DNA from: Sulfitobacter marinus
GTDB taxonomy: Bacteria; Pseudomonadota; Alphaproteobacteria; Rhodobacterales; Rhodobacteraceae
Assembly: GCF_900116285.1 (NCBI RefSeq)
Contig: NZ_FPAJ01000002.1
Location: 496,001-560,000, forward strand
Reading direction: 5' to 3'
Length of the DNA stretch: 64,000 nt
Every line of letters starts with the position of its first letter. Position 1 is the first letter of the stretch. The translations under genes were made by a program, and so were the position numbers. Shown one piece after another: positions 1-64,000 of this stretch. The notes under the pieces are model-generated. The model did no database searches, was not told where the DNA came from, and saw nothing but the letters and a program-made list of their open reading frames with translations.

Positions 1-1
1 C

Positions 2-1213
2 GTAATTGGCAAGGACACGCGGTTGTCAGGCTATATGTTTGAAAACGCGCTGACGGCGGGGCTGACATCTTCGGGGATGAATGTTCTGCTGCTTGGCCCT
101 GTACCGACCCCGGCGGTCGGGCTGTTGACGCGGTCGATGCGGGCGGATCTGGGCGTGATGATTTCGGCCAGCCACAACCCCGCCACCGACAACGGGATCA
201 AGTTTTTCGGCCCTGATGGGTTCAAGTTGAGCGATGCGGTCGAGGCCGAGATCGAGCACCTGATCGCCAACGGTGTCGAGCTGATCCCGTCAGAGAAGAT
301 CGGCCGCGCTAAACGGATTGACGACGCACGTTTTCGCTATGTCGAGCGGGTGAAATCATCGTTCCCGCGCAGCATGCGGCTGGACGGGTTAAAGGTGGTT
401 ATTGATTGTGCCAATGGCGCGGCGCATCGTGTGGCACCCGAAGCCCTGTGGGAATTGGGGGCCGATGTGGTTTCGATCGGGGTTGAGCCAAACGGGTTCA
501 ACATTAACAAGAATTGCGGATCGACGCACCCCGAACGGGCAGCCGCGGCTGTGGTTGAGCACGAGGCCGACGTGGGTATTTGCCTGGATGGCGATGCCGA
601 CCGGGTCATCTTGATCGATGAGGCTGGCAATGTCGGTGATGGTGACCAGTTTATGGCGCTTATGGCGTCGCGCTGGGCCGCGGAAAAGCGCCTGAACAAC
701 AATGCCTTGGTGGCCACTGTGATGAGCAACCTCGGTCTTGAGCGGTTCTTGCAAGGCCACGGCGTGCAATTGGAACGCACCGCCGTCGGTGATCGCTATG
801 TCGTGGAGCGGATGCGCGAAGGCGGGTTCAACTTGGGCGGAGAGCAGTCCGGTCATATCGTCATGACCGACCACGCAACCACCGGCGACGGGCTGATGGC
901 GGGGCTGCAGTTCTTGGCTGAAATGATCCGGTCGGGCAAAGCTTCGTCTGAATTGCTGCACAGCTTTGAACCCGTTCCGCAACTTCTGAAGAATGTACGC
1001 TTTGCCGTAGGTCAGACACCATTGGATGACGCGCAGGTCAAGGCGGCAATTGCGCAAGCCGAAGCCGATCTGGCTGGCAACGGGCGTTTGCTGATCCGAA
1101 AATCGGGCACCGAGCCATTGGTCCGCGTGATGGCCGAGCATGAAGATGCGGCCTTGATGGCGCGGGCGGTCGATATGGTTGTCGACGCCGTGACCCAATC
1201 CGTTCGGACCTAA
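2..1213 (+). CDS. glmM: Phosphoglucosamine mutase (GlmM), 5' end outside the window
   Basis: Converts glucosamine-6-phosphate to glucosamine-1-phosphate, the step before UDP-GlcNAc in peptidoglycan and LPS synthesis; cytoplasmic. The reading frame is open from base 2 ([20 protein letters not shown], typical of residues near 45-65 in the family), so roughly 45 N-terminal residues are missing, and the TTG at 23 is not the real start. Visible: the active-site phosphoserine loop SASHNP near base 165-180, the metal-binding DGDADRV near base 590, the sugar-binding GGEQSGH near base 835, and the C-terminal phosphate-binding RKSGTEP near base 1097. 403 residues are present of about 447 expected. Identification is firm; only the start is unseen. 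Confidence 0.97.
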
Positions 1214-1337
1214 AGGCGCGCAAAAGCGCATTCGATTTATTTGGGTGTGATTGTTGCGGCCTTACCGTGCCAGTTCAAAGGGGTGGTCCGTACCTTGCGC
1301 GTCGATGCCTTCGGCGAGGATTTTTTGCCATTTGGAA

Positions 1338-2264
1338 TCAGGTTTGCTGCTTGGTGAACAATCTGCGGAGCGCGCCGTATTGGCTGAGGGCGACGCCTGC
1401 CAAAATCAGGGCGAGGGACCAGATAAGCGAGGCAGGCAAAGGTTCGCTGAGGATCAGCGCACCGAGGCAGACAGACCAGACGGGCACTTGATAATTTACC
1501 AAAGACATGAAAACCGGCCCTGCGCTGCGCACCACCAAGACGCGCAGGAAATTTGCGGCGGCGGTTGGGATCAGACCGAGGAATGCCAGCACAGCCAGGA
1601 TTTCGGCAGATGGGAGCGGCGGGACCCCTTCGACCAAGAATGCGGTGGGGATGATGATGACGCTTGCGATGATAAGCAGGATTGTCGCGAGGCCGATGGC
1701 GTCAACTTGTGGCAGGCGGCGCATCACGAGGGAGCTGAGGGCGTAGCAACTGGCCGCACCGATACAGGCGAAACGGCCAGCGGTTTCAAGGGCGGCCCCG
1801 GTGCTTTCGAACGCTTGGGAGCCGATCAGAATTGTTACGCCGATAAAGCCGATGGCAAAACCAAGCGTTTTGCGCTGCGTCATCCGTTCGCCTGGCACAA
1901 AGAAATGGGCCAGCGGCAGAATGATCAGAGCAACGGCGGCCATTGAGACGCCAGCAAACCCCGATGTTACATATTGCTGGCCCCAGGCAAGCAGGGAGAA
2001 AGGCACAGCAGAGCTGGTGGCGCCTATGAAAAGCAGGGCGGTGAGGTCGGTCTTGGTTGGCGGCGCAGTAAACAGCTGGAACCCGCGCAGGGACCATATG
2101 GCTGTCATCACAAGTGCCGCGAAGCTAACGCGGCTGGCCGCGATCCAGAACGGGGTCATGCCGGTAAGGGCGATTTCGGTGACCATGAATGTCCCGCCCC
2201 AGATGAAGGCCAGTAGGGCAATCATCAGCCAGCTGCTGGCCGTAATTTGGGGGGCGTTTTGCAT
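1338..2264 (-). CDS. DMT-family (EamA) inner-membrane transporter
   Basis: A 308-residue protein with about ten hydrophobic segments and the two-times-five-helix layout of the drug/metabolite transporter (EamA) family; such proteins export amino acids or metabolites. The family is clear from FIWGGTFMVTEIAL near the N-terminus and the repeated half in the C-terminus; the substrate cannot be read from sequence. I chose the ATG at 2264 (MQNAPQ, preceded by AAAGG) over a TTG at 2285. It lies on the strand opposite to glmM and upstream of nothing obvious; ilvC is on the same strand but separated by the ilvC promoter-side region of other genes, so it is probably transcribed alone. Confidence 0.9.
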   Translation of the reverse strand: MQNAPQITASSWLMIALLAFIWGGTFMVTEIALTGMTPFWIAASRVSFAALVMTAIWSLRGFQLFTAPPTKTDLTALLFIGATSSAVPFSLLAWGQQYVTSGFAGVSMAAVALIILPLAHFFVPGERMTQRKTLGFAIGFIGVTILIGSQAFESTGAALETAGRFACIGAASCYALSSLVMRRLPQVDAIGLATILLIIASVIIIPTAFLVEGVPPLPSAEILAVLAFLGLIPTAAANFLRVLVVRSAGPVFMSLVNYQVPVWSVCLGALILSEPLPASLIWSLALILAGVALSQYGALRRLFTKQQT

Positions 2265-2353
2265 TGGGCGACCTTTGGTGGGCAACGCTGAGATAACGCC
2301 CGGGGCTTGGGGTCTGAAAAGACGTTGGGGGGTGGTTTTACCTTAAAAGAAAG

Positions 2354-2379
2354 AGGCCCGGGGTGGGTATCCCGGGCCT
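2354..2379 (-). terminator. Rho-independent terminator downstream of ilvC
   Basis: A perfect 9-bp inverted repeat (AGGCCCGGG / CCCGGGCCT) with an 8-nt loop begins ten bases past the ilvC stop. On the minus strand it is followed by CTTTCTTTTAAGG, a moderately T-rich tract. Confidence 0.75.
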
Positions 2380-2388
2380 TCGGCTGTT

Positions 2389-3483
<1,095 letters not shown>

Positions 3484-3487
3484 TTAT

Positions 3488-3513
3488 GAGTTTATTTGGC
3501 AAAATGAAGATGG
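3488..3513 (+). repeat. Dispersed intergenic repeat, 3'-tail copy
   Basis: GAGTTTATTTGGCAAAATGA continued by AGATGG. The same 26-bp tail recurs on the minus strand at 58291-58317 and, with one or two changes, at 34362-34384. This copy lies between ilvC and the first Lrp-type gene and lacks the GC-rich hairpins seen in the 34.3 kb copy. Confidence 0.7.
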
Positions 3514-3546
3514 TAATGCGTGGTTATATGGAAATATGGAAAAATC

Positions 3547-4002
3547 ATGCTTGATGACGAAGATAGGCGCATTTTGCGTCATTGGCAGGGAGACGCGGGG
3601 CTAAGCCCGGGTGAGTTGGCCGATCGGGTGGGGTTGACCGCTGGCAAGGTCGCGCGGCGCATTGTGCGCATGCAAGAGGCAGGCATTGTCGAGGGCGTCG
3701 GGATGAGCGTGGATTGGGCGGCCCTTGGCTATAGTGTTGAGGTGTCGCTGCGGATCACACTGGATAAGACCCAGGGCAATGCGTTTGATGCGTTTCTGGT
3801 CGCAGCACGCGACGTATCAGAAGTGATTGAAATCCAGACGTTTCTGGGGCGCGTTGACGTGCGCCTGTCGATCATTGCCCGCGATATGGCGCATTATCAG
3901 TCGATTTACCGTGGCAAGATCCTGACCCTTCCCCATATCGCCGATATTGAGGCGTTGATGCATGTGGCGCGGATCAAATCAGACGAGGCGCTGCCGCTAT
4001 GA
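3547..4002 (+). CDS. Lrp/AsnC-family transcriptional regulator (first of a pair)
   Basis: A 151-residue regulator: winged helix-turn-helix over residues 1-55 (LSPGELADRVGLTAGKVARR) followed by a RAM (regulation of amino-acid metabolism) ligand-binding domain ending in the typical TLPHIADIEALMHVARIK. Lrp/AsnC proteins form dimers to octamers and respond to amino acids. I preferred the ATG at 3547 (MLDDEDRRIL, a standard family N-terminus) to an upstream in-frame start at 3520. Its stop overlaps the next Lrp gene by four bases, implying translational coupling and possibly hetero-oligomers. The two proteins are clearly diverged in sequence. The family is sure; the effector and targets are unknown. 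Confidence 0.9.
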   Translation: MLDDEDRRILRHWQGDAGLSPGELADRVGLTAGKVARRIVRMQEAGIVEGVGMSVDWAALGYSVEVSLRITLDKTQGNAFDAFLVAARDVSEVIEIQTFLGRVDVRLSIIARDMAHYQSIYRGKILTLPHIADIEALMHVARIKSDEALPL

Positions 4003-4460
4003 TCCAGCTGGACGAGATTGACCATCATCTGATCCGGTCACTGGCGCGGGATGCCACACAAAGTGCCGGGGCTTTGGGGCGGCATTTGGGGTTATCCCAG
4101 CCTGCCACATGGCGGCGGATCAAACGGCTTGAAGATGCGGGCATTTTGCGCGGTAAGCACTTGCGCCTGAACCGTGAGGCCTTGGGTTTTGGCGTGACGG
4201 TGTTTCTGGGGGTCAAGCTGGCCACCAAAGGGCGTGTGAGCCTTGAGGATTTCGAGCGTGCGGTCACTGCGATCCCCGAAGTGCAAACGGTTGAACATGT
4301 TTTAGGGCTTTATGATTACCGTTTGCGGGTTGTCGCGCGGGATCTGGCCGATTTTGAACGTGTCTTGCGGCGGCGGATTATGACCTTGCCGGGGGCCGGG
4401 GCAGTTGAGGCCAATGTGCTGCTAAGTGAAGAACGTCTTGCGGGGCCATTGGGCCTATAA
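3999..4460 (+). CDS. Lrp/AsnC-family transcriptional regulator (second of a pair)
   Basis: A 153-residue protein with an N-terminal helix-turn-helix (LGRHLGLSQPATWRRIKRLEDAGI, split by its turn near residue 35) and a C-terminal RAM domain containing VLGLYDYRLRVVARDLADFE and the TLPGAGAVEANVLLSEER end. Its ATGA start overlaps the stop of the first Lrp gene. About 48 bp downstream lies a class V aminotransferase with a strong AAAAGGAG ribosome site, so all three may be one operon concerned with amino-acid or glyoxylate metabolism. That functional link is inferred from position only. Confidence 0.9.
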   Translation: MIQLDEIDHHLIRSLARDATQSAGALGRHLGLSQPATWRRIKRLEDAGILRGKHLRLNREALGFGVTVFLGVKLATKGRVSLEDFERAVTAIPEVQTVEHVLGLYDYRLRVVARDLADFERVLRRRIMTLPGAGAVEANVLLSEERLAGPLGL

Positions 4461-4508
4461 CTTTGGCAGGCGGCGCTGTATCTTGCGCGCAAAGAAAAGG
4501 AGACCCCC

Positions 4509-5636
4509 ATGCCAGCTTTGTTAAATACTGTAGACCCCACTGGCCTCGAAGAATTCTCGGTCGTCTTTACCGACCGGTCGTTGAACCACATGTCGGCGGC
4601 GTTTCAGGGCGTGATGCGCGACATCAGCGCCATGCTGAAAGAGGTGTATAACGCTGACGCCGTGGCGATTGTACCCGGTGGTGGTACGTTCGGGATGGAG
4701 GCCGTGGCCCGCCAGTTCGCCCGCAACGCCGAGGCGGTTGTCGTACGCAACGGCTGGTTTTCCTATCGTTGGAGCCAGATCATCGAAAGTGGTGATTTGA
4801 CCGGCAATGCCACCGTTCTCAAGGCGCGGATGCAGGGCAACAGCACGCCTGCGCCCTTTGCGCCATGCCCGATTGATGAGGTGATCGATACGATCCGGAC
4901 CCAAAAGCCGCAGGTGGTATTCGCGCCCCATGTAGAGACCAGCGCGGGCGTGATCCTGCCGGATGACTATATCAAGCAGATGTCTGATGCGGCCCATGAG
5001 GTGGGCGCGTTGATGGTGCTGGATTGCATCGCGTCGGGTTGTGCCTGGGTTGATATGAAGGCACTTGGCGTGGATGTGTTGATCTCGGCCCCGCAAAAGG
5101 GTTGGAGCGCGTCGCCCTCTGCCGGATTGGTGATGATGTCGGAGCATGCCGTGGCGCGGTTGGCCGAAACCAAGTCGGACAGTTTTTCGCTTGATCTGGG
5201 CAAATGGCACAGCATCATGAAGGCCTATGAAGATGGCGGGCATGCCTATCATTCTACGATGCCCACCGATGCCTTGCGCGGTTTCCGCGACACCATGAAA
5301 GAAACCCAAGCTTATGGGTTTAAGCGGTTGAAAGAGGCGCAGTGGCGTTTGGGCGACGGGGTGCGCAAGATGCTGGCCGATCGCGGTGTAGTGTCGGTTG
5401 CCGCCGAAGGTTTTGGCGCGCCGGGCGTTGTGGTCAGCTATACCACGGATCCATCGGTGCAAAACGGCAAGGCTTTCGCGGCGGAGGGGATGCAGATTGC
5501 CGCCGGCGTGCCGCTGATGTGCGACGAGCCGGATAATTTCCAGACGTTCCGCTTGGGGCTGTTCGGCTTAGACAAGCTTTATGACGTCGATGCGACGCTG
5601 GCCCGTTTGGCGCGTGTAGTAGATAAGGTTCTGTAA
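4509..5636 (+). CDS. Class V PLP-dependent aminotransferase (alanine/serine-glyoxylate type)
   Basis: 375 residues of the class V aminotransferase fold. The PLP-lysine context SAPQKGWSASPSAG is near residue 195, preceded by the LDCIASGCAW segment with the PLP-contacting aspartate. Family members transfer amino groups from alanine or serine to glyoxylate or other keto acids; the exact substrate pair is not determinable. The start has an excellent SD, AAAAGGAG, spaced seven bases from the ATG. The gene follows the paired Lrp regulators on the same strand. The neighbouring Lrp pair and ilvC make a role in amino-acid interconversion likely but unproven. Confidence 0.9.
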   Translation: MPALLNTVDPTGLEEFSVVFTDRSLNHMSAAFQGVMRDISAMLKEVYNADAVAIVPGGGTFGMEAVARQFARNAEAVVVRNGWFSYRWSQIIESGDLTGNATVLKARMQGNSTPAPFAPCPIDEVIDTIRTQKPQVVFAPHVETSAGVILPDDYIKQMSDAAHEVGALMVLDCIASGCAWVDMKALGVDVLISAPQKGWSASPSAGLVMMSEHAVARLAETKSDSFSLDLGKWHSIMKAYEDGGHAYHSTMPTDALRGFRDTMKETQAYGFKRLKEAQWRLGDGVRKMLADRGVVSVAAEGFGAPGVVVSYTTDPSVQNGKAFAAEGMQIAAGVPLMCDEPDNFQTFRLGLFGLDKLYDVDATLARLARVVDKVL

Positions 5637-5659
5637 AATCAGTGTAATGCGGCATGGTC

Positions 5660-6862
5660 TTAACCTTGCCGCATGCCCAACCCCAATTCCATGAGCATTT
5701 TGCGCACCGGGGCCATGGCGTATAGTGCATTCAGCCCGGTTGCGCGGGCATCGCGGGCAATGGGGGCACTGGCCTGACTGGCACGGTTCAGCAGATCAAT
5801 GCCCCGCACCCGCAGCATAATGTCTGCAAAGCGCGCCTTGTGATAGGTACCCAGCATTTTCTGGCTGCCCAAATCGGCGGGGTTTGCCTGTGCCAATTCC
5901 AGCAGGGTCGCGACGTCTTGTAACGACATGTTCAAACCCTGCGCGCCGATGGGGGGCATGACGTGGGCGGCCTCGGCGATCAGGGCGATGCGTTCACCGG
6001 ACAGACGCGCGGCATGCTGGGAGATAATCGGCCAGACGTTGCGCGCAGTGGCCAGTGTCAGTGGGCCGAATAAATGACAGCTGCGCAGGGTGGCTTCGTC
6101 GGAAAACGCGTTTGCATCCAGCGCCATACGCCGTTTGCATTCTGCCGTACTATCCATCCAGACCACGGCAGAACAGGGCATCCCGTCACGGTCGGGTAAG
6201 GGCACCAAAGTGAATGGCCCGCCGGTGCGGTGGATTTCGGTCGATACATTTTCATGGGGCACGGGATGTGTAACCGCGAAGACCACAGCACTTTGGCCAT
6301 AGCCGGAGGTGGTCAAATCGATGCCCGCCGCCTCGCGCATGGGGCTGTTGCGGCCATCTGCGGCGATCACTAAAGGCGTGGTAATGCGGCTGCCGTCGCT
6401 GAGGCCGACGCGGGCCTCGGCAGTGCGGGTGAACAGTGATGTGGTCCCTGTGCCGGGCCGAAAGTCGACATTTGGTAGTTCGGCCAGTCTATCCAGGAGG
6501 GCACGGCGCAGCAGCCAGTTGGGGAAGTTCCAGCCAAAGGGCTGATCCGAAATCTCGGCCGCGTTGAATTCCCGGATGACGCGGGGCTCTGCTTCGGTGC
6601 CGCCAGCGTCGACAATGCGCATAATTTGCAGGGGGGCTGCGTGGTTTTCGAGATGGCTCCAGATGCCTGCTGTCTCAAGCACGCGGCGTGCAGGTTGCAG
6701 CATCGCGGTCGAGCGCAGATCGGCCCCGTCGGTATCACCATCGGTGATCGGCGGGGCGGGGTCTACGCAGATCACCTTGAAACCGGCGCTGCCAAAGGCC
6801 GCTGCCGCCGTCAGACCGGCGATACCGCCACCCGAAATCAGAATATCGCAATCCATCGTCAT
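5660..6862 (-). CDS. UbiH/VisC-family FAD-dependent hydroxylase
   Basis: A 400-residue flavoprotein monooxygenase of the UbiH/UbiF/VisC/COQ6 family, which hydroxylates the ubiquinone ring. N-terminal dinucleotide fold DILISGGGIAGLTAAAAFG at residues 5-23, second FAD motif VIAADGRNSPMR near 170, and a third, the DG-type motif, in LIAEAAHVMPPIGAQGLNMS near 295 (the usual GDAAH is EAAH here). Which ring carbon it attacks cannot be assigned by sequence alone. Two starts are possible, 6862 and 6856; the first is given. It lies ten bases after the nucleotidase gene on the same strand, so the two are probably co-transcribed. Confidence 0.88.
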   Translation of the reverse strand: MTMDCDILISGGGIAGLTAAAAFGSAGFKVICVDPAPPITDGDTDGADLRSTAMLQPARRVLETAGIWSHLENHAAPLQIMRIVDAGGTEAEPRVIREFNAAEISDQPFGWNFPNWLLRRALLDRLAELPNVDFRPGTGTTSLFTRTAEARVGLSDGSRITTPLVIAADGRNSPMREAAGIDLTTSGYGQSAVVFAVTHPVPHENVSTEIHRTGGPFTLVPLPDRDGMPCSAVVWMDSTAECKRRMALDANAFSDEATLRSCHLFGPLTLATARNVWPIISQHAARLSGERIALIAEAAHVMPPIGAQGLNMSLQDVATLLELAQANPADLGSQKMLGTYHKARFADIMLRVRGIDLLNRASQASAPIARDARATGLNALYAMAPVRKMLMELGLGMRQG

Positions 6863-6871
6863 CCCTGAAAG

Positions 6872-7519
6872 CTAGCCCGTGATCCGCCCGAGAAAAGCGC
6901 TAAGATCATCCGTGTGGAAATGAATGTGATCGGCGGCCTCGGGCTCAGCGGCCACATGCACCGTGCCCATGCCCATGGCGTGCGGCTCCGCCAGATTGCG
7001 GGGGTCATCTTCGAACATGACCGCCTTGGTGGCGTCCAGCTTGTCAGCGGTGAACACATGCTCGAACGCGGCGCGTTCGGGTTTGGGTAAAAACTGTGCA
7101 TGTTCAACGCCATAGATCGCGTCAAACAGATCGGTCAAACCGCGGGCTGCAACCACTTTTTCGGCATAGGGTGCGGTGCCATTGGTGTAGATAATGCGCC
7201 GTCCGGGCAGGGCGCGGATGCGATCGGCCAGCACGGGGTCGGGCGCCAGCGCGTCAAAGGAAATGTTGTGCACATCATGCAGATAGGGGGCCGGGTCCAT
7301 ATCATGTTCGCGCATTAGCCCGGCCAGCGTTGTGCCATAGCTGTGCCAGTAATGTTTGCGCAGGTAATTGGCGCGGGCGTGGTCCACATCAAGGGCATTC
7401 ATCACCCAATGGGTCATCCGCTGTTCTATCTGGTCGAACAGACGCGCCGAGGGCGGGTAAAGCGTGTTATCCAGGTCAAAGACCCAAGTATTCACGTGAG
7501 AAAAAGCGTGCTTTGGCAT
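6872..7519 (-). CDS. HAD-superfamily pyrimidine 5'-nucleotidase
   Basis: A 215-residue haloacid-dehalogenase hydrolase of the SDT1-like pyrimidine 5'-nucleotidase group. Motif I FDLDNTLYP (nucleophile and general acid aspartates) is at residue 15, motif II YTNGTAPY near 107, the motif III lysine in LPKPERAAF, and motif IV FEDDPRNL near 168. Predicted to dephosphorylate pyrimidine nucleoside monophosphates in the cytoplasm. It stands immediately upstream of the UbiH-type gene and divergent from the GntR regulator across about 100 bp. Confidence 0.88.
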   Translation of the reverse strand: MPKHAFSHVNTWVFDLDNTLYPPSARLFDQIEQRMTHWVMNALDVDHARANYLRKHYWHSYGTTLAGLMREHDMDPAPYLHDVHNISFDALAPDPVLADRIRALPGRRIIYTNGTAPYAEKVVAARGLTDLFDAIYGVEHAQFLPKPERAAFEHVFTADKLDATKAVMFEDDPRNLAEPHAMGMGTVHVAAEPEAADHIHFHTDDLSAFLGRITG

Positions 7520-7619
7520 ATGCCCTAGCTACGCTTGGTCGCAGCCATGCGCAAGATCACGGGCTTGCGCAAATGGACGCGGGGGATAGAGTGCCCACAA
7601 GCAAAATGAAAGTGACCCG

Positions 7620-8273
7620 ATGACCGCGCCCAGACCCGGACCGACAGATGCCTATGCCATGATCCTTGAGGCGATCGATTTGGGCACCTATAGACCAGGC
7701 GATCGTTTGGTTGAAAGCGAGCTGGCGGAACGGTTCGGTGTTTCGCGCACCCCAATTCGCGAGGCATTACAACGGCTTGAGACACAATCCCTGCTGACCC
7801 GCGATGGCCGTAGTCTGATTGTGGCGTCGTTGGATCACAACCAGACCGCCGAGCTGTATGTTGTACGCGGAGAGTTGGAGGGGCTGGCCGCGCGGCTTGC
7901 TGCGCGTCATGCGACTGTCGAAGAAGTCCGCGTACTGCGCGATATGGTCGAGGCAGATAACGACCTGCGCGACGATCCGGCGGCTTTGGCGCGGGCGAAC
8001 CGGCGGTTTCACAGGCAAATCCATTTGGCGTCCCACAACAGGTATCTGGTGCAGCAATTGGATTTGGTACATCGGTCGATGGCATTGATGGCGACATCGT
8101 CGCTCGCGGTTGAGGGGCGCGGCCATATTGCCCAAGCCGAGCATGACAAGATCGTGCGTATGATTGAACAGCGTGACGAGGATGGCGCGGACGAAGCGCT
8201 GCGTTTGCATATTTCGGTGGCCTTCACGACCCGCCTCAAACAAGAAGCTGCGCGGCGCGAAGAAGAGGGCTAA
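7620..8273 (+). CDS. GntR-family regulator with FCD ligand-binding domain
   Basis: 217 residues: N-terminal winged helix (ESELAERFGVSRTPIREALQ near residue 35, the classic GntR recognition region) followed by an all-helical FCD domain with the metal-ligand pattern of FadR-type regulators (RANRRFHRQIHLASHN near 125 and HDKIVRMIEQRDEDGADEA late). Such proteins usually repress catabolic or transport genes in response to a carboxylic acid. No target is adjacent in the same direction; its 3' end shares a CTAA with the end of the convergent glycosyltransferase gene, so both stop codons overlap. Confidence 0.9.
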   Translation: MTAPRPGPTDAYAMILEAIDLGTYRPGDRLVESELAERFGVSRTPIREALQRLETQSLLTRDGRSLIVASLDHNQTAELYVVRGELEGLAARLAARHATVEEVRVLRDMVEADNDLRDDPAALARANRRFHRQIHLASHNRYLVQQLDLVHRSMALMATSSLAVEGRGHIAQAEHDKIVRMIEQRDEDGADEALRLHISVAFTTRLKQEAARREEEG

Positions 8274-10189
8274 CCGGCGGGAACGGGCGTTCGTGCGTCG
8301 GATTGTTCTTCGGTTTTGTGGGGGACGCCGTGTTCGGTTTTGTCCCAGTAAAACGGGTCAAAGATGAACTCGTATAGCGCCTTATACGCGGCGAATGTGC
8401 CCAGTATAAAATAAAACGGCAAGCCGAACGCCCAAGGTATCAAGTGTCTGTGTTTACTGCCGCGCACTGCGCGAATGGCGATGGAAATATTCAGGAGCTC
8501 TGCGAAAATAAAGTAATAGAACAACCCTTTAAGTATCTGAGCGCCGAGGACGGTTTCGACAGGGTGGGACAGGCCCACCAAGGTAACGCAAAAAGACCAA
8601 AGCAAAGGCGCACAAAGGAATTGGCTTACTGTGGCCAAGAACAAGATTTGCAGCCCGAGAAAACGCAGAAACCCCACCTGCTTTATCAGCTTGAGCGGCT
8701 GGCGCATGTGCACGCACCATGTCGTCAAAAAACCCTTGAGCCAGCGGGAACGCTGCTTGACCCACGGCCAGGCGCGAAAATTTGCCTCCTCATAGGTGAC
8801 GGTGGGCAAAAGGTCGGTTTTATAGCCGTGCCGGGCCAATCTGACCCCCAGATCGGCATCTTCGGTCACGTTATGGGCGTCCCAGGCGCGCAGTTCCTCA
8901 AGCACGCTGCGGCGGAAAAATAGCGTTGTCCCGCCCAAGGGAACAATAAGCCCCAGCCGCGCAATGCCCGGCAGAACCACGCGCCACCATGCGGCATATT
9001 CGATGGTAAAACAGCGTGAAATCCAATTGGTGCGCGCGTTGTAATAATCAAGCATCCCCTGAACGCATACGACATTCTTGGGGGCGTGGGCAAAATGCTG
9101 AATAATGCGATCGATTTGATCTACTTCGGGTGCGTCCTCGGCATCCCAGACGCCAATAATGCTGCCTTTACAAAAATCCAAAGCATAATTCATAGCCCGA
9201 GGTTTTGTGCGCAAATTATTCGCCTGCGGAACCTCGATCACGTCAAACCATGCGGGCAGCGCGGTACGGGCAATGGTGTCGCGGGTCATATCATCGCCTT
9301 CTTCAAGCACCAGCATGATCTGAAGCAATGATTTGGGATAGGTCAGTTTTGCCAGCCGCGTGATCAAGGCCCCCGCAATTTCCTTTTCCCGGAACAGGGG
9401 GACAAGGACGGAAACATAGGGCCGAGAGATTTGATCCGGTTCGGGTCCGATGTCGAGTGTCGGGCGAGGGGGAAGCTTGGGTTCAAAGACATGGGTGAAC
9501 AGGGCGATTGTACGCAAGGAGACGGTCATGATGCTGCTGCAAAGCGCCCATAAGAGGATAGTGGTAAAGCCCCAAGCAGGTTCCAATATCAGTACGATTG
9601 CCAGTAAGGCCAAGATGCCCACGGACCATGCGCGCCGGCCTCTGGCGTCTTCGCGCCAGGTGCGACAGCTTTCAATCGGGGGCACGCGAGTGGCGGCGCG
9701 TTGGGCAAGGTCTGCGCCGTAAAGTGCTGTTATACTTTCGGAAATCTGTTTCTTGTCGGCAACGACCGGCAGTAGGCTCACCCCTGGGGAGGCGAGCTGA
9801 CGGGCAATCTGTTCAAATTGATCCGGGTTGCTGATGGCGATCATAATCGTGTCACCCAAGGACCGCCACGGAACGATGCCATACTTCAAGCAATCAAGCG
9901 CATCCAGATGCTGCGCCATGGTGCGTTTTGGCGGATCAACGGCAAGATCAATATGTTGTAGGTTATATTGTGTCGCCAGCGCGGCACATAGCTGCGCCGG
10001 GGTTATCGTACCGCTGGCGATCAGGCACTCGCCCAGCGGGACGTTCAGGCGTTCTTGCTCTTGCAGGGCGCGCACCAGATCGGCCTGATCAATGGCACCC
10101 GAATTCACCAGTATCCGGCCCAAGGGCAGATGCGATTGGGCCCGGGTTGCCGGTTCGGGCGTGGTAAACTTTAGATGCAGGTCGCTCAA
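8270..10189 (-). CDS. Membrane glycosyltransferase family 2 with N-terminal MshEN domain
   Basis: 639 residues. Residues about 20-165 form an MshEN (type II secretion ATPase N-terminal) domain: two LGxx[LVI][VI]xxG...Lxx.LxxQ motifs, 23 residues each and five residues apart, as in cyclic-di-GMP-binding MshEN domains. Two hydrophobic segments follow (near 195-235), then a GT-A catalytic region (about 250-480) with VSVLVPLFRE, WDAED, TEDADLG and the QRSRW motif characteristic of processive synthases, and further membrane helices to the C-terminus. It is likely an inner-membrane polysaccharide synthase or transferase gated by c-di-GMP; sugar and product are unknown. The start is a TTG, since an in-frame TAA lies five codons upstream and no ATG/GTG precedes the MshEN domain. 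The SD is inside a hairpin (10197-10216). It follows carA on the same strand after 72 bp. Confidence 0.9.
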   Translation of the reverse strand: MSDLHLKFTTPEPATRAQSHLPLGRILVNSGAIDQADLVRALQEQERLNVPLGECLIASGTITPAQLCAALATQYNLQHIDLAVDPPKRTMAQHLDALDCLKYGIVPWRSLGDTIMIAISNPDQFEQIARQLASPGVSLLPVVADKKQISESITALYGADLAQRAATRVPPIESCRTWREDARGRRAWSVGILALLAIVLILEPAWGFTTILLWALCSSIMTVSLRTIALFTHVFEPKLPPRPTLDIGPEPDQISRPYVSVLVPLFREKEIAGALITRLAKLTYPKSLLQIMLVLEEGDDMTRDTIARTALPAWFDVIEVPQANNLRTKPRAMNYALDFCKGSIIGVWDAEDAPEVDQIDRIIQHFAHAPKNVVCVQGMLDYYNARTNWISRCFTIEYAAWWRVVLPGIARLGLIVPLGGTTLFFRRSVLEELRAWDAHNVTEDADLGVRLARHGYKTDLLPTVTYEEANFRAWPWVKQRSRWLKGFLTTWCVHMRQPLKLIKQVGFLRFLGLQILFLATVSQFLCAPLLWSFCVTLVGLSHPVETVLGAQILKGLFYYFIFAELLNISIAIRAVRGSKHRHLIPWAFGLPFYFILGTFAAYKALYEFIFDPFYWDKTEHGVPHKTEEQSDARTPVPAG

Positions 10190-10196
10190 CCGAGAA

Positions 10197-10216
10197 TCCC
10201 CTTAGATGCAAGGGGA
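10197..10216 (-). promoter_or_regulatory. Hairpin enclosing the Shine-Dalgarno of the glycosyltransferase gene
   Basis: A perfect 7-bp inverted repeat, TCCCCTT / AAGGGGA with a 6-nt loop. Read on the minus strand, the 3' arm AAGGGGA is the only SD-like sequence before the TTG start and is spaced seven bases from it, so the folded RNA would hide the ribosome site. No T-run follows, which argues against a carA terminator. Confidence 0.6.
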
Positions 10217-10261
10217 CAGGATGCAGCGGGTAAGCTTAATCAGGTCTTAATGGCTGGCAAA

Positions 10262-11431
10262 CTATGCGGTCTCAAGCGCGCGTTCGGCCATCGCAGCGGC
10301 GAAACGTTCAAACAGGTAAAAGCTGTCTTGCGGGCCGGGGCTTGCCTCGGGGTGGTGCTGGACGGACCAGACCGGACGGCCTTCCATGCGGATTCCGCAG
10401 TTCGACCCGTCAAACAGCGACTGATGGGTTTCGACAACGCCTTGGGGCAGGGATTGTGCATCGACCGCAAAACCGTGGTTCATCGACGTGATCTCGACCT
10501 TGCCGGTTTCGATGTCCTTGACGGGGTGGTTGGCACCGTGATGGCCGTGGCTCATCTTGATTGTGCCACCGCCAAGAGCGAGGGCAAGCATCTGATGACC
10601 AAGGCAAATCCCGAACACCGGAAGGTCGGTCTTTGCGATGACTTCCTTGATCATGGGAACGGCGTAAGCGCCTGTCGCCGCCGGATCGCCGGGGCCGTTG
10701 GACAGAAATACGCCATCGGGATTATGCGCCATCACATCTTCATATGTGGCGGATGCAGGCAGCACAGTCACGTCGCAGCCAGCCGAGGCAAGACAACGCA
10801 GAATGTTACGCTTGGCACCGTAATCCACGGCAACTACCTTGTGTTTGGCGTCGGTTTGCGGGGCGTAACCGTCGGGCCAGGCCCACCGCATCTCGTTCCA
10901 GCGGTAGGATTGTGCGCAAGTCACGTCTTTGGCCAGATCGGCCCCTTCGAGGCCTGCAAAACTGCGGGCGGCTGCGACCAGTGCTTCTATGTCGAAATTG
11001 CCGTCCGGGTCATGGGCGAGGGCGGCATGAGGTGCGCCTTGCTGGCGGATGGCGCGGGTCAGGCGACGCGTATCGACGCCGCCGATTGCGATGCGGCCCC
11101 GGCTGGCCAGCCATTCGGATAGCGGCTGAACCGAGCGCCAGCTGCTGGGGTCGGTCGGCATCCATTTCACGACCATGCCTGCGGCGACCGGATCACCGGT
11201 TTCGTCGTCTTCAGGATTGGTGCCCGTGTTGCCAATATGTGGGAAGGTAAAGGTGACGATCTGCCCGGCATAGGACGGATCGGTCATGATTTCCTGATAG
11301 CCGGTCATCGCGGTGTTGAAACACAGCTCTGCCACGGTTTGCCCGGTTGCGCCAAAGCCCATGCCGTAAAAAATCGATCCGTCCGCAAGTGCTAGGCAGG
11401 CGGTCGGGCGGGTGGATGCGGGCGCAGTCAT
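10262..11431 (-). CDS. carA: Carbamoyl-phosphate synthase small (glutaminase) subunit
   Basis: Hydrolyses glutamine and channels ammonia to CarB for carbamoyl phosphate, feeding arginine and pyrimidine synthesis. 389 residues, the family's normal length: N-terminal CarA-specific domain with GYQEIMTDPSYAGQIV, then a class I glutamine amidotransferase domain with the nucleophile in VFGICLGHQM near residue 270 and the catalytic His/Glu in QHHPEASPGP near 352. carB is not in the window. An SD GGAGG precedes the ATG. A TTGACC-17-TAGATT promoter is visible upstream. Confidence 0.98.
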   Translation of the reverse strand: MTAPASTRPTACLALADGSIFYGMGFGATGQTVAELCFNTAMTGYQEIMTDPSYAGQIVTFTFPHIGNTGTNPEDDETGDPVAAGMVVKWMPTDPSSWRSVQPLSEWLASRGRIAIGGVDTRRLTRAIRQQGAPHAALAHDPDGNFDIEALVAAARSFAGLEGADLAKDVTCAQSYRWNEMRWAWPDGYAPQTDAKHKVVAVDYGAKRNILRCLASAGCDVTVLPASATYEDVMAHNPDGVFLSNGPGDPAATGAYAVPMIKEVIAKTDLPVFGICLGHQMLALALGGGTIKMSHGHHGANHPVKDIETGKVEITSMNHGFAVDAQSLPQGVVETHQSLFDGSNCGIRMEGRPVWSVQHHPEASPGPQDSFYLFERFAAAMAERALETA

Positions 11432-11473
11432 GGGAGGGCCTCCAAAGGCAGATGGGTGGGGCTAAACGGGTGC

Positions 11474-11502
11474 AATCTAAAGCCGGCGGCGGGCTGGGTC
11501 AA
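11474..11502 (-). promoter_or_regulatory. Candidate sigma-70 promoter of carA
   Basis: On the minus strand TTGACC, 17 bp, TAGATT, placing a start about 35 nt upstream of the carA ATG. The -35 matches the consensus at five of six positions and the -10 at four. Confidence 0.5.
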
Positions 11503-11560
11503 TACCATGTGGAAAATGATATATCGTTTAAAAGCAATGCCTTACCTGAGGCCTGTGCCA

Positions 11561-11589
11561 TTGCCTGTTTTGTGGGAATTGTCTATGTT
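11561..11589 (+). promoter_or_regulatory. Candidate sigma-70 promoter of the yqeY-like gene
   Basis: TTGCCT, 17 bp, TATGTT about 40 bp upstream of the ATG at 11627, divergent from the carA promoter. Confidence 0.5.
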
Positions 11590-11626
11590 GCGCAGCTTAC
11601 ACCGCATTGGTCGAAGGACGATAGCA

Positions 11627-12085
11627 ATGGAACTGCGCACACGCATCACGGACGCGATGAAACAGGCGATGAAAGACAAGGCCGCAGACCGGCTGTCTAC
11701 GTTGCGTTTGATCAACGCCGCCATCAAGGACAAAGACATCGCTGCGCGTGCAGATGGTGGCGAAGAGGGTGTCGGCGACGCGGAGGTTCTGGCGATTCTG
11801 GGCAAGATGGCCAAACAGCGGATGGAATCGGTGCGCGCCTATGAAGAAGGTGGCCGTCTGGACCTTGCAGACCGTGAACGTGAGGAAATCGCGATCATCG
11901 AAGAATTCCTGCCCCGGCAACTGACCGAAGAAGAAAGCGCCAAAGCTGTGGATGATGCCATTGCCGAAGTTGGTGCAACGTCGATCCGCGATATGGGCAA
12001 GGTGATTGGTTTGCTTAAGGGCAAATACACCGGCCAGATGGATTTCGGCGCTGTCGGCCCCAAGGTCAAAGACCGCCTGAGCTAA
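11627..12085 (+). CDS. GatB/YqeY-domain protein
   Basis: A 152-residue YqeY-type protein, homologous to the C-terminal tRNA-binding domain of GatB. Its recognisable core includes MELRTRITDAMKQAMKDK at the N-terminus, REREEIAIIEEFLPRQL in the middle and DMGKVIGLLKGKYTGQMDFG near the end. Stand-alone YqeY proteins are suspected to act on tRNA or transamidation, but the role is unsettled. The longer frame from 11456 is not credible; the ATG at 11627 begins the conserved family N-terminus. Its stop codon overlaps the stop of the convergent DUF2244 gene (shared CTAA). Confidence 0.9.
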   Translation: MELRTRITDAMKQAMKDKAADRLSTLRLINAAIKDKDIAARADGGEEGVGDAEVLAILGKMAKQRMESVRAYEEGGRLDLADREREEIAIIEEFLPRQLTEEESAKAVDDAIAEVGATSIRDMGKVIGLLKGKYTGQMDFGAVGPKVKDRLS

Positions 12086-12567
12086 GTGCGCAACAGCGAG
12101 CGGTTCAATTCGTCAAACAGGGCGATCCTCTCTTCCTCGCTTAGGAATTTGCCAATCTCGACTTCGCGGCCTTTGCCCCGCAGGGTGACGTAATGCGGCA
12201 CGGGGCCGTCTTTTTCGTATTTCGTGACCACCGTCCAATAGCGGTTGCAGTCCCATTCCTTCACATCGCCCCTTGGCGTGGTGTGGGACAGGTGCACTGT
12301 GTCGTCGGTGAGGGTGAACACCTCTTCGATCTGGCGGGATTTATGGTTGCCTTGCAGGGCGAAATACATGCCCGCCACTGCCGCCAGGACAAAAGGCAGT
12401 AAGGTCCAGAGCAGCGCGGTGCCCAGCAGCGGCAGCGTCGGGATCAGGATCATCGTAAAGGTCACCAGAATGAACGCGGCAAACCCTTTGGGTGGCAGCG
12501 ACTGATGCGGCCAAAGCCGCAGTTCCTGCCGGCGGGCATTGGGCGCAGTTTTCCATTCATAGGGCAT
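12082..12567 (-). CDS. DUF2244 integral membrane protein
   Basis: 161 residues with two transmembrane helices near residues 28-75, followed by a soluble C-terminal half containing EWDCNRYWTVV and the GKGREVEIGKFLSEEER segment. This is the DUF2244 architecture widespread in Alphaproteobacteria, often near respiratory genes; no biochemical function is established. It converges with the yqeY-like gene with overlapping stops and has no same-strand close neighbour upstream. Confidence 0.85.
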   Translation of the reverse strand: MPYEWKTAPNARRQELRLWPHQSLPPKGFAAFILVTFTMILIPTLPLLGTALLWTLLPFVLAAVAGMYFALQGNHKSRQIEEVFTLTDDTVHLSHTTPRGDVKEWDCNRYWTVVTKYEKDGPVPHYVTLRGKGREVEIGKFLSEEERIALFDELNRSLLRT

Positions 12568-12684
12568 GAGGCGGGTCCGGTTAGCCTGAAGTACGCGCCT
12601 AATTTAGGGCAGATCAGCGGCCAAACAATGCGACAGATTGCATCTGGCCGGTCGGGACAGGGCGCGGACGGCGTAGACTAATGT

Positions 12685-13062
12685 TCAGCGCGGCTCGATC
12701 AGGTCCCAGCGGTTGCCAAATGCGTCGCGAAAGACGGCTACAATGCCATACGGCTCATGGCGGGGGGCTTCTTCGAATGTTACCCCAGTCGCCGACAGGC
12801 GTGCGTGGTCAGCAGCGAAGTTATCGGTTTCCAGAAACAGCCAGACGCGCCCCGCCCCTTGGTTGCCGATCGCCGCGCGTTGCGCTGCGTCTCCTGGTTC
12901 GGCCAGGATAAACCCTGTGTCGCCGCCCGGCGGGGTGACGCGCACCCAGCGTTTGTGACCTTGGTCCTCGTCTTGCGTCAGCTCAAACCCCATGACATTG
13001 CAGTAAAATGCGATGCCTTCGTCATAGCTGGGCACAATCAGGGTGAGGGCGGAGAGACGCAT
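12685..13062 (-). CDS. VOC-superfamily (glyoxalase/bleomycin-resistance fold) protein
   Basis: 125 residues with the vicinal-oxygen-chelate double beta-alpha-beta-beta-beta fold: FYCNVMGFELTQDED in the first half and VTFEEAPRHEPYGIVAVFRDAFGNRWDLIEP in the second, where the last glutamate is a usual metal ligand. Substrate is unknown. Its start lies four bases from the end of pyruvate carboxylase on the same strand, so it is likely the last gene of a pyc transcript. Confidence 0.85.
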   Translation of the reverse strand: MRLSALTLIVPSYDEGIAFYCNVMGFELTQDEDQGHKRWVRVTPPGGDTGFILAEPGDAAQRAAIGNQGAGRVWLFLETDNFAADHARLSATGVTFEEAPRHEPYGIVAVFRDAFGNRWDLIEPR

Positions 13063-13066
13063 GCGC

Positions 13067-16000
13067 CTACTCCAACTCTACCAGCAGATCCTTGGCGTCG
13101 ATCTGGCCGCCGGGAACGACATGCACCGCTTTGACGACGGCATCACGTTCGGCGTGAATGCCGGTTTCCATCTTCATTGCTTCGATGGTCAGCAGCAAGT
13201 CGCCCGCTTTGACCTGCTGGCCCACGACCGCCCCGACCGATGCCACAACACCGGGCATTGGTGCGCCGATGTGGTTGGGATTGCCGGTTTCAGCCTTGGG
13301 CCGCTGTGCTGTGGTCGCTTTGACCAGACGGTTTGGCACGCGCACGACGCGCGGCTGGCCGTTAAGCTCAAAGAACACCTTAACCTCGCCATCCTCGTTG
13401 GTTTCGCTCAGCGCTTGCAGGCGGATTTCCAGCGTTTTGCCGGGGTCGATTTCGGCGGTAATTTCCTCGCCCGGTTCCATGCCGTAAAAGAACGTCCGGG
13501 TCGGCAGCACCCGAACGGGGCCGTAGGTGCGGTGGCGGCCCATGTAATCAAGGAACACCTTGGGATACATCAGATACCCCGACAGATCGTCGTCTTCGAC
13601 ATTGGCCCCTTCCAGCTGCTCTTTCAGATCGGTGCGGGTGGCCTCAAGATCGGTAGGGGGCAGATGCGCGCCGGGGCGTTCGGTGTTGGGTTTTTCGCCC
13701 TTCAGGATCTTGTTCACGATGCTGGTAGGGAACCCACCGGGAGGTTGCCCTAGATTGCCACGCATCATGTCGATGACACTGTCGGGAAAGGACATTTCCG
13801 CATCAGGGTCTTCGACTTGGTCACGGGTCAACCCTTGGGACACCATCATCAGGGCCATATCCCCGACGACCTTCGACGACGGTGTGACCTTAACAATATC
13901 GCCGAACATCTGGTTCACGTCAGCATAGGTTTTGGCGACCTCGGGCCAGCGTTCGTCCAGCCCCATCGATGCGGCCTGCGCCTTGAGGTTGGTGAACTGG
14001 CCACCGGGCATTTCGTGCAGGTACACCTCGGAGGATGGGGCCTGCATGCCGGTTTCAAACGCAGCATATTCGCCACGGACGTCTTCCCAATAGTTAGACA
14101 CCTCGCGCACAGCATCCATCGATAGGCCGGTGTCGCGGTCGGTGTGTTTCAGTGCCTCGACGACAGAACCCAGCGTGGCCTGTGATGTATTGCCCGACAG
14201 GGCGTCCATTGCACAATCGACCGCATCAACACCGGCCTCGGAGGCGGCCATGATGGTGGCAATTGCAACGCCAGCGGTGTCATGGGTGTGGAAGTGGATC
14301 GGCAGGCCGACCTCGGATTTCAGCGCTTTGATCAGCACCTTGGCGGCGTTTGGTTTCAACACGCCGGCCATGTCTTTCAGACCCAAGACATGGGCACCGG
14401 CAGCTTTGAGTTCCTTGGCCATCGAGACATAATATTTCAGGTCATATTTAGAGCGATCGGGGTCAAAGATATCGCCGGTATAGCACACGGTGCCTTCGCA
14501 GATTTTACCATTATCAATCACGGCATCCATCGCGACGCGCATGTTTTCAACCCAGTTCAGGCTGTCGAATACGCGGAAGACGTCGACACCTTCGGTCGCG
14601 GCGACGCGCACGAATTCCTGGACCACGTTATCGGGGTAATTAGTGTACCCCACACCGTTCGATCCGCGCAGCAACATCTGCGTCATAATGTTCGGGATTG
14701 CAGCGCGCAGATCGCGCAGGCGTTGCCACGGGCATTCCTGCAAGAACCGGTATGCCACATCAAATGTCGCGCCGCCCCAGCATTCCACCGAGAACAGCGC
14801 GGGCAGATTGGCAGCATAGGCAGGGGCGACTTTGATCATGTCATGGCTGCGCATCCGGGTGGCGAGCAAGGATTGATGCCCGTCGCGCATGGTCGTGTCG
14901 GTGATCAGCAATTGCCGCTGCTGGCCCATCCAGTCGGCGACCGCTTGCGGTCCTTTTTGTTCCAACAGGTTGCGGGTGCCCATCTGCGGCTCGGCCTTTG
15001 GCTGGGGCGGCATCGGCGCGCGCACTGTGGCGGCGGGACGCTCAAAGCCTTTGGTCTCAGGATGCCCATTTACCGTGATATCGCCAATATAGGTCAACAC
15101 CTTGGTCGCCCGGTCGCGGCGCTTTTCAAAGGTGAACAGCTCGGGCGTCTGGTCGATGAATTTGGTGTGATATGTATTGTCGAGGAAGGTCGGGTGTTTC
15201 AGCAGGTTCTCGACAAAGGCGATGTTGGTCGACACGCCACGGATGCGGAATTCGCGCAAGGCACGGTCCATCCGCGCGATGGCCTGTTCGGGGGTTTGCG
15301 CCTTGGCGGTGACCTTGACCAGCAAGCTGTCGTAATAGCGCGTGATCACGCCGCCGGAATAGGCGGTGCCACCATCCAGACGGATGCCCATGCCCGTGGC
15401 CTCGCGAAAGGCGGTGATGCGGCCGTAATCGGGGATAAAATTGTTTTGCGGGTCCTCGGTGGTGATCCGCGTTTGTAGCGCGTGGCCGTTCAATTGGACA
15501 TCGGCTTGGCTGGCTTTGCCCGTCGCCTCGGCAATTGTTTTGCCTTCGGCAATCAAGATTTGCGCCCGCACAATATCAATGCCGGTGACTTCTTCGGTGA
15601 CGGTATGTTCGACCTGAACCCGGGGGTTTACCTCGATAAAGTAGAACTTGCCGTCCTCCATATCCATCAGGAATTCGACAGTGCCGGCGCATTCGTAATG
15701 CACATGGGCGCAAATCTTGCGGCCTAATTCGCAAATCTCGGCGCGCTGTTCTTCGGTCAGATAGGGGGCGGGGGCGCGTTCAACGACCTTTTGGTTGCGG
15801 CGCTGCACGGAGCAATCACGTTCAAACAGGTGATAAATCTCGCCGTGTTTGTCGCCCAGAATTTGAACTTCGACGTGGCGGGCCTTGAGGATCATCTTTT
15901 CCAGATAGCCCTCGCCATTGCCAAAGGCGGCTTCGGCCTCGCGGCGGCCTTCGAGAACCTTTTCTTCAAGTTCGTCTTCGGAGTTGATCGGCCGCATGCC

Positions 16001-16507
16001 GCGCCCGCCGCCGCCCCAGGACGCCTTAAGCATCAGCGGATATCCCACTTCGGCCGCTTGTTTGCGGACCAAATCCATGTCGTCGCCCAAGACTTCGGTG
16101 GCGGGGATGACCGGCACACCCGCCTCGACCGCGACTCGGCGCGCGCTGGCCTTGTCACCAAGGGCGCGCATGGTTTCGGCGCGCGGCCCGATAAAGGTGA
16201 TGCCGTTTTGTTCGCACGCATCCACGAAATCGGGATTCTCCGACAGCAGACCATAGCCCGGATGGATCGCATCCGCGCCTGATGCTTTGGCGACACGGAT
16301 GATTTCATCAATGCTCAGATACGCCGCGACGGGCCCCAACCCCGCGCCGATGCGATATGCTTCATCGGCTTTGAAACGATGCAGGCCCAGTTTGTCTTCC
16401 TCGGCAAAGACGGCGACCGTCTTTTTGCCCATCTCATTCGCCGCACGCATGATGCGAATGGCAATTTCACCACGGTTAGCGATTAGAATTTTTTTGAAGT
16501 CGGTCAT
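13067..16507 (-). CDS. pyc: Pyruvate carboxylase
   Basis: Biotin-dependent ATP-driven carboxylation of pyruvate to oxaloacetate (anaplerosis). 1146 residues with all domains in one chain: biotin carboxylase (ATP-grasp, GGGGRGMRPI near residue 165 and EVNPRVQVEHTVTEE near 295), carboxyltransferase (TTMRDGHQSLLATRMR near 545, a metal-binding lysine in GLKDMAGVLKP and HFHTHDTAG), allosteric linker, and the biotinyl domain with EAMKMETG near the C-terminus. Length and order match bacterial alpha4 enzymes. It is transcribed with the VOC gene behind it. The region ahead of its start (16508-16620) is about 110 bp of unremarkable intergenic DNA. Confidence 0.98.
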   Translation of the reverse strand: MTDFKKILIANRGEIAIRIMRAANEMGKKTVAVFAEEDKLGLHRFKADEAYRIGAGLGPVAAYLSIDEIIRVAKASGADAIHPGYGLLSENPDFVDACEQNGITFIGPRAETMRALGDKASARRVAVEAGVPVIPATEVLGDDMDLVRKQAAEVGYPLMLKASWGGGGRGMRPINSEDELEEKVLEGRREAEAAFGNGEGYLEKMILKARHVEVQILGDKHGEIYHLFERDCSVQRRNQKVVERAPAPYLTEEQRAEICELGRKICAHVHYECAGTVEFLMDMEDGKFYFIEVNPRVQVEHTVTEEVTGIDIVRAQILIAEGKTIAEATGKASQADVQLNGHALQTRITTEDPQNNFIPDYGRITAFREATGMGIRLDGGTAYSGGVITRYYDSLLVKVTAKAQTPEQAIARMDRALREFRIRGVSTNIAFVENLLKHPTFLDNTYHTKFIDQTPELFTFEKRRDRATKVLTYIGDITVNGHPETKGFERPAATVRAPMPPQPKAEPQMGTRNLLEQKGPQAVADWMGQQRQLLITDTTMRDGHQSLLATRMRSHDMIKVAPAYAANLPALFSVECWGGATFDVAYRFLQECPWQRLRDLRAAIPNIMTQMLLRGSNGVGYTNYPDNVVQEFVRVAATEGVDVFRVFDSLNWVENMRVAMDAVIDNGKICEGTVCYTGDIFDPDRSKYDLKYYVSMAKELKAAGAHVLGLKDMAGVLKPNAAKVLIKALKSEVGLPIHFHTHDTAGVAIATIMAASEAGVDAVDCAMDALSGNTSQATLGSVVEALKHTDRDTGLSMDAVREVSNYWEDVRGEYAAFETGMQAPSSEVYLHEMPGGQFTNLKAQAASMGLDERWPEVAKTYADVNQMFGDIVKVTPSSKVVGDMALMMVSQGLTRDQVEDPDAEMSFPDSVIDMMRGNLGQPPGGFPTSIVNKILKGEKPNTERPGAHLPPTDLEATRTDLKEQLEGANVEDDDLSGYLMYPKVFLDYMGRHRTYGPVRVLPTRTFFYGMEPGEEITAEIDPGKTLEIRLQALSETNEDGEVKVFFELNGQPRVVRVPNRLVKATTAQRPKAETGNPNHIGAPMPGVVASVGAVVGQQVKAGDLLLTIEAMKMETGIHAERDAVVKAVHVVPGGQIDAKDLLVELE

Positions 16508-16620
16508 CGGGCCTCGCCTTGGTTACGCTGACTTGGGCGCGGCGGTAGGGGCCGGACCCGGGTTGGTTTTTGCGGCAGTGCAGCATAGTTGCGTTTGTTT
16601 GCCGCAAGGTGCAAGGAAGT

Positions 16621-16656
16621 TTATGCCTCCGGCGGGGATTTAAGCCCATTTGGAAG
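16621..16656. repeat. Repeat remnant overlapping the end of the FMN dehydrogenase gene
   Basis: CTCCGGCGGGGATTTAAGCC followed by CATTTGGAAG closely resembles the tail at 36786-36813 (CTCCCCCGGGATTTTAGTCC, CATTTGGAAG). Here the sequence encodes the last residues of the lldD-type gene. Confidence 0.55.
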
Positions 16657-17805
16657 CAAACCGGGCGGCGCAAGATCGACGGGCTGGGGTAAGTCACGCA
16701 GTGTTTTACTGCCCATTTGACCCATGTTGGCGATCAGATCCTTGGTGTAGATATCTATCAGATGGTCGATGCCTTTTGGCCCCAGAGCTGCCAGCGCGTA
16801 GTGGAATGCGCGCCCCATCATCACGAAATCCGCCCCCAAAGACAAGGCGCGCAGGATGTCGAGGCCGGTTTCAACGCCGCTGTCAAAGACGATAGGCAGG
16901 GTGGTGGCGGCGCGTATCGCGGGCAGCATATCGATGGAAGCCGGGGCCGCATCGAATTGCCGGCCTGCGTGGTTTGACACCCAAATACCGTCTGCACCTA
17001 TGGCTTCCAACGCGGTGGCGTCCTCGGGGCGCAGCACGCCCTTTATGATGAAAGGCCCCTCCCAGGCGTCGCGCAGCCATTTGACGTAGTCCCAATCTGG
17101 CGAGGTGCGCAGCAGGTAGCCGACATGGGCGGTCGAAGACAGGCCTTCGGTGCTTGTGCTTTTGTATTTATCCAGCATTCGCATATGCGGCATTCCACGC
17201 CACGCCATGCCCGCAGCCCAAGCAGGGCGCGTCGCCACCTGCGCCATCAGGCGCGGGGTCAGGCGGGGTGGATTGGTCAGACCAGACCGCGTTTGCCGTT
17301 CGCGGCGGCTGGCCACTGGAACATCGACGGTTAAGATCAGCCCGTTGAAACCCGCCGCTTTGGCGCGGTTGAGCATGTCGGTGCGAATGTCCGGGTCTCG
17401 TGGCGGATACATCTGAAACCAAGCGTTTTTACCAATATGGGGGGCAAGGTCTTCGGGGCTTTGAGTGGCGACGGTCGACAGGCAATAGGGGATGCGCGCG
17501 CGCGCGGCGGCACGGGCAAGATGCCCCTCGGCATCGGGCCACATCAGGCCTGACATGCCAAGGGGGGCGATCCCGAAGGGCAGGGTAAAGTCGTTTCCGA
17601 ACAAGGGGGTGTTTAGATCGGGAGAGAATTCGCCATGCAATATGGAGGGCATGAATCCGATGCAGTCCAGCGCTTGCCGGTTGCGTTGCTTGGTCGCTTC
17701 GGCCCCTGTGGCGCTGTCGAGGTATTCCCAGACAAATTTCGGTATCCGCCGTTTCGCGCGGCGGCGCAGATCGGATAATTCGGGATAGCTTGCGTGTAAA
17801 TCCAT
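16621..17805 (-). CDS. lldD: FMN-dependent alpha-hydroxy-acid dehydrogenase (L-lactate dehydrogenase type)
   Basis: 394 residues of the glycolate oxidase/LldD TIM-barrel family, oxidising an alpha-hydroxy acid (probably L-lactate) to the keto acid at the membrane. Visible: LPFGIAPLGMSGLMWPDAEG near residue 80, the catalytic histidine and FMN/arginine site in SNHAGRQFDAAP near 280 (SNHGGRQ in most relatives), and DSGVETGLDILRALSLGADFVMMGR near 310. Substrate assignment within the family is tentative. Its C-terminal residues (PNGLKSPPEA) are encoded by a copy of a dispersed repeat tail. The gene is divergent from uvrD. Confidence 0.85.
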   Translation of the reverse strand: MDLHASYPELSDLRRRAKRRIPKFVWEYLDSATGAEATKQRNRQALDCIGFMPSILHGEFSPDLNTPLFGNDFTLPFGIAPLGMSGLMWPDAEGHLARAAARARIPYCLSTVATQSPEDLAPHIGKNAWFQMYPPRDPDIRTDMLNRAKAAGFNGLILTVDVPVASRRERQTRSGLTNPPRLTPRLMAQVATRPAWAAGMAWRGMPHMRMLDKYKSTSTEGLSSTAHVGYLLRTSPDWDYVKWLRDAWEGPFIIKGVLRPEDATALEAIGADGIWVSNHAGRQFDAAPASIDMLPAIRAATTLPIVFDSGVETGLDILRALSLGADFVMMGRAFHYALAALGPKGIDHLIDIYTKDLIANMGQMGSKTLRDLPQPVDLAPPGLLPNGLKSPPEA

Positions 17806-17911
17806 GGGCGTATTTGCTCAGGGCGCTGGCGTATTGTCCAGCCGCCTTTTGCGACGAAGGGGCCGCGGACACCGCAGGATAAACAGGCGGGATTTCGCAA
17901 ATTCCGGCAAA

Positions 17912-17926
17912 GAACATTTTGCGAAC
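17912..17926 (+). promoter_or_regulatory. LexA (SOS) box of the alphaproteobacterial type upstream of uvrD
   Basis: GAAC-N7-GAAC (GAACATTTTGCGAAC), the reverse complement of the GTTC-N7-GTTC operator established for Alphaproteobacteria. It lies 42 bp ahead of the uvrD ATG and also within the divergent region of the lldD-type gene. Confidence 0.75.
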
Positions 17927-17967
17927 GTGTCTTTCATTTGGTGGCTTTGCGCGCTAGGTTATGGGCC

Positions 17968-20601
17968 ATGAATGATTTCGACGAAATGGACGCCTTTGAA
18001 GGCGCATCTTTATCAGCCCGCGCCATGGCCGCGCGCCCGCAACCCTATCTGGACGGGCTGAACTCTGCGCAACGGGCCGCCGTTGAACAGATGGATGGCC
18101 CTGTGTTGATGTTGGCGGGCGCGGGGACCGGCAAGACCAAGGCGTTGACCGCGCGGATCGTGCATCTGATGAACACCGGCCGCGCCCGACCGAACGAGAT
18201 TTTGGCGGTGACCTTCACCAACAAAGCCGCGCGCGAGATGAAGAACCGCGTGGGTGGTATGTTGGGGCAAAGCATCGAAGGCATGCCATGGCTGGGCACA
18301 TTTCATGCGATCTGCGTCAAACTGTTGCGCCGCCATGCGGAGCTGGTGGGGTTGAAGTCGAATTTTACCATTCTGGACACGGACGACCAGCTGCGACTGC
18401 TCAAGCAGTTGATCAGGGCCGAAGAGATTGACGACAAACGTTGGCCCGCGCGGATGCTGTCAGGGATCATCGACGGGTGGAAGAACCGCGCGTTGACGCC
18501 GGAAAAGGTGCCAAGTGCCGATGCCGGGCTGTACAACAACCGCGGCACCGAGATTTACGCGCAATATCAGGCACGCCTGAAAGAGCTGAACGCCTGCGAT
18601 TTCGGTGATCTTCTACTGCATATGGTGACTATTTTCCAGACACACGAGGACCTGCTGAAGCAATACCAGCGCTGGTTCAAATTCATCCTTGTTGACGAAT
18701 ACCAAGATACCAACGTCGCCCAATATCTGTGGCTGCGGTTGCTGGCGTCGGGGCATAAAAACATCTGCTGTGTGGGTGATGATGACCAGTCGATTTATGG
18801 CTGGCGGGGGGCCGAAGTGGGCAATATCCTGCGGTTCGAGACGGATTTTCCCGGGGCCCATGTGGTGCGGCTGGAACAGAACTACCGGTCTACCCCGCAT
18901 ATTCTGGCCGCTGCGTCTGGCGTGATTGCGGGCAACGAGGGGCGGTTGGGCAAAACGCTTTGGACGGCGGCCAGGAAAGGTGAACAAGTTCGTCTTATTG
19001 GCCATTGGGACGGCGAGGAAGAGGCCCGCTGGATAAGCGATGATATCGAAGCTCATCAAAGCGGACGCTCTGCCTTGGCAACACGAAGGGAGAACTCCCG
19101 CACAGAGCAAGTAAAGGATGAGATATCTCGCCTTGGAGAACTCGAAGCTTTGAGGGGGGTTAATAGTATTGGAGAATTACTAGGACGGCTAAAGGAGTAC
19201 GAGAGCTTCTTGGTAGATGACAGCAGGCGTGATTTGTTGTGGGAGTTGACCACCAGACAGGAGGAGGGTCTTTCTCTCGAACCTGCTTTCCAAAAATTTG
19301 GGCTAAGCGAAATGGCGATTCTTGTGCGTGCCTCGCACCAGATGCGCGCGTTCGAGGACCGGTTTTTGACCATCGGTTTGCCCTATCGCGTCATCGGCGG
19401 GCCGCGATTCTACGAGCGCTTGGAAATCCGCGATGCGATGGCCTATTTCCGCGTTGTGACCAGCCCTGATGATGATCTGGCGTTCGAGCGGATTGTGAAC
19501 ACACCTAAACGCGGGCTGGGCGACAAGGCGCAACAGAATATCCAGAAAACAGCCCGTGAAAACGGCGTGAACCTAGTGGAAGGGGCGCGGATTTTGCTGG
19601 CCAATGGCGGGATCGGCGGCAAAGGGGCTGCGCAGTTGCGGCTGCTGATTGATGGGATCGAACGCTGGGGCGAGATGGCGCGCGGGCCGCGCATTCGCAC
19701 CGAGATTGACGATAATTCTGTGATTGATGATGGCGCGCCGACTGCCCGCTATGAATACGGCCCGCCCGAGATCAGCCATGTCGAGCTGGCGCAGGTTATT
19801 CTGGACGAATCCGGCTATACGGGGTTCTGGCAGAACGACAAAACGCCAGAGGCACCGGGGCGGCTGGAAAACCTCAAGGAACTCGTCAAGGCCTTGGAGC
19901 AGTTCGAAAATCTGCAAGGGTTCCTTGAACATGTCAGCCTGATTATGGACAACGAACAGGACGGCGAGGGCGAGAAAGTGTCGATCATGACGCTGCACGC
20001 CGCCAAGGGTCTCGAGTTCCCTGCCGTCTTCCTGCCGGGATGGGACGACGGGCTGTTTCCGTCGCAGCGGTCCATGGATGAAAGCGGTATCAAGGGCCTC
20101 GAGGAAGAGCGCCGTTTGGCCTATGTCGGCATCACGCGGGCCGAGGAAATCTGCACCATTTCATTCGCGGCGAACCGGCGGGTGTTTGGCCAATGGCAAA
20201 GCGCGATGCCATCGCGGTTTATCGATGAATTGCCCGAGGAACATGTGGATGTCCTAACCCCGCCTGGCCTCTATGGCGGTGGGTATGGTGCTGCCATGCC
20301 GAAATCCGATCTGCACGAAAAGGCCGCCGAGGCGAATGTTTACAATTCCCCCGGGTGGCGGCGTCTGCAATCGCGCAGCAATGATCGCGGGATGAGCCAG
20401 CCCAAGGAAACACGTAATGTGACCATAGATATGGCGGCGGTCAGTAGTTTCACCATGGGCGAACGCGTGTTCCACCAGAAATTCGGGTATGGCGCGGTGA
20501 TCGGGATCGAAGGCGACAAGCTTGAGGTCGAGTTTGAAAAAGCCGGGATTAAAAAGGTCGTATCGCGGTTTCTGACCGGATCGGACGACGTGCCGTTTTA
20601 A
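17968..20601 (+). CDS. uvrD: UvrD/PcrA-type superfamily 1 DNA helicase with an in-frame insertion
   Basis: 877-residue 3'-5' helicase for nucleotide excision and mismatch repair. Walker A AGAGTGKTKAL at residue 50, motif II VDEYQDTN with GDDDQSIYGWRG after it, motif VI region EEERRLAYVGITRAEE near 725, and a C-terminal Tudor-like end (FHQKFGYGAVIGIEGDKLEVEFE). The usual transition IEA..Q to MAILVRASHQMRAFEDRF is interrupted by about 81 extra codons (19060-19302) with low GC and rare codons; without them the length is about 796, normal for Rhodobacterales. The ATG at 17968 is preferred to the 17938 frame start. A LexA box is 42 bp upstream. Confidence 0.95.
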   Translation: MNDFDEMDAFEGASLSARAMAARPQPYLDGLNSAQRAAVEQMDGPVLMLAGAGTGKTKALTARIVHLMNTGRARPNEILAVTFTNKAAREMKNRVGGMLGQSIEGMPWLGTFHAICVKLLRRHAELVGLKSNFTILDTDDQLRLLKQLIRAEEIDDKRWPARMLSGIIDGWKNRALTPEKVPSADAGLYNNRGTEIYAQYQARLKELNACDFGDLLLHMVTIFQTHEDLLKQYQRWFKFILVDEYQDTNVAQYLWLRLLASGHKNICCVGDDDQSIYGWRGAEVGNILRFETDFPGAHVVRLEQNYRSTPHILAAASGVIAGNEGRLGKTLWTAARKGEQVRLIGHWDGEEEARWISDDIEAHQSGRSALATRRENSRTEQVKDEISRLGELEALRGVNSIGELLGRLKEYESFLVDDSRRDLLWELTTRQEEGLSLEPAFQKFGLSEMAILVRASHQMRAFEDRFLTIGLPYRVIGGPRFYERLEIRDAMAYFRVVTSPDDDLAFERIVNTPKRGLGDKAQQNIQKTARENGVNLVEGARILLANGGIGGKGAAQLRLLIDGIERWGEMARGPRIRTEIDDNSVIDDGAPTARYEYGPPEISHVELAQVILDESGYTGFWQNDKTPEAPGRLENLKELVKALEQFENLQGFLEHVSLIMDNEQDGEGEKVSIMTLHAAKGLEFPAVFLPGWDDGLFPSQRSMDESGIKGLEEERRLAYVGITRAEEICTISFAANRRVFGQWQSAMPSRFIDELPEEHVDVLTPPGLYGGGYGAAMPKSDLHEKAAEANVYNSPGWRRLQSRSNDRGMSQPKETRNVTIDMAAVSSFTMGERVFHQKFGYGAVIGIEGDKLEVEFEKAGIKKVVSRFLTGSDDVPF
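19060..19302 (+). other. Foreign-looking in-frame insertion inside uvrD
   Basis: About 243 bp encoding an 81-residue, charged, largely helical segment (ELEALRGVNSIGELLGRLKE in the middle). It is placed between the end of domain 1A/1B sequence and the first strand of domain 2A. GC is about 45-50% against about 60% around it, and codons scarce elsewhere in the window (AGG, AGA, CGA, ATA, CTA, TTA, GTA) are concentrated here. The frame is preserved and has no stop. I recognise no domain in it. Confidence 0.7.
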
Positions 20602-20611
20602 AGGATGGGAT

Positions 20612-20641
20612 CATGGGGCGCGGTCGATGCCACGCCCCATG
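20612..20641. terminator. Inverted repeat between convergent uvrD and aminotransferase genes
   Basis: CATGGGGCG / CGCCCCATG, a 9-bp perfect inverted repeat with a 12-nt spacer located between two convergent stops. No T-run on either side, so termination by it is uncertain. Confidence 0.4.
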
Positions 20642-20658
20642 AGTATGTCAGCGCAGAT

Positions 20659-22032
20659 TTAGCCCAGAACGGATGCCACGGCCTGATGGGTCGCGGTAAC
20701 AACCTGATCGGCCTCGTCCTTGGTCAGGCAGAACGGTGGGGCAAAGCCTAGGATGTCCCCTTGGGGCATGGCGCGGGCGATGACGTTGCTTTGCTCTAGC
20801 AATTTGCCAGCGATCTGAGGCCCGATTTTGTCGGCGGCATCATAGAAGCTGCGGCTGTCCTTATCGGCTACAAATTCGACTGCGCAGAGCATCCCTTCGC
20901 CGCGCACGTCACCCACGTGGGGATGATCAGTAAGGGCGGCGCGCATCTGGGTGTTCAGATATGTGCCGACAGTGCCTGCGTTTTCGACCAAACCCAGTTT
21001 GTCGATCAATTCCAGGTTCGCAACACCCGCAGCGGCCCCGATGGGGTGTGCGGAATATGTCCAACCGTGGCCGATGGGGCCGTTTTCATCGGTGCCTTTT
21101 TCCAGCACGGCCCACATTTTGTCAGACACAATTGACCCGGACAGCGGCGCATAGGCAGAGGTCAACCCCTTGGCGATGGTGATCAGATCGGGGCGCATGC
21201 CATAGTGATCGGACCCGAACATGGTGCCCAGACGGCCAAAACCCGTAACAACCTCATCCGCGACCAGCAGAATGTCGTGACGGTCCAGCACCTCTTGGAT
21301 GGCGGGCCAATAGCCGGCGGGGGGCGGTACAATGCCGCCGGTGCCCAAAACGGGTTCACCGATAAAGGCGGCGATGGTGTCGGCCCCTTCGGCGTGAATC
21401 ATCGCTTCAAGTTCGGCCACGCAATGGGCGACGAATTCGCTTTCGCTTTGCCCCAGATCCTTGCGCTGGAAATAGAACGGTGCCTCGGTGTGAATCACCT
21501 GTGCCAGCGGCAGATCGAACTTCTTGTGAAACAGGTCAAGCCCCGTGAGCGATCCGGTCATCAGGCCCGAACCGTGATAGCCACGCCAGCGCGAGATGAT
21601 CTTTTTCTTCTTCGGACGACCAAGGATGTTGTTGTAATACCAGATCAATTTGATGTTGGTCTCGTTCGCATCGGACCCAGACTGGCCAAAATACACCTTG
21701 GACATGTGATCGGGCGCGCGGTCCATCACCATCTTCGCTAGGGTGATCGACGCCTCGGTGCCGTGGCCGACATAGGAATGGTAATAGGCGAGTTCTTTGG
21801 CCTGATCGGCAATCGCTTCGGCGATCTCGGGGCGGCCATAGCCGACGTTCACGCAGTACAATCCGGCGAAAGCATCCAGCATCCGGTTGCCATCGCGGTC
21901 CTCGATATGCACGCCGGAGGCAGTTTTGATCACGCGCTGCGGGATGTTGCCTCGTGCGAATTCAGCCAGATGGGTCGAGGCGTGAAAGAAATTCTCGCGG
22001 TCCCATTGTTCAAGATTATCGTTGTGTAGCAT
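20659..22032 (-). CDS. Class III PLP-dependent aminotransferase (omega-transaminase type)
   Basis: 457 residues from the ATG at 22032 ([20 protein letters not shown], the standard start of this family; a longer frame from 22074 is unlikely). Fold-type I class III transaminase: PLP-ring stacking region with the GQSGSDANE segment near residue 115, [15 protein letters not shown] near 250 and the Schiff-base lysine in [15 protein letters not shown] near 285. Relatives act on beta-alanine, putrescine, taurine or similar amines with pyruvate; the substrate cannot be settled from sequence. A LysE-type exporter is next on the same strand but 350 bp away. Confidence 0.92.
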
Positions 22033-22386
22033 GGTTTTACCCTTCGACTTTGGCGGCGCGCCGCCTGATGACATATGAAAGGAGCCAGTTGCACGCGCGG
22101 GGCCGGTAAGGCCGGAGTGTGAGCAGAAAGGCTCCGCTCACCCAAGCAGCAGCGCGCAATGCCTTTATTGCCAAGGTAATATGCAGGTTTAACCACGGCT
22201 GACGGGCAAAACCAACAGATTTTTCAGCGGGTGTAGGTTTTTGGATCGGTGTTGGCCGGGGTTGCCTAGCAAACGTGCTGAACGGGGGTAGGGGGATACT
22301 GGTGTTGGTTTTCTGATCTGTTACCGGGTTCACTTGCTTTTCCGCGGATTGTGAAGGTCAGGTTTGAGCCCATACGTACAGCGAAA
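22033..22386. other. Intergenic region, no gene seen
   Basis: About 350 bp between the aminotransferase start and the LysE-type gene's stop. Short frames here show no recognisable protein. There is no clear terminator or repeat. Confidence 0.5.
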
Positions 22387-23019
22387 TTAGAGATCTGAGG
22401 TGGCAATTTTATAGCTTGCGAAAGTGAAGAACGAGCCGAGCGCACCATCAATCCAACGCTGTGCCTTTCGGTATCCATTGACCATCGGTGCCGTTGAAAA
22501 CGCTATCGCATATGCCAGATGACCGACTATCGAGATTATCCCAGTTCCGGCGACCACTATACCCCCGACCCAGAACGGTGCGGTTTGATCCAGAGCAAGG
22601 GATAGGATCGCAAGCCATGTGAATGCGGCTTTTGGATTAGTCATCTGGATCAGCAGTCCCCTGCGGTAATAGCGCCCAAAACCACCGTCGACTGTAATGC
22701 CCTTCACTTGCATGGTTTTGCCCTTCAAGGCAGACGCAAATGCTTTGTAAGCAAGAAGAAGAAGGTAACAGGCACCTGCAATCTTAATGAAGGTTAAAAG
22801 ACCTGCATAAGTCGTTAACAGCGCCGTTAACCCGAAGAGTGTCAAGGTTCCCCAGATGAACGAACCGCTGGCAATGCCCAATGCCAACGCCTTGCCGGAT
22901 GAGCGACCGACGGCCATGGATGTTCCAATGATCGACATTATGTTTGGGCCAGGGCTAAACATTCCCATCACGAAAACGCCAAAAGCGACAAGAATACCCG
23001 CAAAATACTGATCGAACAT
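22387..23019 (-). CDS. LysE/RhtB-family amino-acid exporter
   Basis: 210 residues with about six hydrophobic segments and the family signature GMFSPGPNIMSIIGTSMAVGRSSG (positions about 18-41, SPGPN core). LysE/RhtB proteins export basic amino acids, homoserine/threonine or related compounds through the inner membrane. The direction is away from the DUF1127/small-RNA locus terminator region; no regulator of the LysG type is adjacent. The substrate is unknown. Confidence 0.9.
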   Translation of the reverse strand: MFDQYFAGILVAFGVFVMGMFSPGPNIMSIIGTSMAVGRSSGKALALGIASGSFIWGTLTLFGLTALLTTYAGLLTFIKIAGACYLLLLAYKAFASALKGKTMQVKGITVDGGFGRYYRRGLLIQMTNPKAAFTWLAILSLALDQTAPFWVGGIVVAGTGIISIVGHLAYAIAFSTAPMVNGYRKAQRWIDGALGSFFTFASYKIATSDL

Positions 23020-23180
23020 TGAAAAACCCTACCAATTTCAGTCAACTTAGCCGCTTTCCGAAGATGAGCAAGGACGTGGTGGTCAAGGTCGGCTTAGTCC
23101 GCAAAGCGGACCATAGCCCCGCACATAAATGATGGGCTCAAAGCCAAACGCAGGGAATATGCATCCTCCAGATACAAGAA

Positions 23181-23210
23181 CGGCGGTGCTTTGGGAGGAA
23201 AGCACCGCCG
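23181..23210 (-). ncRNA. Anti-SD hairpin RNA 4 of the DUF1127 transcript (CcsR/cuckoo type), likely terminator
   Basis: A 12-bp perfect stem (CGGCGGTGCTTT / AAAGCACCGCCG) with CCTCCC in the 6-nt loop on the minus strand, followed by TTCTTGT. It is the last of four hairpins after the DUF1127 gene and the most stable, so it may also end the transcript. Confidence 0.7.
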
Positions 23211-23219
23211 ACTTTATCG

Positions 23220-23260
23220 ACGTCTCCAATCCAATCGGGAGGAAAGGAGGAAGGAGACGT
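23220..23260 (-). ncRNA. Anti-SD hairpin RNA 3 of the DUF1127 transcript
   Basis: An 8-bp stem (ACGTCTCC / GGAGACGT) closing a 25-nt loop that on the minus strand holds two pyrimidine blocks, TTCCTCC and TTTCCTCCC, complementary to ribosome-binding sites. Confidence 0.65.
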
Positions 23261-23265
23261 TTATA

Positions 23266-23307
23266 AAGGCCTTCGGTTTCAGGGAGGAGGAAGAAACCGC
23301 GGGCCTT
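23266..23307 (-). ncRNA. Anti-SD hairpin RNA 2 of the DUF1127 transcript
   Basis: A two-part stem (AAGGCC...GGTTTC paired with GAAACC...GGCCTT around a 3-nt internal loop) presents TTCCTCCTCCCT as the terminal loop on the minus strand, the exact CCUCCUCCC motif of Rhodobacter CcsR RNAs. Confidence 0.72.
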
Positions 23308-23312
23308 CTACA

Positions 23313-23340
23313 GACACACATCCGGGAGGAAGCGTGTGTC
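23313..23340 (-). ncRNA. Anti-SD hairpin RNA 1 of the DUF1127 transcript
   Basis: The stem GACACA / TGTGTC closes a loop containing CTTCCTCCC on the minus strand. It begins 14 nt after the DUF1127 stop codon and is the first of four such hairpins. Confidence 0.68.
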
Positions 23341-23354
23341 CGATCTCAATTCAT

Positions 23355-23567
23355 TTAGGCAGCGTTGCGGCCTGTTTCCAGAGCGATGCTGCGGATTTGC
23401 GAACGCGACATGCCCAGATCGGCCAATTCGCGGTTCGACAAAGAGCTCAGCTCGTTGAAAGTGGCGCGGTACACACGAGCCTGCTTGCGGCGCGTGGCGA
23501 TCATGGACATGACGGCGTTAAAGCGATCTGCCAAGGAAGGAGCGGTAGTTGCGTTAAGGTATGCCAT
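23355..23567 (-). CDS. DUF1127 small basic protein (CcaF1-like)
   Basis: 70 residues from the ATG at 23567 (MAYLNATTAPSLADRF), SD AAAGAGGTG seven bases upstream; a longer frame through to 24290 is spurious. The C-terminal DUF1127 core is FNELSSLSNRELADLGMSRS, preceded by an arginine/lysine-rich stretch ATRRKQARVYRATF. In Rhodobacter sphaeroides the homologous gene precedes CcsR small RNAs in one stress-induced transcript and its product CcaF1 binds RNA and aids small-RNA maturation. The same arrangement of gene followed by four CCTCCTCCC-type hairpins is seen here, so the same role is inferred. Confidence 0.92.
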   Translation of the reverse strand: MAYLNATTAPSLADRFNAVMSMIATRRKQARVYRATFNELSSLSNRELADLGMSRSQIRSIALETGRNAA

Positions 23568-23626
23568 CTCAGCACCTCTTTCATTTGATCTGTGTTTCGT
23601 TCTGTTGTGACCAATATGTAGGAAGA

Positions 23627-23672
23627 TGCTGCACTTGCACAATACACAGATCGACAATGCCGCTATGCAGCA
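23627..23672 (-). promoter_or_regulatory. Upstream element, copy 2 (ahead of DUF1127)
   Basis: 46 bp starting TGCTGCAnnTGCACAATA and ending CAATGCCGCTATGCAGCA on the plus strand; nearly identical in sequence and length to the element at 23854-23899. On the minus strand it ends 60 bp before the DUF1127 ATG, and TTGTGC-17-ACATAT within and just after it is a possible promoter. It contains CTGC-N3-GCGG, a near match to the CTGC-N3-GCAG site I recall for PhaR. Confidence 0.6.
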
Positions 23673-23720
23673 AATGCATACGAAAAGTTGACGTAACGTC
23701 CTGAAAATTTGTGATAAAAT

Positions 23721-23764
23721 AAAAAAATGGCGACGACACCAGGGAGGAGGAAGGTGTCGCCGCC
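23721..23764 (-). terminator. Rho-independent terminator ending the two-hairpin small RNA
   Basis: The 12-bp hairpin at 23729-23764 is followed on the minus strand by ATTTTTTTATTTTATC, a strong U-tract. It is both a CCTCCTCCC hairpin and a terminator. Confidence 0.85.
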
Positions 23765-23801
23765 TAAACAGAAACATCCGGGAGGAGGATGGATGCGTCT
23801 G
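23729..23801 (-). ncRNA. Two-hairpin anti-SD small RNA not preceded by an open reading frame
   Basis: Two adjacent hairpins on the minus strand. 23769-23801: stem CAGACGCATCC / GGATGTTTCTG with loop ATCCTCCTCCC. 23729-23764: 12-bp stem GGCGGCGACACC / GGTGTCGTCGCC (one G-U) with loop TTCCTCCTCCCT and a poly-T tail. About 50 bp upstream lies element copy 1 (23854-23899). No start codon with an SD and plausible protein is seen between that element and the hairpins, so this looks like a separate small-RNA transcription unit of about 110-130 nt. Confidence 0.72.
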
Positions 23802-23853
23802 GTCTTTCTGTTGGTTAGCGACTAGCGCTTTCCTGAAACCTTTTTGACCTAAT

Positions 23854-23899
23854 TGCTGCATCTGCACAATAAAAAATTTTGCAATGCTGCTATGCAGCG
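23854..23899 (-). promoter_or_regulatory. Upstream element, copy 1 (ahead of the two-hairpin small RNA)
   Basis: 46 bp matching the element at 23627-23672 at most positions outside a 10-bp centre. On the minus strand it begins with the perfect palindrome GCTGCATAGCAGC, which contains CTGC-N3-GCAG, and ends TTGTGCAGATGCAGCA. Confidence 0.6.
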
Positions 23900-24033
23900 C
23901 AAACATTGCGGAAATGGCTAATTTTTGGGCGAAGTTTTGCGCTTTTGCTGGTGATATGCGCAGTATTGTGACGCCCTCTTGTGGTTTACGTAGAAACTGC
24001 CATGTCAAAGCTGTCGATAAGAAGGAATAACCG

Positions 24034-25104
24034 ATGCCCATTACCAAAGCCCAAGTCGAAGCGGAACTGCAGCGAGTCACCTTGCCGGATGGGAAATCCA
24101 TCCTTGCGCATGATTTGGTCCGTGCTTTGACGGTTGAGGGTGATGCCGTCCGGTTTGTGATCGAGGCACCGAATGCGCAAGTTGCCGCGCAGATGGCCCC
24201 CTTGCGCGACGCGGCAGAGCAGGTGGTGAAGGCGATAAAGGGTGTAGGCACGGTTACCGTTGCTCTGACGGCCCACGGCCCGGCCCCCAAGGCACCGGCA
24301 CCTAGCCTTAAGATTGGCGGCCATCCGAAGCCTCAAGACGGACCAACCAAACCGACCGGGGTAAAGCGTATTCTGGCCATCGGGTCCGGAAAAGGCGGCG
24401 TTGGGAAATCAACCGTCAGTTCCAACATCGCCGTGGCCTTGGCGCGGGCAGGGCGCAAGGTCGGGTTGCTGGACGCAGATATTTATGGGCCCAGCCAGCC
24501 GCGCATGATGGGGGTGAACAAACGCCCCGCGTCGCCGGATGGCAAAACGATCATTCCCTTGCACGCCCATGGCGTCACCTTGATGTCGATCGGCTTTATG
24601 ATGGAAGAGGGCAAGGCCGTTGTCTGGCGTGGCCCGATGTTGATGGGCGCATTGCAGCAGATGTTGGGGCAGGTTGAATGGGGGGAGTTGGACGTGCTGT
24701 TGGTCGATTTGCCGCCCGGTACGGGCGACGTGCAATTGACCCTATGTACCAAGTCGGAATTGTCTGGGGCCATCATTGTGTCGACGCCGCAGGATGTGGC
24801 GCTGATTGATGCGCGCAAGGCCATCGACATGTTCAACACCCTCAAAACGCCCGTTCTTGGCCTGATCGAGAATATGTCGATGTTTGTTTGCCCTGACTGC
24901 GGGTCAGAACATCAGATTTTTGGTCATGGTGGCGTTGCGGACGAGGCCGAGAAAATTGGCGTTCCATTATTGGGCAGCTTGCCCATTGATCTGGAAACCC
25001 GTCTTGCGGGGGATGCGGGCACGCCCGTCGCCGCGGGCGACGGCCCGATGGCACAAGCCTACGCGCGCATCGCAGAAGGGTTGATCAAGGGCGGTATGGC
25101 TTAG
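24034..25104 (+). CDS. mrp: Mrp/ApbC (NBP35-type) iron-sulfur cluster carrier ATPase
   Basis: 356 residues. An N-terminal MIP18/DUF59-like domain (residues 1-80), a proline/alanine linker, then a deviant-Walker P-loop ATPase with IGSGKGGVGKSTVSSN near 113, DADIYGPSQPRMMG near 149 and the cluster-binding pair in FVCPDCGSEH near 285. It carries and transfers [4Fe-4S] clusters to target proteins in the cytoplasm. SD AAGGA is eight bases before the ATG. It faces away from the small-RNA locus and converges with the secreted-protein gene, their stops five bases apart. Confidence 0.95.
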   Translation: MPITKAQVEAELQRVTLPDGKSILAHDLVRALTVEGDAVRFVIEAPNAQVAAQMAPLRDAAEQVVKAIKGVGTVTVALTAHGPAPKAPAPSLKIGGHPKPQDGPTKPTGVKRILAIGSGKGGVGKSTVSSNIAVALARAGRKVGLLDADIYGPSQPRMMGVNKRPASPDGKTIIPLHAHGVTLMSIGFMMEEGKAVVWRGPMLMGALQQMLGQVEWGELDVLLVDLPPGTGDVQLTLCTKSELSGAIIVSTPQDVALIDARKAIDMFNTLKTPVLGLIENMSMFVCPDCGSEHQIFGHGGVADEAEKIGVPLLGSLPIDLETRLAGDAGTPVAAGDGPMAQAYARIAEGLIKGGMA

Positions 25105-25109
25105 GGTTG

Positions 25110-25739
25110 CTATTCAACCCAATCGCTACGTTCGCTGCAGGTGGTTTCCTTTATCGCAGCCGCTTCATCTTGCATGCCTGTTTTGATGTTTGCGGGCATT
25201 TTTCCGGCACCCAGCACAATTGAGTGGGTCGAGGATACATTCGTCGCGTGCACATCTACGCAGGCCGCGATGCCGTCGGCTTCGGCATTGCCATCATTGT
25301 CTTTAAGCTTGGCCATTTCAAAGCAAATGCCGAAAAAGTTGACGGGGCCCTTATCGCACATGACGGATGGGGACACTTCGCCGATTTTCTTTCCGTCCTT
25401 ATAGGTGCGGATTTCCAGGTTAAAGCCGCGTGTATCTGCACGACTTACAGAAACGCCTGCCTTTTCGGAATGACGCAAGCCGCACACCGATACCCCCTTG
25501 TCGAGCGATGCGATATCCACCGCTTTTGACAACGTATTTCCGATCTGCGGAATCCACTCGGCCCAGTCGGCTTTGCTGGCGACCTCTCCGGCCGATACCG
25601 TGCACATTGCAGCTACACGAAAGTCCGGGCCGACATCAGTGGCGATGATGCCGAACTGATCGGTGGTACGAGTATAAAATTCTGCCATTGCACCGTTGGG
25701 TAGGGTGGCTAGCGCCATGAGAAAGAGAAGATGTTTCAC
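25110..25739 (-). CDS. Secreted protein of unknown function
   Basis: 209 residues. GTG start at 25739 with SD AAAGGA. An N-terminal signal peptide is evident (MKHLLFLMALATLPNGAMA, likely cut after AMA). The mature part has six cysteines (in AMCTV, SVCGL, VMCDK, GICFE, AACVD, TTCSE), compatible with three disulfides in the periplasm. I recognise no domain. It is alone on its strand between mrp and the dcw control region. Not known whether the cysteines pair or whether any ligand is bound. Confidence 0.75.
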   Translation of the reverse strand: MKHLLFLMALATLPNGAMAEFYTRTTDQFGIIATDVGPDFRVAAMCTVSAGEVASKADWAEWIPQIGNTLSKAVDIASLDKGVSVCGLRHSEKAGVSVSRADTRGFNLEIRTYKDGKKIGEVSPSVMCDKGPVNFFGICFEMAKLKDNDGNAEADGIAACVDVHATNVSSTHSIVLGAGKMPANIKTGMQDEAAAIKETTCSERSDWVE

Positions 25740-26107
25740 GTCAGTGTCCTTTCAAAGTGTTTTGAGGTCTTCAGCCAAGGGCTGAGAAAACGGGCTACTT
25801 TTTAAAAAACTGATGACTGCATGAGTATGCGGGCACAGAAATAACAGAAAAACGCCATTTGGAAAAGTTAGGCTGGGTTGGGATTGTGCACGTGGCCCCT
25901 TGGCTTTGTAAATTTGTTTAATGTTTCAAACCCTCACCCGGCGGATATTGAGGGTTATGGGACTTCATGGGAATTTTCATGAGGCCGCATGTGCTGGCGG
26001 TCAGGTGATTCGTTCATAAGCCTTTTATTGTCTTGGGGCTTGGTGTTTTTGCGCTGAAAACAGTTGCACCTTGTTGTCCAATTTGAGAACAAAGAATAAA
26101 CATGCCT

Positions 26108-26116
26108 TGTGGATAA
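26108..26116 (-). promoter_or_regulatory. Perfect DnaA box
   Basis: TTATCCACA on the minus strand, identical to the strong R1-type consensus. Only one such box was noticed, so this is more likely a regulatory site than an origin. Confidence 0.5.
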
Positions 26117-26199
26117 ATCTGAGGGTGTATTTTTATTGGGATTTGGTGGGAAATTTTGGGCTGAAACCTGAAATACTATATATTGTGCCATTTTTTTTC

Positions 26200-26223
26200 A
26201 TTTGCACAGTATGAGGTGCAAAT
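26200..26223. promoter_or_regulatory. Palindromic operator-like site upstream of the dcw promoter
   Basis: ATTTGCAC-N8-GTGCAAAT, an 8-bp perfect inverted repeat about 80 bp before the TATAGA hexamer. Spacing and symmetry suggest a dimeric regulator; none is identified. Confidence 0.5.
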
Positions 26224-26300
26224 TGGAGTGGGTCGACACCCTACATGTTGTTTTTCAGCCCTGTGTAAAACCATATCCTGTGTCTTTTCCCAAAGAAAAC

Positions 26301-26306
26301 TATAGA
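26301..26306 (+). promoter_or_regulatory. Candidate -10 element of the UpsM/dcw promoter
   Basis: TATAGA, 15-20 bp downstream of a weak -35 (CTGTGT region). It would start a transcript near 26313 that reads into the terminator at 26509 and on into mraZ. Confidence 0.4.
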
Positions 26307-26312
26307 CGCCCA

Positions 26313-26548
26313 TGAATTCCCATGGCATCCCTAGTGCATCGGATGAGAACGAGACAAGGGGCACCAAACGACCCCATCGACCAAATAAAACTCTAGCAGG
26401 TTCATACAGGCACCTCGCTTTCATCAGACCAAGAATCCGGCGCGCGAGCGAGCAGACATCCCCCCAGGTGGCGCGTGCAGTCGGACTTTCCCGCAAAGCG
26501 GGACGGGCGGCGGGTTGATCAGTGGCAGCAGATCAACCCGCCGTTTTT
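26313..26548 (+). ncRNA. UpsM-like small RNA from the mraZ 5' leader
   Basis: About 235 nt between the candidate promoter and a strong intrinsic terminator, with two structured ends (TCCCGC AAA GCGGGA at 26489-26503 and the terminator). In Rhodobacter sphaeroides the abundant sRNA UpsM is made by partial termination in the mraZ leader and links stress to dcw expression. The location and the leader terminator match; sequence homology to UpsM is not tested. The 5' end is inferred. Confidence 0.6.
26509..26548 (+). terminator. Strong leader terminator upstream of mraZ
   Basis: 12-bp perfect stem GGCGGGTTGATC / GATCAACCCGCC, 10-nt loop, then GTTTTT. It is 61 bp upstream of the mraZ GTG and in the same direction, so dcw transcription from any promoter upstream must read through it. 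Confidence 0.9.
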
Positions 26549-26608
26549 ACGCCTACCACAGGGGAAACGAATTTTTGGCGCAAGCGCGCCGTAGCCAGGG
26601 ACAGACAC

Positions 26609-27112
26609 GTGAGCCGCAGGTTCAGAGGCGAAAGCCAACACAAGGTCGATACGAAGGGGCGGGTGTCTATCCCGGCCTCTTTTCGTCGTGTGTTGGAAGC
26701 CGGTGATCCGAATTGGCAAAACGGCGGCACGCCCGAGCTGGTCATCGTCTATGGCGACAGCCGCCGCAGCTATCTTGAATGCTACACCATGCAGGCGATT
26801 GACGAGGTTGATGACAAAATCGACGCGCTGCCGCGTGGATCAATGGAACGCAAGATGTTGCAACGCCTGTTCCACGGTCAGTCTTTCCCGACATCTGTCG
26901 ATGAAACCGGCCGTCTGGTCCTGCCTGCCAAACTGCGCAGCAAAATCGACCTGGAAGGCGAGGCGTTTTTTATCGCTGCCGGTGACACGTTCCAGATTTG
27001 GAAGCCTGAAACCTATGATACCGAGGAAAAAGCCCGCGAAGAAGAATGGCTGGATGAATTGCCAGAAGACTTCGATCCCATGGCCTTTCTGGACGGTAAG
27101 CCGGAGGCCTAA
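26609..27112 (+). CDS. mraZ: Transcriptional regulator MraZ
   Basis: 167 residues with two SpoVT/AbrB-like repeats: [18 protein letters not shown] near residue 12 and the second near [18 protein letters not shown]. MraZ forms a ring and represses its own dcw promoter in other bacteria. The GTG at 26609 is chosen because the family begins [16 protein letters not shown]; the frame extends upstream to 26522, through the terminator, but that part is not homologous to MraZ. rsmH follows after five bases. Confidence 0.95.
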
Positions 27113-27117
27113 GCGAT

Positions 27118-28110
27118 ATGACCGCTGCCTCTGATACCCCCTCAGCCCCCCACACGCCGGTTCTGCTACGCCCCCTTTTGGCAGCAGTTGCCCCTGTCAC
27201 GGGGCGCTGGCTGGATGGCACATTTGGTGCCGGTGGCTATACGCGCGGGTTGATTGACGCAGGTGCGGATCAGGTCATTGCCGTCGACCGCGACCCGCTG
27301 GCGTTCGAGATGGCGCAAAGCTGGGCGGCGGATTACGGCGACAAAATCATCATGCAGCAGGGTGTGTTCTCAAAGATGGACACCTATGCCCAAGATCTTG
27401 ATGGGGTTGTGCTGGATCTGGGCGTCTCGTCGATGCAGCTTGATCTGGCTGAACGCGGCTTTTCCTTCATGCGCGACGGTCCGCTGGACATGCGGATGAG
27501 CCAGAACGGCACGTCAGCCGCCGATATCGTCAATCAGGCCGAAGAAGAAACCATCGCGAATATTCTGTTCCAATACGGCGAAGAACGCGCCAGCCGTCGT
27601 ATTGCCAAGGCGATTGTCCGTGCCCGTGAAGAGGCACCGATTACTACGACACTGCAATTGGCAGGGTTGGTCGAGGGCTGTTTGCCCCGTTCAAAACCTG
27701 GTCAGTCGCACCCTGCGACCCGCAGTTTTCAGGCGCTGCGCATCGCGGTGAATAACGAATATGGCGAATTGTTCGAAGGGCTTATGGCTGCCGAACGCGC
27801 GCTGAAACCCGGCGGGCAACTGGCCGTGGTGACTTTTCATTCGGTCGAGGACCGGATGGTCAAACGCTTCCTTACGGCGCGCGCAGGGGCAGGCGGCAAT
27901 GCCAATCGCTTTGCCCCCGAAGCCGCACCCGTTCCGCCGCAATTCAAAATCCTGAAACGCAAGGCCATCGGGCCAGACGCGCAAGAACTTGAGGAAAACC
28001 CGCGCAGCCGCTCGGCCAAGCTGCGCGTTGCCATTCGCACCGATGCGCCGGCCGGATCGGTTGATGCGAAATCGCTCGGCATGCCCATCGTCAAAGGAAT
28101 ACAGTCATGA
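27118..28110 (+). CDS. rsmH: 16S rRNA (cytosine(1402)-N4)-methyltransferase
   Basis: 330 residues. SAM-dependent N4-methylation of C1402 in the ribosomal P site. N-terminal [10 protein letters not shown], the SAM loop [14 protein letters not shown] near residue 37, and the family motifs [15 protein letters not shown] and [13 protein letters not shown] are present. Normal length. Second gene of the dcw operon; its stop overlaps the ftsL ATG by four bases (ATGA). Confidence 0.97.
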
Positions 28111-28460
28111 GAGCCGTTCTGTATGTTCTGACCACCTTGTCGGTTATCGGCCTCGCCTTTTGGGCCTACCGTGAAAACTATGCCACGCAGCAAGCGCTGA
28201 GCGATACGGACCAGCTGCGTCAGGATATCCGTCAGGCCCATAGCAGGCTGGCCGTATTGCGCGCCGAATGGGCCTATCTGAACCGGCCAGAGCGTCTGCG
28301 CGATCTGTCCGAGCTGAACTTTGACCGGCTGGGCCTGTTGCCGCTGCATCCCGACCAGTTTGGCGCAATTGATCAGGTCGGCTATCCGCCGCTGCCCGAA
28401 CTACCGCTGTTTGAAATCACCCAAGGCGTCGATGTGTCCACGATGGAGGCCACAGAATGA
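28107..28460 (+). CDS. ftsL: Cell division protein FtsL
   Basis: A 117-residue bitopic protein: short N-terminus, one transmembrane helix (residues 4-20), a periplasmic coiled coil with [20 protein letters not shown], and the FtsL/DivIC-type [17 protein letters not shown] segment. It bridges FtsQ-FtsB and FtsW-FtsI in the divisome. Sequence is poorly conserved in this family; position between rsmH and ftsI and topology make the call secure. Overlaps both neighbours by four bases. Confidence 0.93.
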
Positions 28461-30244
28461 TCCGCACCCCGCTGCGTCCACTGGCCCGCATTCTTGAGGC
28501 CCGCCAAAAGGGCGAAAATCCCGACGCGATTGAACGTGAAAATACCCGTATCCGTCACGAGCAGATGCGCGACAGCGCCCGCCAGCGTGCCGAAGGGCGG
28601 TTGCTGGTGCTGGGTGTGTTCTTTTTCTGCGCCTTTACTGTGGTGGGTGCGCGCATGGGCGTTATGGCGACGACCGACCCGACAGAGCCACGCGCGGCGG
28701 CCCCCGGTTCCGTGATCTCGGCCACCCGTGCCGATATCGTTGATCGCAACGGCAACCTGCTGGCCACGAATTTTGAAACCCACGCTCTTTACGCGCAGCC
28801 GCATCACATGATTGACCCCGAACGGGCCGCCAGCAAGCTGATGAACGTGTTCCCTGATCTGGATCACGATCGTCTGGTGCGTGACTTTACTGGCAAGCGT
28901 AAGTTCCTTTGGATCAAAAAGAAAATCAGCCCAGAACAAATGCAAGCCGTGCATGAAATCGGCGAGCCGGGTCTGCTTTTTGCCCCGCGCGATATGCGTC
29001 TTTATCCGAATGGCCCTCTGGCCGCGCATATCATGGGCGGTGCCAGCTTTGGCAAAGAGGGCGTACACGGTGCCGAGGTGATTGGCGTTGCGGGTGCGGA
29101 AAAATACTTTGACGATTATCTGCGCGACCCTGCAAATGGGAACAAGCCGCTGGAGCTGTCGCTGGATATGACGGTGCAAGCCGCGTCCGAGCGTATTTTG
29201 TATGGTGGTATGAAACTGATGAACGCCAAGGGGGCGACATCAGTCTTGATGGACGTGCATACCGGCGAGGTGATCAGCGCCGTGTCCTTGCCCTCGTTCG
29301 ATCCAAATGATCGCCCGCATGCGGCTGTTACCGGGGATGCGTCGGACAGCCCGCTGTTTAACCGCTCGGTCCAAGGGGTGTACGAGCTGGGATCAGTGTT
29401 CAAGATTTTCCCTGCTGCTCAGGCCATTGATCTGGGGCTGGTGACGGCGGACACGGTGATTGATACCGCCGGTCCGATGAAAGTCAGCGGTTTCCGGATC
29501 GGTGAGTTCCAGAATAAAAACTATGGCGAACAGACGGTTACCGGTATCATTGTGAACAGTTCGAACCGGGGTTCGGGGCGTCTGGCCATGCAGATCGGCG
29601 CAGAACGGCAGCAGGCATTCCTCAAAAGCCTCGGCTTCTTTGAACCCACCCCATTCGAGATCGTCGAAGCTTCGGGCGGCAAGCCATTGCTGCCCAAGCG
29701 GTGGGAAGAGCTCAGCACCGTCACGATTTCTTATGGGCATGGCTTGTCTTCCAGCCCGATGCATCTTGCGGCTGGATATTCGACAATCGCAAATGGCGGC
29801 CGCAAAATCGTGCCGACCTTGCTGAAACAAAACGGCCCCAAACTGGGCGAAAGGGTGATGTCCGAAGGTGCCGCAGCTGACGCCCGGATGATGTTGCGCG
29901 CCGTTGTGACCGAAGGCACGGCCAGCTTTGGCGAGGTGCCCGGCTATCACGTGGGCGGCAAGACCGGCACGGCGGATAAACCCGGCCCCCGTGGTGGATA
30001 TCTGGAAGACAAGGTGATCAACACCTTTGCCAGCATGTTTCCCGCCCATGACCCCAAATATGTGTTGATCGTGACCTTGGACGAGCCTGTTGAAACATCC
30101 GGCGAGGAACCGCGCCGTACGGCGGGTTGGACGGCTGTGCCCGTCGCCGCCGAGATGATCCGCCGGATCGCGCCCTTGTTGGGGCTTCGACCAACTGTTG
30201 AACCGGGCAGCGCCGCTGATATAACGCTGTCGAGCAGCAATTGA
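28457..30244 (+). CDS. ftsI: Division-specific peptidoglycan transpeptidase FtsI (PBP3)
   Basis: 595 residues. N-terminal helix near residues 48-65, pedestal domain with the conserved RADIVDRNG, and the transpeptidase domain with the catalytic tetrad SVFK (in YELGSVFKIF near 315), the SSN triad near 365 and KTGTAD near 500. Cross-links septal peptidoglycan in the periplasm with FtsW. Start overlaps the ftsL stop. In the centre of the dcw operon; no anomaly seen. Confidence 0.97.
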   Translation: MIRTPLRPLARILEARQKGENPDAIERENTRIRHEQMRDSARQRAEGRLLVLGVFFFCAFTVVGARMGVMATTDPTEPRAAAPGSVISATRADIVDRNGNLLATNFETHALYAQPHHMIDPERAASKLMNVFPDLDHDRLVRDFTGKRKFLWIKKKISPEQMQAVHEIGEPGLLFAPRDMRLYPNGPLAAHIMGGASFGKEGVHGAEVIGVAGAEKYFDDYLRDPANGNKPLELSLDMTVQAASERILYGGMKLMNAKGATSVLMDVHTGEVISAVSLPSFDPNDRPHAAVTGDASDSPLFNRSVQGVYELGSVFKIFPAAQAIDLGLVTADTVIDTAGPMKVSGFRIGEFQNKNYGEQTVTGIIVNSSNRGSGRLAMQIGAERQQAFLKSLGFFEPTPFEIVEASGGKPLLPKRWEELSTVTISYGHGLSSSPMHLAAGYSTIANGGRKIVPTLLKQNGPKLGERVMSEGAAADARMMLRAVVTEGTASFGEVPGYHVGGKTGTADKPGPRGGYLEDKVINTFASMFPAHDPKYVLIVTLDEPVETSGEEPRRTAGWTAVPVAAEMIRRIAPLLGLRPTVEPGSAADITLSSSN

Positions 30245-30261
30245 TAAAAAGAGCGTCCCCC

Positions 30262-31743
30262 ATGGGCACACAGGCCGTCCCCCTTTCTTCGCTTGGTCTG
30301 ACCGCAAGGGGAGAGGCAAATCCGACGATCACGGGCATCGCCGTGGACAGCCGCCTGGTAAAAGACGGATATTTGTTTGCCGCCATGCCGGGCAGCACAG
30401 TACACGGGGCCGAGTTTATTCAATATGCGTTGCGCATGGGTGCTGCTGCGGTGTTGACTGATGCCAAAGGTGCGGCACTTGCCGCCGATGTGCTGGCCGA
30501 TACCGGCACCGCAGTGGTGGTTACTGATGCCCCGCGCGAGGCGCTGTCGCGCTCTGCCGCGCTGTGGTTCGGCGCACAGCCTGCCACGATGATCGCGGTG
30601 ACTGGTACGAATGGCAAAACATCCGTGAGTACTTTTGTCCGCCAGATCTGGATTGAAATGGGATTGCAGGCCGTGAACCTTGGCACAACGGGTGTCGAGG
30701 GCGCATGGACCGCGCCGCTGGCCCATACGACGCCTGAACCGATCACTTTGCACCGCGCCTTGGCCGAAGCAGCGGCGAACGGCATCACCCATGCCGCGAT
30801 GGAGGCGTCGAGCCACGGGTTGGACCAGCGCCGCCTTGACGGCGTCACGCTGAAAGCGGCGGGGTTTACAAATTTCACGCAGGATCATCTGGACTATCAC
30901 GAGACATTCGAGGCGTATTTCGACGCCAAAGCCGGGTTGTTCTCGCGGGTGTTGCCTGAAGATGGCACAGCGGTCATCAACATTGATGATCCCAAAGGCG
31001 TTGATATGGCCGCTATTGCCCGTGCGCGCGGCTGTGAGGTCATTAGCGTAGGACGGGACGGCGGCGATCTGCATCTGACGGGGCAGCGTTTTGACGCAAC
31101 CGGGCAGGATTTGCGGTTCGACTGGCGCGGTAAGACCTATCAAAAGCGGCTGAACCTGATTGGCGGGTTTCAGGCCGATAACATTTTGCTGGCGGCGGGG
31201 TTGGTTATTGCGTGCGGCGCGGAGCCTGCGGATGTGTTCGACACGATCCCGCATCTGACCACCGTGCGCGGCCGGATGCAGTTGGCCGCGACACGCGATA
31301 ATGGCGGCGCTGTATTTGTCGATTACGCCCATACGCCCGATGCCATCGCCACGGCGCTTCAGGCGATGCGCCCGCATGTGATGGGCCGTTTGGTGGCGAT
31401 TGTGGGCGCAGGCGGCGACCGTGACACGACCAAACGCCCCTTGATGGGGCAGGCGGCGGCGGAACATGCCGATCTGGTCTTTGTGACCGACGATAACCCA
31501 CGCTCGGAAGATCCGGCGCTGATCCGTGCGGCCGTCATGACCGGCGCGCCGGACGCGACCGAAGTCAGCGACCGCGCCGAGGCGATCTTGCGCGGGATTG
31601 ATGCCATTGGCCCCGGTGACGCGTTGCTGATCGCGGGCAAGGGCCATGAAACCGGGCAGATCATCGGCGACGATGTCTTGCCCTTTGATGATGTGGAACA
31701 GGCCAGCGTTGCCGTTGCAGCACTGGACGGGAGACTGACATGA
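30262..31743 (+). CDS. murE: UDP-MurNAc-tripeptide synthetase (meso-DAP-adding)
   Basis: Adds the third stem-peptide residue. 493 residues from ATG 30262; a TTG at 30241 overlapping the ftsI stop is the alternative start. ATP-binding VTGTNGKTSVSTFV, central ligase motifs with SSHGLDQRRLDGV, and the substrate-selecting DDNPRSEDP near residue 410, whose DNPR motif marks meso-diaminopimelate rather than lysine enzymes. AGKGHETGQ closes the C-terminal domain. Its stop overlaps the murF ATG. Confidence 0.97.
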   Translation: MGTQAVPLSSLGLTARGEANPTITGIAVDSRLVKDGYLFAAMPGSTVHGAEFIQYALRMGAAAVLTDAKGAALAADVLADTGTAVVVTDAPREALSRSAALWFGAQPATMIAVTGTNGKTSVSTFVRQIWIEMGLQAVNLGTTGVEGAWTAPLAHTTPEPITLHRALAEAAANGITHAAMEASSHGLDQRRLDGVTLKAAGFTNFTQDHLDYHETFEAYFDAKAGLFSRVLPEDGTAVINIDDPKGVDMAAIARARGCEVISVGRDGGDLHLTGQRFDATGQDLRFDWRGKTYQKRLNLIGGFQADNILLAAGLVIACGAEPADVFDTIPHLTTVRGRMQLAATRDNGGAVFVDYAHTPDAIATALQAMRPHVMGRLVAIVGAGGDRDTTKRPLMGQAAAEHADLVFVTDDNPRSEDPALIRAAVMTGAPDATEVSDRAEAILRGIDAIGPGDALLIAGKGHETGQIIGDDVLPFDDVEQASVAVAALDGRLT

Positions 31744-33176
31744 GCTTGTGGACTGCAGCAGAGGCGGCAAAAGCCACCGGAGGCCGCGCGATTGGCGACT
31801 GGGTTTGTGATGGCGTGTCTATTGATACCCGCACCATCCAAACAGGAGATCTGTTCGTCGCACTCAAAGATGTGCGCGACGGCCATGACTTTGTGGCAAT
31901 GGCGCTGGAAAAGGGCGCAGGGGCGGCGCTTGTCAGCCATGTGCCGGAAGGCGTTGCAGATGATGCGCCCTTGCTGATCGTCGATGATGTGCTGCAGGGG
32001 CTTGAGGCGCTTGGGGCCGCGGCCCGCGCCCGCACACAGGCCAAAGTGGTCGCAGTGACGGGCAGCGTTGGCAAGACCTCGACCAAGGAAATGCTGCTGG
32101 CAATTTTCGCCGATCAGGGGCGGGCACATGCGTCCGTTGACAGCTACAATAATCACTGGGGCGTGCCGCTGACATTGGCGCGGATGCCCGCTGATACCGA
32201 ATTTGCCGTGATCGAGATCGGGATGAACCACCCCGGCGAAATCTCTCCGCTGGCGATCTTGACCAAGCCGGACGTGGCGATGGTGACGACGGTCGCTGCC
32301 GTACATTTAGAGGCATTCGATGACGTCGCAGGTATTGCCGTTGAAAAAGCGGCGATTTTCGATGGGTTGGCGCCGGGCGGTGTGGCCGTGATTAATGCCG
32401 ACATCGAACATGCGGCGATCTTGATGGCCAAAGCCGTAGATTGCCGTCTGCGCGAGGTCGAATTCGGAGAGCATGGTTTCCAGTTCAAATTGCAAAACGT
32501 GCAGGTCCAAGGCGATGTGACAGTCGTGCAAGCGGATGCCGATGGCACCCCGCTGCTGTTCAAGATCGGCACGCCGGGGCGGCATTTTGCGATGAACGCC
32601 TTGGGCGCGCTGGCTGCAGCACAGGCGATGGGGGCCGATCTGGCACTGGCGGCGGTGTCCTTGGGGCGTTGGACGCCCTACAAGGGGCGCGGCGTGCGCG
32701 AGGTGATCCACCTTGACCCGGTCGAGTTTCACATGACGCTGAGCCTGATCGACGACAGCTATAACGCCAACCCCACATCGATGGCCGCAGCACTTGAGGT
32801 GTTGGCCGCATCAGAAGTGACCCATGACATTGGCCGTGTCAGCAAGGGCCGGCGGATCGCATATCTGGGCGATATGAAGGAATTGGGCAGTGACGAGATC
32901 GCACTACACGCCGGATTGGCCCATCTCGACGCGACCAAGAAACTGGACGTCATTCATTGTGTGGGGCCGTTGATGCGGTCGCTATATGATCTGATCCCCG
33001 CGCATCAGCGGGGCGAATGGGCCGAGACATCGGCGGAGTTGCTACCCGGATTGGCAAGCCATCTGGACAGTGGTGATGTGGTGCTGGCCAAGGGGTCATT
33101 GTCTATGAGACTGGGCCTGATCGTTGACGCGATCCGTAAAATGGGCCATCCGGAGCCGAATAAAGAACAGGGCTAA
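31740..33176 (+). CDS. murF: UDP-MurNAc-pentapeptide synthetase (D-Ala-D-Ala-adding)
   Basis: 478 residues of the Mur ligase fold: N-terminal uridine-binding domain (GVSIDTRTIQTGDLFVALKD, near residue 25), ATP-binding VTGSVGKTSTKEML near 105, ENHP-type EIGMNHPGEIS near 160, and DDSYNANPTSM near 340. Adds D-alanyl-D-alanine made by Ddl (encoded later in the cluster). It overlaps murE by four bases; mraY follows after 32 bp with its own SD (GAGGAG). Confidence 0.97.
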   Translation: MSLWTAAEAAKATGGRAIGDWVCDGVSIDTRTIQTGDLFVALKDVRDGHDFVAMALEKGAGAALVSHVPEGVADDAPLLIVDDVLQGLEALGAAARARTQAKVVAVTGSVGKTSTKEMLLAIFADQGRAHASVDSYNNHWGVPLTLARMPADTEFAVIEIGMNHPGEISPLAILTKPDVAMVTTVAAVHLEAFDDVAGIAVEKAAIFDGLAPGGVAVINADIEHAAILMAKAVDCRLREVEFGEHGFQFKLQNVQVQGDVTVVQADADGTPLLFKIGTPGRHFAMNALGALAAAQAMGADLALAAVSLGRWTPYKGRGVREVIHLDPVEFHMTLSLIDDSYNANPTSMAAALEVLAASEVTHDIGRVSKGRRIAYLGDMKELGSDEIALHAGLAHLDATKKLDVIHCVGPLMRSLYDLIPAHQRGEWAETSAELLPGLASHLDSGDVVLAKGSLSMRLGLIVDAIRKMGHPEPNKEQG

Positions 33177-33208
33177 AGCCCATAATAATTTGAGTGAGGA
33201 GACGCATA

Positions 33209-34291
33209 ATGCTCTATTGGTTGACCCTGCTGTCGGACGGCGGCGATTTCTTCAACCTTTTCCGCTACATCACGTTTCGGGCGGGTGGCGCATTTATGAC
33301 AGCGTTGATCTTCGGGTTCCTGTTCGGCAAGCCGCTGATTTCGGTGTTGCGCAGACATCAGGGCAAGGGACAGCCGATCCGCAATGACGGCCCCGAGGGG
33401 CATTTCGTCAAGGCGGGCACACCGACCATGGGGGGGTTGCTGATCGTGGGCGCACTGCTGACGTCGACCCTGCTATGGGCGCGGCTCGACAATCCCTTTG
33501 TCTGGATGATCCTGTTCGTCACCGTCAGCTTTGCCGCGATAGGATTTGCGGATGATTACGCCAAGGTCAGCAAGCAGACCGTGGCGGGTGTTTCAAGCAA
33601 GCTGCGCCTTTTGTTGGGCCTTATCATTGCGGGGATCGCCGCATTCTGGGCCGCGCAGTACCATCCTGCGGATTTGCAAAACCAGCTGGCGTTGCCGGTG
33701 TTCAAGGATACACTGATCAACCTTGGCTATCTGTTTATCCCGTTTTCAATAATCGTGATCGTTGGGTCTGCCAATGCGGTGAACCTGACCGATGGTCTGG
33801 ACGGGCTGGCGATTATGCCGGTGATGATCGCAGCTGGGGCGTTGGGCGTGATTGCCTATGCCGTGGGCCGGGTCGATTTCACCGAATATTTGGATGTGCA
33901 TTATGTGCCGGGCACGGGCGAGATCCTGATCTTTACCGCTGGCATCTTTGGCGGGGGCCTTGGGTTTTTGTGGTATAATGCACCGCCTGCGGCCGTGTTT
34001 ATGGGCGACACCGGATCGCTGGCCTTGGGCGGTGCCTTGGGTGCGATTGCGGTTGCCACCAAGCACGAGTTGGTGCTGGCCATTGTAGGCGGTTTGTTCG
34101 TGGTCGAGGCCCTGTCGGTGATCATCCAGGTGCTGTATTTCAAACGCACCGGCAAGCGGGTTTTCCTCATGGCCCCGATCCATCACCACTATGAGAAAAA
34201 GGGCTGGGCCGAGCCGCAGATCGTGATCCGGTTCTGGATCATCTCGTTGATACTGGCGATGATCGGTTTGGCGACCTTGAAAGTGCGCTAG
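33209..34291 (+). CDS. mraY: Phospho-N-acetylmuramoyl-pentapeptide transferase
   Basis: 360-residue integral membrane enzyme making lipid I from UDP-MurNAc-pentapeptide and undecaprenyl phosphate. The catalytic DD pair is in [11 protein letters not shown] near residue 115, [10 protein letters not shown] near 193, and the HHHYEKKGW motif near 325; about ten transmembrane segments. The ATG at 33209 has SD GAGGAG; a start 15 bp earlier is less likely. Next on the same strand is murD, but glsA intervenes on the other strand. Confidence 0.97.
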
Positions 34292-34323
34292 GCGCAGGCC
34301 GGTCGTATGTTTCAAAGGGGAAG

Positions 34324-34384
34324 AGGGGGCCAGCCCCCATCGGCCTTTGGCCGATCCCCCCGGAGTTTATCTGGCAAAATGAAA
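34324..34384. repeat. Structured intergenic repeat between mraY and glsA
   Basis: Two hairpins and a tail: GGGGGC-CA-GCCCCC, then ATCGGCC-TTT-GGCCGAT, then CCCCCCGG and AGTTTATCTGGCAAAATGAA. A structural relative is at 36755-36813, where the second stem has a different, still self-complementary sequence. It sits between two convergent genes and may act as a bidirectional terminator. Confidence 0.75.
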
Positions 34385-34389
34385 CGGTG

Positions 34390-35301
34390 TTAGAAGATGG
34401 ACCAGCCCATGTCGCGCGCAAGGCTGGCCATGGCTTCGGTGCCCTTTTTCGAATTGCCATAGCGGTTGAGACCCGGTGACCAGACCGCGACGCTGGCGAC
34501 GCCGGGCACAATGGCAAGGATGCCGCCGCCCACGCCTGATTTGGCGGGCAAGCCCACGCGGTAGGCAAAATCGCCGGAGCCATCGTAATGCCCGCAGGTG
34601 AGCATCAGTGCGTTCAGCCGCCGGATGCGTGGCGGCCGGATCAGCCGGGGCAGTTTCGTTGTTTCGATCAGAAACCGTCCGGACATGGCAAGCTGGCGGG
34701 CTGACATCTCGATGGCGCAGTGGTGGAAATAGGTGCCGAGGGTTTTGTTCGGCGTGTTATTGAGATTGCCACAGGACGCAAGGAAATGCGCCAGCGCGAA
34801 ATTGCGGTGGCCATGGGATTTTTCGGAGCGGGCGACCACATCGTTGATGTGGATATTTTCATCGCCGGCGGCGGCGCGGATGAACTGGAGAATTTCGGCC
34901 AGGGCCTCTCGGGGGAGGCGGCCGGTGAGGATTTCATCGGTGGTGACAATCGCGCCTGCGTTGATGAAAGGATTGCGCGGACGTCCGTTTTCCTGTTCGA
35001 GCTGAACGATGGAATTGAACGCTTTGCCTGAGGGTTCGCGTCCAACGCGCCGCCACAGCTGATCGCCTGAGCGGCCCAAGGCAATGGCGAGGGTGAACAC
35101 CTTGGTGATCGATTGCACAGAAAACGGCGTTTCTGCATCGCCTGCGGTAAACACCTCGCCATCTGCCGTGGTGACGGCGATGCCAAACTGCGCGGGGTCG
35201 ATATGTGCGAGCTCAGGGATATAGCTGGCCACAGCGCCCCAGTCATCATCGCGGCGCATGTCATCGTTGAGCTGGGACAGAATATCTGGCAGAGGGGACA
35301 T
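34390..35301 (-). CDS. glsA: Glutaminase
   Basis: 303-residue serine-dependent beta-lactamase-fold glutaminase (L-glutamine to L-glutamate and ammonia). The catalytic Ser-x-x-Lys is in [10 protein letters not shown] near residue 65; [24 protein letters not shown] (near 95, with the conserved N and Y/K neighbourhood) and [12 protein letters not shown] near the C-terminus are also typical. It stands on the opposite strand between mraY and murD, where most dcw clusters have nothing. No regulatory site is clear in the 50 bp separating its start from murD. Confidence 0.95.
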
Positions 35302-35351
35302 GTCAGGCTCCTAGGGCGCATTCAAGGAGCATCGCTAGCAGGAGATCGGGC

Positions 35352-36746
35352 ATGATACCAGTTCAGGGTTTGCAGGGCGCACGGGTCGCGATTTTGGGCT
35401 TGGGGCGTTCGGGGTTGTCTGCGGCGCGGGCCTTGGTCGCGGGCGGTGCGGTGCCTGTGTGTTGGGATGACAACCCGGCGGCGCGCGAAAAGGCACAGGC
35501 CGAAGGGTTTGAATGCCTTGACCTGCTAAAGAGCCGTGCCTTTGCCGATGTGGCGCGGTTGATTGTCAGCCCCGGCATTCCGCATCTTTATCCCGCGCCC
35601 AATCCGGTGATCATGGCAGCCCAAGACGCGGGCGTTGCGGTTGATAATGACATCGGGCTGTTTTTCCAAAGCTTTGCCACCAAGGGTTGGGACAATTTCG
35701 ATCAGATGCCCAAGGTGATTGCGGTGACCGGATCAAACGGGAAATCGACGACCTCGGCGCTGATCCATCACATCTTGGAATATGCGGGCCGGCCCACGCA
35801 ACTGGCGGGCAACATCGGGCGCGGCGTTTTGGATATCGATCCTGCGATTGATGGCGAGGTCGTGGTGCTGGAGCTGTCGAGCTATCAGACCGATCTGGCG
35901 CGTAATCTGACGCCGGATGTGGCGGTCTTTACCAACCTCAGCCCCGATCATCTGGATCGGCATGCAGGCATGGGGGGGTATTTTGCGGCCAAGCGTCGCT
36001 TGTTCGCCGAGGGCGGTCCGGACCGTGCGATCATTGGCGTGGATGAGGCGGAGGGCCGTTTTCTGGCTGGGCAGTTATCCGAGGGGGCAGCGGACGACCG
36101 CGTTATCCGTGTGTCGGTGGATCGCAAGCTGGCGGGTCTGGGCTGGAATGTCTTTGCGCGTAAAGGGTTTCTGGCCGAAATGCGCAATGGTAAGCAGGTG
36201 GCGTCAATTGATCTGCGCAAGGTTGAAGGACTGCCGGGGTCGCATAACCATCAAAACGCCTGCGCGGCTTATGCGGCGTGTCGGACGCTGGGCTTTGCGC
36301 CCAAGGTGATCGAGGCGGCATTTCACAGTTTTGGCGGCTTGCCGCATCGCAGCCAGACTGTGGGTGAGCTGCGCGGCATTCGTTTCGTCAATGACAGTAA
36401 GGCCACCAATGTGGATAGCGCAGTAAAGGCGGTAGCGGCCTTTCAGAACATTCGCTGGATTTGTGGCGGGCTTGAGAAAGAAGGCGGCTTGGGCGATTTG
36501 GCCAAGCCCCTTGAGACTGTGCGCAAGGCTTATGTGATCGGGCGCGAGGCGGCGCAATTCGCGATGAAGCTGGGGGTCGAGGCCGAAGTTTGCGGCACGA
36601 TGGACGTTGCCGTGGCGCGGGCTGTGGCCGAGGCCGAGGCTGGCGATGTTGTTCTGTTGGCCCCTGCGGCGGCGAGCTTTGATCAATATGATAGTTTCGA
36701 GCGGCGCGGGGATGATTTTATAGCACAGGTGCAGAAGTTTTTGTGA
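35352..36746 (+). CDS. murD: UDP-N-acetylmuramoyl-L-alanine--D-glutamate ligase
   Basis: 464 residues: N-terminal Rossmann-like domain ([16 protein letters not shown]), ATP loop [16 protein letters not shown] near residue 120, ELSSYQTD near 178, [11 protein letters not shown] near 198, and [13 protein letters not shown] near 353. Adds D-Glu to UDP-MurNAc-L-Ala. SD AGGAG. Because glsA lies antisense just upstream, murD needs either read-through from mraY or a promoter inside or beyond glsA. It ends at the second structured repeat. Confidence 0.97.
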
Positions 36747-36754
36747 GGATGGCG

Positions 36755-36813
36755 TGGGGGCGCTGCCCCCGCAGCCTATGGCTGCTCCCCCGGGATTTTA
36801 GTCCATTTGGAAG
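36755..36813. repeat. Structured intergenic repeat between murD and the FAD oxidoreductase
   Basis: GGGGGC-GCT-GCCCCC, GCAGCC-TAT-GGCTGC, then TCCCCCGGGATTTTAGTCCA and TTTGGAAG. It has the same arrangement as the repeat at 34324-34384 with a compensating change of the whole second stem. Lies between convergent stops. Confidence 0.75.
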
Positions 36814-37995
36814 TTAAGCCTGTCCAGCGATATGGCGCGCGGCGGCCATGCCTGATGACCATGCCCATTGGAAGTTATAGCCGCCGAGCCAGCCTGTGAC
36901 ATCCACGGCTTCGCCGATGAAATAGAGACCGGGTGTGTTTTTGACTTCCATCGTTTTGGAGGACAGCGCATCGGTGTCAATCCCGCCGAGTGTAACCTCG
37001 GCCGTGCGGTAGCCTTCGGTGCCCGAGGGGGTCATTTCCCAGTTTGACAGTGTGTCACAGAGGGTTTGCAACCGGACATCGGACCAATCGGCAAGATTGC
37101 CGGTCAGATCGAATTGGGTCGCAAGGTGATCAACCAGCCGGGCCGGCAGGTGTTTGGCCAGTTCCGTCGTGAAGTTGCGACGACCATAGGTTTGGCGCTG
37201 ATCGCGGAGCTTGGGGAACAAATCGTTTTGCGGCAGCAAGTTGAGGGTGATGGGGGCACCATCGTGCCAATAGCTGGAGGCCTGAAGGACAGCGGGGCCT
37301 GACAGGCCGCGGTGCGTGAACAGGAGCGCCTCGTCAAACGACGTGCCACCGGCGGTTACCCGGGCCGGCGTGGCGGTGCCTGAGATCGGGGCAAAGCGGG
37401 CATCGGTGAAGGTGAAGGGGACAAGGCCCGCGCGGGTGGGCGTGACAGGGATGCCGAAGCTTTCTGCGATCTCGTAGGCGCGGCCGGTGGCCCCCATTTT
37501 GGGGATCGATTTGCCGCCCGAGGCGATAACCAGATGGGTGGCAGTGATTTTCGTGCTGGTGTCGGGCGTGGTCAGTGCCATCGCATAGCCGTTGCCGGTT
37601 CTGCGGATGCCGCTGAGCGTGCTTTGCAGGCGCAGATCCACCTGGGCCTTGTCCATCAACCCGCGCAGCATCGCGACGATTTCCTTGGCGGAGGTGTCGC
37701 AGAACAATTGGCCAAGGGTCTTTTCATGCCATTTAACGCCGTGGGCATCGACGAGTTCGATGAAGTCCCACTGGGTGTACTTCGCCAACGCGGATTTCGG
37801 GAAATGCGGATTGGCGCAGATAAAAGCATCAGCGGTGCAGTGCATGTTGGTGAAATTGCAGCGCCCGCCGCCTGAAATGCGGATCTTTTCACCGGGGGCC
37901 TTGGCGTGATCAACCAGCAGCACCCGCCCGCCCGCATGGGCCGCGCACATCATTCCGGCGGCCCCGGCACCAAGGATCACGGTATCATATTGCAT
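36814..37995 (-). CDS. HI0933/BaiN-family FAD oxidoreductase
   Basis: 393 residues from ATG 37995 (MQYDTVILGAGAAGMMCAA); a longer frame to 38094 would run into the ftsW leader. N-terminal dinucleotide fold, the family signature GEKIRISGGGRCNFTN near residue 38, and a C-terminal GGIDTDALSSKTMEVKN...GLYFIGEAVDVTGWLGGYN, where the second FAD contact is found. The family (HI0933; sometimes called TIGR03862) has few tested members and no settled reaction here. It occupies the opposite strand between murD and ftsW. Confidence 0.88.
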   Translation of the reverse strand: MQYDTVILGAGAAGMMCAAHAGGRVLLVDHAKAPGEKIRISGGGRCNFTNMHCTADAFICANPHFPKSALAKYTQWDFIELVDAHGVKWHEKTLGQLFCDTSAKEIVAMLRGLMDKAQVDLRLQSTLSGIRRTGNGYAMALTTPDTSTKITATHLVIASGGKSIPKMGATGRAYEIAESFGIPVTPTRAGLVPFTFTDARFAPISGTATPARVTAGGTSFDEALLFTHRGLSGPAVLQASSYWHDGAPITLNLLPQNDLFPKLRDQRQTYGRRNFTTELAKHLPARLVDHLATQFDLTGNLADWSDVRLQTLCDTLSNWEMTPSGTEGYRTAEVTLGGIDTDALSSKTMEVKNTPGLYFIGEAVDVTGWLGGYNFQWAWSSGMAAARHIAGQA

Positions 37996-38158
37996 GCTGC
38001 GCGCTTTGCCTGAGGTGGGCAGGGTGGTCAAGGCCCCGATCCCATGCGCAGCTTTGCGCAGGGACAGTGAAAACGGGCTAGCGCCGTTGGGCATTTCGCG
38101 CTATAGTTATAGGCAGATCCCGAAAAGGGGCGTGTTGAGGCAGTGTAAGGCAGTTACC

Positions 38159-39328
38159 ATGACAGAAATGGTCTATGGCGCAGTTCCGGTGCGGGACGGC
38201 GAACCCATCCTTCCAAAATGGTGGCGGACGATCGACAAATGGGGCATGTTTTGCATCCTCATGCTTTTTGCCGTCGGGATGCTGTTAGGGCTGGCGGCGT
38301 CGCCACCCTTGGCTGCCAAGAACGGGTTCGGGTCCTTTCATTATGTCCAGCGTCAGGCTGTATTCGGATTTGTGGCGATTGGCGCGATGCTGCTGACGTC
38401 AATGATGTCGCCGACCTTGGTGCGCAGGCTTGCGGTGATCGGGTTTTTGCTATCCTTCATCGCCTTGGCGTTATTGCCGTTTTTTGGAACAGACTTTGGC
38501 AAAGGCGCGATGCGGTGGTATTCGCTGGGCTTTGCGTCCTTTCAACCGTCCGAATTTTTGAAGCCGGGGTTTGTGGTTGTGTCGGCCTGGATGATGGCCG
38601 CCTCTGCCGAGATCAACGGGCCGCCTGGCAAGACATGGTCCTTTGCGCTTTGTGTGTCGATTGTGCTGATGCTCGCCTTGCAGCCCGATTTCGGGCAGGC
38701 CTGTCTGGTGTTGTTCGGATGGGGCGTGATGTATTTCATTGCCGGTGCGCCACTGGTGTTGCTGGTGGGGATGGCCGGAATGGTCGTGATCGCCGGCACG
38801 GTGGCTTATTCGAATTCTGAACATTTTGCCCGCCGGATTGACGGGTTTTTGTCGCCCGACGTGGACCCGCGCACGCAGCTTGGCTATGCAACGGATGCGA
38901 TCCGCGAGGGTGGCTTGTTCGGCGTAGGTGTGGGCGAGGGTCAGGTGAAATGGTCGCTGCCCGATGCGCATACCGACTTTATTATCGCTGTCGCCGCAGA
39001 GGAATACGGGCTGATTTTGGTGATGGCTGTGATCATTCTATACGCTGTTGTGGTGGTCAGATCATTGCTGCGCCTGATGCGTGAACGTGATCCGTTCATC
39101 CGTCTGGCCGGAACCGGTCTGGCCTGCATGTTCGGCGTTCAGGCGATGATCAACATGGGTGTTGCGGTGCGGTTACTGCCGGCCAAGGGCATGACCTTGC
39201 CCTTTGTGAGCTATGGTGGATCGTCGGTGATTGCATCTGGCATTGCAGTTGGCATGTTGCTGGCCTTTACCCGAACACGGCCGCAGGGCCAGATTTCTGA
39301 TCTGTTGGGTCGGGGGCGTGGCCGATGA
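38159..39328 (+). CDS. ftsW: Septal peptidoglycan glycosyltransferase FtsW
   Basis: 389-residue SEDS-family polytopic protein polymerising lipid II at the septum with FtsI. About ten transmembrane helices; the SEDS aspartate loop is in [22 protein letters not shown] near residue 230-250, and the end has [20 protein letters not shown]. The ATG at 38159 is chosen ([16 protein letters not shown]); the frame upstream overlaps the FAD gene. TATAGTTATAGG at 38102 could be a local -10 since the FAD gene separates it from murD. Its stop overlaps murG by four bases. Confidence 0.96.
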
Positions 39329-40431
39329 ATAAACGTGCTCCGCTGTTAACGATTGCTGCCGGTGGTACGGGGGGGCATATGTTCCCTGCACAGGCTCTGG
39401 CCGAGGTGATGCTGGAGCAGGGGTGGCGCGTCAAACTGTCGACCGATGCGCGGGGCGCACGCTATACCAGCGGTTTCCCGGATGCGGTCGAAATTCAACA
39501 GATCAGCAGCGCGACCTTTGCCCGTGGCGGGCTGATGGCCAAAGCGCTGGCTCCGTTTCGCATTTTCGGCGGTGTCGTTAGCGCGGTTTTTGGCATGCTG
39601 CTTGACAGACCCAAGGTGATTGTCGGCTTTGGCGGGTATCCGTCGATCCCGTCTTTGACCGCCGCGTGGATGTTGCGCATCCCCCGGATGATCCACGAAC
39701 AAAATGGCGTATTGGGCCGGGTGAACACGCTTTTTGCCAAACGCGTTGATGCGGTTGCCTGTGGCGTCTGGCCGACGGTCCTACCCGGCGGTGTCGAGAC
39801 CTATCATGTGGGAAACCCCGTGCGTGCTGCCGTTCTGGATCGGGCCGGTGCCGGTTATATTGAACCGGGCGATTACCCGATGGAACTGCTGGTGATGGGG
39901 GGCAGCCAAGGCGCACGTATCCTAAGCGAAGTTGTTCCGCCCGCCATCGCACAATTGCCGATGGAGATGCTGCGCAATATCCGTGTCAGCCATCAGGCGC
40001 GCGAGGAAGATGCGCAGCGGGTATCTGAGTTTTACGCCGAAAACGGTATCACCGCAGACGTTCAACCGTTTTTCCACGATGTGCCCCGACGCATGTCTGA
40101 GGCGCAGTTGATTATTAGCCGGGCGGGGGCATCCAGCGTTGCCGATCTGTCAATCATTGGCCGCCCTTCGATCCTGATCCCCTATGCCGCAGCGACGGGC
40201 GATCACCAAACCGCCAATGCGCGCGGGTTGGTGTCTGCGGGTGCAGCTATTTTGGTGCCCGAGGACCTGTCCGAGCCGGATCACCTGACAAAACAAATCG
40301 AGATGGTGCTGTCGAACCCAGCCGGTGCCCAGCAAATGGCCGAGGCGGCCCTGTCGGCGGCCAAGCCCCGGGCGGCGGAAGAACTGGGGCAACTGGTAGA
40401 ATATTTGGCACAAAAAGGATCCTCAGCATGA
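39325..40431 (+). CDS. murG: Lipid II synthase (UDP-GlcNAc transferase) MurG
   Basis: 368-residue GT-B peripheral membrane glycosyltransferase adding GlcNAc to lipid I. N-terminal glycine-rich [17 protein letters not shown] at residue 11, [12 protein letters not shown] near 130, and the UDP-GlcNAc-binding C-terminal [12 protein letters not shown] and [11 protein letters not shown] near 265. Overlaps ftsW and murC by four bases each (ATGA). Confidence 0.97.
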
Positions 40432-41843
40432 ACGCAGCCACCAAGCTTCCTACCGATGTGGGCCCGATCCATTTTGTCGGCATTGGTGGCATCGGCATGT
40501 CGGGCATTGCTGAAGTGTTACTGAACCACGGCTACCGTGTGCAGGGGTCTGACCTGAAGGCGACAAAGATCACCGATCGCTTGGTCGAACTGGGTGCTAT
40601 GGTGTTCGAGGGGCAACAAGCCGAGAATATCAAAGACGCAGAGGTTGTGGTGATTTCCTCGGCGATCAAACCGGGGAACCCTGAACTGGACGCCGCGCGC
40701 CTTGCCGGGCTGCCGATTGTGCGCCGGGCGGAAATGCTGGCCGAATTGATGCGCCTGAAATCCAACATCGCTGTTGCAGGCACCCACGGCAAGACGACCA
40801 CCACCACGATGGTTGCGGAATTGCTGGTGCATGGCGGCATTGACCCGACGGTCGTGAATGGCGGGATTATCCACGCCTATGGATCAAACGCGCGCATGGG
40901 GCAGGGCGAATGGATGGTGGTTGAGGCCGACGAATCCGACGGCACCTTTAACCGTTTGCCCGCGACCATTGCGATTGTAACCAACATTGACCCCGAACAT
41001 ATGGAACATTGGGGCGACTTCGATAGGTTGCGGCAAGGGTTCCTTGATTTCGTGTCCAATATTCCGTTTTACGGCCTGGCGATCTGCTGCATCGACCACC
41101 CCGAAGTCCAAGCGTTGGTGGGGAAAATATCGGACCGCCGTGTCATGACCTATGGATTTAACGCCCAAGCGGATGTGCGCGCCGTGAACCTACATTACAA
41201 AGCAGGCGTGGCACATTTCGACATCCAGTTTCAGGCCGAAGATATCGTGATCAAGGATTGCACCCTGCCAATGCCGGGCGATCACAACGTGTCCAACGCC
41301 TTGGCCGCTGTCGCCGTGTCGCGGCACCTAGGTATGAAGGTCGAAGAAATTCGCACCGCCCTTGCCGAGTTCGGGGGCGTCAACCGCCGCTTTACCAAGG
41401 TGGGCGAAGTGGACGGTGTGACGATCATTGATGATTACGGCCACCATCCGGTTGAAATTACCGCCGTGCTAAAGGCCGCGCGTCAGGCAACCGAAGGGCG
41501 GGTCATTGCCGTGCATCAACCGCACCGCTACAGCCGTCTGCACCACCATTTCGAAGAATTCTGCGCCTGTTTTAACGACGCTGACGTCGTTGGCATTGCC
41601 GAAGTGTACGCCGCTGGCGAAGATCCCATCGAAGGGGCCAGCCGCGATGATCTGGTGGCAGGGCTTATCCGTCATGGCCACCGCCACGCCCGCGCGGTGC
41701 ACAGCGAAGAAGACCTTGCCCGTCTGGTTCAGGAACAAGCGGGGCCGGGCGATATGGTGGTCTGCCTTGGGGCGGGTACGATCAGCGCTTGGGCCAACGG
41801 GCTGCCGGCCGCGTTAGAAGCGCTGAAAAAGGGTGCGGCCTGA
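40428..41843 (+). CDS. murC: UDP-N-acetylmuramate--L-alanine ligase
   Basis: 471 residues. [21 protein letters not shown] at the start, ATP loop [18 protein letters not shown] near 112, EADESDGTF near 165, [10 protein letters not shown] near 185, and [11 protein letters not shown] near 335. Adds L-Ala to UDP-MurNAc. Followed at 33 bp by the two DUF2484 genes and then murB. Confidence 0.97.
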
Positions 41844-41875
41844 ATGGTGGGGCGGCCTGAACCTCAGGTGATGTC

Positions 41876-42127
41876 ATGACGCTGGCGTGGCTTTGTCTAA
41901 TGTGGGTTTTCCTGTCTGCCACCGTCGCCACCTTGCCGTTGCGCATACAGTTTATTCCGGGGGCGATCCTGTTGGTCGCGGGCCCGGTTTTGATCATTGT
42001 GATTGGTTTACAAGTTGGGTTTGTATTTAGTGTGATCGCTCTTGCTGCCTATGTGTCTATGTTCCGCAATCCTTTGCTGTTTTTGTTGGCAAGGCTGCGC
42101 GGACGTAAAATCGAGGTGCCAAGATGA
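41876..42127 (+). CDS. DUF2484 small membrane protein (first copy)
   Basis: 83 residues with two or three hydrophobic segments covering most of the chain and a basic end (ARLRGRKIEVPR). The FRNPLLFLLARLRG end is the typical DUF2484 C-terminus. This family is confined mainly to Rhodobacterales and sits between murC and murB; no function is known. Stop overlaps the start of the second copy (ATGA). Confidence 0.8.
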   Translation: MTLAWLCLMWVFLSATVATLPLRIQFIPGAILLVAGPVLIIVIGLQVGFVFSVIALAAYVSMFRNPLLFLLARLRGRKIEVPR

Positions 42128-42384
42128 CCCTTTCCCTGACGCTTGCCTGTCTATGGGCCGTGATCGCCAATATCATTGCCCTGACCCCCAGCCCGGATAA
42201 TCACTGGCGTGCGGCATATGCGTTGACGGCAGTGGGTATTCCGATTTTGGGATATGTAACAATGCAGCATGGTCCATGGATCGGCATGTTGGTTTTGGTG
42301 GCGGGGTGTTCGGTGCTGCGTTGGCCGCTGGTTTATCTGATGCGCTGGTTGCGCCGTATGGCGCTTCAAGGCCCGGCCGAGTAA
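42124..42384 (+). CDS. DUF2484 small membrane protein (second copy)
   Basis: 86 residues, hydrophobic helices at about 5-22, 30-45 and 50-72, with the family's LRWPLVYLMRWLRR end, similar in layout but diverged from the first copy. Translational coupling of the two and location inside dcw suggest a paired role in envelope synthesis; this is inference. murB begins about 90 bp later. Confidence 0.78.
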   Translation: MTLSLTLACLWAVIANIIALTPSPDNHWRAAYALTAVGIPILGYVTMQHGPWIGMLVLVAGCSVLRWPLVYLMRWLRRMALQGPAE

Positions 42385-42472
42385 CGCGCTGAAAGCGCAT
42401 TGTGACGATTGACCCGTTTCCAGAAAACCCGCCCGTTTGACGGCAGCCGAAAACAGCGATACCTCGCAGAGC

Positions 42473-43396
42473 ATGACAGATATTTCATTCCCCGACATGC
42501 GCGGCAAGCTGACCTCGCAACGCCCGCTTAGCGATCTGACATGGCTGCGTGTCGGCGGTGTGGCGGATTATCTGTACCAGCCTGCTGATGCCGATGACCT
42601 TGCCGCGTTTATGCGCGCGCTTCCCGAAACCGTGTCGGTGTTCCCGATGGGCGTGGGGTCTAATCTGATCGTGCGTGACGGCGGTTTGCGTGCGGTGGTG
42701 ATCCGGCTGGGCCGCGGCTTTAATCAGATCGAGATTGACGGCGATCACGTGATTGCAGGCGCGGCGGCACTGGACGCCCATGTGGCCCGCAAGGCGGCGG
42801 ACGCGGGATTGGATCTAACGTTCCTGCGCACAATCCCTGGCAGTATTGGCGGCGCTGTGCGGATGAACGCAGGGTGCTACGGAAGCTATACGGCCGATCA
42901 CTTTGTTAGCGCGCAGGCGATTACGCGTAGCGGCGATCTGGTCACGCTCACGGCGCAGGACCTTGATTTTAAATATCGCCAGACCACGCTGGACGACGGC
43001 TGTGTCGTGATCTCGGCCACATTTGCCCCGCCAAAGGGCGATCCAGACACGCTGCATGCGCGCATGGAAACCCAACTGCGCAAGCGTGATGAGACGCAAC
43101 CGACCAAAGACCGCAGCGCCGGTTCCACCTTTCGCAATCCGGCTGGGTTTTCCAGCACTGGGCAGGCCGATGATCGTCATGATCTGAAGGCGTGGAAGGT
43201 GATCGACGACGCCGGAATGCGCGGTGCCACCTTGGGCGGGGCGCAAATGAGTCCCAAACACCCGAACTTCTTGATCAACACCGGTGGCGCAACTGCCGCA
43301 GAGTTGGAAGGATTGGGCGAAGAGGTGCGAAAAAAGGTTTACGATTCCAGCGGTATCACGCTAGAGTGGGAAATTATGCGTATCGGCGAAAAATAA
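42473..43396 (+). CDS. murB: UDP-N-acetylenolpyruvoylglucosamine reductase
   Basis: 307 residues; type I/II MurB reducing UDP-GlcNAc-enolpyruvate to UDP-MurNAc with NADPH and FAD. FAD loop [12 protein letters not shown] near 60, [15 protein letters not shown] near 125, the catalytic serine loop [10 protein letters not shown] near 215, and a C-terminal glutamate region ([14 protein letters not shown]). I chose ATG 42473 ([11 protein letters not shown]); the TTG at 42437 is an alternative. Then 90 bp of spacer before ddl. Confidence 0.95.
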
Positions 43397-43419
43397 ACGC
43401 GCGAACGCTCAGGCACGGT

Positions 43420-43464
43420 GCCGCGTTGCGGCAAACTACATAATAAAAAGGGTCAATAAGACCC
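43420..43464 (+). other. Two short hairpins between murB and ddl
   Basis: GCCGC-GTT-GCGGC at 43420-43432 and GGGTC-AATAA-GACCC at 43450-43464. Both are perfect but short with no T-run. They could modulate transcription entering ddl or stabilise RNA ends. Confidence 0.35.
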
Positions 43465-43489
43465 AGTTAAAAAGGCACATTGAGTGGGC

Positions 43490-44404
43490 ATGTCGAGCAG
43501 GACAGACCCGAAAGTGGTGGTATTGATGGGCGGCCCTTCCGCTGAGCGGGATGTGTCTCTCTCAACAGGGCGTGCATGCGCTGCTGCTTTGCGGGATAGG
43601 AATTTCAGCGTGATTGAGGTCGACGCCGGCCCCGATCTCTATGCTGATCTGCGCGCCGCGTCCCCCGATGTTGTATTGAACTGCCTGCATGGCCGTTGGG
43701 GCGAAGACGGCTGCGTTCAGGGTATTCTTGAATGGATGGGCATCCCGTACAGCCATTCGGGTGTGCTGGCCTCGGCGCTGGCCATGGATAAACAGCGTAG
43801 TAAAGAAGTGTTCCGATCTGCCGGGTTGCCGATTGTGGAAAGCATCATCGCTTCTGCCGCAGATGTGCGCGCGCGCCATGTGATGGACCCGCCCTATGTG
43901 GTGAAACCCAATAACGAAGGTTCGTCCGTCGGTGTCTATCTGATTGATATCGAAAACAACGGCCCGCCGCAGCTTGACGCGGATATGCCAGCCGAGGTGA
44001 TGGTCGAACGCTTTGCTGCCGGTCGTGAGCTGACGACCACGGTGATGGGTGAACGCGCACTGACGGTGACGGATATCCTGACCACCGGCTGGTATGATTA
44101 TGACGCGAAATACAAAGAGGGCGGATCAACCCATGTGGTGCCCGCCGATGTTCCCCAAGAGATTTTTGAACTGTGCATGGATTACGCCCTGCGCGCCCAT
44201 AACGCGCTAGGCTGTCGCGGTGTCAGCCGCACGGATTTTCGCTGGGATGAAAGCCGCGGTGCCGAAGGTCTGATCCTGCTTGAGACAAACACCCAGCCCG
44301 GCATGACCCCCACATCATTGTCGCCCGAACAGGCGCAGGCGGTCGGGATTTCCTTTGGCGAACTTTGCGCCTGGATGGTGGAGGACGCATCATGCAATCG
44401 CTGA
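43490..44404 (+). CDS. ddl: D-alanine--D-alanine ligase
   Basis: ATP-grasp enzyme joining two D-Ala for MurF. About 304 residues from ATG 43490 (a GTG six bases earlier is also possible). VVLMGGPSAERDVSLSTG at the start, NCLHGRWGEDGCVQG near 60, VKPNNEGSSVGV near 140, and LETNTQPGMTPTSLSPEQA near 270 with the catalytic arginine-serine neighbourhood. It overlaps the ftsQ start by 13 bases. Confidence 0.96.
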   Translation: MSSRTDPKVVVLMGGPSAERDVSLSTGRACAAALRDRNFSVIEVDAGPDLYADLRAASPDVVLNCLHGRWGEDGCVQGILEWMGIPYSHSGVLASALAMDKQRSKEVFRSAGLPIVESIIASAADVRARHVMDPPYVVKPNNEGSSVGVYLIDIENNGPPQLDADMPAEVMVERFAAGRELTTTVMGERALTVTDILTTGWYDYDAKYKEGGSTHVVPADVPQEIFELCMDYALRAHNALGCRGVSRTDFRWDESRGAEGLILLETNTQPGMTPTSLSPEQAQAVGISFGELCAWMVEDASCNR

Positions 44405-45279
44405 TAAACCGCGTCAAACCCGCCAGAGCCTTCAAGGCCGATCCGGCACCGTCCCGTTGGGCGTGGCGCATGCAGCGTTTGATGCTGACCCCGGCCTTCC
44501 TGTTTGGTCTGCGTTTTGGTGTTCCGTTTTGTTTGGCGCTTTTTGCGGGCACGGTCTATCTGGCCGATGATGCGCGGCGGGGGCAGATTGCCGATGGCTA
44601 TGCCAGCCTACGGTCCAGCATCCAGCAGCGTCCCGAGTTCATGGTCAAACTGATGGCGATCGACGGGGCAGGGCCCGAACTGGCCGCGAATGTGCGCGCC
44701 GCCGTGCCGATTGATTTCCCCACCAGTTCCTTTGACCTTGATCTGGCCGCGATGCGGTCCACGATTATGCAACTGCCGGGCGTCCAGCAGGCAAGCTTGC
44801 GGGTGAAGCCGGGCGGTTTGTTGCATGTCGAGGTGCAGCCGCGCGTGGCCGTTGCCGTGTGGCGCACGCAGGACGGTCTGGCGCTGATCGACGAGAGCGG
44901 CACCTATATAGGCAGATTGGCGCATCGCACGGATCGCCCCGACTTGCCGCTAGTGGCGGGTGAAGCGGCAAATGTCAGCATTGCCGAGGCGCTGGACCTT
45001 TTGAGGGTTGCGGCCCCCTTGGGTGACCGTTTGCGTGGCTTTATCCGCATGGGCGCACGCCGCTGGGATGTCGTATTGGACCGCGAACAGCGCATTCTAC
45101 TGCCCGAAACCGGGGCCATTCAGGCGTTGGAGCGGGTTATCGCGCTGGAAGGCGCGCAAGAGGTTCTGACACGTGATGTTGCACGGGTCGACATGCGGCT
45201 GGCCCAAAGGCCAACCGTACAAATGAATAAAGAGGCCACCCAAGAATGGTGGCGCATCAGGCAAATTTCGGGACAGTAA
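44392..45279 (+). CDS. ftsQ: Cell division protein FtsQ
   Basis: 295-residue bitopic protein: cytoplasmic N-terminus, one transmembrane helix near residues 40-58 (RFGVPFCLALFAGTVYLADD spans it), a POTRA domain with the conserved MQLPGVQQASLRVKPGGLL region, and a periplasmic beta domain. Recruits FtsL-FtsB to the divisome. The ATG at 44392 lies within the end of ddl; the earlier 44365 start is unlikely. ftsA follows in four bases. Confidence 0.95.
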   Translation: MQSLINRVKPARAFKADPAPSRWAWRMQRLMLTPAFLFGLRFGVPFCLALFAGTVYLADDARRGQIADGYASLRSSIQQRPEFMVKLMAIDGAGPELAANVRAAVPIDFPTSSFDLDLAAMRSTIMQLPGVQQASLRVKPGGLLHVEVQPRVAVAVWRTQDGLALIDESGTYIGRLAHRTDRPDLPLVAGEAANVSIAEALDLLRVAAPLGDRLRGFIRMGARRWDVVLDREQRILLPETGAIQALERVIALEGAQEVLTRDVARVDMRLAQRPTVQMNKEATQEWWRIRQISGQ

Positions 45280-45283
45280 CGTT

Positions 45284-46615
45284 ATGGATCTTTACGACAG
45301 TCAACGGTCGATGCGCCACATGCGCAAGCTTGCGATGCAGCGCGGCGTTGTGGCCATTTTAGATGTGGGCAGCTCGAAAATCGCCTGCCTTGTCCTGCGG
45401 TTTGACGGGGCCAGCCCCATTTCGGAAGAGGGCGAGATCGGATCGCTTGCCGGGCAATCGGGGTTCCGCGTCATTGGTGCAGCGACCACCCGTTCACGCG
45501 GTGTGCGCTTTGGTGAAATTTGCGCGATGCAAGAAACCGAACGTGCCGTGCGGACCGCCCTTCAGGCCGCGCAAAAGATGGCCAACATCCGTGTGGATCA
45601 CGTGATCGCCTGTTTCTCGGGGGCCGAACCGCGCAGCTATGGCTTGGATGCGCAGATTGATCTGGAAGGGCAGGTCGTGTCCGAACAGGACGTGGCGCAG
45701 GTCTTGGCCAGTTGCGACGTTCCCGAATACGGCGAGAACCGCGAAGTGTTGCACGCGCAGCCCGTGAACTTTGCCATTGATAACCGGTCGGGCCTGTCTG
45801 ACCCGCGCGGGCAGTTGGGCAATGCGCTGTCGGTCGATATGCACATGCTGACCGTCGATGCCGCCGCCGTGCAGCATCTTGCACATTGTATTAAACGCTG
45901 TGATCTCGAACTGGCGGGGATCGCGTCCTCCGCCTATGTGTCGGGCATTTCGTCGCTGGTGGAAGACGAACAGGAACTGGGCGCTGCCTGTATTGATCTG
46001 GGCGGCGGGTCCACATCCGTTTCGATCTTTATCCGCAAACACATGATATACGCCGACAGCGTGCGCATGGGCGGAGATCACATCACATCCGATATTTCGA
46101 TGGGATTGCAGGTGCCGACCAATAACGCGGAACGGATCAAGACATTTTATGGCGGGGTTCACGCCACTGGGATGGATGACCGCGAGATGATCGATATCGG
46201 CGGCGACACAGGCGACTATGAACATGACCGTCGCACCGTGAGCCGGGCCGAGCTGATCGGCATTATGCGTCCGCGTGTAGAAGAGATTTTGGAGGAAGTG
46301 CGCGCCCGTCTGGACGCAGCAGGGTTTGATCATTTGCCGAGCCAGCAGATTGTTTTGACCGGTGGCGGCAGCCAGATCCCCGGCCTTGACGGGTTGGCGT
46401 CCAAAATATTGGGCCATCAGGTCCGCCTTGGCCGTCCGTTGCGCGTGCACGGGTTGCCACAGGCCGCGACCGGACCGGGCTTTGCCTCGGCTGTGGGGTT
46501 GGCGCTGTTTGCGGCCCACCCGCAGGATGAATGGTGGGATTTCGACATTCCAGCAGACCGCTATCCGGCACGTTCGTTAAAGCGCGCGGTCAAGTGGTTT
46601 AGAGACAACTGGTAA
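45284..46615 (+). CDS. ftsA: Cell division protein FtsA
   Basis: 443-residue actin-fold ATPase that tethers FtsZ to the membrane. Phosphate-1 loop AILDVGSSKIACLVLR near residue 20, IDLGGGSTSVSIF near 225, ILTGGGSQIPGL near 355, and a C-terminal amphipathic helix RSLKRAVKWFRDNW as membrane anchor. Directly follows ftsQ. A separate 175-bp gap leads to ftsZ. Confidence 0.97.
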   Translation: MDLYDSQRSMRHMRKLAMQRGVVAILDVGSSKIACLVLRFDGASPISEEGEIGSLAGQSGFRVIGAATTRSRGVRFGEICAMQETERAVRTALQAAQKMANIRVDHVIACFSGAEPRSYGLDAQIDLEGQVVSEQDVAQVLASCDVPEYGENREVLHAQPVNFAIDNRSGLSDPRGQLGNALSVDMHMLTVDAAAVQHLAHCIKRCDLELAGIASSAYVSGISSLVEDEQELGAACIDLGGGSTSVSIFIRKHMIYADSVRMGGDHITSDISMGLQVPTNNAERIKTFYGGVHATGMDDREMIDIGGDTGDYEHDRRTVSRAELIGIMRPRVEEILEEVRARLDAAGFDHLPSQQIVLTGGGSQIPGLDGLASKILGHQVRLGRPLRVHGLPQAATGPGFASAVGLALFAAHPQDEWWDFDIPADRYPARSLKRAVKWFRDNW

Positions 46616-46791
46616 CCCCAAGATGCAGTGCATCGGGGCAAATCAGGTAAGAATCGGCAAAAAAATGCCCAGATACTGTGTCAAAACTGTGTTTTTTGGG
46701 TGACGCATGCCGTTAACCTCTATACGCTAGGGGCAAATGAACGGACTAAATGCCCCGTGAGCGGGCAATAAATTTACAGGCGGATGGCACA

Positions 46792-48399
46792 ATGACATTG
46801 AATCTTTCCATGCCCGGACAGGGTGACCTGAAACCCCGGATCACCGTTTTCGGTGTTGGTGGCGCAGGCGGCAATGCCGTGAACAACATGATCGAGAAGA
46901 ACCTCGATGGCGTTGATTTCGTGGTTGCGAACACGGACGCGCAAGCGTTGCAGCAAGCCAAAGCAGAGCTTCGCGTTCAGCTGGGCATTAAGGTTACCGA
47001 AGGTCTGGGCGCTGGTGCACGGGCCTCTGTCGGGGCCGCCGCTGCCGAAGAAAGCATTGAGCAGATCGTTGATCACCTGGCTGGCGCGCACATGTGCTTT
47101 ATCACGGCTGGTATGGGCGGGGGCACCGGGACAGGGGCCGCGCCGATCATTGCACAAGCCGCACGTGAATTGGGTGTTCTGACCGTTGGTGTTGTGACCA
47201 AGCCGTTCCAGTTCGAGGGCAACAAGCGCATGCGTCAGGCCGAGGAGGGTGTCGAAGCCCTGCAAAAGGTCGTTGATACGCTGATCATTATTCCCAACCA
47301 GAACCTGTTCCGTCTGGCGAATGAAAAAACCACGTTCACCGAAGCGTTCAGCATGGCGGATGATGTGCTGTACCAAGGTGTTAAAGGCGTAACTGATCTG
47401 ATGGTCCGCCCCGGTCTTATCAATCTCGACTTTGCTGACGTTCGCGCCGTGATGGACGAAATGGGCAAGGCGATGATGGGCACAGGCGAGGCCGAAGGCG
47501 AAGATCGCGCGATCCAAGCCGCCGAGAAAGCCATCGCCAACCCGCTGCTGGACGAAATCAGCCTGCGCGGTGCCAAGGGTGTTCTGATCAACATCACCGG
47601 TGGCCACGATCTTACCCTGTTCGAACTGGACGAGGCGGCAAATCGCATCCGCGAAGAAGTCGACCCAGAGGCAAACATCATCGTCGGCTCTACGCTGGAC
47701 ACCGAACTGGGTGGCCTTATGCGCGTAAGCGTTGTCGCTACGGGTATCGATGCGGTTGATGTGAACACGGAAATGCCCGTGCCACGCCGGTCCATGTCGC
47801 AGCCTCTGCAACAAAAAACAGTACCTGCACCCGCCGCCGAGGAAGCCCCTCAGACTGTTGCGGTTCAAGAAGAATACGAAGACGAGCAGCCGCCGCTTTT
47901 TAGAGAAGCCGGGTCGACTGATACCGGCAATGACGATATTTTTGCCGAAGATGCAGGGCAAGCAGATGATCTGCCGCCCCCTGCCTATCGCCCCGAGGTG
48001 ACATCCTTGCAGCCGCGCCGCGAAGAAACGCACAACGCGCAAGATCAAGAAGCCTTTGTCGCGCCCCGTGCGCCAGCCCCCGGTACGCCATCGCCCGAAG
48101 CCTTGGCACGCCTGCGTGCCGCGGCTCAGAAAGCAGCGCCTGCAGCCGCTGGTCAGCAGCGTCCACAAGAACAACGCCCGCAACCTGCACCAGAGCAGAG
48201 CGAAAAGCGTTTCGGGATCAATTCGCTGATCAACCGGATGACCGGCCACAGCGAGCCAGAGGCGCAGCAGCGTCCGGCACGCCACCAGCCGCAAGTGCAA
48301 TCACGGGGTTCCTCCGCAGCGCCGCAACCGCGCGATTCCCATGACGAAGACCAAGAGCGTATCGAGATCCCTGCGTTCCTGCGTCGTCAGGCGAATTAA
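46792..48399 (+). CDS. ftsZ: Cell division GTPase FtsZ
   Basis: 535 residues from ATG 46792; the frame from 46750 adds 14 doubtful residues. GTPase core residues 10-320 ([40 protein letters not shown], and the T7-loop NLDFADV), then a long Pro/Gln/Ala/acid-rich linker of about 190 residues, and the conserved C-terminal peptide EIPAFLRRQ that binds FtsA. The long linker is common in Alphaproteobacteria. The leader has TATACG and a GTTAACC but no full CtrA box. A terminator follows. Confidence 0.98.
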
Positions 48400-48431
48400 C
48401 TCGCCAAGACGATTTGACACATGATTGAAAA

Positions 48432-48456
48432 GGCCGTCCTTAGGGGCGGTCTTTTT
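48432..48456 (+). terminator. Rho-independent terminator after ftsZ
   Basis: GGCCGTCC / GGGCGGTC stem (two G-U pairs) with a TTAG loop and TTTTT, 33 bp after the ftsZ stop. Confidence 0.85.
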
Positions 48457-48543
48457 GCATTATGGGCCGCGAATCCCGTAGGAGATTGTAGCAGCAGGCG
48501 GCTGAAACTTTGTAACGTTATGCGAAAACCCGTGAGCTTTTTC

Positions 48544-48568
48544 ATTTAAAACTGATCACAGTTTAAAT
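48544..48568. promoter_or_regulatory. Operator-like inverted repeat upstream of lpxC
   Basis: ATTTAAAACTG-ATCA-CAGTTTAAAT, a 10-bp inverted repeat with one extra A, ending three bases before the inferred -35 of the TATAAT promoter. Confidence 0.5.
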
Positions 48569-48594
48569 GTATTAGGGCGATTTTCGGTCCATAT

Positions 48595-48600
48595 TATAAT
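48595..48600 (+). promoter_or_regulatory. -10 element of the lpxC promoter
   Basis: Perfect TATAAT, but with a weak -35 (TTAGGG at 48572, 17-bp spacing), about 155 bp upstream of lpxC. Confidence 0.5.
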
Positions 48601-48755
48601 TTGGAAACATGTGTTTATGCGGTTATGCGCGTGTTTGCGCCCAATTGTAACACTCATGTTTCAGACCGTAGCAATGATTGAATTGAGCATCCGGAACCCC
48701 GCCGATAGGAGATTGTTCACCTTACACAGACGTTTCCGACCATTTGGGGTTTCAC

Positions 48756-49679
48756 GTGCAGACAACGATTAAGACGGCAATCAGCTTTACCGGAAAGGGC
48801 CTTCACTCCGGCCTTCCCGCGACTGTGACGATCCGTCCGGCTGGTGCACATCATGGCATCTGGTTCTCCCGCTCGGATCTTGAAATTGGCGATCGTCTTA
48901 TTCCGGCGCGCTGGGATGCGGTAAACCGGTCCCCCTTGTGCACCAAGCTTGAAAACGAAGCGGGCGTGCAAGTGTCCACTGTTGAGCATTTGATGGCGGC
49001 GATTGCAGGTTGCGGTATTCACAACGCCCTGATCGAAATCGACGGCCCCGAGGTTCCGATCCTTGACGGCTCTGCGGCCCCTTTTGTGCGCGGCATCATG
49101 CAGCGCGGTGTGCGCGTCCTGTCTGCCCCAGTGATGGCATTCGAAGTGTTGAAATCCGTCACCGTGATGGATGGCGATGCATCTGCAACGATTGCGCCAA
49201 GCGATACGATGCGGATCGACTTTGAGATTGATTTCGTAGATGCCGCGATTGGACGTCAGCAAAAATCGCTGGTGATGAACAATGGTTCTTTCGCGCGCGA
49301 GCTTTGTGACAGTCGTACGTTCTGCCGTCAGGCGGATGTGGACGAGATGCAGGCCAACGGTCTGGCGCTTGGTGGGAATTCCGGCGAAAACGCTGTCGTG
49401 TTTGACGGTGACAAAGTTGTCAGCCCGGGCGGTCTGCGTCATGCGGATGAACCTGTGCGCCACAAGATGCTGGATGCCTTGGGTGACCTTGCCTTGGCAG
49501 GGGCCCCTTTGATCGGCCACTATAAAGGCGTGCGCGCGGGGCATTCGTTGACCAACACGCTTTTGCGGGCGTTATTCGCGACCCCGGGCGCTGTTCGTTT
49601 GATTGAATGTGATCCCGAGATGGCGCAGTGCTTGCCAGGCTATGGCCTTGTTTGGGATGAAATCCCCGAGGTTGCCTGA
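48756..49679 (+). CDS. lpxC: UDP-3-O-acyl-N-acetylglucosamine deacetylase
   Basis: 307-residue zinc deacetylase, the committed step of lipid A synthesis. Zinc-ligand and catalytic motifs: VEHLMAAIAGCGIHNA near residue 73, ILDGSAAPFV near 100, HKMLDALGDLAL near 235, and HYKGVRAGHSLTN near 260. The GTG at 48756 (VQTTIKTAISFTGKGLHSG, typical start) is preferred over a TTG at 48744. It has its own promoter, so it is separated from ftsZ by a terminator although adjacent in the cluster. Confidence 0.97.
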   Translation: MQTTIKTAISFTGKGLHSGLPATVTIRPAGAHHGIWFSRSDLEIGDRLIPARWDAVNRSPLCTKLENEAGVQVSTVEHLMAAIAGCGIHNALIEIDGPEVPILDGSAAPFVRGIMQRGVRVLSAPVMAFEVLKSVTVMDGDASATIAPSDTMRIDFEIDFVDAAIGRQQKSLVMNNGSFARELCDSRTFCRQADVDEMQANGLALGGNSGENAVVFDGDKVVSPGGLRHADEPVRHKMLDALGDLALAGAPLIGHYKGVRAGHSLTNTLLRALFATPGAVRLIECDPEMAQCLPGYGLVWDEIPEVA

Positions 49680-49867
49680 CCCTGCGCTGTTGAAGAGTTG
49701 AAACTCCTCTTCAGCTTAGTTACTCCTAGCTTCGAAGATCAAGTTGATAACGATAAGACTTTGTCTTGTGGGTTTAATCATCGTTTTGTTGCGTGATCTA
49801 TTGTGGTAGTCACCGGCAAAGTCGTATCACAATGCGTGGCTTGAATAATGAAGCGAGGGTTTAGGGC

Positions 49868-50740
49868 ATGACAATTGCAAAGTCGCGCAAGCGGTTGATT
49901 GGTGCGGTGGTTGTGATTGCTGCGTTGGGGGCGTGTGGTGGCCTGCAAGACACGGGTCGCATCACCAACAGCTTTTTCAACCCCCAAGAAATCCCGCTGG
50001 AAACCTATAGCGCCGAACAGATTTACGAGCGGGGCGAATTTGAACTGAATCGCAAACGCCCGGCGGAGGCCGCTGAATATTTCTCTGAGATCGAGCGGTT
50101 GTACCCCTATTCGGAATGGGCCAAGCGGGCGTTGATCATGCAGGCTTTTGCCTTTCACCAGGATCAGGATTACCCCAACAGCCGGTCGGCAGCGCAGCGG
50201 TTCATTGATTTCTTTCCCGATGATGACGATGCGGCCTATGCCAGCTATCTTCTCGCGCTCAGCTACTACGACCAGATTGACGAAGTCGGCCGTGATCAGG
50301 GGCTGACCTTTCAGGCGTTGCAAGCCTTGCGTCAGGTGATCGAAGTCTATCCCGACAGCGAATATGCGCGCTCTGCCGTGTTGAAATTCGATCTGGCATT
50401 TGACCATCTGGCCGCCAAGGAAATGGAAGTCGGGCGCTATTATCTGCGCCGTGATCACTACACTGCTGCCATCAACCGTTTCCGCGTCGTGGTCGAAGAT
50501 TTCCAAACGACTAGCCATACTGCAGAGGCGCTGCACCGTTTGGTCGAGGCATATCTGTCGCTGGGCCTGACCAACGAGGCACAGACCGCAGGTGCGATTT
50601 TGGGGCACAACTATCAGTCTACGGAATGGTACGAGGCCAGCTATAAGCTGCTGACCGGCAAAGGCTTGGAAATGCGATCGCTTGGGGACAACTGGCTGAC
50701 GGCAATTTATCGCCAGACCATCAAGGGCGAATGGATCTGA
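49868..50740 (+). CDS. bamD: Outer membrane assembly lipoprotein BamD
   Basis: 290 residues. Lipoprotein signal with lipobox AALGACGG (Cys23), then tetratricopeptide repeats typical of BamD/ComL (AEYFSEIERLYPYSEWAKRA near 75, FHQDQDYPNSRSAAQRFIDFF near 110, and a later copy). It is part of the Bam complex folding outer-membrane beta-barrels. Follows lpxC by 190 bp with SD GAGGG; recN is 37 bp downstream. Confidence 0.95.
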   Translation: MTIAKSRKRLIGAVVVIAALGACGGLQDTGRITNSFFNPQEIPLETYSAEQIYERGEFELNRKRPAEAAEYFSEIERLYPYSEWAKRALIMQAFAFHQDQDYPNSRSAAQRFIDFFPDDDDAAYASYLLALSYYDQIDEVGRDQGLTFQALQALRQVIEVYPDSEYARSAVLKFDLAFDHLAAKEMEVGRYYLRRDHYTAAINRFRVVVEDFQTTSHTAEALHRLVEAYLSLGLTNEAQTAGAILGHNYQSTEWYEASYKLLTGKGLEMRSLGDNWLTAIYRQTIKGEWI

Positions 50741-50777
50741 CGGGCGCGATCAAAGCGTCCCATATGGAAGTGGACCC

Positions 50778-52439
50778 ATGCTACGCGGCCTAGATATTTC
50801 CAATATGTTGATCATCGACCGGCTGGAGCTTGCGTTCCAGCCGGGTTTGAACGTTTTGACGGGCGAGACAGGGGCGGGCAAATCGATCTTGCTTGATAGC
50901 TTGGGCTTTGTATTGGGCTGGCGCGGTCGTGCCGATCTGGTGCGCCAAGGGGCAGATCAGGGCGAGGTCACGGCGTGGTTTGATCTGGGCAGTAGCCACC
51001 CAGCCCATGCCGTATTGGAAGAGGCCGGTTTGCCCGGCGGCTCGGAACTGATCCTGCGCCGGATCAATGCATCCGATGGCCGCAAAACCGCGTGGGTCAA
51101 TGATCGTCGCTGTTCTGGCGAAGTGTTGCGGGCGCTATCCGAAACGCTGGTCGAGCTGCACGGCCAACACGACGACCGCGGTTTGCTGGACCCCAAAGGT
51201 CACCGCGCGATTTTGGATGATTTTGCCAAGGCGTCGGGTTTGCGCGACAAGGTGCGGCAGGCTTGGTCTGCCCTTGCTGCGGCGCGCAAGGCTGCGACCA
51301 AGGCCGCTGAGGAACGCGATGCCATTGCCGCAGAAGAGGAATTCCTGCGCCATGCCGTGGGCGAGCTGGACAAGCTGAACCCGCAAGAAGGTGAAGAGGC
51401 GCAGTTGGATGCCCGCCGCCGTTTGATGCAAGGGGCCGAGAAGATCCGCTCGGACGTGGTGAACGCCTACGAAATGCTGGGGCAGGGCGGTGCTGAAACC
51501 CAGCTCGGCGATGCTTTGCGCTGGTTGGATGGTGTCGCTGATCGGGCTGATGGCACGCTTGAGGCCCCGATGGCCGCGCTGTCACGGGCGATGGTCGAAC
51601 TGGATGAGGCTATGGAAGGTGTCGTCGCTGCGATTGACACCATGTCGTTCAACCCAATTGAGCTGGAAGAAACCGAAGAACGCCTGTTTGCGATCCGCGG
51701 TCTGGCCCGCAAGCACGATGTACAGCCCGATGACCTGGCAGGCTTTGCCGATACATTGCGCGGCAAGCTGAATGCGCTTGATGCAGGCGAAGCGGCACAG
51801 GCCGAGTTGGAAAAAGCCGTGCGCGATGCACAAAGCGCATATGACGCGGCGGCTGATGCCCTATCAGCGGCCCGGTCCAAAGCTGCTGGCAAGCTGGACA
51901 AGGCCGTCGGCGCAGAGCTTGCACCGCTCAAGATGGAGCGCGCGGTATTCCAGACCCAGATCACCCCGGAGGCCGCAGGCCCCGAAGGCCGCGATGCGGT
52001 GTCATTTACCGTGGCCACCAACCCCGGTGCGCCCGCTGGTCCCTTGGGAAAGATCGCATCCGGTGGCGAGCTAAGCCGCTTTTTGCTGGCGCTGAAGGTT
52101 GTCCTGACTAAGGGTCAAAGCGGGCTCACGATGATCTTTGACGAAATCGACCGTGGCGTTGGCGGGGCGACTGCTGATGCGGTCGGGCGCAGGCTGGCCG
52201 CGCTGTCGCAAGGCGGGCAGGTGTTGGTGGTGACCCATTCGCCGCAGGTGGCTGCATTGGGCGCGCATCACTGGCGGGTGTCCAAGGCCGTGTCAAAGGG
52301 CATGACCCTGTCCACCGTCACCGCGTTGTCCGAAGCCGAGCGCGTTGACGAGGTCGCGCGCATGCTATCGGGCGATACGATTACAGAAGCAGCACGGGCC
52401 GCAGCGCGGGTGCTGTTGGGCGATCAATTTGCGGCCTAA
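50778..52439 (+). CDS. recN: DNA repair protein RecN
   Basis: 553-residue SMC-like ATPase for double-strand-break repair. Walker A TGETGAGKSILLDSL near residue 30, two long coiled coils (residues about 155-210 and 300-375), the ABC signature ASGGELSRFLLALK near 430 and Walker B MIFDEIDRGVGG near 455. SD GGAAG. Unlike uvrD, I see no LexA box in the short leader from bamD, so it is likely expressed with bamD. Confidence 0.96.
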   Translation: MLRGLDISNMLIIDRLELAFQPGLNVLTGETGAGKSILLDSLGFVLGWRGRADLVRQGADQGEVTAWFDLGSSHPAHAVLEEAGLPGGSELILRRINASDGRKTAWVNDRRCSGEVLRALSETLVELHGQHDDRGLLDPKGHRAILDDFAKASGLRDKVRQAWSALAAARKAATKAAEERDAIAAEEEFLRHAVGELDKLNPQEGEEAQLDARRRLMQGAEKIRSDVVNAYEMLGQGGAETQLGDALRWLDGVADRADGTLEAPMAALSRAMVELDEAMEGVVAAIDTMSFNPIELEETEERLFAIRGLARKHDVQPDDLAGFADTLRGKLNALDAGEAAQAELEKAVRDAQSAYDAAADALSAARSKAAGKLDKAVGAELAPLKMERAVFQTQITPEAAGPEGRDAVSFTVATNPGAPAGPLGKIASGGELSRFLLALKVVLTKGQSGLTMIFDEIDRGVGGATADAVGRRLAALSQGGQVLVVTHSPQVAALGAHHWRVSKAVSKGMTLSTVTALSEAERVDEVARMLSGDTITEAARAAARVLLGDQFAA

Positions 52440-52517
52440 AGCGCGAAGGCATAATGCGGGGGTTTTCCTAACGGCATCTGTGTCTTAGACAGGGTATAGC
52501 CTTTATCAAAAGTAGCC

Positions 52518-54203
52518 ATGCCCGTGAATCCGCGCCCCTATCTGACCCAGCAATATGATGTCGCTTGCAGCAAGGCGAGAACGGGCTGGGACGTGTTGCG
52601 TGAAAAGGGCCCCGGCAAGGTTACATTTTGGTTTATCGCCTTGATCGTGGGGATTGCAGCAGGTTTCGCAGCCTTGCTTTTTCGCAAGGGTATCAACCTG
52701 ATACAGGCGTTTCTTTACGGAACTGAAGATGTCGAACATCTGCACAGCTTTATTGGCAGTCTTGATTGGTATTGGGTCGTTCTGATCCCGACCATTGGCG
52801 GGCTAACTGTCGGGGTGATCTTGCATATATTTACGCGCGATGCCCGTGCGCGCAGTGTGGGCGACGTCATCTTGGGGGCGGCCATGCATGATGGCAGGGT
52901 TGAAGCCCGCGCTGGTCTTGCCTCGGCTGCCGCCTCCCTTATCACGCTGAGCACGGGGGGATCGTCGGGGCGCGAGGGGCCGGTTGTGCATCTTGCAGGT
53001 GTGATTTCGACCCTGATCAGCCGCCGGATTAACGCCAGCGGCATCACCGGCCGTGATCTATTGGGCTGTGCCGTAGCGGCGGGTGTGTCCGCCAGTTTTA
53101 ACGCGCCCATTGCCGGGGCGCTTTTCGCGCTCGAGGTCGTGTTGCGCCATTTCGCGGTGCATGCCTTTGCGCCTATCGTCATCGCCTCGGCTGCGGGGAC
53201 GGTGATCAACCGGATAGAATTTGGCGGCCTCACGGAATTTGCTCTGCCCACGGTTGGGGATGTCGCGTTTTACGCGGAATTGCCGGCGTTTCTGCTTTTG
53301 GGTCTAACCTGCGGGCTGGTGGCTGTGATCCTGATGCGCAGCATTTTCTGGGCCGAAGACATTGGCAACTATATTCAGGAAAAATCCAAGCTCCCCCGCT
53401 ATTTACGCCCCGCTGTTGCAGGCGCGTTGCTGGGCTGTATTGCGCTTTGGTATCCGCATATCATCGGCGTGGGGTATGAGACCACGACCAGGGCGCTGAC
53501 CGGTGATATGTTGCTGAACGAGGCATTCGTTTTCGCCGTGCTCAAGATCATCGCCGTGTCGATCACCTTAGGCGGGCGTATGGGGGGCGGGGTGTTTTCG
53601 CCCTCTCTTATGCTGGGGGCGTTGACGGGGCTGACCTTTGGCTTGATCGCAACGGGTGTGTTTCCCAATGTATCGGGGGTCACGTCGCTCTATGCTTTGG
53701 CGGGGATGGGGGCCGTGGCCGCCGCTGTCTTGGGCGCGCCCATTTCGACCACGCTGATTGTGTTTGAACTGACGGGCGATTGGCAAACCGGTTTGGCCGT
53801 GATGATCGCGGTCAGTATGTCCACGGCTTTTGCGTCGCGCATCGTCGATCGCAGTTTCTTTCTGACACAGATGGAGCGGCGCGGTGTGCATTTGGCAGCG
53901 GGGCCGCAGGCCTATTTGCTGGCGATGTTCATGGCTGCACGGATTATGCGCAGTCGTGATGACCCGAGGGCTGCCGATGATGATGCCTGCTGGGAGCTGA
54001 TCGGCGAGGGCACATATATCGATGGCACCGCCACCCTTGAGGCCGCGATGCCGATCTTTGAGCAATCAGGCCGTGCGTTCATTCCTGTCGTCACCCTTAG
54101 CGCTGATGCCCCGCCGGAATTGCTGGGCGCATTGTTCCATGTCGACGCGCTGAAAGCCTATAATCGCGCGCTCGCGGAAACCGCAGCTGAAGAACATTCC
54201 TGA
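52518..54203 (+). CDS. ClC-family chloride channel/transporter
   Basis: 561 residues. Many transmembrane helices over residues 35-430, the selectivity motif with the gating glutamate SSGREGPVVH near 152, the filter GGRMGGGVFSPSL near 353, and a C-terminal domain of about 120 residues that may be CBS-like. Moves chloride (or acts as a chloride/proton exchanger) in the inner membrane. Transcribed in the same direction as recN after 78 bp, but likely separate. Substrate and mechanism are not determinable from motifs alone. Confidence 0.9.
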   Translation: MPVNPRPYLTQQYDVACSKARTGWDVLREKGPGKVTFWFIALIVGIAAGFAALLFRKGINLIQAFLYGTEDVEHLHSFIGSLDWYWVVLIPTIGGLTVGVILHIFTRDARARSVGDVILGAAMHDGRVEARAGLASAAASLITLSTGGSSGREGPVVHLAGVISTLISRRINASGITGRDLLGCAVAAGVSASFNAPIAGALFALEVVLRHFAVHAFAPIVIASAAGTVINRIEFGGLTEFALPTVGDVAFYAELPAFLLLGLTCGLVAVILMRSIFWAEDIGNYIQEKSKLPRYLRPAVAGALLGCIALWYPHIIGVGYETTTRALTGDMLLNEAFVFAVLKIIAVSITLGGRMGGGVFSPSLMLGALTGLTFGLIATGVFPNVSGVTSLYALAGMGAVAAAVLGAPISTTLIVFELTGDWQTGLAVMIAVSMSTAFASRIVDRSFFLTQMERRGVHLAAGPQAYLLAMFMAARIMRSRDDPRAADDDACWELIGEGTYIDGTATLEAAMPIFEQSGRAFIPVVTLSADAPPELLGALFHVDALKAYNRALAETAAEEHS

Positions 54204-54320
54204 TCAAAGCAACTGCGATTCGTATCGATTATTGTGGCTGTGTCGAACACAGTTTCTGATTTGGGGTGAGATTGTTCACGAATTCAGCCCTCGAATGTTC
54301 AATTGTGTCAGAAATAAGCC

Positions 54321-54335
54321 TTAACAGAAGGTTAA
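54321..54335 (+). promoter_or_regulatory. CtrA-type box upstream of the RTX gene
   Basis: TTAA-N7-TTAA (TTAACAGAAGGTTAA), the full consensus of the alphaproteobacterial response regulator CtrA, 42 bp before the ATG at 54377. Confidence 0.65.
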
Positions 54336-54376
54336 TAACGACGTAGTTTTAGGCAAATTATTTTAGTGGAGATATT

Positions 54377-56101
54377 TTGATGCTTAGCCTGCTCTTATTG
54401 CCCGTACTCGCTGCTTTTGGCCTTTCTGGTGTTGTTGATCCTAGCGCATTGGATGATGCCGACCTTGATGACGTGAACCGCCAATCCGGCACCGATGATG
54501 AGGATGTTTTGAATGGCTCGGGCCGCGGTGATCTTTTGCAAGGGCTTGCAGGCGACGATACATTGAACGGATTTGGTAACGACGATTTCTTGTTTGGCGG
54601 TACCGGCAACGACGTTCTTTCACTGGGCGGTGGCGACAACCTGGGCTACGGCGATGATGGTGACGATACGATCAACGGTGGCCCCGGTGTTGATATCATT
54701 GCAGGTGGGGACGGCGCAGATCTGCTGACAGGCTATGGTAACGATGACGCGATTTCTGGCGGAGAAGGCGACGATGTTGTGCGCGGCAACGCGGGTAACG
54801 ATACCTTGCTGGGCAATAATGGTGCCGACACGTTGGATGGCGGTTCCGGCGACGATGTCGTGTTGGGCAACTATGGCGATGACAGCATCGGTGGCTTTGG
54901 CGGCAGTGATTCCCTGACAGGGGGCAGGGGCGCAGACACTCTGGATGGCGGCAGTGGCAACGATACCCTGTTCGGAAACGGGTCGGACGACACTCTATTC
55001 GGGAGCCGGGGCAATGACGTGCTGCGCTCCGGACCGGGCAACGATCTGTCGAATGGCGGATCAGGCACTGATGATATTCAAGGCAACGCTGGCGATGATA
55101 CTGTCTTTGGCGGCCGCGGTGATGACACGCTGTCAGGCGGAAGCGACAATGACTACCTTGCGGGGAATGATGGCAATGACGAACTTTACGGCAACGTTGG
55201 GAACGACGGGCTGAATGGTGGTGCAGGCAACGACAGCTTGTGGGGCGGCACTGGTGATGACACCTTGAGCGGCCTGAAGGGCGATGACCTGCTTGAGGGG
55301 CAAGGCGGCAATGACTTGCTCAACGGTAATATCGGGAATGATACGCTGCTGGGCGGCGGGCTGAATGACACGCTATATGGCGGTGGCGGCAATGACGTGC
55401 TGGCTGGCGGCACCCAGGACGACCTGCTTAGCGGTGGCGGCGGTAATGACGACATGTCAGGCGGTAGCGGCGCTGATACGCTGAATGCCGGGCCGGGCAA
55501 TGATACACTTTCTGGCGGCGACGGTGCCGACAAGCTGGCTGGTAATAGAGGCGACGATGTTATTGCGGGCGGCGCGGGCAACGATACGATCTTTGGCGGG
55601 CCGGGCAATGACACCATGTTGGGCGGTGACGATAACGACTTTTTGTTGTCGGGCACCGGGGCAGACAGCATGGATGGCGGTGCCGGCGACGATGTGATCC
55701 GCGGCTACGACTTTAACTTTGCCGGTGATGTCACAGGTGTTTCCGATACTTTGGCCGACACAATTATCGGGGGCGGAGGCAATGACACGGTCAGCGCCAA
55801 CAACGGCGACATTGTTACCGGCGGCGAAGGCGCGGATGTGATCAACGCCATCGGCTATGATCAGGTGGGCACAGCGCCGGTGATCGTGACCGATTTCGAT
55901 CCGACTGAAGACGGCTTGTACCTGCAAGAAACCCAAACCTCCCCCGCGGCATTTGCGCCGGGCGATGGCAAATTCGAAATTCGCGCCGCGGCAAACGGAA
56001 CCGACAGCGAAATTGTCGTCGAGGGAAATGTGGTGGTGATCATGCAAAATACCGATGCCGCCGTTCTTGGCGCAGACACCAGTTGGTTGCTGAACGTCTA
56101 A
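54377..56101 (+). CDS. RTX (hemolysin-type calcium-binding repeat) protein
   Basis: 574 residues. A short hydrophobic start ([18 protein letters not shown]), then from about residue 38 to 480 more than twenty nonapeptide RTX repeats of the GGxGxDxLxG kind that bind calcium in a beta-roll. The end is a non-repetitive, acidic/hydrophobic region of about 90 residues, possibly a type I secretion signal. The chain is very acidic. No enzymatic domain is visible, so it could be an adhesin or surface-layer or matrix protein. SD GGAG. A CtrA box precedes it; no type I secretion genes lie nearby. Confidence 0.88.
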
Positions 56102-56105
56102 AGGT

Positions 56106-56450
56106 TTAGATTTGCTCGACGGTGACTTCGGGCATGTTGTAAAAGGCTAGATGCCCTTTGATCTCAGCGACTTGGTCGCTGGGATTTTCATATGACCACG
56201 CAACATTCTGCAATGTGCGGCTTTTGGTGACGACCGAATAATAGGTCGCATCGCCTTTGTGCGGGCAATGGGTTATCTTATCGGTCTTGTCCAGAAACGC
56301 CATGGCGATGTCGCCACGTGGGATATAGATCACCTCATCGCGGTCGCCCTCGCGCAGCTTCAGCGCATTTTTGGTTTCGGCAAGCACGGCACCGCCAGCA
56401 CGGACTGTCCACGTGCCATTGGCTTTCAAGATCTTGATATGGTCTGACAT
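56106..56450 (-). CDS. DUF427 protein
   Basis: 114 residues of the DUF427 family: IYIPRGDIAMAFLDKT, THCPHKGDATYYS and VAWSYENPSDQVAEIKGHLAFY are all characteristic. Family members are small soluble proteins of unknown function. It converges with the RTX gene (four bases between stops) and lies about 40 bp downstream of the aminopeptidase P gene on the same strand, so is probably co-transcribed. Confidence 0.88.
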   Translation of the reverse strand: MSDHIKILKANGTWTVRAGGAVLAETKNALKLREGDRDEVIYIPRGDIAMAFLDKTDKITHCPHKGDATYYSVVTKSRTLQNVAWSYENPSDQVAEIKGHLAFYNMPEVTVEQI

Positions 56451-56490
56451 CTCGGACCGGCCTCCCTAAAATGACTGAAATATGTGGCGC

Positions 56491-58281
56491 TCAGATTGGC
56501 GCAGTTGCTGTATCCAACCATAGTTTTGCCTCAGGGGATAGGCGTGGCCCGATCTTTTCCGCGACGTCGCGGTGATAGGCATTCAGCCAGTCGCGCGCGG
56601 CACTGTCCAGCATATCGGCAATAACCAAGCGTGTGTCGATGGGCGCAAAGCTGAGTGTTTCCCAATGCAGCATTTTGCGATGTGCGTCGCCGCCGGGCAG
56701 ATCGGGCGCAGGGCGCACAACCAGCAGGTTTTCCAACCGGATGCCAAAGGCCCCCTCGCGGTAATATCCCGGCTCGTTGCTCAGGATCATACCGGGCATC
56801 AGCGGCACCGTACTGATTTTGCTCAACCGCTGCGGCCCTTCATGTACGCTAAGATATGCGCCAACGCCGTGGCCCAACCCGTGGTCGAAATCTTGTCCCG
56901 CCATCCACAGGGGCAGGCGGCCAATCGCCTCGATATCACGGCCCGCAAGGCCCTGCGGCCAGCGCAGGCGGCTCATCGCGATCATCCCGGCAAGCACACG
57001 GGTAAACGCTTGTTTCGCCTCTAGCGGGGCGGCACCGATGGGAATGGTGCGGGTGATATCAGTCGTGCCGTCCAGATACTGCCCGCCGGAATCCAGCACC
57101 AGCAGGTGACCCTCCTCAAGCGTGCTATCGGTTTCCTCGGTCACGCGGTAATGCATGATCGCGCCGTTGGGGCCGGTGCCCGCGATGGTTTCAAAGCTGA
57201 TGTCCTGAAGCGCGTTGTCGCGGCGGCGGCAGGCCTCTAGCTGTGCAACCACCTGCGTCTCGGTCACGCTGCCGGGCGCTTGTGCGTCGAGCCACGCCAG
57301 CAATTCGACCAGCGCCGCCCCATCGCGCAGATGTGCTGCGGCTGATCCTGCCACTTCGGCCTCGTTCTTGCAGGCCTTGGGTAGGGCGCAGGGATCATCG
57401 CCCCATGATGCACGATCGCCAACAGCATCGGCAACAGCCACCGGCGCGGTGGTTTTGTCCAACCGGATCGGCCCTGCGAGGGTTTCAAGATATCCCAGCA
57501 AGGCATCAGGTTCATGCACCGTGACACCATCGCCCAAATGATCAGCCAGATCAGCGAGCTTTTCAGGCGCTACAAACAGATCAACCGCGCCGCTTTCGTG
57601 CAAAATAACAAAACCGTGCACAACCGGATTACGCGCAATGTCAGCGCCGCGGATGTTTAACAACCAACACAGGCTGTCGGGCAGGGTGATCACAGCGGCC
57701 GCTTCGCCTTTATTCCGCAGATCTTCGGCCAAACGCGCGCATTTGTCGGCGTGGGATTCCCCTGCAAATTCTAGCGGGTGCAGTTTGGCGGGGAACATGG
57801 GTGGGGCAGGTTGATCCTCCCAAATCCGATCCACCAGATTCTCGCAACGCCGCATCTCGATCCCGCTGCCTTTCAAGGCGACCTCAAGTTGTTCAATCTG
57901 ACCTACAGCATGCAGCCAAGGATCAAACCCGACGATCCCGCCGTTCGGCAGTTCGGCCTGCAGCCAGTCTGCCAAAGACACCTCTGGCCAAGCCACGGGG
58001 GTATAAACATTCGCCACCTGCGCCTTGACCTGCGTGCGATAGCGCCCGTCGATAAACACGCCCGCCACATCCATCAATGCAGCGCAAAACCCCGCCGATC
58101 CGGTGAACCCGGTCAACCAGCCAAGCCGTTCATCATGGGGGGCCACATATTCACCCTGATGCGCATCTGCCCGCGGCACCAGAAAACCGTCCAGCCCTTC
58201 GGCCTTCAATTCAGCACGCAATGCAGCCAAGCGTGGTGGCCCCTGTTCAGGCCTCGATGTCACCTCAAACGATTGAAACAT
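56491..58281 (-). CDS. Aminopeptidase P family (M24B) metallopeptidase
   Basis: 596 residues, the long three-domain form. Two N-terminal creatinase-like domains, then a pita-bread catalytic domain with metal ligands in LVLDSGGQYLDGTTDITR near residue 400 (both aspartates), HGLGHGVGAYLSVHEGPQ near 487 (His), and NEPGYYREGAFGIRLEN near 525 (two glutamates). Cleaves an N-terminal residue before proline. Its leader and SD area overlap a copy of the dispersed repeat tail. cobT is upstream on the same strand. Confidence 0.93.
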   Translation of the reverse strand: MFQSFEVTSRPEQGPPRLAALRAELKAEGLDGFLVPRADAHQGEYVAPHDERLGWLTGFTGSAGFCAALMDVAGVFIDGRYRTQVKAQVANVYTPVAWPEVSLADWLQAELPNGGIVGFDPWLHAVGQIEQLEVALKGSGIEMRRCENLVDRIWEDQPAPPMFPAKLHPLEFAGESHADKCARLAEDLRNKGEAAAVITLPDSLCWLLNIRGADIARNPVVHGFVILHESGAVDLFVAPEKLADLADHLGDGVTVHEPDALLGYLETLAGPIRLDKTTAPVAVADAVGDRASWGDDPCALPKACKNEAEVAGSAAAHLRDGAALVELLAWLDAQAPGSVTETQVVAQLEACRRRDNALQDISFETIAGTGPNGAIMHYRVTEETDSTLEEGHLLVLDSGGQYLDGTTDITRTIPIGAAPLEAKQAFTRVLAGMIAMSRLRWPQGLAGRDIEAIGRLPLWMAGQDFDHGLGHGVGAYLSVHEGPQRLSKISTVPLMPGMILSNEPGYYREGAFGIRLENLLVVRPAPDLPGGDAHRKMLHWETLSFAPIDTRLVIADMLDSAARDWLNAYHRDVAEKIGPRLSPEAKLWLDTATAPI

Positions 58282-58290
58282 GACGCAAGT

Positions 58291-58330
58291 CCTTCTTCAT
58301 TTTGCCAAATAAACTCCCCGCGGAGCGTCC
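58291..58330 (-). repeat. Dispersed repeat tail upstream of aminopeptidase P
   Basis: Minus-strand GGAGTTTATTTGGCAAAATG continued by AAGAAGG, identical over 20 bp to the 3488 copy. Its end supplies the AAGAAGGA that lies before the aminopeptidase ATG. The GC-rich hairpins are reduced to CTCCGCGGGG. Confidence 0.65.
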
Positions 58331-58337
58331 TGCCGTC

Positions 58338-60215
58338 TCAGCCCGCGCGGCGCATGCCCATGACGCGGGCCCGTGCGCGGGGATCGGTGTCAAACAGCGC
58401 GGCCAGCTGTTCGGTCATGGCACCGGCCAGTTGATCAACATCGGTAATCGTGACCGCGCGGTCATAGTACCGCGTCACGTCATGGCCGATACCAATCGCC
58501 AGCAGTTCAACCGCCTTGCGCTTTTCGACCATGGCAATCACATCGCGCAGGTGCTTTTCCAGATAGTTGGCGGGGTTCACTGACAGGGTGCTGTCATCGA
58601 CAGGTGCGCCGTCACTGATCACCATCAAAATTTTGCGCGACTCGTGGCGGGCGATCATCCGGCGGTGTGCCCATTCCAGCGCCTCGCCGTCGATGTTTTC
58701 CTTGAGCAATCCTTCCTTCATCATCAGACCCAGGTTGGGCCGCGTGCGCCGCCATGGGGCGTCGGCGGATTTATAGATGATGTGACGCAGGTCGTTCAAA
58801 CGGCCGGGTTGCACGGGCCGGCCTTCGTTCAGCCATGCTTCGCGGGCTTGGCCGCCTTTCCAAGCGCGTGTGGTAAAGCCCAAAATCTCGACCTTGACGT
58901 TGCAGCGTTCCAGCGTGCGCGCCAGAACATCAGCGCAAATAGCCGCAATGGAAATCGGCCGCCCGCGCATGGAGCCAGAGTTATCCAACAACAACGTCAC
59001 GCAGGTGTCACGGAATTCAGTGTCTTTTTCCATCTTGAACGACAGCGGCGTGGTGGGGTTCGCCACGATCCGCGCCAGACGGCCCGCGTCCAGAGTGCCT
59101 TCTTCCAGATCAAACTCCCAAGACCGGTTTTGCTGGGCCTGCAAACGGCGTTGCAGCTTGTTGGCAAGGCGGCTGACGGCCCCCTTTAGCGGTTCAAGCT
59201 GTTGGTCCAGATAGGCGCGCAGGCGCTCCAGTTCCGCTGGTTCAGCCAAATCTTCGGCACCAATGACCTCGTCATTCTCTGTGTTATAAACCAGATAATT
59301 GGGGTCCGCGTCTGATGCCTGCGGCGGGGCAGGCGGTTCCATCGGGGCGTCGCCATCTGGCATTTCAGCCTCGTCGCCAAGCTCCTGATCCGCCATGTCA
59401 TCCATCGATACTTGCGCTTGGGATTCGTCTTGCTGTTGCTCCTGCGACTGCTCGGGCGAGGCTTCGGCCTGTTCGTCGTCATCGTCATCCTGACCGGTGC
59501 TATCCGGATCTTGCTCTTCTTCTGTGCCTTCTTCCTCGGCGCTGTCTTGGTCGTCTTCTGATTGGTCCGGGTCGTCGCCCAGCTGGTCGCCATAGCCCAG
59601 ATCAACGATCATCTTGCGCGCAAACCGTGCGAATGCGGCTTGATCGTCCAAGGTTTCGTTCAATGTCTCTAGCGTGCCGCCAGCCTGATCTTCGATATAT
59701 CCGCGCCACAACTCCATCGCGTTGGCCGCGCCAGGGGGTAGGTCGCGGCCCGTGGCCAGATGGCGCACAAGGTATCCGGCAGCGGTGGCCAGTGGCACGT
59801 CGCTGGGCTGTTTGGCCTGATCATAGCCCTTGCGCAGGGCATCATATTTGATTTTGGCGTCGATATTGCCTGCGGTGCCGGGCATGTTGCGCGCGCCCAC
59901 CGCCTCGCAACGTGCTGTTTCCATTGCCTCGTACAGCTCGCGGGCCATGTCGCCGTTGGGCAGGTATTTCGAATGGGTTTGGCCGTTGTGATAGCGTCGG
60001 TTCAAGGCCAGCGCATCGGCGGTGCCACGGGCCAGCAACACCTCGTCACGGGTCATGCGGCGGCTGACCTGCGGCAAACGCATCGCGTCGCCGGACATGC
60101 CAGAAGGATCAACGGAATAGCTGACCGTAACGTCCGGATCATGCGACATGACCTTGGTCGCTTCGGCCAGCGCCTTTTTGAACGCGTCGGCGGGGTTGTC
60201 GGAAGGTTTAGTCAT
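58338..60215 (-). CDS. cobT: Aerobic cobaltochelatase subunit CobT
   Basis: 625 residues. With CobS it forms the AAA+ chaperone complex that powers CobN for cobalt insertion in adenosylcobalamin synthesis. N-terminal CobT region, a very acidic linker (residues about 208-300), and a C-terminal von Willebrand-A domain with the MIDAS motif DNSGSMRG near 420. cobN is not in the window. It is transcribed after the racemase-like gene (8-base overlap) and before aminopeptidase P. Confidence 0.95.
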
Positions 60216-60915
60216 CTGGTTTCCCCATGGCCTGTTCTAAAGTGATATGCCCTGTTGCCAGTCGCGCCAGAATATCCACGTGAACATCTAACGCATCAAT
60301 CACGGTATAATCGGTGGCGCGCCCATCAAAGGCAAGGTTCAGGTCGGTGCCTGCCAAGACAACTGCATCGGCACCGCGATCAGACACCAGCCGTGCGCCT
60401 GCGTCCATAAACAATGCACGTTTTTCATCGGTACAATGGCCCGCGACGGCCAGATCCTGATAGCTTTGCGCCAAATGTTCAATCTCGTCGTCAAGGGCCA
60501 CTGCTTTGGTCTGGCGCAACTGACCATAAAGGCCCGTCTTCATCACAACCTTAGTCCCAAGAATACCCACCGTGCCGATGCCGCGCTTTTGGAAATAAGC
60601 ATCTAAAGGTGCCACCCCAGAGATCAGAGGCAGTGCCGAGACCGCTTGGGTTTCTTCAAAGCAAAAATGCCCCCCAAGCGAGGTAATCGCTACATAATCA
60701 GCACCTGCGGCTGCAAGTTGTTCAATCGCCTTGGCGTAAACCTTGGCTTGGGCGTCCCTGTTATCCGCAAGATTGTTACGGATCAGCGTTTGGACGTCGC
60801 CATGCGAAATGGTCAGTTGCAACGGGCCGCCCAAGGCTTGGGCAGCCGCAGTGAGCCGCTGGTAATAAACAACTGTTGCTGCAACTCCGATGCCGCCGAT
60901 TAATCCGATGTGCAT
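60208..60915 (-). CDS. Aspartate/glutamate racemase-fold protein lacking both catalytic cysteines
   Basis: 235 residues from ATG 60915, with an AAAGGAG SD five bases upstream; a GTG at 60936 that overlaps the cobS stop is disfavoured. The Asp/Glu racemase fold is clear ([17 protein letters not shown] at the start, duplicated alpha/beta halves). At the first catalytic position the family's PCNT is TSLG here, and at the second the family's ACTE is AGTD, so neither cysteine is present. One cysteine is four residues later (HFCFEE). It is located between cobS and cobT. Racemase activity by the two-cysteine mechanism is therefore unlikely. Confidence 0.85.
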
Positions 60916-60932
60916 GGGGGCTCCTTTTGGGG

Positions 60933-61919
60933 TCACCCCAAGCTCACGCTGGCCGCTGATTCAGGCAGTTCTTCGTCAAACAGGCGCTGATAGAACTCGG
61001 CAACCGTCTGGCGCTCAAGCTCGTCGCATTTGTTCAGGAAGGACAGGCGGAAGGCATAGCCGACGTTGCGGAAAATCTCGGCGTTTTGGGCCCATGCGAT
61101 GACGGTACGTGGCGACATCACGGTGGACAGATCGCCGTTCATGAAGGCGGTGCGCGTCAGGTCGGCCACGGTGACCATCTGCTTGATCGTCTTGCGGCCC
61201 TTGTCGGTGTTGTAATGCGGGTTCTTGGACAGAACGATCTGGGTTTCGGCCTCGATCGACAGATAGTTCAGCGTGGCGACCAGCGACCAACGGTCCATCT
61301 GACCTTGGTTGATCTGCTGGGTGCCGTGGTAGAGGCCCGTGGTATCGCCCAAACCAACGGTGTTGGCGGTCGCGAAAATGCGGAAATAGGGGTGCGGTTC
61401 AATCACTTGGTTCTGGTCCAGCAGGGTCAACTTGCCGTCGACCTCAAGAACACGCTGGATCACGAACATAACGTCGGCGCGGCCCGCATCATATTCGTCA
61501 AACACAATCGCAGTCGGGTTGCGCAGTGCCCAAGGCAGGATGCCCTCTTGGAAGGTGGTGACCTGTTTACCATCGACCAGCTTGATCGCGTCTTTCCCGA
61601 TCAGGTCGATCCGGCTGATGTGGCTATCAAGGTTGACGCGGACGCACGGCCAGTTCAGCAGGCTTGCCACCTGTTCGATATGGGTGGATTTACCCGTGCC
61701 GTGATAGCCTTGCACCATAACGCGGCGGTTGTGGTTAAACCCGGCAAGAATGGCCAGCGTCGTATCGGGATCGAACTTGTAGGTGCTGTCCAGATCGGGC
61801 ACGCGGGATGTGCGTTCCTCGAACCCGTGAACGACCATGTCTGTGTCAATGCCAAAGACTTCGCGAACGGAGATCTCTTTGGTGGGTTTCGTGTTAAGAT
61901 CCAATGAGGTCTCGGCCAT
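60933..61919 (-). CDS. cobS: Aerobic cobaltochelatase subunit CobS
   Basis: 328-residue AAA+ ATPase partner of CobT. Walker [15 protein letters not shown] near residue 72, Walker [11 protein letters not shown] near 138, and sensor region [13 protein letters not shown] near 180; [11 protein letters not shown] near the C-terminus. Starts the cobS-racemase homologue-cobT transcript. The leader to the J-domain gene (61920-62127) holds only an unassigned inverted repeat. Confidence 0.96.
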
Positions 61920-62014
61920 GCTGTGTCGTCCTTCATAATCATACGCGCCTGCGGGTCAGGGCGGTTTCGTTAGGCAACATATCTTTCTTAAGCCTGAGGG
62001 AAAGGCCCAATTCG

Positions 62015-62049
62015 CATCTGCGGCAATGACGGTGCGCTGCAGATGCGCA
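62015..62049. repeat. Inverted repeat between cobS and the J-domain gene
   Basis: CGCATCTGC / GCAGATGCG, a 9-bp perfect inverted repeat with a 17-nt loop. No T-run is adjacent; function unknown. Confidence 0.4.
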
Positions 62050-62127
62050 GATAGTCGTAACTGGGGGCGTCAACCGGGCACCGCAGCCACTTGGTCCATG
62101 CCAGACCAAGGGAGCGCGATGCCGCGG

Positions 62128-62757
62128 TTATTTGTCTTTAAAGTTGCGGCTGACTTTGATTTGGTCCCAGGCCCAGACGACCTCTTGCAGCTGTTCTTCC
62201 TGGCTGCGGTCGCCGCCGTTCATGTCAGGGTGCAGAACCTTGATCAGTGCCTTGTATGCTTTGCGCACTTCGGGTTTGGTCCATGTGTCCTTGGCCTCGA
62301 GGATCTCGATGGCGCGGCGTTCTGTCGGGGGCAGGCGGCGGCCGGCGGCGGGGCCTTTGCCGGGGTTTTGGGTCGCGTTCTTGCCAAGCACCTGATGGGG
62401 GTCTTCGATGCCCAAACGGGCCCAGGCGCGCGCCTCGGGATCGCCAAGCGGTTTGGTGGTGCGTTCCCAGACTTTGTCCTTGGATTGCTGCGCGTTCAGT
62501 TCAGCCTCGGTGGTGCCGTCAAAGAAGTTCCACTTGAGGTTATATTCCCGCACATGCTGCTGGCAGAACCAGAAATAATCGTCCAGCACATCGGGGGCCT
62601 TGGGCGCGCGGTACTTGCCGGGCTCTTGACATCCCTCGTGGGAACACAGCCGCTGCGATGTCTCGGATGCACCGGACATACCCCTGCGGCCACGGGGGTT
62701 TTTCTTTTTAGAAGACGACACGGACATGTCGAATCCAAAGGGATCAGGCTTGGGCAT
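62128..62757 (-). CDS. J-domain (DnaJ-like) protein
   Basis: 209 residues. An N-terminal region with two possible zinc ligand pairs (CSHEGC near 40 and WFCQQH near 66), then a C-terminal J domain with the HPD triad in LIKVLHPDMNGGD near residue 180. Acts with a DnaK-type Hsp70 as an ATPase-stimulating cochaperone; its client is unknown. It is transcribed toward cobS and divergent from bolA, an arrangement I recall for Rhodobacterales. Confidence 0.88.
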   Translation of the reverse strand: MPKPDPFGFDMSVSSSKKKNPRGRRGMSGASETSQRLCSHEGCQEPGKYRAPKAPDVLDDYFWFCQQHVREYNLKWNFFDGTTEAELNAQQSKDKVWERTTKPLGDPEARAWARLGIEDPHQVLGKNATQNPGKGPAAGRRLPPTERRAIEILEAKDTWTKPEVRKAYKALIKVLHPDMNGGDRSQEEQLQEVVWAWDQIKVSRNFKDK

Positions 62758-62831
62758 GATATGGACCTTTCCGACTCAGGACGATCACTCTAAAGATTGC
62801 AGCGCCAGATTGAAGGGGGCTTTGCGAAAAA

Positions 62832-63089
62832 ATGTCAGTAACACAAGAAATTGCCGACCGCTTGGAAGCCGCCTTTGCGCCAACGGAATTGAATGTGGTG
62901 GACGATAGCGAAAGCCATCGCGGGCATGCGGGCTTTCAAGAGGGGGGCGAAAGTCACTTCAACGTAAAAATCAGGTCCGCAAAATTCAAGGGCATGAACC
63001 GGATTGCCCGCCACCGGGCCGTGCATCAGGCCTTGGGGGCCGAGTTGATCGGCCGTATTCACGCGCTGGCGCTGGATCTCGACGTTTAG
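62832..63089 (+). CDS. bolA: BolA-family protein
   Basis: 85 residues with the BolA fold: an N-terminal helix (TQEIADRLEAAF), the ESHRGHAGF loop near 30, and the RHRAVHQALG and HALALDL end, the conserved histidines being used with glutaredoxin for [2Fe-2S] binding. Likely involved in iron-sulfur cluster trafficking. Its TAG stop overlaps the convergent neighbour's stop by a shared TTAG. Confidence 0.92.
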   Translation: MSVTQEIADRLEAAFAPTELNVVDDSESHRGHAGFQEGGESHFNVKIRSAKFKGMNRIARHRAVHQALGAELIGRIHALALDLDV

Positions 63090-63514
63090 TCTTTTGTGGA
63101 CGGTTCAGATTTGGGCTGTTTCGACTTGGGCTGTTCAGAGGCGGCTGGTGTCGAAGCAGGCGCGGTGTTTTGCTCTGCACTTTCCGCGTCGGACTTGTCG
63201 TCGCCAGTCGGGCCATCTTGCGCCGGTGCGTCGTCTTGCGGTGCGGGCAATAGCTCTGGGTTAAACGCACTTGTGTCGCCGGCGTTTGGGCGGCGGAACA
63301 CCAGCATATTGCGCCATGCTTGGGTGGTTCCGGTCAGGCCAGCACGTTCGGTAGACGGCAACGTTTCCGCACGCTGATATTCCCAGCCCTCGCTTGCAAG
63401 GCTGTTCATCTGGACTTCTAATGCATGGGAAAAGCGGGCTTCTGCGCCTTTGATATCTTTGCTCTTCAGGCCCTTCTTGGGTGCGGGAACGACTTTGTAT
63501 TCGTAGCGGGGCAT
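63086..63514 (-). CDS. DUF4177-like protein with a low-complexity tail
   Basis: 142 residues. N-terminal MPRYEYKVVPAPKKGLKSKD and the MNSLASEGWEYQRAETLPS segment fit the DUF4177 fold, seen in many small soluble proteins of unknown function. From about residue 90 the chain is acidic and Ala/Pro/Ser/Gln rich, probably unfolded. Convergent with bolA (overlapping stops). Not further assignable. Confidence 0.75.
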   Translation of the reverse strand: MPRYEYKVVPAPKKGLKSKDIKGAEARFSHALEVQMNSLASEGWEYQRAETLPSTERAGLTGTTQAWRNMLVFRRPNAGDTSAFNPELLPAPQDDAPAQDGPTGDDKSDAESAEQNTAPASTPAASEQPKSKQPKSEPSTKD

Positions 63515-63619
63515 GACCGTCCTTTGGCGTTGTTCGCTGCGTCTTAGCCTATCACGAACTTCCGCACAACGTGTCGGGTGTTTTACTTTTGCAACTTAAC
63601 GGGTGATGCTTCTTGTCGG

Positions 63620-64000
63620 TTACTTTTTCAGTCCGATTTTGCGGCCAGCACGGTCGGGAAAGGGCAGGCTGCTGTGGGCTTGCTTCATCGCGTCAAGCTT
63701 GGACAGGATCGATTGCGGCATGGGGGTGACGCGGGGGCCGGACTGATCAACATGCAAGGTCAACGCCTCGCCGGTGGCGGCCAGCCAGCCGTCTTCGTGC
63801 CAGAGCTCGGTGAAAGTGTGGAACCGTTTTTCGTCGAAATCCAACAGTTGGAAGGTGCAATAGGTCTGAGCACCCTCATGTAGTTCGCGAATATAGCAGA
63901 TGTGAAATTCGGCCACATAGGTCGTGCAGCCCTGTTTCTGATAGTCGGGCCCAAAACCGATCTGTGTATAGGCATCATCGACGGCGTTATCCATCAAGAC
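63620..64000 (-). CDS. Hotdog-fold acyl-CoA thioesterase, N-terminus outside the window
   Basis: About 126 residues in a frame still open at the window edge. The visible part fits a 4HBT-type thioesterase of the form found near carnitine catabolism genes: VDDAYTQIGFGPDY, YVAEFHICYIRELHEG and LLDFDEKRFHTFTELWHEDG. The ATG at 63994 is unlikely to be the start because the conserved first strand and active-site region of the fold (about 25 residues) would be lost. It would hydrolyse an acyl-CoA; the substrate is unknown. Confidence 0.85.
   Translation of the reverse strand, partial: VLMDNAVDDAYTQIGFGPDYQKQGCTTYVAEFHICYIRELHEGAQTYCTFQLLDFDEKRFHTFTELWHEDGWLAATGEALTLHVDQSGPRVTPMPQSILSKLDAMKQAHSSLPFPDRAGRKIGLKK

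Follow-up and report, generated by a model that had tools for sequence, protein, structure and literature searches.

Fused MshEN-glycosyltransferase proteins are already known. They were noted in 2016 (PMC5013675), and NfrB of Escherichia coli, a c-di-GMP-activated glycosyltransferase with a role in the glycan receptor of phage N4, is reported to be under c-di-GMP control with its MshEN domain at the C-terminus (PMC8669469, PMC8669472). XagB of Xanthomonas, a putative glycosyltransferase encoded in the xagABCD operon, contributes to the biofilm that an rpfG mutant forms (PMC3609779). Cellulose synthase BcsA senses c-di-GMP through a PilZ domain at its C-terminus. Sinorhizobium meliloti BgsA, a cellulose-synthase-like, c-di-GMP-activated mixed-linkage glucan synthase lacking a predictable c-di-GMP domain, is described as reading the nucleotide through its own novel binding domain, unlike MshEN (PMC5567048). 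In Vibrio cholerae MshE and Thermus thermophilus PilF (where the domain is called GSPII), MshEN regulates pilus ATPases.

What sets apart the MshEN-glycosyltransferase gene of Sulfitobacter marinus? Its domain order is opposite to that of NfrB, both of its MshEN motifs open with proline, and it occupies an orphan, fixed locus. The original prediction held that the product and control of such fusions were undescribed. For control this is too strong for the MshEN-glycosyltransferase kind because NfrB control had already been shown; for the roseobacter branch, the titles and abstract beginnings of the open-access literature yielded no paper, a search of a depth that does not prove absence. We propose, with a probability of about two in three, a glycan synthase akin to XagB and NfrB: a processive-type GT2 enzyme of the inner membrane that c-di-GMP switches.

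A synthase gene beside carA

The window, the whole 64,000-nucleotide stretch analysed, contains the following features.

6872..7519, minus strand: HAD-type pyrimidine 5'-nucleotidase (189.3 bits against a cut-off of 142.9); conserved neighbour
7620..8273, plus strand: GntR/FCD regulator, convergent, overlapping the 3' end of the synthase gene by 4 bp; conserved neighbour
8270..10189, minus strand: MshEN-GT2 fusion gene, 639-aa open reading frame with a TTG start (Pfam and NCBIfam profiles)
8360..8698, minus strand: C-terminal helices (residues 498-610) of the model, presumably in the membrane and a probable channel part
8720..9427, minus strand: GT2 catalytic core (residues 255-490; Pfam and structure matches)
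8741..8755, minus strand: QRSRW (residues 479-483), the QxxRW motif; Q479, R482 and W483 in 229/229
8858..8866, minus strand: TED (residues 442-444), 229/229
9134..9145, minus strand: DAED (residues 349-352), DxD-type; D349 in 228/229, D352 in 229/229
9293..9295, minus strand: D299, by family analogy the first catalytic aspartate, 229/229
9485..9664, minus strand: two long helices (residues 176-235) in the model's secondary structure, a probable transmembrane pair linking sensor and catalytic domain
9719..10132, minus strand: MshEN domain, both subdomains (residues 20-157)
9968..10039, minus strand: MshEN motif II (residues 51-74), PLGECLIASGTITPAQLCAALATQ
10055..10126, minus strand: MshEN motif I (residues 22-45), PLGRILVNSGAIDQADLVRALQEQ
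10197..10203, minus strand: AAGGGGA, ribosome-binding-like, read from the sequence 7 bases 5' of the TTG
10262..11431, minus strand: carA, encoding the small subunit of carbamoyl-phosphate synthase, upstream of the glycan synthase gene with 72 bp between them; conserved neighbour

The database copy of this protein (P0001) has 612 residues, begins later and lacks motif I. Its start looks mis-called because the homologues P0002-P0004 and P0006-P0010 have 637 residues each. P0005 and P0015 likewise start late and lack the first MshEN motif; start-site errors of this type would hide the sensor in database copies.

The neighbourhood was compared with 109 loci of relatives, 29 from genomes of the same genus and 80 from named genomes. 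All but L097 (108 loci) have carA directly upstream of the synthase gene and on its strand, the convergent GntR gene follows the synthase in 106, and the pyrimidine 5'-nucleotidase is present in 106. YqeY is found in 83 of the 109, short flanks accounting for part of the missing neighbours, and the genes for an FAD enzyme and an aminotransferase are conserved in many. The carA stop codon falls 60-119 bp from the start aligned to residue 1 in 97 of 110 loci, a count that includes two own-genome copies, and no terminator-like site is listed in the carA-synthase gap of the window. The locus is thus fixed beside carA in many marine roseobacter genomes, an observation new here. The synthase itself evolves fast: in L040-L114 it is 46-53% identical, against 80-86% for carA.

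Is the synthase accompanied by an exporter? Among 13 window neighbours (26-20601), no export or polysaccharide gene was recognised with Pfam; their domains are of housekeeping and regulator types, and one (1338-2285) is an EamA-type transporter. Export genes in the neighbourhoods of relatives, where the original prediction had suggested looking for exopolysaccharide export, did not turn up: NfrA and YbcH, with which NfrB is encoded (NfrA in the outer membrane), two BcsB-domain proteins and one SlipAM-domain protein had no match by tblastn (E 1e-3) in the 109 loci, 70 of them longer than 13.7 kb, a search that could miss distant forms. Neighbours in the relatives' loci were otherwise compared with proteins of the window only. 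Within this scope, no local export operon was found.

Elsewhere in the window, two Lrp/AsnC-type regulators lie end to end (3520-4460) upstream of a class-V aminotransferase gene, and a phosphoglucomutase/phosphomannomutase-family gene (1-1213) is cut by the window edge. The latter looks like GlmM, which would supply UDP-GlcNAc. The genome also carries a separate polysaccharide cluster (G000:C8, ~103-109 kb; L132:6146-11772). It encodes, in a row, an NAD-dependent epimerase, a BcsB-domain protein, an MshEN-less GT2 enzyme and a protein with a SlipAM domain that probably lies in the outer membrane.

An MshEN domain with two prolines and a GT2 core

The MshEN motif was scored against the consensus RLGxx(L/V/I)2xxG(L/V/I)2xxxxLxxxLxxQ, 24 residues taken twice, with R, K or L accepted at the first position. 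Motifs I and II meet 18 of 22 consensus positions, the misses being P22, A32, P51 and T61, and are separated by ERLNV. Two motifs with a five-residue spacer were therefore correctly predicted, while their length is 24 (Wang 2016) and not 23 residues. Shuffling residues 1-170 2000 times gave a best score of 12/22 and a mean of 8.2. The NCBIfam c-di-GMP motif profile NF053729 scores 54.5 bits (cut-off 38) over residues 22-74, and Pfam MshEN scores 42.5 bits (cut-off 23.1) over residues 75-161, the C-terminal subdomain. The shuffles and profile scores rule out a chance motif. In an AlphaFold2 model of the 639-residue protein (pLDDT 89.8), residues 20-157 superpose on c-di-GMP-bound MshE (5htl_B, 139 residues) at 1.9 A over 137 residues; the protein as modelled, without ligand, thus has the two-subdomain MshEN fold. 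Domain search and structure prediction, both suggested with the original prediction, agree on this point, and the whole fold and both motifs are shared with MshE and PilF.

Conservation was assessed in 229 sequences (the query, 108 locus proteins and 120 database proteins), some of them redundant and equivalent to 133 after weighting. L105 was excluded for its short open frame; P0001, P0005 and P0015 (608-612 aa, late start, motif scores 9-10) were retained. The 22 motif positions have a mean entropy of 0.94 bits against 2.17 at the remaining positions of residues 22-74 (p = 6e-6), and the catalytic core averages 0.75 bits. The LG, second G, leucines and Q are kept at both motifs, residue 67 being mostly V or I. 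W108 of the C-terminal subdomain is present in 229/229 homologues and in at least 90% of a second set of 70 hand-chosen sequences (25-88% identical to the query; L065 and L078, with a stop in the fetched range, left out); it may contact the synthase domain.

The original prediction had noted proline where R or K usually precedes LG in both motifs, and P22 and P51 bear this out. The canonical first residue, Arg or, in PMC11731258, Arg, Lys or Leu, is absent from both. Of 229 relatives, 190 share both prolines, and the rest of the motif is retained, which rules out motif decay as their source and marks the double proline, in this alignment, as a lineage trait. What does this mean for binding? 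In MshE the first Arg is described as stacking on guanine (PMC5013675). PilF GSPII-B, reported with Lys and Leu at these positions, binds at 6 nM, and GSPII-C, with proline (P335) at one of three motifs, which may or may not belong to the pair that holds the ligand, at ~0.5 uM (PMC11731258). We translated NfrB from E. coli K-12 and found that Pro-Leu-Gly opens its motif I, as it does in the window protein; the two MshEN parts match at 37.4 bits by BLASTP. NfrB motif I deviates at the second G and at Q, and its motif II retains Arg. A Kd of 1 uM for c-di-GMP is reported for the NfrB MshEN part (PMC8669469), and changing the glycine beside this Pro-Leu (G491L) abolished infection (PMC8669472). 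By comparison, proline at one motif is compatible with c-di-GMP binding, and proline at both lies beyond these measured cases. The concern that the prolines make affinity uncertain is thus reduced by NfrB, P335 and family conservation, though not removed. We file the protein under the MshEN fold and call it only a probable c-di-GMP receptor on sequence grounds, because proline opens both motifs, yet the binder NfrB also has proline in motif I.

The GT2 core with QRSRW was likewise correctly predicted. Pfam Glyco_trans_2_3 scores 87.3 bits, and model residues 200-639, C-terminal helices included, superpose on cellulose and hyaluronan synthases, so that by sequence and model the domain is of the processive type and structurally sound; the helices are presumed to lie in the membrane. 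NfrB resembles the protein in combining the GT2 DxD, TED and QxxRW motifs with MshEN in one inner-membrane protein (PMC8669469). The differences are in domain order, glycosyltransferase before MshEN in NfrB and MshEN at the N-terminus here, and in the glycosyltransferase sequence, which is alignable only over residues 387-472 at 29% identity. The NfrB model PRK11234 was rejected (50.8 of 1170 bits, residues 18-132 only, and the wrong domain order), as were BcsA/CelA membership (45.7 of 699.1 bits, without the C-terminal PilZ) and the PgaC/IcaA poly-GlcNAc synthase model TIGR03937 (59.8 of 422.3 bits). Identity to BcsA in the structural match is ~17%, and, unlike BcsA, neither the window protein nor its genome has a PilZ match. 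JGI names family members P0004, P0093 and P0103 "glycosyltransferase XagB", a likeness by name. XagB comes from the xagABCD operon; the synthase gene in the window is flanked by carA on one side and the convergent GntR gene on the other, and no operon partner was recognised beside it.

Distribution in a PilZ-poor lineage

The full-length synthase gene occurs in 34 of 35 other genomes of the genus; the exception (G017), an assembly of ~850 contigs, has only a 32-residue piece. Of the c-di-GMP receptor types, which also include degenerate GGDEF/EAL proteins, transcription factors and CckA, the counts cover PilZ and MshEN only. Among 58 Sulfitobacter genomes, MshEN is found in 57, PilZ in 1 and GGDEF in 58. 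In the same family, 221 of 248 genomes have a homologue (E <= 1e-60, with an intact MshEN not required) and 56 of 248 have PilZ. At class level, homologues (E <= 1e-50) are present in 41 of 385 genomes; 14 of 28 loci of this set (L137-L164) have a motif score of at most 11 and no recognisable motif pair, and some matched over the glycosyltransferase part only. The own genome contains one MshEN, three GGDEF and two EAL domains, and no PilZ was found. Two of its GGDEF proteins carry GGEEF or GGDEF and an RxxD at I-site spacing; the third, a GGDEF-EAL protein, shows no GGDEF signature by pattern search. For Dinoroseobacter shibae, no PilZ-domain gene is reported to be identifiable (PMC6473078). 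In the own genome, two GGDEF genes lie ~5 kb apart in opposite directions (G000:C1:146238-152078; L134), and pairs at similar spacing recur across many genomes of the genus.

Roseobacters make c-di-GMP, often without the usual PilZ receptor. By the domains counted, the synthase makes a good candidate for the role of a main effector of c-di-GMP in this PilZ-poor lineage, and a widespread synthase with a fixed place and an intact MshEN scaffold offers a gene for testing c-di-GMP action in abundant marine bacteria. Such a test would also show whether MshEN can bind when both lid residues are proline, and whether this domain can gate a synthase from the N-terminal side. A broader statement is offered tentatively and with the odds against it: Sulfitobacter and many other PilZ-less, cyclase-bearing roseobacters would act on c-di-GMP chiefly through the carA-linked synthase, which would hold the ligand in an arginine-free, double-proline pocket and make the attachment glycan of these abundant marine bacteria.

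The proposed switch and its rivals

How might the switch work? Computation establishes the fold, the conserved motif and catalytic residues, the fixed gene place and the host's diguanylate cyclase genes. In the proposed mechanism, the cytosolic N-terminal MshEN domain would clamp one c-di-GMP between motifs I and II. Stacked leucines and hydrogen bonds from the glycine backbone would do most of the holding, with no arginine lid involved. Binding would move the MshEN/linker unit relative to the catalytic domain, opening the active site, comparable to gating by PilZ in BcsA, but from the opposite end. With an NDP-sugar as donor, probably a UDP-sugar, the open enzyme would lengthen a sugar chain that would pass out through the synthase's own membrane helices; the product is probably a surface sugar polymer. 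By analogy with NfrB and BcsA, we infer ligand binding, activation rather than inhibition, the polymer and the export path.

Could the MshEN domain instead be a structural or docking module that no longer binds c-di-GMP, the synthase being controlled otherwise? Besides the two opening prolines, there is the lack of an Asp through which the C-subdomain of MshE and PilF contacts c-di-GMP: at about residue 121, a position placed by offset, the query has Asn and 64% of the weighted family has Arg. Binding is reported lost in XpsE, Arg9 and Gln32 are called important in MshE (Wang 2016, PMC5013675), and degenerate MshEN versions occur in the same glycosyltransferase group (L127 11/22, L137 10/22, L138 8/22). 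XpsE, however, departs at several motif positions (G11V, L29R, G40L, L54H, L58C and Q61V), whereas the residues kept here at both motifs are ones that a mere scaffold would not need. Changes of R9 in MshE seemingly cost at most fivefold (PMC5013675), and NfrB is a measured binder with proline at motif I. A module without ligand seems unlikely to us.

The remaining alternatives can both coexist with c-di-GMP control. A controlled transferase might place a single sugar, or a small number of them, on a lipid or some other acceptor in the membrane, with no secreted polymer. This is possible although we would not favour it: the intact DxD, TED and QxxRW form a signature of processive glycosyltransferases (PMC8669469), the BcsA and hyaluronan synthase matches extend over the C-terminal helices, and a BcsB-domain partner adjoins a 34%-identical paralogue in L127. 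Alternatively, carA, the synthase and the pyrimidine 5'-nucleotidase would form a UTP/UDP-sugar supply group in which c-di-GMP control is secondary. The close, same-strand carA and the HAD neighbour above its family cut-off, both nearly constant across the loci, are what such a group would predict, but the intervening GntR gene is on the opposite strand, and the carA linkage may be plain core synteny because unrelated neighbours (GntR, the FAD enzyme and the aminotransferase) are conserved too. We regard a supply group as improbable. A c-di-GMP-switched glycan synthase remains our preferred reading.

The L127 paralogue belongs to another Sulfitobacter (4708-12922), and downstream in its cluster are, by eye, an apparent histidine kinase and a response regulator. 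Glycosyltransferases of 32-34% identity are also found in G003, G018, G026 and G030. In L137, L138, L066, L103, L106 and L113 the MshEN motif has decayed and the synthase is kept; these homologues form a natural set for asking what the loss of sensing does.
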